Shown here: positions 1 to 33,554 of the stretch, one piece after another
Position numbering within the stretch: position 1 is the first letter of the stretch
How the letters are laid out: each line of letters begins with the position of its first letter
Source of the DNA: an uncultured Ruminococcus sp.
GTDB taxonomy: Bacteria > Bacillota > Clostridia > UBA1212 > UBA1255
DNA: 33,554 bases
Direction of reading: 5' to 3'
Assembly: GCA_902796205.1 (NCBI GenBank)
Contig: CADBOE010000115.1
Span: 1 to 33,554 of the forward strand
Notes under the pieces: model-generated
Told to the model about the DNA's origin: nothing
Seen by the model: only the letters and a program-made list of their open reading frames with translations
Databases searched by the model: none
Made by a program: the position numbers and the translations under genes

Positions 1-104
1 AATATTGTTTTATCATTTGTATCACCCGTATGAAGGATATACATTATTGCAGTTCCTTTGTCAAATTTTTCATGCGTGAGCCCTGCCGGGAGAGGCCCGC
101 GTCG

Positions 105-134
105 TTGACCGCGCCCCCGTTCGTATGATATAAT
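105..134 (+). promoter_or_regulatory. Promoter of ackA
   Basis: A -35 box TTGACC (105-110) and a perfect -10 box TATAAT (129-134) are separated by 18 bp, with a TG dinucleotide just before the -10 box (extended -10). The start codon of acetate kinase follows at 168 after a GGAG ribosome site. Bases 1-104 upstream hold no gene that I can recognise. Confidence 0.75.
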
Positions 135-167
135 CTGCCGGAAATCAAAAACGAACGGAGACGCACA

Positions 168-1376
168 ATGATAGTACTTGTTGTAAACGCGGGAAGCTCA
201 TCGCTGAAATATCAGCTCTTTGATACTGCCGGTAATTCCGTCCTGGCAAAAGGTATCTGCGAACGGATCGGTATCGGCGGCGAGATCACGCATAAAATGA
301 GCGGGCGCGACGATTATAAACGCGCCGTGGAAATGAAAGATCACACCGAGGCCACGAAGGTGCTTATCAGAACACTTACGGACCCTGCGGTCGGCTGCAT
401 AAAAGACATGAGCGAGATCGAGGCGGTCGGGCACCGGATAGTTCACGGAGGCGCGTATTTCAGCGAATCAGTGCGCGTTACGGACGAAGTCATAGCGAAG
501 CTCGAGCTATGCCGCGACCTTGCCCCGCTCCACACCGGAGCGCACCTGATGGGGATCAGAGGCTGCGTTGCCGCCATGCCTGAAACGCCGCAGGTGCTCG
601 TTTTTGACACCGCGTTCCACCAGACGATGCCGGATTACGCGTACACCTACCCGATCCCGTATGAAATGGCGCAGGAATACCGGATCAGAAGATACGGCGC
701 GCACGGAACGTCGCACAGATACGTCGCGGGTGAGATGTGCGGGATACTCGGAAGGATCGAAGGCACGAAGATCGTTACGTGCCACCTCGGAAACGGCTCG
801 TCGATATCCGCCGTGAAGGACGGTAAGGTCATCGACACGTCCATGGGATTCACGCCTCTCGACGGTCTCGAAATGGGAACGAGATGCGGCGCGATCGACC
901 CCGCCATAGTTCCGTTCATAATGGACAAAAAAGGATTTACTCCGGATGAAATGAGCTCATTCATGAATAAGGAATGCGGGCTGCTCGGCGTTTCCGGCCT
1001 TTCTCCCGACTGCCGCGACCTCGGCGAAGCCGTCAAAGCGGGCAACGGACGCGCGGCGCTCGCCGTCAATATTCTTACGTATCAGATCAAAAAATATATC
1101 GGCTCATACGCTGCGGCGATGAACGGCCTCGACGCTGTCGTTTTCACGGCGGGGATCGGCGAGAACCGCGACGAGATAAGAGCGGCCGCCTGCCGCGATA
1201 TGGACTGGCTCGGAATAAAGCTCGACGAAGAGATCAACGGGCGCACCAAGAAGCAGGGCGACAACGTATGTATTTCCGCCCCGGACTCGAAGGTGCTCGT
1301 TTACGTCATACCAACAAACGAGGAACTTGTCATCGCATCCGACACTGAGCGGATAGTAAAGGGAGGAAACTGCTGA
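168..1376 (+). CDS. ackA: Acetate kinase
   Basis: Acetate kinase interconverts acetyl phosphate plus ADP and acetate plus ATP in the cytoplasm; in a fermenter it is the last, ATP-yielding step of acetate formation. The 402-residue length is the family norm. The N-terminal family signature VLVVNAGSSSLK is present, followed by GHRIVHGG, VFDTAFHQTM, CHLGNGSS and DTSMGFTPLDGL, which make up the acetate/phosphate and nucleotide sites of the ASKHA fold. The ATG at 168 follows an ACGGAG ribosome site. No phosphotransacetylase gene (pta), the usual partner, lies nearby. The stop codon overlaps the start of the next gene (TGATG), so the two are likely translationally coupled. Confidence 0.97.
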   Translation: MIVLVVNAGSSSLKYQLFDTAGNSVLAKGICERIGIGGEITHKMSGRDDYKRAVEMKDHTEATKVLIRTLTDPAVGCIKDMSEIEAVGHRIVHGGAYFSESVRVTDEVIAKLELCRDLAPLHTGAHLMGIRGCVAAMPETPQVLVFDTAFHQTMPDYAYTYPIPYEMAQEYRIRRYGAHGTSHRYVAGEMCGILGRIEGTKIVTCHLGNGSSISAVKDGKVIDTSMGFTPLDGLEMGTRCGAIDPAIVPFIMDKKGFTPDEMSSFMNKECGLLGVSGLSPDCRDLGEAVKAGNGRAALAVNILTYQIKKYIGSYAAAMNGLDAVVFTAGIGENRDEIRAAACRDMDWLGIKLDEEINGRTKKQGDNVCISAPDSKVLVYVIPTNEELVIASDTERIVKGGNC

Positions 1377-3988
1377 TGCAAAAAACGATTGACGAAAGGA
1401 ACAGGAACGGAACGGCCGCCGTCAGGTTCGGCGCCTGGCTGCTGGCGGCAGTGATGATCTTCACGCTCGCCGGAATAGGCGGCGCGCGCGGAAGCCGGGT
1501 AGAAGCTGCCGGAAGCGACACGTATTCTCTCGGCGGGGGCGGAGGCTCCGGCTCCGTGTCAGTCCTCAAGGGAGAAAGCATTTACGTGCAGATCAAAGTT
1601 TCGGCGGCGTTCAGATCGCTGAGCTTCGATATTCATGGCTCCGGAGAAGGAAAAAAAGCGACAGTCTCGCTTCATAGATGGAACAAAAACATTATCGACA
1701 GCGGAAACGGCGCCCCCGTTGCTTCGACGGAGATCTCCGGCTGGGAGTCGGGCGGACAGGTCTCAATCTCAGGCGACGGATTTGACGCCGGGGAATACGT
1801 CGTGAAGTTCACGCTCAACGAAGCGGAAAGCGCGAAGGGAAAATTCGGAATAAAGCTCGAAAAGAAAAGCCGCACGGGAGTCGCCGTCTTCGGCAAGGGT
1901 TACTCCACGGAAGGCTCCCCGAAGGGACAGATCGTGCTCAGCGCAGCCGGCGGCGATCCGTTCGTGAAAGTATCCGCGAATAAGGATTATCCCTATCATC
2001 AGGCCCCGCCGGCGTATCAGTTTACGGACGATACCGCTGTCGTAAAGCTCGGCATCGACCCCACGCAGTGGAGCGCGGTGGACGGACTCGGGCGCACGGT
2101 TCCGGGCTACCGGGAGGTCGGCGCGAAGAAAGACAAGGTCGTCGGAATGTTCTACTGGACGTGGCACACGGGCAATATGCAGTCCAAGGCCGTCAACGTC
2201 AACAATATTATCCTTGAAAACCCCGACGCCATCCACGACTACAAGCACAAGATCTGGAAGAACAACTCGGTCGGATCGTATTTCTGGAACGAGCCGATCT
2301 ACGGATATTATACCGAAATTGACGAATACGTTCTCAGAAAGCACGCCGAGCTTCTTGCCGACGCGGGAGTCGATTTCGTGCTGTTCGACTGCACGAACGG
2401 CGACCTTACCTGGGAGGACGCCTACCTCAATCTTCTGAAGGTCTGGTCCGAGGCGCGCGAACAGGGCGTCCGCACCCCGCAGATCGGCTTCATGATGCAG
2501 TTCTGGTGGGATGACAAAAACACGCCTTCCTCGCTGAAGCAGGTCTACGACGCCATTTACCGCGACGGAAAATATCAGGATCACTGGTTCTACTGGGAGG
2601 GAAAGCCGCTCATCATGAGCATGCACGGCGGCCTTAACAAAAACGATCTGCTCGAGGAGGAGATCCGCCAGTTCTTCACGTGGCGTCAGGGCGTTCCCTC
2701 GTACTGGGAGGGCGACGGAGACGACAGCATGTGGGGCTGGCTCCACGTATATCCCCAGGCCGTCTACAGAAACGCCGACGGCACCGTGGAGCAGACTACC
2801 GTAGGCGTCTGCATGAACGCCGACTGGTCGACGCGACAGCTCTCCGCTCAGAACGGCGAGCACAACATGGGCCGCAGCTATACCGAGCAGAAGGATTTCA
2901 GTTATTCGTACGATTACAGAGGAAAAACGGTAAATGTTGACAAAAATATAGAGAACGTCTCGTTTTACGGACTGAATTTCCAGGAACAATGGGATTTCGC
3001 GATGTCCGTTGACCCGGAGATCGTATTCGTCACCGGATGGAACGAGTGGATAATGGGCCGTTTCGAAGAATGGATGGGCGTGAAGAACGCGTTCCCGGAT
3101 CAGTTCAACGACGAGAATTCGCGCGATCTGGAGCCGTCCAAGGGTGCGCTCAAGGACTATTATTACTACCAGCTCGTCGCCAATATCCGCCGCTTCAAGG
3201 GCGCTTCTCCCGTGAACGTTCAGGAGACCGCGAAAACCATCGACATCAACGCCGGCGCGGAGCAGTGGAACGATCCCGGTATCGTAACGTATAACCATTA
3301 CACCAAAAACACTTACGAGCGCAACGCGAGAACGTGGGGCGTGAAATACGTCGGCGATCCGATCCGCAACGATTTCAGAACGGCGAAGGTCTCTTTTGAC
3401 GCTGACAATATCTATTTCTACGTCGAAACGGAAGAGCCTGTGACGGCCTCCACCGACGCGAACTGGATGCGTCTCCTTCTCGACACTCAGGCGGCAACGG
3501 CCGATTCGAAGGACTGGGAGGAATTTGAATATATCATAAACCGCGAATCGCCTTCCGGCACGACGCTGACCGTCGAAAAGAGCACCGGCGGCTGGAACTG
3601 GGAAAAGACGGGCGACGCCGATTTCACCGTCAGCGGAAATATCATGCAGATCCGCGTTCCGAGAACGGCTCTCGGCCTCACGGATACGGACTCGTCACTG
3701 TCGTTCGGATTCAAGTGGTGTGACAACAATCTCACCGGCGGCGATATAATGACGCTCTATACCGAAGGCGACGCCGCTCCCGGCGGACGGTTCACGTTCG
3801 CTTTCACGTCGGACGCCAAAGCGGCCGCGCCGGCTTCTTCCGATCCCGGATCGGATCACGGCGGTACTGACGGAAAGCCTTCCGGCAACAATTCGCTTAC
3901 GGTCCTTTCCATTGTCGCCGGAGGCGCGGCTGTGGCAGCCGTTGCGGCCGCGGTCGTGGTGGTGACCGGGAAAAAGAAGAAATCGTGA
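1376..3988 (+). CDS. Secreted, membrane-anchored GH71/GH99-like glycosidase
   Basis: Predicted surface protein of 870 residues. Residues about 20-45 form a signal peptide (basic start, then a hydrophobic stretch ending near VEAAG). Residues 50-190 look like a beta-sandwich of the carbohydrate-binding type. The central part (about 220-610) carries GMFYWTWH, DAGVDFVLFDCTNG, GFMMQFWWDD and VFVTGWNEWIMGRFEEW, resembling the TIM-barrel glycosidases related to GH71/GH99. Residues about 630-810 resemble a CBM9/DOMON-like sugar-binding domain (NIYFYVETEEP). After a Ser/Gly/Pro linker come one hydrophobic helix and a KKKKS tail, so the C-terminus is probably anchored in the membrane. Its ATG shares a base with the ackA stop codon and has GGGAGG upstream. 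The family assignment is from recalled motif similarity; substrate unknown. Confidence 0.7.
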   Translation: MQKTIDERNRNGTAAVRFGAWLLAAVMIFTLAGIGGARGSRVEAAGSDTYSLGGGGGSGSVSVLKGESIYVQIKVSAAFRSLSFDIHGSGEGKKATVSLHRWNKNIIDSGNGAPVASTEISGWESGGQVSISGDGFDAGEYVVKFTLNEAESAKGKFGIKLEKKSRTGVAVFGKGYSTEGSPKGQIVLSAAGGDPFVKVSANKDYPYHQAPPAYQFTDDTAVVKLGIDPTQWSAVDGLGRTVPGYREVGAKKDKVVGMFYWTWHTGNMQSKAVNVNNIILENPDAIHDYKHKIWKNNSVGSYFWNEPIYGYYTEIDEYVLRKHAELLADAGVDFVLFDCTNGDLTWEDAYLNLLKVWSEAREQGVRTPQIGFMMQFWWDDKNTPSSLKQVYDAIYRDGKYQDHWFYWEGKPLIMSMHGGLNKNDLLEEEIRQFFTWRQGVPSYWEGDGDDSMWGWLHVYPQAVYRNADGTVEQTTVGVCMNADWSTRQLSAQNGEHNMGRSYTEQKDFSYSYDYRGKTVNVDKNIENVSFYGLNFQEQWDFAMSVDPEIVFVTGWNEWIMGRFEEWMGVKNAFPDQFNDENSRDLEPSKGALKDYYYYQLVANIRRFKGASPVNVQETAKTIDINAGAEQWNDPGIVTYNHYTKNTYERNARTWGVKYVGDPIRNDFRTAKVSFDADNIYFYVETEEPVTASTDANWMRLLLDTQAATADSKDWEEFEYIINRESPSGTTLTVEKSTGGWNWEKTGDADFTVSGNIMQIRVPRTALGLTDTDSSLSFGFKWCDNNLTGGDIMTLYTEGDAAPGGRFTFAFTSDAKAAAPASSDPGSDHGGTDGKPSGNNSLTVLSIVAGGAAVAAVAAAVVVVTGKKKKS

Positions 3989-4019
3989 TTTCTCACGGGT
4001 TCTGAATAACGGATAATAT

Positions 4020-4070
4020 AAAAGCCGGTAAACTGACGAAACGATGCGAAAGTTACCGGCTTTTATTTTT
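4020..4070 (+). terminator. Rho-independent terminator of the ackA unit
   Basis: A perfect 12-bp stem, AAAAGCCGGTAA (4020-4031) with TTACCGGCTTTT (4053-4064), has a 21-nt loop and is followed by a T-rich run (TTTTATTTTTTTTATT). It lies between the end of the glycosidase gene and the convergent minus-strand gene ending at 4099. Confidence 0.9.
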
Positions 4071-4098
4071 TTTATTCAGCCCGCGGCCGCCCGTCTGC

Positions 4099-4905
4099 TC
4101 AGCCGCAGAAGTGGAAGCCCGTGCCGATCAGGCCGGACTGATTGAAATTGTCGATGTCGTGGCGGATGATATAATCCATGTAAGACGCGACCATTTTAGC
4201 GGTGAGAAGATATCCGGCGGCGTTCATATGGCCGCTCGTGAAGAATCTGCGCTTGAAATCGCCGTCATATTCGGGAGCGAAATCGTGAAGATCGATCACG
4301 TAGGTGTTGTCGAAATGGGCGGCGAGATCGTACATGAGCGCGCGGTGGGCGATCCTCTTGTCCTCCGCGGCTTTTTCGGCGTCGTTGTTCACCGGTTCGC
4401 GCGGCATCGTGATAAGGAAGAATTTCGCCTCCGGCTGGAGCTCTTTATAGTGCTGTATCATGCGTGCGTAATAGCCGCAGAACGTCGGATTGTTGTAATG
4501 CCAGTTCGGCTTTACGTCCTCGGCGACGCTGCCGATCTCCTGATTGAGGCCGAACAGGTCGTTGCAGCCCATCGCGATGAGATACGCCTGCGCGAGCTTG
4601 TCGCGGCCCCACCATCCCATGGCGTCCGCGTAGTTGTTGCAGTATTCCGACGCGGTCATGCCGCCGCGCGAGAAATTGTAGACCGTCGTGCCGGCAAGGC
4701 GGGCGAGATACTGTCCCCATGAATAATCGAACCAGTCGTGGTACGTGGTGGGGCTTCCGACGTCTCTCGCTTCGAGTTCGCCGGACGAAAGGCTGTCGCC
4801 GACAACGGCGATCGTCCTGAAAATTCCCGTGAAGCCTCCGTCCGTTACGATATTGTCGAGAGGCTTCTCGTCCGGGTCGCAGCTGTAAAGTTGTTTAACG
4901 TTCAT
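4099..4905 (-). CDS. SGNH/GDSL-family hydrolase
   Basis: A 268-residue protein with the SGNH blocks in order: VVGDSLSSG (nucleophile Ser38), an SRGG block, GCNDLFG (oxyanion Asn115) and SGHMNAAGY (His226). The family covers esterases and lipases, including carbohydrate esterases that remove acetyl groups from plant polysaccharides. The usual catalytic Asp three residues before the His is not obvious (TSGH). There is no signal peptide, so it probably acts in the cytoplasm. An AAGGATC ribosome site precedes the ATG at 4905. Nearby glycosidases make a sugar-ester substrate plausible, but that is inference. Confidence 0.85.
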   Translation of the reverse strand: MNVKQLYSCDPDEKPLDNIVTDGGFTGIFRTIAVVGDSLSSGELEARDVGSPTTYHDWFDYSWGQYLARLAGTTVYNFSRGGMTASEYCNNYADAMGWWGRDKLAQAYLIAMGCNDLFGLNQEIGSVAEDVKPNWHYNNPTFCGYYARMIQHYKELQPEAKFFLITMPREPVNNDAEKAAEDKRIAHRALMYDLAAHFDNTYVIDLHDFAPEYDGDFKRRFFTSGHMNAAGYLLTAKMVASYMDYIIRHDIDNFNQSGLIGTGFHFCG

Positions 4906-5048
4906 TTGAATCGATCCTTTCAGTGTATCAGTTTAGTAAACGCGTGCAGATCGCGTCGGTCGTGCCGGCCGCGATAATCGCATTGATCGCGTAGAATAAA
5001 TCGGGTGCCCCGGCGAGGCAGTAACGCAGTAATGCAGTAAAAAGCAGG
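4906..5048. repeat. Intergenic region with 8-bp triple repeat
   Basis: A short gap between two minus-strand genes. It contains three tandem 8-bp copies of GCAGTAAN at 5018-5041, just beyond the stop codon of the serine hydrolase gene. No terminator or clear promoter was recognised. Confidence 0.6.
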
Positions 5049-6215
5049 TCAGTAAACCGCTTTTTCGAAGCGAATCGTTGCCGCCGCGCCCGCGCCGCCG
5101 TCAATTCTGGAATTCCGCATCATTATGGCGGTAACACCGTTTGACGGGTCGATCCAGAAGTGGGTGCCGTACGCCCCGCTCCAGCCGAACGAGCCCGCCG
5201 GCAGAGTAGGATGGCCGTCTCTGATCACGCGTACGCCGAGCCCCCACGTTTCGACCGGCCCGATGCCTGCCGTTCCCGGAAGAGGCCAGGGCGCCTGCAT
5301 GACCCGTACCGCCGCGGGAGAGAGCACCCTCGCCCCGTCGAGCGTTCCGTCCAGGCGGAGCATTTCGGCGAATTTCGTATATGCGTTCAGCGTGCCCGCG
5401 AGCGAAGCGCCGGCGCAGAAATACGTCAGCGGGAATCCCTCGAACGTCGTGCGGCCGAGCGAGGTGTCCATGAAGCCGTTTCCGTTTTCGTCGCGCGAAA
5501 ACATGCACATCATGCGGCTCCACTGCTCATCCGAAGGCGTGAACGTTATGTCGGTCACGCCGATCGGGTCAAAAATATTCTTCTGCACGAATTCGTTGAA
5601 CGGCATTCCGGAGACGAGCTCCACGATTCGGGCGGCAACGTCCTGCGCCGCCACGGCGCTGTAGCCGGTGGCTTCGTCCGGCTGGAAATCGAGCGGCAGA
5701 TTTTTGCCCATCCAGTCGGTTATGTCGCGGAGCGTTTTCATGTTGCCGGCGCCGGCGCGTCCGAGCGCCTGATAGCCCATTTCTCCCGAAGCGATGCCGT
5801 TGACGTGGCTCAGCAGATGGTGGATGCGAAGCGGCTTTTTAAGCTTTTCGCCCGGGACGAAGTCCGCCGTGCCGTCCTCGCGGAGCTCCTTGCGGCCGAC
5901 GCGCATTTCGTAATAATCGGGCAGATATTGTCCCACGCAGTCGTACAGGCTCAGAAGCCCGCGGTCCTGGGCGGCGAGCACCGCCGCGGCGGTGACGGGC
6001 TTTGTCATTGACGCCAGTCTGAACATCGTGTCGGCCGTTACGGGTTGTTTCGTTTCGAGATCCGAAACGCCGTCGATCACCTCCGCCACCGTTTCTCCGT
6101 TCTGCAGCACACGAAGAGCGATGCCGGAATAGAGGCTTTCGCTGATTCCTTTTGTTACGAGCGCTGACAATCTTTCCTGCAGCGCGTTTCCGTCGAGTTT
6201 TATCATATTTATCAC
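5049..6215 (-). CDS. Serine hydrolase, beta-lactamase/class C fold
   Basis: A 388-residue member of the beta-lactamase-related serine hydrolases (class C, DD-peptidase and esterase EstB type). The nucleophile motif is Ser69-Met-Thr-Lys72 in FRLASMTKP. The second motif reads GYSAVAAQDVAARIVE where many relatives have YSN. The C-terminal region GWSGAYGTHFWIDPSNGVTAIMM is also typical. No signal peptide is seen, unlike periplasmic or secreted beta-lactamases, so an intracellular esterase or peptidase role is likelier than antibiotic resistance. The start used is GTG at 6215 with GAAAG upstream; an ATG at 6206 is an alternative. Confidence 0.85.
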   Translation of the reverse strand: MINMIKLDGNALQERLSALVTKGISESLYSGIALRVLQNGETVAEVIDGVSDLETKQPVTADTMFRLASMTKPVTAAAVLAAQDRGLLSLYDCVGQYLPDYYEMRVGRKELREDGTADFVPGEKLKKPLRIHHLLSHVNGIASGEMGYQALGRAGAGNMKTLRDITDWMGKNLPLDFQPDEATGYSAVAAQDVAARIVELVSGMPFNEFVQKNIFDPIGVTDITFTPSDEQWSRMMCMFSRDENGNGFMDTSLGRTTFEGFPLTYFCAGASLAGTLNAYTKFAEMLRLDGTLDGARVLSPAAVRVMQAPWPLPGTAGIGPVETWGLGVRVIRDGHPTLPAGSFGWSGAYGTHFWIDPSNGVTAIMMRNSRIDGGAGAAATIRFEKAVY

Positions 6216-6288
6216 TGTTTGCTTTCTGGTTTCTGACGTGCGGTTATGGCCGGGGCAGGGGCCGCAGCCGCAGCCGGAGCGATCGGCG

Positions 6289-7242
6289 TCAGCCGAGGTC
6301 GACCGGTTCGGTTTCGTTTTCGTTTCCGGTTTCGGATCCGGTTTCGTTGTCCTTTGCCTGATCGTTATTCGCCGTGTCGGTGTTGTCGGGAAGATGCACG
6401 AGGCCTTCCTTTACGCCTCTCGTCTGGCAGGTCTGGCACATGCGCGTCTTGCCGTTTTCGACGGCGGCCTGTGAAGTTCCGGTAAGAAGATCGGGCGAAT
6501 TGTTCAGGTGACCGCAGTCTTCATAGAGATGATATACGGTCCCGCTCTTCGTCCAGTAAACGGATTCGTAAACCTCGCCGGTCTCGATGCCGGCCTCTTC
6601 AAGAACCTGCTCCTGAGAAACGGGATTCCAGTCGATTCCGGAGAGGACGCCAACGGCAAGCAGCACGACGGCAACGCCCGCGGCGATCGCTTTCGACTTT
6701 CCGTCGGCTTTCTTGTCGGTGAGAGCGAAAATAATGAACGGAACGAACGCAACGACCGCGATGATAACGCCAAGATTGTTCTGGATCCAGAATTTTGCCT
6801 TGTTCTTTTCAGACGCGGGATCAAGATGGTTTGCTTTTTTCCACAGCTGCGAACCGATAACGACGAGGATGAGGTCGAGCGCGAGGCAGACGATCCACGA
6901 AATGGTCCAGCCGGGATTGTCGGCAATGAATTTCCAGGGGATGACTTTTTTGAAGCAAAGGATGGCCAGAACTTCAAAACCGAGCCCAAGCAGCCACAAA
7001 ATAACCGCGATTATTCTGTAGGGCTTCGCGTTTTTGTTCATGATCCCGAGCAGATCCTGTTTTCCGACGCTTTGCTGCTCCACGTGTGTGATATTGTGCT
7101 GCACCCGGGCTTTCGTGCCGGCCGATCTCGTGTCGTTTCCTCCGGCGGTGCGGGTCTTCTCCGCTTCTTTTTTTGCTTTTACAGCTTCAAGCGCTTTTTT
7201 CGCGGCTTCGGCTGCCGCGGAATTCTGATTTTTTGTTGCCAT
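6289..7242 (-). CDS. Four-helix membrane protein with Cys/His C-terminal domain
   Basis: A 317-residue protein of unknown function. The first 60 residues are rich in Ala and Lys and probably form a coiled coil (AAAEAAKKALEAVKAKKEAEK). Four hydrophobic helices follow, near RIIAVILWLLGLGFEVLAI, ISWIVCLALDLILVVIG, GVIIAVVAFVPFIIFAL and AIAAGVAVVLLAVGVL. The C-terminal part contains YWTKSGTVYH with HLYEDC, then MCQTC, a layout seen in small metal-binding (Ada-like) domains. It ends in an acidic Glu/Asn/Thr tail. The start at 7242 is chosen because AAAGGAG lies 8 bp upstream; the open frame extends further but without a ribosome site. Expressed from its own promoter at 7283-7311. Confidence 0.75.
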   Translation of the reverse strand: MATKNQNSAAAEAAKKALEAVKAKKEAEKTRTAGGNDTRSAGTKARVQHNITHVEQQSVGKQDLLGIMNKNAKPYRIIAVILWLLGLGFEVLAILCFKKVIPWKFIADNPGWTISWIVCLALDLILVVIGSQLWKKANHLDPASEKNKAKFWIQNNLGVIIAVVAFVPFIIFALTDKKADGKSKAIAAGVAVVLLAVGVLSGIDWNPVSQEQVLEEAGIETGEVYESVYWTKSGTVYHLYEDCGHLNNSPDLLTGTSQAAVENGKTRMCQTCQTRGVKEGLVHLPDNTDTANNDQAKDNETGSETGNENETEPVDLG

Positions 7243-7282
7243 CTTGTCTGCTCCTTTTCTTTTGTGTAGAAATAGTGTCTGC

Positions 7283-7311
7283 ATTCTAACATAATGCCCG
7301 GCGGCAGTCAA
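7283..7311 (-). promoter_or_regulatory. Promoter of the membrane-protein gene
   Basis: Read on the minus strand, TTGACT (7311-7306), a 17-bp spacer and TAGAAT (7288-7283) form a good sigma-A promoter. Its -35 box ends 6 bp from the first unit of the tandem repeat array. Confidence 0.7.
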
Positions 7312-7317
7312 TATCCG

Positions 7318-7702
7318 TGCAACGGGGGACAGACCCCGGTTTTGACCCTGCCCCTGTGAGGATGCAACGGGGGACAGACCCCGGTTTTGACCCTGCCCCC
7401 GGGAGGATGCAACGGGGGACAGACCCCGGTTTTGACCCTGCCCCCGGGAAGGTGCAACGGGGGACAGACCCGGGTTTTGACCCTGTCCCCGGGAGGATGC
7501 AACGGGGGATAGACCCGGGTTTTGACCCTGTCCCCGGGAAGGTGCAACGGGGGACAGACCCGGGTTTTGACCCTGTCCCCGGGAGGACGCAACGGGGGAC
7601 AGACCCCGGTTTTGACCCTGTCCCCGGGAAGGTGCAACGGGGGACAGACCCGGGTTTTGACCCTGCCCCCGAGAGGATGCAACGGGGGACAGACCCGGGT
7701 TG
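7318..7702 (+). repeat. 45-bp tandem repeat array (8 full copies plus partial)
   Basis: Units start at 7318, 7363, 7408, 7453, 7498, 7543, 7588 and 7633, exactly 45 bp apart, with a partial ninth at 7678. Each begins TGCAACGGGGGACAGACCC, then GGTTTTGACCCTG and CCCCGGGAGGA. Several units contain GGGGACAG and CTGTCCCC as inverted halves, so each can form a hairpin. From the third unit on, the unit ends alternate between AGGA and AAGG, suggesting growth by 90-bp doublets. The array fills the space between two divergent promoters. Related copies occur at 13875-14133 and 32785-33009. Because 45 is a multiple of three, the array is open in several frames, but nothing supports coding. Confidence 0.95.
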
Positions 7703-7726
7703 CCGGGGTTGTTTCGGCCGTGTTTT

Positions 7727-7754
7727 TTGACAAATGCCGGCGGATGTGTATAAT
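7727..7754 (+). promoter_or_regulatory. Consensus promoter before the STAS pseudogene
   Basis: TTGACA (7727-7732), 16 bp, TATAAT (7749-7754): both hexamers match the sigma-A consensus perfectly, with TG upstream of the -10 box. It stands 25 bp after the end of the repeat array and 31 bp before the STAS start codon. Confidence 0.85.
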
Positions 7755-7785
7755 AAAATTCACCGCAAAAGGAGGCGCATGGAAA

Positions 7786-8088
7786 ATGCAGGCGACAGTC
7801 ACAAAAGACGGCGAAACAATTAAAGCCGCGATCTGCGGAAGGCTCGATACCGTAACAAGCGCGGAACTGAACGAGCAGTTGAAAAGCGCGGGGATCGACA
7901 ATTGCGATATTGACCTCGATTTTGTCGGGGTGGAGTATATTTAATCGGCCGGACTGCGTTTGCTCGTAGCGCTCCGCAAACAGGCAGACACGACGGGAAA
8001 CAGTATGACGGTCAGAAGAAATATCAACAGAGTTGTCCGCGAGGTGTTCCGCGTGGCAGGATTTGAAAAAGTATTCACGGTCGTTTAA
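7786..8088 (+). pseudogene. STAS-domain anti-sigma factor antagonist, interrupted by in-frame TAA
   Basis: The reading frame from ATG 7786 (AAAGGAGG ribosome site) encodes a 100-residue STAS domain of the SpoIIAA/anti-anti-sigma type: MQATVTKDGET, CGRLDTVTSAELNEQL, DLDFVGVEYI. A TAA stop occurs at 7942-7944 as codon 53, and the same frame then continues with SAGLRLLVALRKQ and ends at 8088 in GFEKVFTVV. Intact relatives read YISSAGLR here, so a single change of a Ser codon (TCA to TAA) explains the break. As written, only 52 residues would be made, lacking the phosphorylation/partner-binding loop and the last helices. It is either a recent pseudogene or an assembly error; TAA makes programmed recoding unlikely. 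Confidence 0.85.
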
Positions 8089-8166
8089 GATCCGAAATAG
8101 ACCTTAACGGTCGGTTAAACCTGAACCGCTCCCGCGCACGCGCACGCGCGCCGGAATGGAGCTGAA

Positions 8167-8418
8167 ATGAAAGCGACAAAATTCACCATTGGCCGAAAAC
8201 TGTTTCTCCTTTCATTGATACCGATCGCGGTGATGATCGCCGCGGCGCTCGTTGTGTCGTCGATGCTTTTCGACCGCAAGATCCGCCAGGACGCCCGCAA
8301 AGTGACGACGCAGGCCGCAGACAACACCGCCGCCGGACTCAACGTACTTTCGTTCCTGAAATATACCGACCGGTCCGTATCAGGCAGCCGCGACGCCGGC
8401 GGGACCGCGGAGGATTAA
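8167..8418 (+). CDS. Short membrane protein, possible truncated receptor N-terminus
   Basis: An 83-residue ORF starting with KFTIGRKLFLLSLIPIAVMIAAALVV, a typical N-terminal transmembrane helix of chemoreceptors or sensor proteins, then a stretch like the start of an extracellular helix (DRKIRQDARKVTTQAADNTAA). The last 25 residues look unlike a sensor and the frame stops 3 bp before recG. A GGAG site lies upstream of its ATG. It probably is the left-over start of a larger signalling gene next to the broken STAS gene, but a genuine small protein cannot be excluded. Confidence 0.5.
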   Translation: MKATKFTIGRKLFLLSLIPIAVMIAAALVVSSMLFDRKIRQDARKVTTQAADNTAAGLNVLSFLKYTDRSVSGSRDAGGTAED

Positions 8419-8421
8419 CGC

Positions 8422-10551
8422 ATGTCCGTCAGCGTTACGTTTCTGAAAGGCGTAAAAGGAAAGCGCCGGCAGCAGTTGAATGAACTCGGCGTCGAGACCG
8501 TCGACGATCTCGTGCGCCTCATGCCGCGGTATTACGAGGACAGGTCCGGTATCAGGAGCTGCTCGGAGCTTTCGGACGGTGCGGGCGCGACCGTGAAGGT
8601 CCGGATAATGCGTATATCGTTCAGGCAGATAAACAGGAGCAGGTCGGTGCTGAATCTCCTGTGCGAGGACGACACGGGCCGGATCGGCATATCGTTTTTC
8701 AATCAGAGATATATACGCGACAGATTTGAAAAGGGGCAGGAGGCTCTCTTCTTCGGAAAAGTTGTCCGCGGCTACAGGGGCGGCCTGGAAATGGTGAATC
8801 CGGAATTCGTGCTGCCGGAGGACGGCGTCATGCTGACCGACGGGGAAATAAAAGGCTTCAGCGGCGTTTATCCGGTTTATCCGCTTACAAAAGGGCTTTC
8901 CCAGAAAATGCTGCGGAAATTCATCGGCGAGGCGCTTTCGCTCGTGCCCGAATTTGCCGATCCGCTTCCCGAAAGCATAAAAAAAGAATATTCACTTATC
9001 CGGCTGAACGACGCGATCAGGCGGGTCCACAGGCCGGAAACGGTCGGCGACGCGGAAGAAGCGCGGCGGAGGCTCGCTTTTGACGAGCTTCTCGGGACAA
9101 GGCTCATGCTGCTGCTGATGAAGCAAAGCTATGCCGGCGGGGCCGGAGGCAACCGATTCAACGACGAACCGCTCACGCCCGCTCTCAGAAAGCTGCTCCC
9201 GTTCGAACTGACCGATTCGCAGGAGGCCGTCTGGCGCGATATTCAGGCGGATATGGCCGTAAACAGGCCGATGAACCGTCTGGTTATGGGCGACGTCGGC
9301 TCCGGCAAAACGGTTCTTGCCATGCTCGCCATTCTCCGCGCCGCCGGAAACGGTTTTCAGTCCGCGTACATGGCTCCGACCGAGGTCCTCGCCGAGCAGC
9401 ATTACGCCAATATCGCGCCAGTGTTCGGGAAGCTCGGCGTTTCCTGCGCGCTCCTCACGGGCGCCGTGACCGGGAAAAACAGGGCCGAGATCCTGGAGCG
9501 TATCGCCGACGGAACGCTGTTGTGCGTCATCGGCACGCACGCGCTCATTCAGCGCGGCGTCAGCTGGAACCGCCTCGGCCTCGCCGTTACCGACGAGCAG
9601 CACCGGTTCGGCGTGCGTCAGCGGGGGATGTTTTTTGAAAAATCAAAGGGCTCCGCGGTTCCCGACATACTTGTAATGACCGCGACTCCCATACCGCGCA
9701 CGCTCGGCATGATCCTTTACGGGGACATGGATATCTCGCGGGTGGAGACGCTTCCGACGGGAAGGAAGCCGATACAGACCTACCTTGACGACGGACGCCG
9801 GCGGGAGAGGATTTACCGCTGGGCCGCGGAGCTTGCCCGACAGGGAAGGCAGATCTATATCGTTCACGCCGCCATCGGAGACGAAAAGGGAGCGGACGGG
9901 GCTGACGGAGAGGAAGCGGAGGAAGACGCGGGGGTCACGACGGACGTTCTCTCCGCGACGGACAATTTTGCCGAAGCGTCGGGTACGTATTTTTCCGGGT
10001 TGACAACGGCGCTTCTGCACGGCCGCCTTCCCGACAGGGAAAAGAACGATATCATGCGCCGTTTTGCCGGAGGCGAAATCAGCGTGCTCTTTTCGACGAC
10101 CGTTATAGAGGTCGGCGTCGACGTGGCCAACGCGTGCCTGATGATCATAGAAAATTCCGAGCGTTTCGGCCTTTCGCAGCTTCACCAGCTGAGAGGCCGC
10201 GTAGGGCGCGGGAGCGAGCAATCATATTGCGTACTCCTGACGACGCATCATATAAACCCGGATCCGCCCGACGACGATCTTGTTTCCCGCCGTCTGCTGA
10301 CGCTGAGGGACTGCCTGAGCGGCGAAAAAATCGCCGAAGAGGATCTCAGGCTCCGCGGTCCGGGAGACTTTTTCGGCGTAAGCCAGCACGGCCTTCCGGC
10401 TTTTCATGCCGCGAATCTCTATACAGACGGAAAATTGCTGGAAATAACGGAAAATATTGCCGCCCGCATCGCCTCGGCGCCGGAAAACAGCGAATATTCG
10501 GAATATATCGACCACGTGCGAAAGCGTATGCCGGAGGCCGCCGTGCTCTGA
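8422..10551 (+). CDS. recG: ATP-dependent DNA helicase RecG
   Basis: RecG remodels stalled replication forks and branch-migrates Holliday junctions. The 709 residues cover the whole protein: an N-terminal helical part and wedge OB-fold (about 1-200), then helicase motifs. Walker A is GDVGSGKT with Lys296, the DExH box is DEQH (391-394) in VTDEQHRFGVRQRG, followed by MTATPIPRTL, LLHGRLP, STTVIEVGVDV and QLRGRVGRG, and the RecG C-terminal region LRLRGPGDFFG. One oddity is an acidic insert of about 25-30 residues (KGADGADGEEAEEDAG) after IYIVHAAIGD, where relatives have a shorter loop. The ATG at 8422 has GGAGG upstream, inside the end of the preceding small ORF. Confidence 0.97.
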   Translation: MSVSVTFLKGVKGKRRQQLNELGVETVDDLVRLMPRYYEDRSGIRSCSELSDGAGATVKVRIMRISFRQINRSRSVLNLLCEDDTGRIGISFFNQRYIRDRFEKGQEALFFGKVVRGYRGGLEMVNPEFVLPEDGVMLTDGEIKGFSGVYPVYPLTKGLSQKMLRKFIGEALSLVPEFADPLPESIKKEYSLIRLNDAIRRVHRPETVGDAEEARRRLAFDELLGTRLMLLLMKQSYAGGAGGNRFNDEPLTPALRKLLPFELTDSQEAVWRDIQADMAVNRPMNRLVMGDVGSGKTVLAMLAILRAAGNGFQSAYMAPTEVLAEQHYANIAPVFGKLGVSCALLTGAVTGKNRAEILERIADGTLLCVIGTHALIQRGVSWNRLGLAVTDEQHRFGVRQRGMFFEKSKGSAVPDILVMTATPIPRTLGMILYGDMDISRVETLPTGRKPIQTYLDDGRRRERIYRWAAELARQGRQIYIVHAAIGDEKGADGADGEEAEEDAGVTTDVLSATDNFAEASGTYFSGLTTALLHGRLPDREKNDIMRRFAGGEISVLFSTTVIEVGVDVANACLMIIENSERFGLSQLHQLRGRVGRGSEQSYCVLLTTHHINPDPPDDDLVSRRLLTLRDCLSGEKIAEEDLRLRGPGDFFGVSQHGLPAFHAANLYTDGKLLEITENIAARIASAPENSEYSEYIDHVRKRMPEAAVL

Positions 10552-10616
10552 TCAGCCTGCGGGGGATCACATGCCGGACGTCGCCGTAAGCCGTACCTCC
10601 GTACCACATACCCTGT

Positions 10617-11582
10617 TCATCCCGCGCCGAAAGCGGAATCGAGAGCTTTGTTCAGGCGGTTCAGAACGCCTTTTTTGTCCGTGCACCACGCGGGGGCGAT
10701 GAGCAGCTTCCGGGGAGGATCGCCGGTGAAGCGGTGTATGACGATCTCCGGAGGCAGCAGCCGTACGGCGGAAACGATCAGCTCCCTGTATTCTTCTTCG
10801 GTCAGCGCGGGAAACGCTCCGGCGAGATACAGACCGGCGAGATCGGTCCCTTTCAGCACGTGCAGAAGCTGGAATTTCACGCCGCAGACTCCCGAGCGGG
10901 CAACGTATTTTACGGATTCGAGCATCATTTCCCTGCTTTCGGGCACGAGGCGATCTCCTTCCGCGGGATACGGAAGCCCGAATATCAGATGCGTGACGAC
11001 CCTCGCGCCTGCTTTTTTCAGATCGCTGACGGCTCTGTCGTACGTTTCGAGCGGATAGCCGCGGCGAATGAAGGCGGCCGTCTTTTCATGTATCGTCTGC
11101 AGCCCGAGTTCTACGAAAAGGACCGTTTTTTTCGCGAGTCTTTCGAGCATTTCGATTATCTCCGGCGGCAGGCAGTCGGGACGGGTGGCGATCGAGAGCG
11201 CCTTCACCGACGGGTCGGAAAGAGCCGCGTTGAAAAGAGGCTCCAGCCGTTCCGCGGGGCCGTACGTATTTGTGAAATTCTGAAAATATGCTATAAAGCC
11301 GGCTTTGCCGACGTCGATCTTGCGCCCGAGCCGCTGCTTTGCCCTGTCCAGTTCCTCCTGCCTGCCCGTAAAGCGTTCCGCGAAGTCGCCTCCGCCCGCG
11401 GAAGAGCAGAAAATACAGCCACGGCTCCCGGCGCGCCCGTCCCTGTTAGGGCAGGTGCATCCGATATCGAGGGCGAGCTTGTAGATCTTCCGCCCGAATT
11501 CGGCGCGGAGACTTTCTCCGGCGGTCAGAGGGCGCGTGCCGTATGAACGTTCTGTGAAAGCACTATTATCCGTTGTATTCAC
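10617..11582 (-). CDS. Radical SAM protein, YhcC/TIGR01212-like
   Basis: A 321-residue radical SAM enzyme of the YhcC-like type. The iron-sulfur cluster motif is spread as CTCPNRDGRAGSRGCIFC after KLALDIG, which is the characteristic spacing of this subfamily. Further family features are FQNFTNTYGP, SIATRPDCLP, VELGLQTIHEKTA and THLIFGLPYP. The reaction is not established in my knowledge; the family is thought to act on RNA or another macromolecule. I chose GTG at 11582 because it overlaps the TGA of the VanZ-like gene as GTGA, the usual coupled arrangement; an upstream TTG at 11603 in the same frame is a weaker candidate. Last gene of a three-gene overlapping unit. Confidence 0.85.
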   Translation of the reverse strand: MNTTDNSAFTERSYGTRPLTAGESLRAEFGRKIYKLALDIGCTCPNRDGRAGSRGCIFCSSAGGGDFAERFTGRQEELDRAKQRLGRKIDVGKAGFIAYFQNFTNTYGPAERLEPLFNAALSDPSVKALSIATRPDCLPPEIIEMLERLAKKTVLFVELGLQTIHEKTAAFIRRGYPLETYDRAVSDLKKAGARVVTHLIFGLPYPAEGDRLVPESREMMLESVKYVARSGVCGVKFQLLHVLKGTDLAGLYLAGAFPALTEEEYRELIVSAVRLLPPEIVIHRFTGDPPRKLLIAPAWCTDKKGVLNRLNKALDSAFGAG

Positions 11583-12061
11583 TTTTTTCTGTTTACAAGA
11601 CAAAAAACGGCTGCCGCAGCGGCCGTGCCCGCGGCGAATCCGGCGAAGTCGATCACAACGTCGATGACTTCAGGGGAACGGCCGGGCGAAAAATATTGCA
11701 GCGTTTCGTCGGCAATTGCGGAGAGGAGCCCGAACGAGGTCAGCCAGCCGAAAGCCGGGAACGCGGCGGACGGCAGTTTTCCGCCTTTCATCTTCACGCG
11801 CAGCAGCACCGTCAGCGAAGACAGGACTCCGAGCAGGAGAAATTCGACGAAATGCGCGGCTTTTCTGACGAGATGATCCGTTATGCCCGGAAAAATATCC
11901 CGGAGCAGGGAAAGAAGCCGGCCGCTGTCGTCGGAAGAATCGGCGGCGGTTTTCAGCGAATTCGAGAAAAGGAAGAAAAGCCAGATAACGGTCAGGCAGA
12001 GCAGAATGATATTGACCGCGGTCCCGCGCCGGTACGTCCGGCTTTTCTCCCTCTGAAGCAT
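11579..12061 (-). CDS. VanZ-like membrane protein
   Basis: A 160-residue protein with four hydrophobic helices and the VanZ family signatures VRKAAHFVEFLLLG and ADETLQYFSPGRSPEVIDVVIDFAG. VanZ confers low-level teicoplanin resistance in enterococci, but most family members have no known role; here there are no vanHAX-type genes, so resistance should not be assumed. The ATG shares one base with the stop codon of the rhamnosidase-like gene and its stop overlaps the next start (GTGA), so all three genes are probably translated from one mRNA. Confidence 0.85.
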   Translation of the reverse strand: MLQREKSRTYRRGTAVNIILLCLTVIWLFFLFSNSLKTAADSSDDSGRLLSLLRDIFPGITDHLVRKAAHFVEFLLLGVLSSLTVLLRVKMKGGKLPSAAFPAFGWLTSFGLLSAIADETLQYFSPGRSPEVIDVVIDFAGFAAGTAAAAAVFCLVNRKK

Positions 12062-13788
12062 CAGCGAATTACCGTTATCTCTGCGGGAGCTTCGATCCTG
12101 GATACGATCTCGCCCTTCGTGTTGTATTTGTGAATAACGTGTATCGTGCCGTAAGGCGTCGGATAAGTGCCTTCCGCGAAGCGGAGATCCCCGAGCCTCG
12201 GAGCGATGCGGACGGTCTTGCAGCCGGGCTCAACGGGCGTGATTCCGAGCACGTATTTCGAGAGGAACGCGGCGGGGCCGGACGCCCAGCCGTGGCACAG
12301 GCTGTGGCGGAAGCCGACGTAGCAGTACGCGCCGTAATCGCCGTGAAGGTCTTTTACTCCCTCGGGGACGAGCTCGTCGATCCTGCCGGAGCCCTCGAGC
12401 CATTCGAGATTGAAGTCCTCCCAGAACGTTGTCGCTCCGCGGTCGAGCATCGCTCCCCAGAAATCGCGTATCATATCGAGGGCGGCGCCGGTCTCGTCCA
12501 GCTCGGCGAGAGCCTGAAGAACGTAGAAGCCGAAGAAAGTGGAAATGCGGTAGGCGCCGTCTTTTTTTATGACGTTGTCAGCCAGTGCGCGGGCCGCGGA
12601 GCCGTCCGCGATACCGGCGAGGATGAGCATTGCCGCCGCCTGCTTGTTGCCGTTCGGGTCGGGCATATGAGAGCGGAGCTTTTCCGAGGCCTCGCGGCAC
12701 ATTGCCGCCGCTTCGGCTTCGCCGAGCTCGTCGCACAGGAACGCTCCGGCGTCGAAGCACATTTTCAGCATACCCTGATAACCTGCGTGGATGGCGGCGG
12801 GATCGTTGTCGCTGGGCCAGTCGAGAAGGCGTCGGCCGGGGAGCTTTTCGCTGCCGTCGTTACCGACGTAATCGCGGAAAAATCCGAGAAGCTTTACGAG
12901 GTATTCGCGCTGCTCCGCCAAGTATTCCTTGTTTCCGTTCTGCATGTACCAGCCGTAATGGACGAGCACCCACCATACGGAATAGCCGGATATCCCGCAC
13001 ATCATGAGCGGAAGCGGAGATTCGTCGCGCGCCAGGTCGAGGCTCTTTTCGACGCTCGGATCGTGACCGAAAACGGCCTGGATGGTGGAGGTTTCGGGGT
13101 GAATGTCGCCGATCCACACGAGCCGGTCGCGCTTTATGCCGTCCCAGACGTATTCCTGCATGTTGAGGTGAACGGTGTACGCGGCGGTGTTCCAGATGCG
13201 GTCGAGCCTTGCGTCGTTTGAGTGGAACGAGCCCTTGTATTCGAGCTCGCGATATACGAATATGCCGTCGACGGCCATTATCCTGATCGAGGCACCCGGG
13301 TCGAGAAGGTCGATCCTGGCGAACCTGAATCCGGAAGGCCCGAGCTCAGGCATGCTGTAGTGGCCGACGTCGATAATCTGGTCGCGGTTAATGTGATCGT
13401 TCGTGGCGTTCTGCTTTCCGCCAAGCTCGGACATCGCCTCCTGGGCGGATTCGCCGAAGCGGACCCTCAGCTTCACGCGGGAGGGATTCGGGCTGTGAAT
13501 GAATATTTTCAGATTTCCGTGAAATTCCACGCCGTAATCGATGAGGATCGCCGCGGGCGAAAAACCGTCGCCTTCGGGACCGTTGGCCATTGTCATCATT
13601 TTCTGTATATTGAAGTGGATCTGTTCGGGATGAGGCTCGAGCAGGCATTCCTCTCCGGTGACGCCGGGCGTTTTCCAGAGAATACGCTTCGGCAGCATGA
13701 AGCGGCGAACGCGCGGATCGGGCTCGGTTCTGCAGAGCGTTTCGGGCGCACGGATCCCGGCGGGAACGAAGTTGGGATTCTGGTTCAT
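12061..13788 (-). CDS. GH78-like alpha-L-rhamnosidase, short form
   Basis: A 575-residue protein with an N-terminal beta-sandwich (about 1-185) and the (alpha/alpha)6 barrel of GH78 enzymes. The acid motif region reads DGIKRDRLVWIGD (216-228). The general acid Glu of classical GH78 enzymes seems to be replaced by Asp221. The base region GATTFWED keeps Glu457. The C-terminus has the beta domain typical of the family (GWASGPAAFLSKYVLGITPVEPGCKTVRIAP). No signal peptide, so it probably cleaves imported rhamnosides. It is much shorter than the two other GH78-like proteins in the window. AGGAGGT lies 5 bp before the ATG, and a promoter at 13823-13852 precedes it. Confidence 0.85.
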   Translation of the reverse strand: MNQNPNFVPAGIRAPETLCRTEPDPRVRRFMLPKRILWKTPGVTGEECLLEPHPEQIHFNIQKMMTMANGPEGDGFSPAAILIDYGVEFHGNLKIFIHSPNPSRVKLRVRFGESAQEAMSELGGKQNATNDHINRDQIIDVGHYSMPELGPSGFRFARIDLLDPGASIRIMAVDGIFVYRELEYKGSFHSNDARLDRIWNTAAYTVHLNMQEYVWDGIKRDRLVWIGDIHPETSTIQAVFGHDPSVEKSLDLARDESPLPLMMCGISGYSVWWVLVHYGWYMQNGNKEYLAEQREYLVKLLGFFRDYVGNDGSEKLPGRRLLDWPSDNDPAAIHAGYQGMLKMCFDAGAFLCDELGEAEAAAMCREASEKLRSHMPDPNGNKQAAAMLILAGIADGSAARALADNVIKKDGAYRISTFFGFYVLQALAELDETGAALDMIRDFWGAMLDRGATTFWEDFNLEWLEGSGRIDELVPEGVKDLHGDYGAYCYVGFRHSLCHGWASGPAAFLSKYVLGITPVEPGCKTVRIAPRLGDLRFAEGTYPTPYGTIHVIHKYNTKGEIVSRIEAPAEITVIR

Positions 13789-13822
13789 GTTGACCTCCTG
13801 GATATTAGGATTTGATGGGCCA

Positions 13823-13852
13823 ATGCTAACACTTTTGCGCGGTCGTTGTCAA
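13823..13852 (-). promoter_or_regulatory. Promoter of the short GH78-like gene
   Basis: On the minus strand TTGACA (13852-13847), 18 bp, TAGCAT (13828-13823). The -35 box is perfect and the -10 box matches four of six bases. The second repeat array begins 22 bp beyond the -35 box. Confidence 0.6.
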
Positions 13853-13874
13853 CGGATTTGTGCCCGTTCCGGGG

Positions 13875-14133
13875 CTGTCCCCCGTTGCATCTTTGCCAGG
13901 GACAGAAGGCGAAACGAGGGTCTGTCCCCCGTTGCATCTTTGCCGGGGACAGTGGTGAAACGAGGGTCTGTCCCCCGTTGCATCTTTGCCGGGGACAGAG
14001 GGCGAAACGAGGGTCTGTCCCCCGTTGCATTTTTGCCGGGGACAGAAGGTGAAACGAGGGTCTGTCCCCCGTTGCATTTTTGCCGGGGACAGAGGGCGAA
14101 ACGAGGGTCTGTCCCCCGTTGCATGTCCCCGGG
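13875..14133 (-). repeat. 46/47-bp tandem repeat array, second member of the family
   Basis: On the plus strand the phrase CTGTCCCCCGTTGCAT recurs at 13875, 13922, 13968, 14015, 14062 and 14109, giving spacings of 47, 46, 47, 47 and 47. Read on the minus strand each unit starts TGCAACGGGGGACAGACCC, the same head as the array at 7318, then CTCGTTTCGCC and CTGTCCCCGGCAAA. GGGGACAGA and TCTGTCCCC form 8 to 9-bp stems around a loop that varies between units. It sits between the promoter of the minus-strand rhamnosidase-like gene and that of the plus-strand PHP gene. No coding potential is credited. Confidence 0.95.
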
Positions 14134-14179
14134 TGCACCTCGTTGCCGCGTCGAGCTTCTCCGCATTTCAAATTAACAG

Positions 14180-14209
14180 TAGACACGGGGCGCCCGCGGT
14201 CGCTATAAT
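14180..14209 (+). promoter_or_regulatory. Promoter of the PHP-domain gene
   Basis: TAGACA (14180-14185), 18 bp, and a perfect TATAAT (14204-14209). Transcription would start near 14216 and leave a leader of about 150 nt before the start codon at 14365. Confidence 0.7.
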
Positions 14210-14262
14210 GGCGGTACCGTAAATCAATATCCCGACGAGGGATCGGATCCGGGCAAATAATA

Positions 14263-14363
14263 GTTTTCCACAGCGAGACTGTTGAAAACCCGCGGGCGGT
14301 TGTGGAAAAACCTGCGGGAAATTCCGGGGAAAGTGTGGAAAATAAAAAGGAAAAGGTGGAAAA
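14263..14363 (+). promoter_or_regulatory. Leader with repeated TGTGGAAAA motifs and dyad
   Basis: The leader has TTTTCCACA at 14264-14272 and TGTGGAAAA at 14301-14309 and 14334-14342, plus GGTGGAAAA at 14355-14363 next to the start codon. The first two form an inverted repeat that could fold as a hairpin or serve as a protein-binding dyad. The 9-mer resembles a DnaA box, but nothing else here suggests an origin. A similar set precedes the gene starting at 27547. Confidence 0.55.
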
Positions 14364-14364
14364 T

Positions 14365-15318
14365 ATGAGGAAATATCTGCTGCCGGCGGACGGGAAGCCG
14401 ATCAAGGCAAATCTCCATTGTCACAGTACGTATTCGGACGGGAAATATACCGTCGAACATCTGAAGAAAATTTATGAAGAAAAAGGTTACGGCGTGGTCG
14501 CTTTTTCGGATCACAACCGTCTTCTTCCGCACCCGGAGCTCAGGAGCGACGGGTTCGTCCCGCTCACCGCGACAGAGATCGACGTCAACGGGCCGGAGGA
14601 GCGCACGTATCATCTTAATTTCTTTTCGGCGGATCCGGACAGGACCGAATTCCCGGAGATAGACAGGATTTACGGCGTCGACGGAGTTAACGAAATAATC
14701 CGCAGAGGCAACGAGGCCGGCTTTCTCTGTCAGTACAACCACCCCCGCTGGTCGCTCCAGACGCCCGAGGACTTCACCGGACTGCGCGGACTCTGGGGTT
14801 TTGAAGTTTTCAACACCGGCTGCGAGGTGTCGATGTGCGACGGCTGGGGAGATTACGAATACGAAGTGATGTGCCGGGACGGGAAGGAACTGCCGGTCGC
14901 CGTTGCCACCGACGACAATCACAACTGGCCGGTAGAGCCGGGCGATGCGGGCGATCCCTACGACGACTCGTTCATGGGCTGGACGACGATAATTGCTCCC
15001 GAGCTGTCGTATTCCGCGGTCATTGACGCGATGAAAAAAGGCAACTGCTACGCGACCACGGGACCGGAAATAACCGGACTTTACGTCGAAAACGAGAAAC
15101 TTCACGTCGAATGTACGCCCGCGAAGGCAATATTCATACGTTTTGAGAGAAGACGTTCGGACTACAGGAGAAGCAACGGCCGCGACATCACCGGCGCCGA
15201 ATTCGACGTCAGCGGCGACTACCGGTTTTTCCGCCTTGAGATACACGACGGCGAGGGCAACAAGGCGATGACAAGGGCCTACAGCCGCGACGAGATATAC
15301 GGAAATGCCGACCGCTGA
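14365..15318 (+). CDS. PHP-domain metal-dependent phosphoesterase
   Basis: A 317-residue protein of the PHP superfamily, whose members hydrolyse phosphoesters (for example nucleoside 3',5'-bisphosphate or histidinol phosphate) with two or three metal ions. Metal ligands visible are His18-Cys-His20 in NLHCHSTYSDG, Asp49-His50 in AFSDHN, Glu71 in TATEID, a later His in CQYNHPRW and a DDNH cluster in VATDDNHNW. The C-terminal 80 residues look like a beta domain that is common on PHP proteins encoded near glycoside utilisation genes. The ATG at 14365 is preferred because AAGGTGG lies 6 bp upstream; the frame is open from a GTG at 14302. Confidence 0.85.
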   Translation: MRKYLLPADGKPIKANLHCHSTYSDGKYTVEHLKKIYEEKGYGVVAFSDHNRLLPHPELRSDGFVPLTATEIDVNGPEERTYHLNFFSADPDRTEFPEIDRIYGVDGVNEIIRRGNEAGFLCQYNHPRWSLQTPEDFTGLRGLWGFEVFNTGCEVSMCDGWGDYEYEVMCRDGKELPVAVATDDNHNWPVEPGDAGDPYDDSFMGWTTIIAPELSYSAVIDAMKKGNCYATTGPEITGLYVENEKLHVECTPAKAIFIRFERRRSDYRRSNGRDITGAEFDVSGDYRFFRLEIHDGEGNKAMTRAYSRDEIYGNADR

Positions 15319-15324
15319 GCACGG

Positions 15325-15415
15325 ATTATTTCCCGGGAAATAATTTGTCTTCCGAATGAAACTGCCTGTATCATACGTGCCGCGAAGCACGTGCAGCAGC
15401 AGAAATAATTCGGAA
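15325..15415 (+). promoter_or_regulatory. Structured intergenic region with perfect palindrome
   Basis: A perfect 20-bp palindrome ATTATTTCCC/GGGAAATAAT covers 15325-15344. Next come TTCCGAAT (15350-15357) and its complement ATTCGGAA (15408-15415), enclosing a 6-bp hairpin ACGTGC/GCACGT. A possible promoter (TTGTCT 15345-15350, 18 bp, TATCAT 15369-15374) overlaps this. It may be an operator plus structured leader for the DUF3846 gene; there is no T run, so it is not a typical terminator. Confidence 0.5.
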
Positions 15416-15451
15416 AGGCGGTGCCCCGCGCACGGGCGGGGCGAAAACAAA

Positions 15452-16159
15452 ATGCTTGTTGATTTGATCGAGTTCAGATTCGGAGGCGCGGCAGATACGC
15501 GCGGAGAGAAAGAGGTCATTTTCGAAGGGTGGTTCCCGGAGGGAACGGAAAAAGAAACGGTGATACGGCTCCTGAACACGGAGCCGCCCGGGTTCGGGAA
15601 AAGGAAAAAATGCGGCCGGGACGACAGCGGTTGCGGAGACGACTGCGAAAAATGTATGTTCGGACCTGCAGAAACGGTCAGCAGAGTCGTTGAGTTTTAC
15701 TACGGCGACGGGACCCGGGAAAAGTGCGACACCGAAGGCTCGCCGGCGGCGCCGGAGTACGAGGCAGGGAAGGCGCAGCCTGTATTTATGGAAAAAACGG
15801 GACACAGAATGCTTGTGCTGCTGCCGGGCGAGGCTCCGTACTGCGCCGTCATACAGGACAGACTCGGCGAGCTGCAGCGCTGTGTCGGGGGACTTATAGA
15901 GATCACATATCCGTTTGACGACGACTGCGTTGTTATCGGAAACGAAGAAGCAAAGCTGATCGGTATGGCGGGAAACCGCCGGATAAACGGCGAAATATAC
16001 GCGGGGCCGCTTCTTATCGCCGGCGACGACGGAGAGGGGGGCCTGTGCAGCCTGACCGAAGAGCAGATCGGCAGATACGCGGGAGCTTTTGCGGAGCCGG
16101 AATATATTTCCGACGCGGAAGTGGAGAGAAGCATAGGTTTTACGATATACGCGGTATAG
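15452..16159 (+). CDS. DUF3846-domain protein with Cys cluster
   Basis: A 235-residue protein of unknown function. The C-terminal 110 residues match my memory of DUF3846: GELQRCVGGLIEITYPFDDDCVVIGNEEAKLIGMAGNR, GEIYAGPLLIAG and SLTEEQIGRYA. This domain is usually found in short proteins of phages, plasmids and Clostridia. The N-terminal half is unusual, with two beta-rich stretches flanking four cysteines spaced C-x6-C-x3-C-x2-C (within KKCGRDDSGCGDDCEKC), which could bind zinc. The start is uncertain: ATG 15452 begins the plausible domain, but the ribosome site is weak and the frame is open to 15356. Confidence 0.7.
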   Translation: MLVDLIEFRFGGAADTRGEKEVIFEGWFPEGTEKETVIRLLNTEPPGFGKRKKCGRDDSGCGDDCEKCMFGPAETVSRVVEFYYGDGTREKCDTEGSPAAPEYEAGKAQPVFMEKTGHRMLVLLPGEAPYCAVIQDRLGELQRCVGGLIEITYPFDDDCVVIGNEEAKLIGMAGNRRINGEIYAGPLLIAGDDGEGGLCSLTEEQIGRYAGAFAEPEYISDAEVERSIGFTIYAV

Positions 16160-16246
16160 GGAACATACGGCAGAATATGTGGCGGCGCCGGTGAAAAAGG
16201 CGTCGCGGAAAACGGAAAATGACAATACGGAAAGGCGCGGTTGATC

Positions 16247-18700
16247 ATGGACAGATTCAAAGGATTCCTGAAGGCAAAACCTGTTTTTATCGGAGATTAT
16301 GACGGAAAAGGGAATATGCAGGTAGGATTCTGCAGGCTCATCCGCGGTCTCCGTAAAGGAGACAGGGTAAACGCGGCTGTGGCGGCAGGTACGTTTTACC
16401 GGCTGTTTATCAACGGCCGGTTTTCCGCTCACGGGCCTGCCCGGGCGGCCGAGGGTTATCTTCGCGTCGATGAGCTCGACGTGAGTTCTTATATCGCGGA
16501 CGGCGACAATTTTTTCGCGTTCGAGGTGTGCCATTACGGCTTTCCGTTCGGCGGATATTCAAACGACGTCGCCCCGGTGGACGGTCTTCTGCAGGCCGAG
16601 ATCACGCGGCCCGGAAAAAGCGGGGACGTGACCGAGGTGCTCGACGCCACGTCGGCAGACTGGAAGGCGAGGGTCGTCGACAGCCGGGTGAGAGCGACCG
16701 AAAGAATATCTCATTGCCGCGAAAATACTGAGAATTATATACTTAAAGAGGGCTGGAGCGACTGGCGTACCGATCCGGCGCTCTGCACCGCGGGGACAGT
16801 CGAGCTCGGGGACAAATATGTGCTCCTCCGGCGCGGGATGGCGCTTCCATCGTTCGCGCGCGAGGGCGGAGCCAGACTTACGTCCTTCGGAGCGGCAAGG
16901 ACGGACGTGGACAAAGAAGTCGGAGACGACTGGTTTTCCGCGTCGATAAGAGATTATCTTAAAAACGTTCCGGAGCGTCCCGTGCTCGATTACAGGCGGA
17001 CGGAGGATCTGCCCGCCCCGGCGTCGATGTTGTTCACGGGAACAGCGGGCGGCGGGATCGATATAAAAGGCATCGCTCCCGGCGAGACGGCGTATTTTCA
17101 ATACGACATCGGAAAACCGCGCGTCGGTTTTATCTCGCTGACCGCGGAAACGGCGGCTCCTTGCGTGCTCGACGTGGTACACCTTGAGAGCATGAGCCTT
17201 TTTGACCGCAAAAACGAGATTTCCGGCGGAGCGAATCCGGTGGCGCGGCTGCATCTTCCCGCCGGGAGAACGGAATTCGTGTTTTTTGAGCCCGTTCTCG
17301 TCCGCTATCTCAAATTTTACGTGCGGCCGGAAGCGGAAAACGGCGCCGCGGGCGTAAAGCCCGGCACCGGCACGCCGTGGTTCTCGATGAACGCCCCGGA
17401 GATCATCGATTATTCGGCGCCGGATAACGGGAACGGCAGTTTTCTGTGCAGCGACGAGGACGTTAACCGCCTTTACGAGGCCGCGCGCCTTACGCTCAAG
17501 CTGAATACGCTCGATATTTTTATGGATTGTCCGGAGCGCGAACGCGGCGGCTGGCTGTGCGATTCCCTCTGGACCGCGAGAGCCTTCAGGCATATGAAGG
17601 GAGACTGTTCGGTCGAAAAGGCGTTCATCGAAAATTTCCTTCAGACGGACGCGGAAAAGATTTGGCACGGCTTTTTCCCGGAATGCTATCCCGGAACGAA
17701 GCCTGATTTTTCTGCCTGCCCGGGCCTTCTCACGTGGAGCTTCTGGCTGATGCTGGAGCTTTGCGAATACGTCCGCAGAAGCGGCGACACGGAATTTGCC
17801 GCCGAATATGCCGGCCGCGTCGATGCGTTTGTCCGCGGCAGCCTCGAGCTTCGGGGCGAATCCGGATTGCTCGAAAATACGCCGTGGCTGTTTATCGACT
17901 GGTCGATGTCGAACGAATACTGCCGGCCCGTTTCGACCGCGGCGAACGCCCTTTACGCGCTGATGCTCCGGCGTCTCGGCGAGCTCTACGGAAACGGCTC
18001 GTGGAAGGAGATCGCGGCGCAGATAAGATCCGTACTTCGGGAAACGCTCGCCGGAAGCGACGTGAACCCTTCCGACACCGGAGGATTTTTAGACGACGGA
18101 CTCGGTTTTTCGGACGGAAAGCTTTCGAAACGCGGATATTATTCCGAAAGCGCTCAATATACGATGATATGGTCGGAGCTGTTCGACCGCGGCGAAATGC
18201 CTGATTATTTCTGGAGGATCGTCCACACGACCGGCGCGGACAGGGATTTTGAATGCGACACGAAGCTGGGCAAGGCCGGACTGTTCATCGGACTCGGCAT
18301 ACGGCTCGATATGCTGTCCAAACTCGGCGAGTACGAAAAAATGCTGAGCGAAATGAAAAAGATATTCATGCCGCAGCTTTCGGAAGGGCCCGGTACGCTC
18401 TGGGAAACGCAGGATCCCCTGAACACAAGCCGCTGCCACGGCTTCTGCGCTCACGCCGGAGTGCTGCTGACAAGGGATATTCTCGGTCTCGGCGAGCCGG
18501 ACGAGCTTACCAAAACGGTCAGGATCGCCCCTCATCCGTGCGGTCTCCGCTGGGCTCGCGGCGTGGTCAATACCTCAGACGGCCTTATTTCCCTTAGCTG
18601 GCGGAATCCGCGCGGCGAAAGAGGCGACCGCACCGCCGTTCTCACGGATATGGAGCTTTCGCTTCCCGCCGGCTGGAAGGCGGTTTTTCCCGAGGAATGA
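16247..18700 (+). CDS. GH78-like alpha-L-rhamnosidase, long form
   Basis: An 817-residue intracellular enzyme of the GH78 type. An N-terminal jelly-roll (FYRLFINGRFSAHGPAR, DNFFAFEVCHYG) resembles the rhamnosidase sugar-binding domain. The barrel carries MDCPERERGGWLCDS, with the likely general acid Glu432, and EGPGTLWETQ with the likely base Glu720. The C-terminal beta domain (LTKTVRIAPHPCGLRWARG) is also present. GH78 enzymes release terminal L-rhamnose from pectin side chains, flavonoids or saponins; the exact substrate cannot be told. GGAAAGG lies upstream; ATG 16247 is used, but a TTG at 16241 is better spaced. The 87-bp gap to the DUF3846 gene shows no terminator, so they may be co-transcribed. 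Confidence 0.85.
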   Translation: MDRFKGFLKAKPVFIGDYDGKGNMQVGFCRLIRGLRKGDRVNAAVAAGTFYRLFINGRFSAHGPARAAEGYLRVDELDVSSYIADGDNFFAFEVCHYGFPFGGYSNDVAPVDGLLQAEITRPGKSGDVTEVLDATSADWKARVVDSRVRATERISHCRENTENYILKEGWSDWRTDPALCTAGTVELGDKYVLLRRGMALPSFAREGGARLTSFGAARTDVDKEVGDDWFSASIRDYLKNVPERPVLDYRRTEDLPAPASMLFTGTAGGGIDIKGIAPGETAYFQYDIGKPRVGFISLTAETAAPCVLDVVHLESMSLFDRKNEISGGANPVARLHLPAGRTEFVFFEPVLVRYLKFYVRPEAENGAAGVKPGTGTPWFSMNAPEIIDYSAPDNGNGSFLCSDEDVNRLYEAARLTLKLNTLDIFMDCPERERGGWLCDSLWTARAFRHMKGDCSVEKAFIENFLQTDAEKIWHGFFPECYPGTKPDFSACPGLLTWSFWLMLELCEYVRRSGDTEFAAEYAGRVDAFVRGSLELRGESGLLENTPWLFIDWSMSNEYCRPVSTAANALYALMLRRLGELYGNGSWKEIAAQIRSVLRETLAGSDVNPSDTGGFLDDGLGFSDGKLSKRGYYSESAQYTMIWSELFDRGEMPDYFWRIVHTTGADRDFECDTKLGKAGLFIGLGIRLDMLSKLGEYEKMLSEMKKIFMPQLSEGPGTLWETQDPLNTSRCHGFCAHAGVLLTRDILGLGEPDELTKTVRIAPHPCGLRWARGVVNTSDGLISLSWRNPRGERGDRTAVLTDMELSLPAGWKAVFPEE

Positions 18701-18818
18701 AAAGGGCACCGTCGGTTCCGCACGCGAGGTTTCCTGTCAAATAACGTTCGCCGAAGTAAATACAAAACGCAAAAACGGCACAAAAATCGGGAAAACAAAA
18801 AAATCCATGCAAAACGTG

Positions 18819-18872
18819 TTGACTCTCCGTACGCCGCGAGTATAATTAACGCGTTAACAATTAACACGTTAA
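18819..18872 (+). promoter_or_regulatory. MarR-operon promoter with double palindromic operator
   Basis: The promoter is TTGACT (18819-18824), 16 bp, TATAAT (18841-18846). TTAACGCGTTAA (18846-18857), a perfect palindrome, begins on the last base of the -10 box, and TTAACACGTTAA (18861-18872) follows with a 15-bp repeat distance. This is where a MarR dimer would block transcription, so autoregulation by the gene just downstream is the natural reading. Confidence 0.8.
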
Positions 18873-18930
18873 CAAATGCCCGCCCTCAAGGCGCGGGTCG
18901 TTACATACGAAACAGAACGGAGCGGTGAGA

Positions 18931-19461
18931 TTGGACGGTAAGAATAACGGCATCCTGAAAAATACGGTGCGGCTGCTCGGGTGCGTTGATCGCGAACACA
19001 GGGCGATAATAGAGTCGAAAGTAGAGAAGCTCGGCGTCCACCGGACGCAGCACATGATAATCATGTATCTGGCGAGGCACGACGGAGCCGCTCAGAACGA
19101 GCTGGCAAGGGCCTTTGACGTGAGTTCGTCCGCTGTGACGAGCTCCATAAAAAAGCTCGAGGCAGCCGGATTGATCGAGCGCACGAAAAAACCGGGCGAC
19201 GAACGCATAAACTGCCTGTCGCTGACAGCGGAAGGCAGGGAAATGGTGGAGAGATCGCGCAGACTGTTCCGTACGGTCGACGAGGCGATGTTCGCCGGAT
19301 TTACCGCTGAGGAGATCGACCGGATCACCGACTATCTCACAAGGCTGAAAATAAATCTTAAAGAATATGCCGCGGCTGAGCTCCGCGACGGACCGGACGC
19401 TTCCGGCGATAGCCGCGGCGCCCGGAGCGAAGCAGACGGCACGAAGGAGGCGCGTAAATGA
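18931..19461 (+). CDS. MarR-family transcriptional regulator
   Basis: A 176-residue winged-helix repressor of the MarR family. The DNA-binding part reads QNELARAFDVSSSAVTSSIKKLEAAGLIERTKKPGDERINCLSLTAEG, with the recognition helix around SSAVTSSIKKLE and the wing DERINCLSLT. MarR proteins release DNA when they bind small aromatic or toxic molecules, and often control exporters. TTG at 18931 is chosen as start because GGAG is 8 bp upstream; a GTG at 18925 in the same frame is too close to that site. The last codons overlap the first exporter gene (ATGA), so regulator and transporter are one unit. The last 25 residues are low-complexity. Confidence 0.9.
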   Translation: MDGKNNGILKNTVRLLGCVDREHRAIIESKVEKLGVHRTQHMIIMYLARHDGAAQNELARAFDVSSSAVTSSIKKLEAAGLIERTKKPGDERINCLSLTAEGREMVERSRRLFRTVDEAMFAGFTAEEIDRITDYLTRLKINLKEYAAAELRDGPDASGDSRGARSEADGTKEARK

Positions 19462-21188
19462 AAAGATGGTTTAAATACGTGCGGCCGTACATGAGCTACT
19501 TCATCATCGGGCCTCTTTGCATGATCGTCGAGGTCGTCGGCGAGGTCGTCATGCCGAAGCTGTTCGCGTCCGTGATCAACAGCGCGAACGAAGGTACGCT
19601 TACGACCGGCGGCAGCATAACGACGATGGTCCTTATGATATTGACCGCGATCATAATGATGGCGGGAGGCGTCGGAGGCGCGTACTTCAGCGCGAAGGCT
19701 TCGGTCAATTTCGCGGCCGATCTGAGGCAGGACCTTTATTCGAAAGTACAGGCGTTCTCGTTTGCGAACATCGACCGCTTTTCGACCGGTTCGCTGGTAA
19801 CGCGGCTCACGAACGACGTGACCCAGCTTCAGAACTTCATCGCGATGGTGCTCCGGATGGCGTTGAGAGCTCCCGGCATGATGATCGCCGCGCTCATAAT
19901 GGCAATATTCATAAAGCCGTCGCTCTCCGTCGTATTCGCCGTCAGCATACCGCTCATGCTGATCACGCTGCTGTTCATTATCCGCACGGGCTTCGCGCGG
20001 TTCTCGAAAATGCAGGAAAAGATCGATGCCCTTAACTCGACCGTGCAGGAAAACGTAACGAACGTGCGCGTCGTAAAAAGCTTCGTGCGCGAGGAGCACA
20101 GCATTGGCCTCTTCCGCAAGGCAAACAGAGATCTCAAGGACGCCGGCATCTCCGCCGTGTCGGTAATGATATTCCTGCAGCCCGTAATGACGCTGTTCAT
20201 GGATATCACGATCATCGTGGTCATATTGATCGGCGGCAGCATAGTGCTCGGCAACGGCATGCAGGTAGGCGATCTTTCCGCGTTCATAACGTACGTAATA
20301 CAGATCCTCTCGTCTCTCGTGATGATCACGTTCATGCTGATGATGTCGTCGCGCGCGATGGCCTCCGGGAAGAGGATCATAGCGGTTCTGGACGAAAAGC
20401 TCGATATTTCCGATGAAAATGCCGCATATCCCGACAAAAAAGTGGAAAGAGGAAGCATCGAATTCCGCAACGTCTCGTTCCGTTACTATAAAAGCAGCGA
20501 GGACAAGGTGCTGGACGGTATAAATCTCTCCATCCCGGACGGATCGATCGTAGGTATCATCGGCTCGACAGGCTCCGGAAAAACTACGCTGGTATCAATG
20601 ATCCCGCGCCTTTACGACTGCGACGACGGAGAGGTGCTGGTCGACGGCGTCAACGTCCGCGATTACTCTCTCGTGAATCTTCGCGACGGCATCGGCATGG
20701 TGCTCCAGAAAAACACGCTGTTCTCCGGAAGCATCGCCGACAATCTCCGGTGGGGCGACGAGAACGCCACCGATGACGAAATGCGCGAATTCGCCGTATA
20801 CGCACAGGCGGACAAATTCGTCAGCACGTTCACCGAAGGATACGATACGATGCTCGTGCAGGGAGGCACGAACGTTTCGGGCGGACAGAAGCAGCGGCTG
20901 TGTATCGCGAGGGCAATGCTGAAAAAGCCGAAAATACTGATCCTGGACGACTCCACGAGCGCGGTCGACACCGCTACCGAAGCGCAGATCAGAAAGGCGT
21001 TCAGAGAAGAGCTCTCCGGCTGCACCAAAATAATCATTGCCCAGAGGATATCGTCTGTGCGCGACGCGGATATGATAATCGTCCTCAACGACGGGCGGAT
21101 CACCGGGATCGGAAAGCACGACGAGCTGCTTGAAAACAATACCGAATACCGCGAGATATACGAATCCCAGAGCGGAAAGGAGGAATGA
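19458..21188 (+). CDS. ABC exporter half, degenerate-site subunit
   Basis: A 576-residue type IV ABC exporter subunit: six transmembrane helices (about 1-315) and a nucleotide-binding domain. Walker A is GSTGSGKTT (Lys375), the signature is VSGGQKQRL, and Walker B is ILILDDSTSAVD. The catalytic Glu after Walker B is Asp498, and the switch-loop His is Gln529 (IIAQRISSVRD). These two replacements are the hallmark of the first subunit of heterodimeric exporters such as TM287/288 and BmrCD, which have one dead and one active ATP site. Excellent AAGGAGG ribosome site. Probably exports drugs, peptides or lipids, regulated by the MarR protein. Confidence 0.93.
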   Translation: MKRWFKYVRPYMSYFIIGPLCMIVEVVGEVVMPKLFASVINSANEGTLTTGGSITTMVLMILTAIIMMAGGVGGAYFSAKASVNFAADLRQDLYSKVQAFSFANIDRFSTGSLVTRLTNDVTQLQNFIAMVLRMALRAPGMMIAALIMAIFIKPSLSVVFAVSIPLMLITLLFIIRTGFARFSKMQEKIDALNSTVQENVTNVRVVKSFVREEHSIGLFRKANRDLKDAGISAVSVMIFLQPVMTLFMDITIIVVILIGGSIVLGNGMQVGDLSAFITYVIQILSSLVMITFMLMMSSRAMASGKRIIAVLDEKLDISDENAAYPDKKVERGSIEFRNVSFRYYKSSEDKVLDGINLSIPDGSIVGIIGSTGSGKTTLVSMIPRLYDCDDGEVLVDGVNVRDYSLVNLRDGIGMVLQKNTLFSGSIADNLRWGDENATDDEMREFAVYAQADKFVSTFTEGYDTMLVQGGTNVSGGQKQRLCIARAMLKKPKILILDDSTSAVDTATEAQIRKAFREELSGCTKIIIAQRISSVRDADMIIVLNDGRITGIGKHDELLENNTEYREIYESQSGKEE

Positions 21189-21191
21189 CCC

Positions 21192-23129
21192 GTGGCGAGA
21201 AATCTTGAACAGCTTCAGAAGCAGTATAACAGTGCCGCGGGCGGTCCGGGAGGCCGTGCGGGCGGCGGGATGATGCGCGGCGGGAGAAGCCAGGCCGCGA
21301 AGGGAAAGCCTAAAAACGCGGGAAAGACCGTAAAAAGACTGCTTGCGTACCTGAAACCGTACAGATGGAGGATCGCGCTGGTGTTTCTGTGCATGTTGTT
21401 CAGCACGCTCACGTCGCTCGGCGGATCCTACCTCATGGCTCCGATAATAAACAAACTGACGGTCGCCGTAAATCCCGCGGCGCAGATAAAAATGTCGCAG
21501 ACCGAGCGTATCGCGGACGGCATCATTTCGTCACTTACAGGGAGCAGCGCGGAGCCGTTCAGATATATCGTGGCCGCGGCGATGCTCCTTGCCGCCGTAT
21601 ATTCGGTCGGTACCGTTACGTCGTATCTGCAGAGCCGCCTTATGCTGCGGACGACGCAGAACGTTATGGAAAAGATAAGAAACGAGCTGTTTGAAAAGCT
21701 CCAGCGCCTTCCGCTCAGATATTTCGACTCAAAGCCGACGGGCGAGATAATGTCGCGCTTTACCAACGATATCGACAATATGGAGGCGATGGTGAACAAT
21801 TCTCTGACGTCGACGTTCTCCGGAATCGTCACGCTGGCGGGAGTGCTCGTGTTCATGATATCGACGAACTGGATTCTGACCCTGATCACCGCGGCGTTCG
21901 TGCCGGTATTCGCTTGGGGGGGAGCCGCCATCGCGAAACTGTCACGGAATTATTACGGGGCGCAGCAGGCGGCGCTCGGCGCGCTCAACGGCTACATAGA
22001 AGAGACGGTCACCGGGCAGAACGTCATCAAAGTATTCAATCACGAAGACGAATGCGAGGAGGAATTCGGCGCCCTCAACGGCGACATGCGTGGGAAGCAG
22101 TTCCGCGCCACGTTCTGGGGCGGCCTCATGGGGCCGATAATGGGAAACACCTCGCAGATCTCTTATGCGGTCACGGTCGGCATCGGCGGCGTGTTCATGG
22201 TAACGGGCAGACTGACGCCAGGCGGCCTTTCGGTATTTGCGCATTATTCGCGCCAGTTTTCGATGCCCATCAACCAGATCTCGCAGCAGATGGCGTCGAT
22301 ATTCTCGGCTCTCGCGGGCGCCGAACGCGTCTTCGACATGATGGACGCCGAACCGGAGCTGCCGGACGGCGAGGACGCGAGGGAGATGCCCGATATGAGC
22401 GGATACGTCGTCCTTGACCACGTGAGCTTCGGCTATATACCGGGGAAAACGGTGCTGAAGGACATCAGCCTTTACGCGAAGCCGGGGCAGAAGATAGCTT
22501 TCGTCGGTTCAACGGGCGCGGGAAAGACGACCGTCACGAATCTGCTGAACCGCTTCTACGACATTGACGAAGGGTCGATAACGATCGACGGCGTCGACGT
22601 GAGAAATATCCGGAGAGACGTTCTCCGCAAAAATATCGCGATGGTGCTTCAGGATACGCACCTGTTTACCGGGACGGTAATGGAAAATATCCGCTACGGA
22701 CGTCTCGACGCGACCGATGAAGAAGTCATAGAAGCGGCGAAAACGGCTTCCGCTCACAGTTTTATCATGAAACTGGCCGACGGATACGACACGGTCATTG
22801 AGGGGGACGGCGCGAATCTGTCGCAGGGGCAGAGGCAGCTGCTCAACATCGCCCGCGCGGCCATAACAAAAGCGCCGGTACTTGTGCTCGATGAGGCTAC
22901 CTCATCGGTCGACACCCGTACCGAGCGCCATATAGAGAAAGGGCTGTCGATGCTCATGCGCGACCGCACCACGTTCGTTATCGCACACCGGCTTTCAACT
23001 GTCCGCAACGCCGACGCCATCATGGTCCTCGAGCAGGGGCGGATCATAGAGCGCGGCGATCACGACGATCTGCTCGCGCAGAAAGGGCGGTATTACGAGC
23101 TGTACAACGGCATTACGGAGCTCGCCTGA
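21192..23129 (+). CDS. ABC exporter half, catalytically competent subunit
   Basis: A 645-residue partner of the preceding subunit, starting at GTG 21192 (AAAGGAGG upstream, 3-bp gap). A Gly/Arg/Lys-rich tail of about 50 residues precedes six transmembrane helices. Walker A is GSTGAGKTT (Lys445), Walker B VLVLDEATSSVD with catalytic Glu568, and the switch His599 is in VIAHRLSTVRN. The signature is LSQGQRQLL instead of LSGGQ; since this motif completes the ATP site whose Walker motifs lie in the other subunit, the degeneracy fits the same dead site. Together the two form a heterodimeric TM287/288-like exporter. Confidence 0.93.
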   Translation: MARNLEQLQKQYNSAAGGPGGRAGGGMMRGGRSQAAKGKPKNAGKTVKRLLAYLKPYRWRIALVFLCMLFSTLTSLGGSYLMAPIINKLTVAVNPAAQIKMSQTERIADGIISSLTGSSAEPFRYIVAAAMLLAAVYSVGTVTSYLQSRLMLRTTQNVMEKIRNELFEKLQRLPLRYFDSKPTGEIMSRFTNDIDNMEAMVNNSLTSTFSGIVTLAGVLVFMISTNWILTLITAAFVPVFAWGGAAIAKLSRNYYGAQQAALGALNGYIEETVTGQNVIKVFNHEDECEEEFGALNGDMRGKQFRATFWGGLMGPIMGNTSQISYAVTVGIGGVFMVTGRLTPGGLSVFAHYSRQFSMPINQISQQMASIFSALAGAERVFDMMDAEPELPDGEDAREMPDMSGYVVLDHVSFGYIPGKTVLKDISLYAKPGQKIAFVGSTGAGKTTVTNLLNRFYDIDEGSITIDGVDVRNIRRDVLRKNIAMVLQDTHLFTGTVMENIRYGRLDATDEEVIEAAKTASAHSFIMKLADGYDTVIEGDGANLSQGQRQLLNIARAAITKAPVLVLDEATSSVDTRTERHIEKGLSMLMRDRTTFVIAHRLSTVRNADAIMVLEQGRIIERGDHDDLLAQKGRYYELYNGITELA

Positions 23130-23145
23130 CTCCGCTGTTTAACGA

Positions 23146-25758
23146 TTATTTAAGCCAGACGCCGGAGCCGAGTATCTGCGGCTCCGCGTATTCCGGCACC
23201 TCGAGCACGGCCTGCGTATTCGCCGGGACCGTGACCGTATAGGAATAACCGGGTCCGTCCTTGCGTTTGTTATAAACGATTCCTATCCTGCCGAACGGCG
23301 AGTCGAATTCCGCCGCGAGGCGCGAGACGCCTTTCACGAACGAGGGCTTTATCCTGAAGCGCCTGAAGCCGGGAGCCAGCGGCTCGATGCCCGCGAGGCA
23401 GGTGGTCAGGCTGTATAGGAAGCCTCCGTGCATAGGATGGTTGTACGAAGCCACGGAAACGGGTCTTTTTTCGACAAAATGCATATCCGGCTCTTCCCAG
23501 ATGGTGGTCGCTCCCTCGTCCATCATCGTGCCGAAGCTCGGAGCGAAGCGGTTGAACAGATAAGTCACTGCGTCGTTACCGTATCCGGCTTTCATCAGAG
23601 CGGGAACGAGATATTTGTTGCCGTAAATACCCGTCGGCATCCTGTATCCGTCGTCGCGGATCATGCGGACCGTTTCTTCGAGAAGCGCCGCCCTGTCTCC
23701 GTCGGGGAAGATCCCGAGGAGGAGGGCCACTCCGTTCGAGCCCCAGTAACCGTAAGTATGCTTTCCGGCGTCGTAAAATTCCTTTATGAGCGCGGCTTTT
23801 ATCTCTTCCGCGAGGGCTCTGTATTTATCGCCGTCGCCGTAGCCGAACGCGTCGGATATCTCCGCCATGCGGGCGCAGATCTCGTAGTACATGAAGGTGG
23901 AGGAGTGGGCGACGGGCATGCGGCGGGGATTGTTGTTGCCGCCGGCGGGATCCCAGTCGCCGAGACCCTCGGATATTATGTGATCCGTTGCTCTCGCCGT
24001 CTCGTGATCGACCCATTTGCGCATAAGATCGATATTGTCCTCGATAACGGAGCGGTTTCCGGTATATTGCCACATATAATACGGAATGATTATCTGGGCG
24101 CAGCCCCAGAGCGGGCTGGCCTCGCCGCAGCCGCGTTTTCCGGGAGAGATCATCTGCCACGTGCCGTAAACCTCGGTCGTCGTGCGTATGTCGTCCATAT
24201 ATTTCTCGTATGACGAGGTCATGTCGTAGTTGAGCAGCGCCCAGTTGGAAACGACCTCCGCGTCGCCGAGCCAGCCGCATTTTTCTCTCGCCGGGCAGTC
24301 CTCGGGATAGCCGTGGTAGTTCGAGCGGAAAGTGTTATGCATGAGCTTCTGGAGGTCGTTGATGTCGTCGCACGACGAATCAAAATAGGACGTTTGGCGA
24401 AGATCTGTCGACAGCTGGAGTCCTTTGATCATATCCGCCTCCGGCATCGTGCCGTATCCTTTCGAGAAGTCGTGAATGCCGGTGATCTCCACGTACCTGA
24501 AGCCGTGATACGTAAACCGCGGCCTGTATATCTCGGGCTCCGGACCGCCGCGGGCGATATAGATATCCTGCTGTATGCACTGTGTGGCAAACGCGCCGGT
24601 CGATCTGTGGTCCAGCGCGCCTCCGGCGTTGAGCGCCTCCGACGTTCTGAAAACGTAAACGGCGCCACGGGGAGAATTCGCCGGGATCCGCACCTCGTAT
24701 ATTCCGGCAAAATTTTCGCCGAGATCAAATATCCACGCGCCGTCCGAAGCGCCGCTCGCGCATTTTACCGAAACGGCGGGAAGCTCGCGCATTATCCTTA
24801 CGGGCGGCATCAGGCAGCCCGTGAGCCTGCCTTTGGGCGTCGTATCCTCGACGACGCGCCCCCAGCCGTCGTCCGTGGCGTCCGGATCGCAGAAATCCGG
24901 AGTTTCGAGGCGGCAGTCGTACGTCTCGCCGGCGTAAATGTTGTTGACGGAGATGGGGCTGTATTTGTATTTCCAGTTTTCGGTGTCGGAAACGACGTTC
25001 TGAACGGAGCCGTCCGTGAACCGGATGCGGAGAAGGACTATCGCGCATACGTCGCCGTAAACGAATCCGGCGGAGCCCCATACGCGGCTCTGGGAATAAA
25101 ATCCTTCGCCGAGCCAGACCGCCAGCGCGTTTTTGCCGTGACGGACGAGTCCCGTGACGTCCGTTCCGCGGTAGAGTACCGTTTTTTCGTAGTTCGTCGC
25201 GGGCGGATCGATATAGTAATCGTCGGTACGGAGGCCGTTCAGATAGAATTCGCCGCAGCCGAGGCCGCACGCGTACAGCCTCGCGTCCGCGATCTCCTTT
25301 CCGGGCAGTTCGAAACGGACGCGCAGATAGGGCGCCCATCCGGGGATGTGCGTTTCGGGCTTGATCCATTTCGCGCCCGACCAGCCGCCGCTGCCGTCGC
25401 CGTTGCCGCTGCCGTCGCCGTTGCCGCTGCCGTCGCCGTTGCCGCCGTCGTCCGGGCCGGTCGAGAAGGCCGCCGTCGTCTGAGCGGTCTCGCCGTGGTT
25501 GTCGGTACACGTTACGGAGACCTCGTAATCGGTAAGGCTTCGGAGGACGAGGTCCTTCGCCTGTACGTCGACGCTGTTTCCGTCGTTGACCTCGCCGGTG
25601 TCGAAAATGACGTTTTTGCCGTCGGAAACCGTGAGCCTGCGGGAGATCTGGAAGGTGTCGGGTTTATCCGAATCCATTTTCCAGCTGAAGCGGAGACCCG
25701 CGAGCGGGGCCGTGAGTGTGGTTTTCGTGCCGTTTACGGTCAGATCGTATAATCTCAT
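23146..25758 (-). CDS. Alpha-L-rhamnosidase, GH78, full-length
   Basis: An 870-residue bacterial alpha-L-rhamnosidase with the complete domain order: an N-terminal fibronectin-like domain (1-100, FSWKMDSDKPDTFQISRRLTV), a linker, the rhamnosidase N domain (RLYACGLGCGEFYLNGLRTDDYYIDPP; TNYEKTVLYRGTDVT), a concanavalin-like domain and the (alpha/alpha)6 barrel. The catalytic motif is EDCPAREKCGWLGDA with Asp487 and the likely general acid Glu492; GATTIWEE gives the likely base Glu755. The linker at residues 106-123 is three copies of GNGDGS, encoded by a minisatellite. No signal peptide. It follows a ribokinase-family gene by 36 bp and is probably the last gene of a three-gene unit beginning at 27547. 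Confidence 0.95.
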   Translation of the reverse strand: MRLYDLTVNGTKTTLTAPLAGLRFSWKMDSDKPDTFQISRRLTVSDGKNVIFDTGEVNDGNSVDVQAKDLVLRSLTDYEVSVTCTDNHGETAQTTAAFSTGPDDGGNGDGSGNGDGSGNGDGSGGWSGAKWIKPETHIPGWAPYLRVRFELPGKEIADARLYACGLGCGEFYLNGLRTDDYYIDPPATNYEKTVLYRGTDVTGLVRHGKNALAVWLGEGFYSQSRVWGSAGFVYGDVCAIVLLRIRFTDGSVQNVVSDTENWKYKYSPISVNNIYAGETYDCRLETPDFCDPDATDDGWGRVVEDTTPKGRLTGCLMPPVRIMRELPAVSVKCASGASDGAWIFDLGENFAGIYEVRIPANSPRGAVYVFRTSEALNAGGALDHRSTGAFATQCIQQDIYIARGGPEPEIYRPRFTYHGFRYVEITGIHDFSKGYGTMPEADMIKGLQLSTDLRQTSYFDSSCDDINDLQKLMHNTFRSNYHGYPEDCPAREKCGWLGDAEVVSNWALLNYDMTSSYEKYMDDIRTTTEVYGTWQMISPGKRGCGEASPLWGCAQIIIPYYMWQYTGNRSVIEDNIDLMRKWVDHETARATDHIISEGLGDWDPAGGNNNPRRMPVAHSSTFMYYEICARMAEISDAFGYGDGDKYRALAEEIKAALIKEFYDAGKHTYGYWGSNGVALLLGIFPDGDRAALLEETVRMIRDDGYRMPTGIYGNKYLVPALMKAGYGNDAVTYLFNRFAPSFGTMMDEGATTIWEEPDMHFVEKRPVSVASYNHPMHGGFLYSLTTCLAGIEPLAPGFRRFRIKPSFVKGVSRLAAEFDSPFGRIGIVYNKRKDGPGYSYTVTVPANTQAVLEVPEYAEPQILGSGVWLK
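25390..25443 (-). repeat. 18-bp triplet minisatellite in the GH78 linker
   Basis: Three tandem 18-bp copies encode GNGDGS three times in the linker between the fibronectin-like and the next domain of the rhamnosidase. Copies are nearly identical at DNA level, which points to recent slippage; the count could vary between strains. Confidence 0.85.
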
Positions 25759-25794
25759 TCCGGAACATCCTTTCTTGAGTTTGAATATTCTTGT

Positions 25795-26727
25795 TTATTC
25801 GAGCGGTATCGAGGAAAGCACCGTTTCCATGTCGGGTATCGACACCGCGGCGCCCGCGACGGTAATCGATATTCCGGCGGCCTTGCCCGCGAGCTCCATG
25901 CAGCTTTCGAGAGACAGTCCGCGCGCAAGACCCGCGAGGAAGTAGCCGGTAAACGTATCTCCGGCGCCCGTCGTATCGACGCGTTTGCCGTACGTGTACG
26001 TTCTGCCGGTGACTTTTTCACCGCCGCGAAGGCATACGGCGCCGTGTTTTCCGAGAGTCATCACGATGCCGGCACGCGGATAACGCGTACGGAGCGCCGC
26101 GAGCACCGCGTCGGGATCCTTTGCCTTGCCGCCGTCCGCATCGCCGTCTTCGGCGAGCCCCGAAAGAGCCTCCGCTTCCCCGCGGTTTACGATCAGCCAG
26201 TCAAGCAGCCCGAGATTTTTGTACGAGAGCAGCTCGGCGGTGATGGGAGAGGGATTCAATACGGTGATCATCCCTTTTTCGTGACCCTTTTCTATCAGAT
26301 AATCGACGTTTGAGATCTCGTTCTGGAGCAGCAGATAATCGCCGGCCGAAAAATGCCCGAGCGTTTCGTCGATCTCCTCTCTGCTCACCATCCGGTTCGT
26401 GCCGCCGTAGATCATAATGCAGTTTTCGCCCGACGGTACCACCTGGATGATGGCGTGACCGGTCGGAACGCCGGGATCGGTCCTCAGGAAAGTGCAATCA
26501 ACGCCGGCTTTTTCCAGAAAAGCTCTGAGCGTTTCGCCGTCGGCCCCGATCTTTCCGCCGTGGTACACCTCCGCGCCCGCCCGCGCCAGCGCGACGGACT
26601 GGTTGAGCCCCTTGCCGCCGGTGTGAGTGGCGCAATCCGTGGCCGAAAGCGTCTCTCCGGCCGTGACGAAAGCCGGCATCTGATATACGTGGTCAACGTT
26701 CAGCGATCCGTAATTAAGTATTTTCAT
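25795..26727 (-). CDS. Ribokinase / PfkB-family sugar kinase
   Basis: A 310-residue kinase of the ribokinase (PfkB) family, which phosphorylates a sugar hydroxyl with ATP. The substrate region GGKGLNQSVALARAGAEV and the first PfkB signature are present, and the anion hole with catalytic Asp257 is in VDTTGAGDTFTGYFLAGL. NYGSLNVDHVYQMP at the start and SGENCIMIYGGTN resemble ribokinases most closely, so ribose or a related pentose is the best guess. It lies 22 bp from the phosphoesterase-family gene and 36 bp before the rhamnosidase gene, so it may act on a sugar freed from the same material. Confidence 0.88.
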   Translation of the reverse strand: MKILNYGSLNVDHVYQMPAFVTAGETLSATDCATHTGGKGLNQSVALARAGAEVYHGGKIGADGETLRAFLEKAGVDCTFLRTDPGVPTGHAIIQVVPSGENCIMIYGGTNRMVSREEIDETLGHFSAGDYLLLQNEISNVDYLIEKGHEKGMITVLNPSPITAELLSYKNLGLLDWLIVNRGEAEALSGLAEDGDADGGKAKDPDAVLAALRTRYPRAGIVMTLGKHGAVCLRGGEKVTGRTYTYGKRVDTTGAGDTFTGYFLAGLARGLSLESCMELAGKAAGISITVAGAAVSIPDMETVLSSIPLE

Positions 26728-26749
26728 TCCGAAAAACTCCCCTTCCTTG

Positions 26750-27547
26750 TCATAATTCTGCCGTTATTATCAGCGGGCAATGATCGCTCAGGATCATCGC
26801 GTCGCCGTCCGTTATTACTTCATATTCCCTGATCGTGACGCCGCCTCCGCCGGTCACGATATGGTCGATCGAGCGCCGGTCGGATTTCGTCGAAGGCTCC
26901 GCCGGAACGTACCGGTCTGCGTTTTGATCGTAAAAAGGATTTTTGTGATGGGATCTGACCGGATTCTTCTTCACAGCGGCGAGCGTCGACGCGCACCTGA
27001 CGCCGTGCTCTTCGAGAAGCCGGAAAGGCGCCGACAGGACGTCGCAGTTGAAATCTCCGCCGCAAAAGCAGGGGATCCCGCTGAAAACGTGGTCGAACCA
27101 TTCGGCCAGCTCCGCCGCGTTCGACATCCGCGCTTCGTTTCCCGCCTCCGTCTGGGCGTAATAAAAATGGGTCGACATTGCGCCGATCAGCCTGTTCTCG
27201 CCCCTGTGCCGGAGAAGCGACGCGCTTACGGACTTCGAAAGATAATCGTTTGGCCCCGAAAACAGGCGGAAACCGTTTCCTTCTTCGGTGAAAACGTCCG
27301 TTTTGTAAAGCACGGGGGTGTAGTTGAGCGGATTTCCGAGAAGGTCCGGCCGGCTCACGGCATAACCGAGTCTCCCGAAGGACTCCGTGAAAGCCGCCGA
27401 GCGCTGCCAGTTCGGATGAGCCTCCTGAAGCATGACGATATCCGGCCCGTACCGGTCAATTACAGACACAAGAGCCGCGTCGCGCCATTTTACCGGATTT
27501 CCGAACACGTCAGCCCAGATATTCGAAGTCAACAGCTTTATTTCCAT
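26750..27547 (-). CDS. Endonuclease/exonuclease/phosphatase-family protein
   Basis: A 265-residue EEP-fold metal-dependent hydrolase. Motifs in order are LLTSNIWAD (Asn of the metal site), DIVMLQEAHP (catalytic Glu), CFCGGDFNCD (GDFN motif), IDHIVTGG and LSDHCPLIITAEL (catalytic Asp-His pair). The family includes DNA-repair nucleases, sphingomyelinases and inositol phosphatases, and the substrate cannot be told from sequence. No signal peptide. The ATG at 27547 has GGGGAAAG just upstream. Probably the first gene of a unit with the kinase and rhamnosidase. Confidence 0.88.
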   Translation of the reverse strand: MEIKLLTSNIWADVFGNPVKWRDAALVSVIDRYGPDIVMLQEAHPNWQRSAAFTESFGRLGYAVSRPDLLGNPLNYTPVLYKTDVFTEEGNGFRLFSGPNDYLSKSVSASLLRHRGENRLIGAMSTHFYYAQTEAGNEARMSNAAELAEWFDHVFSGIPCFCGGDFNCDVLSAPFRLLEEHGVRCASTLAAVKKNPVRSHHKNPFYDQNADRYVPAEPSTKSDRRSIDHIVTGGGGVTIREYEVITDGDAMILSDHCPLIITAEL

Positions 27548-27734
27548 GCTTTCCCCTTTTTTTCAATACGTCTCCACCGGTTTTTAACAGGCACACAGGG
27601 GTTTTCCTCAGGGTTTTCCACAGTTTTTGGCGGGCGATCCGGGGTTTTCCACAGCGGATTTACGGATTGAGTTTTTAAGCGCCGCCGCTGCAAAGCCGTT
27701 CTCCGCAACCGCATCCCCGTCTGATACGGCGGCC
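27548..27734 (-). promoter_or_regulatory. Leader of the EEP gene with TGTGGAAAA repeats
   Basis: A 187-bp gap between pyrI and the EEP gene. On the plus strand GGGGTTTTCC-type motifs occur at 27602 (TTTTCCTCA), 27614 (TTTTCCACA) and 27645 (TTTTCCACA); read in the direction of the EEP gene they are TGTGGAAAA. The PHP gene leader at 14263-14363 has the same motif in the same orientation. No clear pyr-operon terminator was seen here. Confidence 0.5.
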
Positions 27735-28154
27735 TCAGCCGTTCCAGCGCGTCTCGCAATAAACGCAGCGGTAGATCTTCCGCTCCCTGTCCGTCAGCCG
27801 GAACAGCTGATCGAGCTCCTGCTCGCAGGACGTTATGCACCGCGGATTTTTGCACCGGATAACGTTTTTTAGCGTTTCGGGCATGTCGATCGTCCGTTTT
27901 TCGACGAGTTTTCCGTCCCTGATATAATTGACCGTCGCGCCGGGATCGGCGAAACCGATTATATCTATATTGACCGGTATGTCCGCGTCGATCTTTATGA
28001 TATCCTTCCGGCCGAGCTTCCGGCTCGCAACGTTCTTGATGAGCGCCACGGAGACGTCGATCGAATCGAGGCCGAGCAGATTGTAAAGGGTCATTCCGTG
28101 ACCCGCGGCGATATGGTCTATAACAAGTCCGTTCTGTATGGAATCAACGTTCAT
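27735..28154 (-). CDS. pyrI: Aspartate carbamoyltransferase regulatory chain
   Basis: PyrI is the allosteric subunit of aspartate carbamoyltransferase; it binds CTP/ATP at the N-terminal domain and holds the catalytic trimers through a zinc domain. The 139-residue length is near the family norm. The N-terminal domain includes GLVIDHIAAGHGMTLYNLLGL, and the zinc domain has CKNPRCITSCE and CVYCE, with the expected C-x4-C and C-x2-C pairs. It lies 18 bp downstream of pyrB. Its presence in a Bacillota-like operon indicates an E. coli-type regulated enzyme rather than the unregulated trimer. Confidence 0.95.
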   Translation of the reverse strand: MNVDSIQNGLVIDHIAAGHGMTLYNLLGLDSIDVSVALIKNVASRKLGRKDIIKIDADIPVNIDIIGFADPGATVNYIRDGKLVEKRTIDMPETLKNVIRCKNPRCITSCEQELDQLFRLTDRERKIYRCVYCETRWNG

Positions 28155-28172
28155 CGCAAAATCCTCCGAAGC

Positions 28173-29099
28173 TCATCTGATCGTGCCGGCGTCACGCAGA
28201 AGCATCAATATAAGCGCCATGCGCATGTATTTGCCGTTCAGTACCTGCTTGAAATAGCAGGCCCGCGGGTCGTCGTCGATGGAAACGCTTATCTCGTTGA
28301 CCCTCGGAAGCGGGTGAAGCACGCACATATCGGGTCCGGCGAGCTTCATCTTGTCCGGAGTCAGAACGTAGCTGTCCTTCAGGCGGAGATAATCCTCCTC
28401 GTTAAAGAAGCGTTCCTTCTGGACGCGCGTCATATACAGCAGGTCGAGCTCAGGAAGCGCCTCCTCGAGGCTGGCCGTCTGCGAGTAGGGAATGCCGTTC
28501 GGCTTCAGGACGTTGTCCTTCACGTAGCTCGGGAGCTTCAGCTCCTCGGGTGAGATCAGCACGAAACGGACGTCTTCGTAACGCGAGAGCGCGTTGATCA
28601 GCGAATGTACGGTGCGGCCGAATTTCAGATCGCCGCAAAGCCCGACGTTGAGACCGCCGAGGCGGCCCTTTTCCCTGCGGATCGTCAGCAGATCGGCAAG
28701 CGTCTGCGTCGGGTGGCAATGCCCTCCGTCGCCGGCGTTGATCACCGGGATGGAGGCGTTGTTCGCGGCAACGAGCGCGGCCCCTTCCTTCGGATGTCGC
28801 ATCGCGATGATATCGGCGTAGCAGCTGACGACTTTTGCCGTATCGGCGACGCTCTCCCCCTTGGAAGCTGACGACGTCCCGGCGCCGGTAACGGAAAGCA
28901 CGTTTCCGCCGAGCTCGTACATCGCCGCCTCGAAGCTGAGCCGCGTCCTCGTCGACGGCTCGAAAAACAGCGTCGCGAGCTTTTTGCCGCCGCATACGCC
29001 GTAATAATCGCCGGGATGCGCTATGACGTCCTGCGCCGTTTCTATGAGCGACCGTATCTCGTCCGTGCTGAGATCAAGAATATCTATGACGTGTCTCAT
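28173..29099 (-). CDS. pyrB: Aspartate carbamoyltransferase catalytic chain
   Basis: PyrB condenses carbamoyl phosphate and aspartate to N-carbamoyl-aspartate, the second step of UMP synthesis. The 308 residues include the carbamoyl-phosphate site [15 protein letters not shown], the [11 protein letters not shown] motif and the aspartate-binding [10 protein letters not shown] region. It starts 12 bp after the pyrFE stop codon, as part of the operon. Confidence 0.97.
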
Positions 29100-29111
29100 T
29101 CTGCAGCCCTC

Positions 29112-30503
29112 TCACTTTTCTATCCAGCTCTCGTCGGAAGGATCGTCGCGGAAAGCGATCAGCCTTCTGACGTCCTCAGGCGCTATATATCCGCTTCCGG
29201 CGGCAACGGCGGCGACCGTGTCGAAATCGGTCAGCGAAACGTTCCGCACGTTCGCCTCGGCCAGGCGGTCAATTCCCTTTTTCATGCCGTACGTAAATAT
29301 CGACGCTATTCCGAGCACGACGGCGCCGGCCTCGCGGAGCACGTTCACGACCTCGATGACGCTTCCGCCGGTGGAAATGAGATCCTCGATAACGACGACC
29401 TTCTGTCCCGGTTCGAGGCGCCCCTCGATCTGGTTCTTGCGTCCGTGATCCTTCGATCCTGATCTGACGTAGCCCATCGGCAGCCCGAGCAGGTGTCCCG
29501 CGATGGCCGCGTGTGCGATCCCGGCGGTAGACGTTCCCATCAGCACTTCGGCGTCCGGATAATACTTTTTCACCGTCTGAGCGAGCCCCTGCTCCACGTG
29601 AAGCCGGACCTCCGGCGCGGTGAGCGTGAGGCGGTTGTCGCAATAAACGGGACTTTTTATGCCGCTCGCCCATATGAACGGCTCGTCAGGGCGGAAGAAA
29701 ACGGCTTTAATTCCGAGAAGATCCGAAGCGATCGTTTTGCTTGTCACCGGGTCGGCGCACGAAGAGACCGGCGCGGTATCACGCGCGTTGTCCGCGGGTG
29801 CGCTGACGCCGAATTCCGAGAGAGCCCGCGCGTAAGCCGCGGCGGGATCCGGGACTCCGGTTATCGGACGGCCCATCACTATGTAGTCGGAGCCGAGCCC
29901 GGCGGCCCCGGCCGGCGTGGTGACGCGCTTCTGGTCGCCGGCGGCGTTGTCGTCGAAACGGACGCCGGGTGTCACGGTCAGGAAGTCTTCTCCGCAGGCG
30001 GAATGGACGAGCGCCGCTTCGAGAGGGGAGCAGACGACTCCGTCGAGACCGGCGTCGCGGGCGTTTTTCGCGTATCGCATGACGACCTCGCTCATCGGTT
30101 CGCGGATGAGTATCTCGTTTTCAAGCGCGGTCTGGTCGGTGGACGTGAGCTGGGTGACCGCGAGAAGGATCGGGCGGGTGCCGTCGGGTCGCGTAAGACC
30201 TTTTACGGCGGCTTCCATCATTGCGCGCGTTCCGGCGGCGTGGAGGTTCACCATGTCCACGTCGAGCTTCGACAGAACGGCCATCGCTTTTCCGACGGTG
30301 TTCGGTATGTCGTGAAGCTTCAGATCGAGAAATATCCTGTAGCCGCGCGCTTTTATCTCGCGCACGACGTCGGGACCCTCGGCATAAAACAGCTCCATTC
30401 CGATCTTGAGGAAGGGGCGCGATGAACTGCCGAGCCTGTCAAGAAAAGCGAGTGTAGACGCCCTGTCGGGGAAATCGCACGCTATGATAACGTCTTTGCC
30501 CAT
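29112..30503 (-). CDS. pyrFE: Fused OMP decarboxylase - orotate phosphoribosyltransferase
   Basis: One 463-residue ORF carries both last enzymes of UMP synthesis. Residues 1-232 are OMP decarboxylase: CDFPDRASTL, the catalytic DLKLHDIPN (Asp60, Lys62, Asp65), TPGVRFDD and DYIVMGRPIT. After a linker of about 25 residues, residues 255-463 are orotate phosphoribosyltransferase: GIKSPVYCDNR, GTSTAGIAHA, MGYVRSGSKDHGRKNQIEG and the PRPP motif VVVIEDLISTGGS (Glu373-Asp374). The order is F then E, opposite to the human UMP synthase. No internal stop or restart suggests two proteins. Start at 30503 follows a GGAG site. Fusion would channel OMP between the sites (inference). Confidence 0.93.
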   Translation of the reverse strand: MGKDVIIACDFPDRASTLAFLDRLGSSSRPFLKIGMELFYAEGPDVVREIKARGYRIFLDLKLHDIPNTVGKAMAVLSKLDVDMVNLHAAGTRAMMEAAVKGLTRPDGTRPILLAVTQLTSTDQTALENEILIREPMSEVVMRYAKNARDAGLDGVVCSPLEAALVHSACGEDFLTVTPGVRFDDNAAGDQKRVTTPAGAAGLGSDYIVMGRPITGVPDPAAAYARALSEFGVSAPADNARDTAPVSSCADPVTSKTIASDLLGIKAVFFRPDEPFIWASGIKSPVYCDNRLTLTAPEVRLHVEQGLAQTVKKYYPDAEVLMGTSTAGIAHAAIAGHLLGLPMGYVRSGSKDHGRKNQIEGRLEPGQKVVVIEDLISTGGSVIEVVNVLREAGAVVLGIASIFTYGMKKGIDRLAEANVRNVSLTDFDTVAAVAAGSGYIAPEDVRRLIAFRDDPSDESWIEK

Positions 30504-30518
30504 ATTTATATGCTCCTT

Positions 30519-31448
30519 TCAGCTTAAAGCCGCTCCGATTATTTCATTTATATCTTTTACGCCGAGCCGCGACAATACCTCCGGCAGCTCACGCACGATC
30601 CTGAGGCTCGCGTACGGATCAACGAGATTCGCCGCTCCGATCTCCACGGCGGTCGCCCCGCACATCATCATTTCGATCACGTCCTCGGCCGATGAAACGC
30701 CGCCCATGCCCACGACGGGGATCTTTACCGCTTTTGCCGTCTGAAAGACCATGCGGAGAGCGACGGGGAAAATGGCCGGGCCGGAAAAGCCGCCGGTCGC
30801 GTTCGCTATGACGGGCTTGCGTTTCCTCAGGTCGACGCGCATCCCGAGCAGCGTGTTTATGAGGCTGATGCCGTCCGCGCCCGCGGCTTCGCACGCCTTC
30901 GCGATGACGGTTACGTCCGTCACGTTCGGCGAAAGCTTCGCTATCAGCGGTTTTTTCGTGACCCTCCGTACGGCGGAAACGACGGACGCCGCCGCGTCGG
31001 GATCGGTGCCGAAGCTCATGCCGCCCCCGTGAACGTTGGGGCAGCTTATATTTATCTCAAACCAGCCGATCTGCGGCTCCCCGTCGAGCTCGGCCGCCGT
31101 GAATACGTAATCGTCCGTCGAAAAGCCGCTGATATTGGCCATGACGGGCTTGCGGAAAACCTCGCGCAGCCGCGGCAGCTCGGTCTCCTTTACGGCACGC
31201 ACGCCGGGATTTTGCAGTCCCACCGCGTTTATCATGCCGGCGGTGCATTCGGCGATGCGCGGCGTCGGGTTTCCGAAGCGCGGCTCCCGCGTCGTTCCTT
31301 TGAAGGAAAACGTGCCGAGCTCGTTTATGTCGTACAGTCCGGCAAATTCATATCCGTAGCCGAAGGTTCCGGAGGCGGGGATAACGGGATTGTCGAGCGT
31401 TACGCCGCAAAGGACGACGGCCGTTTTAGGCGCGGTCAGTTTTTCCAT
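30519..31448 (-). CDS. pyrD: Dihydroorotate dehydrogenase B, catalytic subunit
   Basis: Class 1B dihydroorotate dehydrogenase, which oxidises dihydroorotate to orotate using FMN and passes electrons to PyrK and NAD+. The 309-residue length fits. Motifs are NPVIPASGTFGYG, NISCPNVHGGG with catalytic Cys136, AKLSPNVTD, LINTLLGMRVD, and GMGGVSSAEDVIEMMMCGATAVEIG. The ATG at 31448 has AAGGAGGAGATA upstream; an in-frame extension to 31532 runs inside pyrK and is not needed. Overlaps the end of pyrK by 13 bp. Confidence 0.96.
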   Translation of the reverse strand: MEKLTAPKTAVVLCGVTLDNPVIPASGTFGYGYEFAGLYDINELGTFSFKGTTREPRFGNPTPRIAECTAGMINAVGLQNPGVRAVKETELPRLREVFRKPVMANISGFSTDDYVFTAAELDGEPQIGWFEINISCPNVHGGGMSFGTDPDAAASVVSAVRRVTKKPLIAKLSPNVTDVTVIAKACEAAGADGISLINTLLGMRVDLRKRKPVIANATGGFSGPAIFPVALRMVFQTAKAVKIPVVGMGGVSSAEDVIEMMMCGATAVEIGAANLVDPYASLRIVRELPEVLSRLGVKDINEIIGAALS

Positions 31449-32173
31449 ATTATCTCCTCCTTCCTGAGCACGGGGCCTTCCCTGCATATGCGCTTGCTTC
31501 CCGTGACCGTAAGGCAGCTGCAGCCCATGCACGCCCCGAAGCCGCAGCCCATGCGTTCCTCGAAGCTGAACTGGCCGGATGTGGCGGCGGCATTGAAAAC
31601 GGCCCTGAGCATGGGCTCGGGACCGCAGGTGTAAAAATATGAATAGCCGGAAGGCAGGTGGTCGGTAACGAAGCCTTTTTTTCCGGCGCTGCCGTCAACG
31701 GTCACGACGGTGACGCCGTTCCCGCAGAGACGTCGGAATTCATTTTCGCCGAACACGTCGCCGGCCGTGTTGAAGCCGAGGACGACGGACGGTTTCGCGC
31801 CGCGGGCAACGAGCTCGCGGCACAGCCAGTAGAGAGGCGGCACGCCGGCGCCTCCGCCGATGAGGAGGGGAGAGGGGCCGGAGGCGGACAGGTCATAGCC
31901 GTTGCCGAGACCTGTCAGGACGTCGAGCGCGGTTCCGGGGGCGAGGCGCGAGAGGGCCAGCGTGCCGGCGCCGACGGTTTTATATATTAAGGTGAGAGTT
32001 TTGTTTTCAAGGTTGCATACGGACAGGGGGCGCCTGAGATAGAAGCCTGAAAGGCGTATATTGACGAACTGGCCGGGCCTCTCCACCGCGGACGTGTCGC
32101 CGTTCAGTCTGATAAGATACACGTTGTCCGCGATCCGTCTGTTTTCGGTTATTTCGAAAAGCCCCTGTTTCAT
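31436..32173 (-). CDS. pyrK: Dihydroorotate dehydrogenase B, electron-transfer subunit
   Basis: PyrK carries FAD and a [2Fe-2S] cluster and moves electrons from PyrD to NAD+. The 245 residues have the FAD motif YLRRPLSVCN, the nucleotide motif LIGGGAGVPPLYWL, and the cluster cysteines CGFGACMGCSCLTV plus ICREGPV at the C-terminus. It overlaps pyrD by 13 bp and its ATG shares one base with the stop of the upstream membrane-protein gene. Confidence 0.96.
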   Translation of the reverse strand: MKQGLFEITENRRIADNVYLIRLNGDTSAVERPGQFVNIRLSGFYLRRPLSVCNLENKTLTLIYKTVGAGTLALSRLAPGTALDVLTGLGNGYDLSASGPSPLLIGGGAGVPPLYWLCRELVARGAKPSVVLGFNTAGDVFGENEFRRLCGNGVTVVTVDGSAGKKGFVTDHLPSGYSYFYTCGPEPMLRAVFNAAATSGQFSFEERMGCGFGACMGCSCLTVTGSKRICREGPVLRKEEIIWKN

Positions 32174-32586
32174 CAGCTGTTTTCCTTTCCGCCGTTGCCT
32201 TCGCCGTTGTCTTCGCCGTTGTCTCCGCCGTCCGGCGAGAGCAGGTTTTTCCGCGTCTTTCCGGCGCGCCTCAGCAGTCTGAACGGGATGACCAGCAGCG
32301 CGACAATTCCGGCGACCGCGGCGAGCAGCACGAGCACGATCAGCGCCACGATCCAGGCGGGGAGAACTTCGTTGCCTTCGTTTTCGGAAAGCTGTGCTCC
32401 CCCGGTGGTTCCGGACGGCGCTTTTTCAGGCGCGGATAAAACGCTTTCGCCGGCATAGACCACCGCCGGATTTTTCTGCGCCGCTTCGGCTTTCATTTTC
32501 GGGGTCAACGCCGCGGCAGCGAGCAATATCGCCGCAATTACCGCCGCTGCTATGGCTGCGAATGCCGCCGGTGCTGTTTTTTTCAT
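32173..32586 (-). CDS. Small membrane protein at the head of the pyr operon
   Basis: A 137-residue protein I do not recognise. It has an N-terminal hydrophobic helix (APAAFAAIAAAVIAAILLAAAAL, signal peptide or anchor), a presumably extracytoplasmic Ser/Gly/Glu segment, a second helix (WIVALIVLVLLAAVAGIVALLVI) and a basic stretch. The tail is rich in Gly, Asp, Asn and Glu (DGGDNGEDNGEGNGGKENS). Its stop overlaps the pyrK start (TGATG), so it is translated with the operon. It could be an unrelated passenger or a membrane partner; there is no homology evidence for either. Confidence 0.65.
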   Translation of the reverse strand: MKKTAPAAFAAIAAAVIAAILLAAAALTPKMKAEAAQKNPAVVYAGESVLSAPEKAPSGTTGGAQLSENEGNEVLPAWIVALIVLVLLAAVAGIVALLVIPFRLLRRAGKTRKNLLSPDGGDNGEDNGEGNGGKENS

Positions 32587-32673
32587 CGCGCTTTTCCTTT
32601 CCGGCTCCGTTCAGTTTTCCGCCGTGCTCCGGCGTGTTCCTCAGCCGCCGCTCCGTTCGCAGCGGTCAACGCC

Positions 32674-32702
32674 ATTATATATTATCCGGGCTTCTGTTGC
32701 AA
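32674..32702 (-). promoter_or_regulatory. Promoter of the pyr operon
   Basis: On the minus strand TTGCAA (32702-32697), 17 bp, a perfect TATAAT (32679-32674). The leader to the ATG at 32586 is about 80 nt and contains a small CCGCT/AGCGG hairpin but no evident PyrR-type antiterminator. Confidence 0.6.
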
Positions 32703-32784
32703 TTATAAAACGCCTGATTTCCGGGCTGTTTCATAGCTGTTTCAAAGCAGCGAATTCCGGCCTGCCGCCGGATCGCGGCGAGGG

Positions 32785-33009
32785 TGCAACGGGGGACATG
32801 CAACGGGGGACAGACCCGGGTTGCGGGGTTCATCCTCGTTGATGCCGAAATGGCGAAAGTCGTTTATTTGCAAGGTTTTTTCGGTTTTATTTCCCGATAT
32901 TTCCTTAAATTTCCCGAAAATTCCCGGGCACGGATGCGACTGCAACTGGTGGGGCAACGGGGGACAGGGATGCGACTGCAACTGCAACTGATGGGGCAAC
33001 GGGGGACAG
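32785..33009 (+). repeat. Third, scattered set of the CAACGGGGGACA repeats
   Basis: The head of the repeat family occurs twice in tandem near 32785-32818 (14 bp apart) and twice more within direct repeats at 32934-32967 and 32970-33009. The direct repeats share ATGCGACTGCAACTG followed by TGGGGCAACGGGGGACAG; the second has an extra CAACTG. Between them is an AT-rich stretch with three ATTTCCC motifs (about 32890-32925). Again the set lies between divergent genes (pyr operon and cas9). Shorter and more degraded than the first two arrays. Confidence 0.85.
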
Positions 33010-33350
33010 ACCCGGGTTTCCTGACGGGTGATTTCAGCTGCATTTGGGCAAAAACGGCATCTGCGGCTGAAATTTCAGAATGGTTTGGTTTCAGCTGCAT
33101 TCCGCCTCACAGCACAAAAGACAACATAAAACGCGGTACAAACCAAAGAATCCTAAAAACCACCAAAACGACTCGATTCATAAATCCGAAGCTGCACTCA
33201 AAACAGCTTAAACCCACTCAAAAATGAAATGGATTTTTCGGTATTTCGCTTGAATGACTTTCTTATATGAACATCGTAAAAAATCGTTGCGAAAAAAAAC
33301 AAAGATATGTTAAAATCCCAAAGTCAGCAGGAACAAACTGCGCACAAAAT
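33010..33350. other. AT-rich intergenic region without a gene
   Basis: No credible gene. TTTCAGCTGCATT occurs twice (about 33033 and 33090) with an inverted partner GCGGCTGAAAT between. From about 33100 the sequence becomes A/T-rich, unlike the rest of the window, and leads into the CRISPR-associated segment. Confidence 0.6.
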
Positions 33351-33464
33351 AAAAAACCTCCCGAGGGAGGAGCGCACACTGCGCGACCGGATAAACCGGT
33401 GGAATCGGATTCAAAAAATCCTTATTTGAACTTGTAGTGCGAATTTATAGGGGTCTATAAACCA
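33351..33464 (-). ncRNA. tracrRNA of a type II CRISPR-Cas system
   Basis: The minus-strand transcript of about 114 nt starts at about 33464 and ends in TTTTTT (33356-33351). Its 5' part (33463-33426: GTTTATAGACCCC, then TTCGCACTACAAGTTCAAAT) looks like an anti-repeat. AAGTTCAAATAAGGATT then parallels the AAGUUAAAAUAAGGCU of known type II tracrRNAs. Four 3' hairpins follow in order: nexus GGATT/AATCC (33421-33407), ACCGG/CCGGT (33400-33386), GCGCA/TGCGC (33384-33372), and terminator CCTCC/GGAGG (33370-33357) with its T run. A promoter fits at 33500-33472. A divergent cas9-like start lies 38 bp away. Recognised by architecture; the repeats that would confirm pairing are outside the window. Confidence 0.85.
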
Positions 33465-33471
33465 CGAATGT

Positions 33472-33500
33472 ATGTTAACAGTTTTTGCGGAGGTTGTCAA
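33472..33500 (-). promoter_or_regulatory. tracrRNA promoter, overlapping the cas9 ribosome site region
   Basis: Minus strand: perfect TTGACA (33500-33495), 17 bp, TAACAT (33477-33472). The predicted transcript start near 33465 coincides with the first base of the anti-repeat. The promoter lies on top of the cas9 Shine-Dalgarno region, ending one base before its ATG. Confidence 0.75.
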
Positions 33501-33501
33501 C

Positions 33502-33554
33502 ATGAAAAAAGAGAAAAAAATTCAAAAAATTGACAGTTATTATCTCGGCCTTGA
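33502..33554 (+). CDS. cas9: Cas9, N-terminal fragment (cut by window edge)
   Basis: The ATG at 33502 follows a GCGGAGG ribosome site by 8 bp and opens a frame running off the edge: MKKEKKIQKIDSYYLGL, with the next codon starting GA. Cas9 proteins of the Treponema denticola type begin MKKEIKDYFLGLDVGTGSVGWAV, so YYLGL plus an Asp (from GA-) is the start of the RuvC-I motif GLDIGTxSVGWA. Cas9 is the RNA-guided endonuclease of type II CRISPR-Cas and needs the tracrRNA encoded next to it. Only 17 residues are visible, so the call leans on the adjacent tracrRNA. Confidence 0.8.
   Translation, partial: MKKEKKIQKIDSYYLGL

Follow-up and report, generated by a model that had tools for sequence, protein, structure and literature searches.

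Tandem arrays of a REP-like palindrome between divergent promoters in an uncultured Ruminococcus, with a probable link to a TIRYT/RAYT-type transposase

The tandem arrays that separate divergent promoters in this DNA are probably amplified REP-like palindromes that are linked to a TIRYT/RAYT transposase, were spread by it and survive mainly in the untranscribed spacer of one lineage; we assign this reading a probability of about 0.6. The window, by which we mean the whole analysed stretch of 33,554 nucleotides, is contig C115 of a 2.06-Mb, 241-contig genome (G000) that is 88.6% complete. REP-like repeats have for the most part been accounted for by what they do at transcript 3' ends. The repeat described here occupies more than half of the divergent spacers of G000 and almost never convergent ones, while it is unbiased in a sister species (G002), a natural contrast which allows one to ask whether placement stems from insertion, from purging of transcripts or from use as a promoter insulator.

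Results

Array 1 (7318-7701) has a period of exactly 45 bp, 8.5 copies and 92% matches according to TRF, and a unit-by-unit listing resolves nine heads, TGCAACGGGGGACAGACCC, with a partial inverted half, CCTG(T/C)CCCC, in each unit (Table 1). The initial annotation had placed this 45-bp array between two divergent promoters at distances of 6 bp and 25 bp, and TRF together with a promoter scan confirmed both the position and the gaps. Promoters are consensus matches throughout, and shuffling predicts 0.2 promoter-like sites at array 1. The same layout had been proposed to recur at 13875-14133, which is borne out by array 2 (13871-14124 by TRF; period 47, 5.4 copies): it sits between the two promoters of the next divergent pair and is made of units of the array-1 type, inverted relative to array 1. 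A third annotated set is also present, but not as a regular array; it comprises two good heads and degenerate ones in a 0.9-kb spacer that reaches the contig end, on the upstream side of a run of minus-strand genes that includes a DHODB-type subunit.

Table 1. Repeat arrays, promoters and neighbouring genes in the window
Feature	Position	Strand	Basis
Gene left of array 1, 317 aa	6289..7242	-	Coding model; no Pfam match
Promoter of minus-strand gene, TTGACT-17-TAGAAT	7283..7311	-	Consensus match; 6 bp from array 1
Array 1, nine heads TGCAACGGGGGACAGACCC in tandem REP-like units of 45 bp	7318..7701	+	TRF, unit listing, genome counts
Promoter of plus-strand operon, TTGACA-16-TATAAT	7727..7754	+	Consensus match; 25 bp from array 1
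First gene right of array 1, STAS-like (anti-sigma-antagonist) frame	7786..7944	+	Motif; translation
Gene left of array 2, alpha-L-rhamnosidase-like	12061..13788	-	PF17389/PF17390
Promoter of minus-strand gene by array 2, TTGACA-18-TAGCAT	13823..13852	-	Consensus match
Array 2, 47-bp units, six inverted heads	13871..14133	-	TRF, unit listing
Promoter of plus-strand gene by array 2, TAGACA-18-TATAAT	14180..14209	+	Consensus match
Gene right of array 2, PHP-domain protein	14302..15318	+	Pfam
Third set, irregular, good heads at 32800 and 32996 plus degenerate copies	32785..33018	+	Head search

Two observations concern the genes to the right of array 1. The STAS-like piece of 52 aa is named from its motif alone and had no match in a Pfam search; its frame continues (7786-8085, plus strand) and reads VEYI*SAGLRLLVALRK, with an in-frame TAA at 7942-7944 inside the conserved motif that reflects a genuine nonsense mutation or else a mistake in the assembly. 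Further 3', an 83-aa frame with one apparent membrane segment (8167-8418, plus strand) directly precedes recG (8422-10551, plus strand) and could represent a sensor or phosphatase gene that has been truncated.

About 25 nt long, the repeat is a near-palindrome built around the core GGGGACAG. Aligned copies give the consensus (T/G)GCAAC(G/C)GGGGACAGACCC(C/G)(G/C)GTT, which can also be given as TGCAAC(G/C)GGGGACAGACCC(C/G)GGTTt and is followed by a variable spacer. Positions 22-24 (GTT) are nearly invariant though they lie outside the search pattern, and they pair with AAC at the head; the palindrome is fuller in G002 (GAAACGGGGGACAGACCCCCGTTTC). Opposed orientations of GGGGACAG recur often at a separation of 22-24 bp, which makes many of the units small inverted pairs, and an inverted CTGTCCCC follows downstream in 51 of 205 units where 1.4 would be expected. 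The position-wise consensus upstream of the palindrome holds no GTAG next to the hairpin. Folding of single units exceeds that of shuffled sequences by a modest margin (z -1.1 to -1.9). Strict conservation of the hairpin by covariation was considered and rejected: arm positions 19-21 vary without compensation. What stays constant from array to array is therefore the primary sequence of the head, over 24 nt, whereas the spacers diverge. Spacers have an identity of 0.65 inside an array and 0.53 across arrays, a difference that points to local tandem growth. Clusters contain up to 9 copies, and a period of 45-47 bp is common in this genome. A regular repeat with a constant period could also be read as a known structured RNA or a CRISPR array, which we consider extremely unlikely given that the window has no match in Rfam, that the spacers of any one array are near-identical and that the units lie outside predicted transcripts.

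Across G000, TGCAACGGGGGACAGACCC has 348 matches at no more than one mismatch and a reversed-pattern control has 0, so the array is not a product of chance. Only 9 of 350 sampled copies are genic, which makes the repeat a high-copy, extragenic element. The 12-mer GGGGACAGACCC occurs 364 times in G000, 62 times in G002, 114 times in G003 and 129 times in G004; three other members of the genus contain 0-2 copies, as do other genera of the family. This distribution, with abundance in some genus members and next to nothing outside the genus, identifies the family as a genus-level radiation. Exact matches to the repeat sequence in the literature were found only in papers on unrelated subjects.

We then turn to placement, for which the statistics cover two species, G000 and G002. 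Intergenic regions of at least 60 bp in 959 kb of G000 were classified with a hexamer gene caller trained on this material, with repeats masked. The annotation had proposed a promoter-proximal preference for divergent spacers, to be checked by tabulating gene orientation genome-wide, and in G000 the preference holds: repeats occur in 26 of 46 divergent, 24 of 206 co-directional and 3 of 53 convergent regions, rather than equally often in all classes, and the effect of orientation class persists in a logistic regression that includes length (p=2e-5). Expressed per kb of spacer, copies number 1.56, 0.53 and 0.30, respectively (chi-square against spacer length, p=3e-5; Fisher test of divergent against convergent, p=2e-8). 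The first sampled contigs had been picked for holding copies, and contigs taken regardless of repeats show the same trend (7/19 divergent, 7/108 co-directional, 1/23 convergent). Neither the threshold of the gene caller nor a stricter definition of a copy changes the bias. The G000 assembly is fragmented at the repeats themselves, so that 136 of the 350 copies sampled sit at the end of a contig, and seven sampled contigs consisted of N; analysed separately, contig-edge copies (29 on the 5' side, 15 on the 3' side) are no different from repeat-free edges (38:20).

The arrays of G000 are located upstream of predicted promoters and outside predicted transcripts. A significant promoter lies between repeat and gene in 62 of the 73 5' flanks with room for one, and for co-directional flanks this is the case in 17 of 21 with a repeat (81%) versus 58 of 183 repeat-free controls (32%; p=1.7e-5). 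Terminator-like sites are enriched in 3' flanks (7/24 vs 30/362, p=0.004). The preference described for REP/BIME-type elements, for unidirectional or convergent spacers near 3' ends, was thus not observed, given the divergent preference in G000 and none in G002.

Indeed, the same repeat shows no orientation bias in G002, where the 19, 6 and 3 occupied regions are those that length predicts (p=0.93-0.95), nor an association with promoters (7/17 flanks vs 46/127), and copies adjoin stop codons without bias. The two species differ in their divergent share (p=0.018). The element is therefore not bound to promoter-proximal placement, and the effect in G000 is lineage-specific.

This comparison bears on a reading in which placement reflects targeting, that is, the transposase or a single-stranded intermediate enters open or negatively supercoiled DNA upstream of active promoters. 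The promoter-upstream position in divergent and co-directional spacers alike is in line with such a preference; G002, however, has none despite an intact linked transposase (see below). Moreover, single-strand insertion of the IS200/IS605 type is expected to give a strand-biased orientation, and there is no leading/lagging bias in G000 or G002. We regard targeting as improbable, and the annotated suggestion of a mobile repeat that intrinsically targets promoters is not supported.

A second possibility is that the heads are operator sites for a transcription factor controlling many promoters. Conservation of the head across arrays with diverging spacers, and the common 45-47-bp period, would suit this idea, yet there are hundreds of sites at unrelated genes, they lie at widely varying distances and orientations relative to promoters, and the same head is found in G002 next to stop codons as well as alongside the gene for a transposase, all of which makes an operator array very unlikely.

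Orthologous spacers provide information on the age of the copies. The spacer orthologous to that of array 2 contains a single GGGGTCTGTCCCC hairpin in G003 and G004 versus six units in G000, and this hairpin lies between both genes, not far from a conserved TTGTCAACG (-35) box. Three G002 spacers that are orthologous to repeat-bearing ones are without the element, and they are too diverged to align, so empty-site junctions are not visible. Together, these cases imply copies of mixed age, some probably old and shared and others lineage-specific.

The shared site is also one of the arguments for a third reading, namely a co-opted insulator or supercoil sink, in which palindrome arrays take up negative supercoils, for instance by extruding cruciforms, or serve as binding sites for a nucleoid protein, and thereby decouple the promoters. 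The strong preference of G000 for divergent and promoter-upstream spacers, the predominance of multi-copy clusters and the hairpin available to each unit are compatible with this role. Against it stand the modest folding of single units, the uncompensated arm positions, the unbiased sister species with the same repeat, the 20 of 46 divergent spacers that lack the repeat and the fact that no protein partner is known. We think such co-option unlikely, and the fuller version, that the G000 lineage domesticated the palindrome into an insulator or a sink for negative supercoils throughout the genome, with 45-47-bp arrays at more than half of the divergent promoter pairs, a little less likely still.

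The evidence that the palindrome is connected to a transposase comes from relatives and from G000. A profile search detected PF01797 in five of six same-genus relatives. G002 carries an intact RAYT/TIRYT gene (L085:4524-5306, minus strand) with a Y1_Tnp match of 2.5e-14 and the motifs HVH and YIHRNPVKA; C-terminal matches to HTH_38 and HTH_23 are weak and sub-threshold, and the match to NCBIfam REP_Tyr_transpos is below threshold. Directly upstream of this gene, two copies of the exact repeat form an inverted pair, which folds at -31.4 kcal/mol (z=-7.2). Palindromes with GGGGACAG occur within about 425 bp upstream of all seven genus RAYTs for which upstream sequence is present, compared with a density of 0.16 per kb in G002 stretches elsewhere.

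TIRYT genes are described as having TIRs that share GGGGWSAS (PMC3733652), and most correspond to subclass 2.1 tnpA-REP genes with C-terminal HTH domains (PMC6006769). G002 has both GGGGWSAS inverted repeats by its Y1 gene and the combination of HUH, catalytic Tyr and C-terminal HTH (HVH, YIH.NPVK and the sub-threshold HTH_23/HTH_38). Judged by motifs and domains, the gene and its repeats match the TIRYT class, with an HUH-tyrosine transposase of a subclass 2.1-like kind.

G000 itself offers a gene fragment with a 3'-side pair only. In this 88.6% complete genome no complete RAYT and no match to Y1_Tnp (PF01797) were seen, but a search with the G002 protein recovered a C-terminal RAYT fragment of 77-80 aa with a score of 6.5e-16 (L076 12549-12791, minus strand), which the end of contig C26 cuts short. 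The fragment has an HTH-type tail by homology, and some 280 bp past its stop lies a pair of inverted repeats. With 50% identity to G001 and 44% to G002, its nearest relative is not clearly the repeat-carrying RAYT of G002. As only this piece is seen in G000, any present mobility is hypothetical.

Separately, several genus RAYTs (L086, L087, L088-L092) are accompanied by GGGGACAG palindrome variants of their own, for example GGGGACAGGTACC and GGGGACAGGTCCG, which suggests several repeat-transposase pairs side by side.

Discussion

We favour a history in which the transposase would have spread single elements, some of which would have seeded spacers before the species split and then grown locally by tandem duplication. 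Copies may have persisted mainly in untranscribed spacer, either between divergent promoters or from a terminator to the next promoter, because G+C-rich hairpin arrays in transcripts or at gene ends would be selected against or lost. We propose this purging from transcripts as the explanation of placement that requires the least machinery.

The best match among known systems are the GGGGWSAS TIRs of TIRYT genes (PMC3733652, PMC6006769), which the core GGGGACAG fits and whose inverted pairs likewise enclose a Y1/HUH transposase that has an HTH at its C-terminus; here, too, copies occur in dimers and clusters. However, TIRYT TIR families are described as only moderately abundant (PMC3733652) and no REP-like sequences were found near subclass 2.1 genes (PMC6006769), whereas the present family has more than 360 copies, mostly in head-to-tail arrays, in a Clostridia lineage. 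High-copy extragenic palindromes, inverted pairs, tandem clusters and a linked HUH-tyrosine transposase are in turn features of REP/BIME and REPIN elements with their RAYTs in E. coli and Pseudomonas, and REPs form ordered tandem clusters (PMC3116915). Unlike these, our repeat has no GTAG tag and is placed in the opposite way: most REPs are found in unidirectional and convergent spacers, by 3' ends (PMC3733652), and ours mainly between divergent promoters, which is a real departure from known REPs.

Finally, an array in Bacillus marasmi (L056 1-400, at a contig start) consists of tandem units of about 39 bp, GCAACGGGGGAC(A/T)G(A/G)C and also ATGCAACGGGGGAC(A/T)GGC/ACCCC, that are very like the G000 repeat, although unit length and spacer differ and Bacillus is unrelated.
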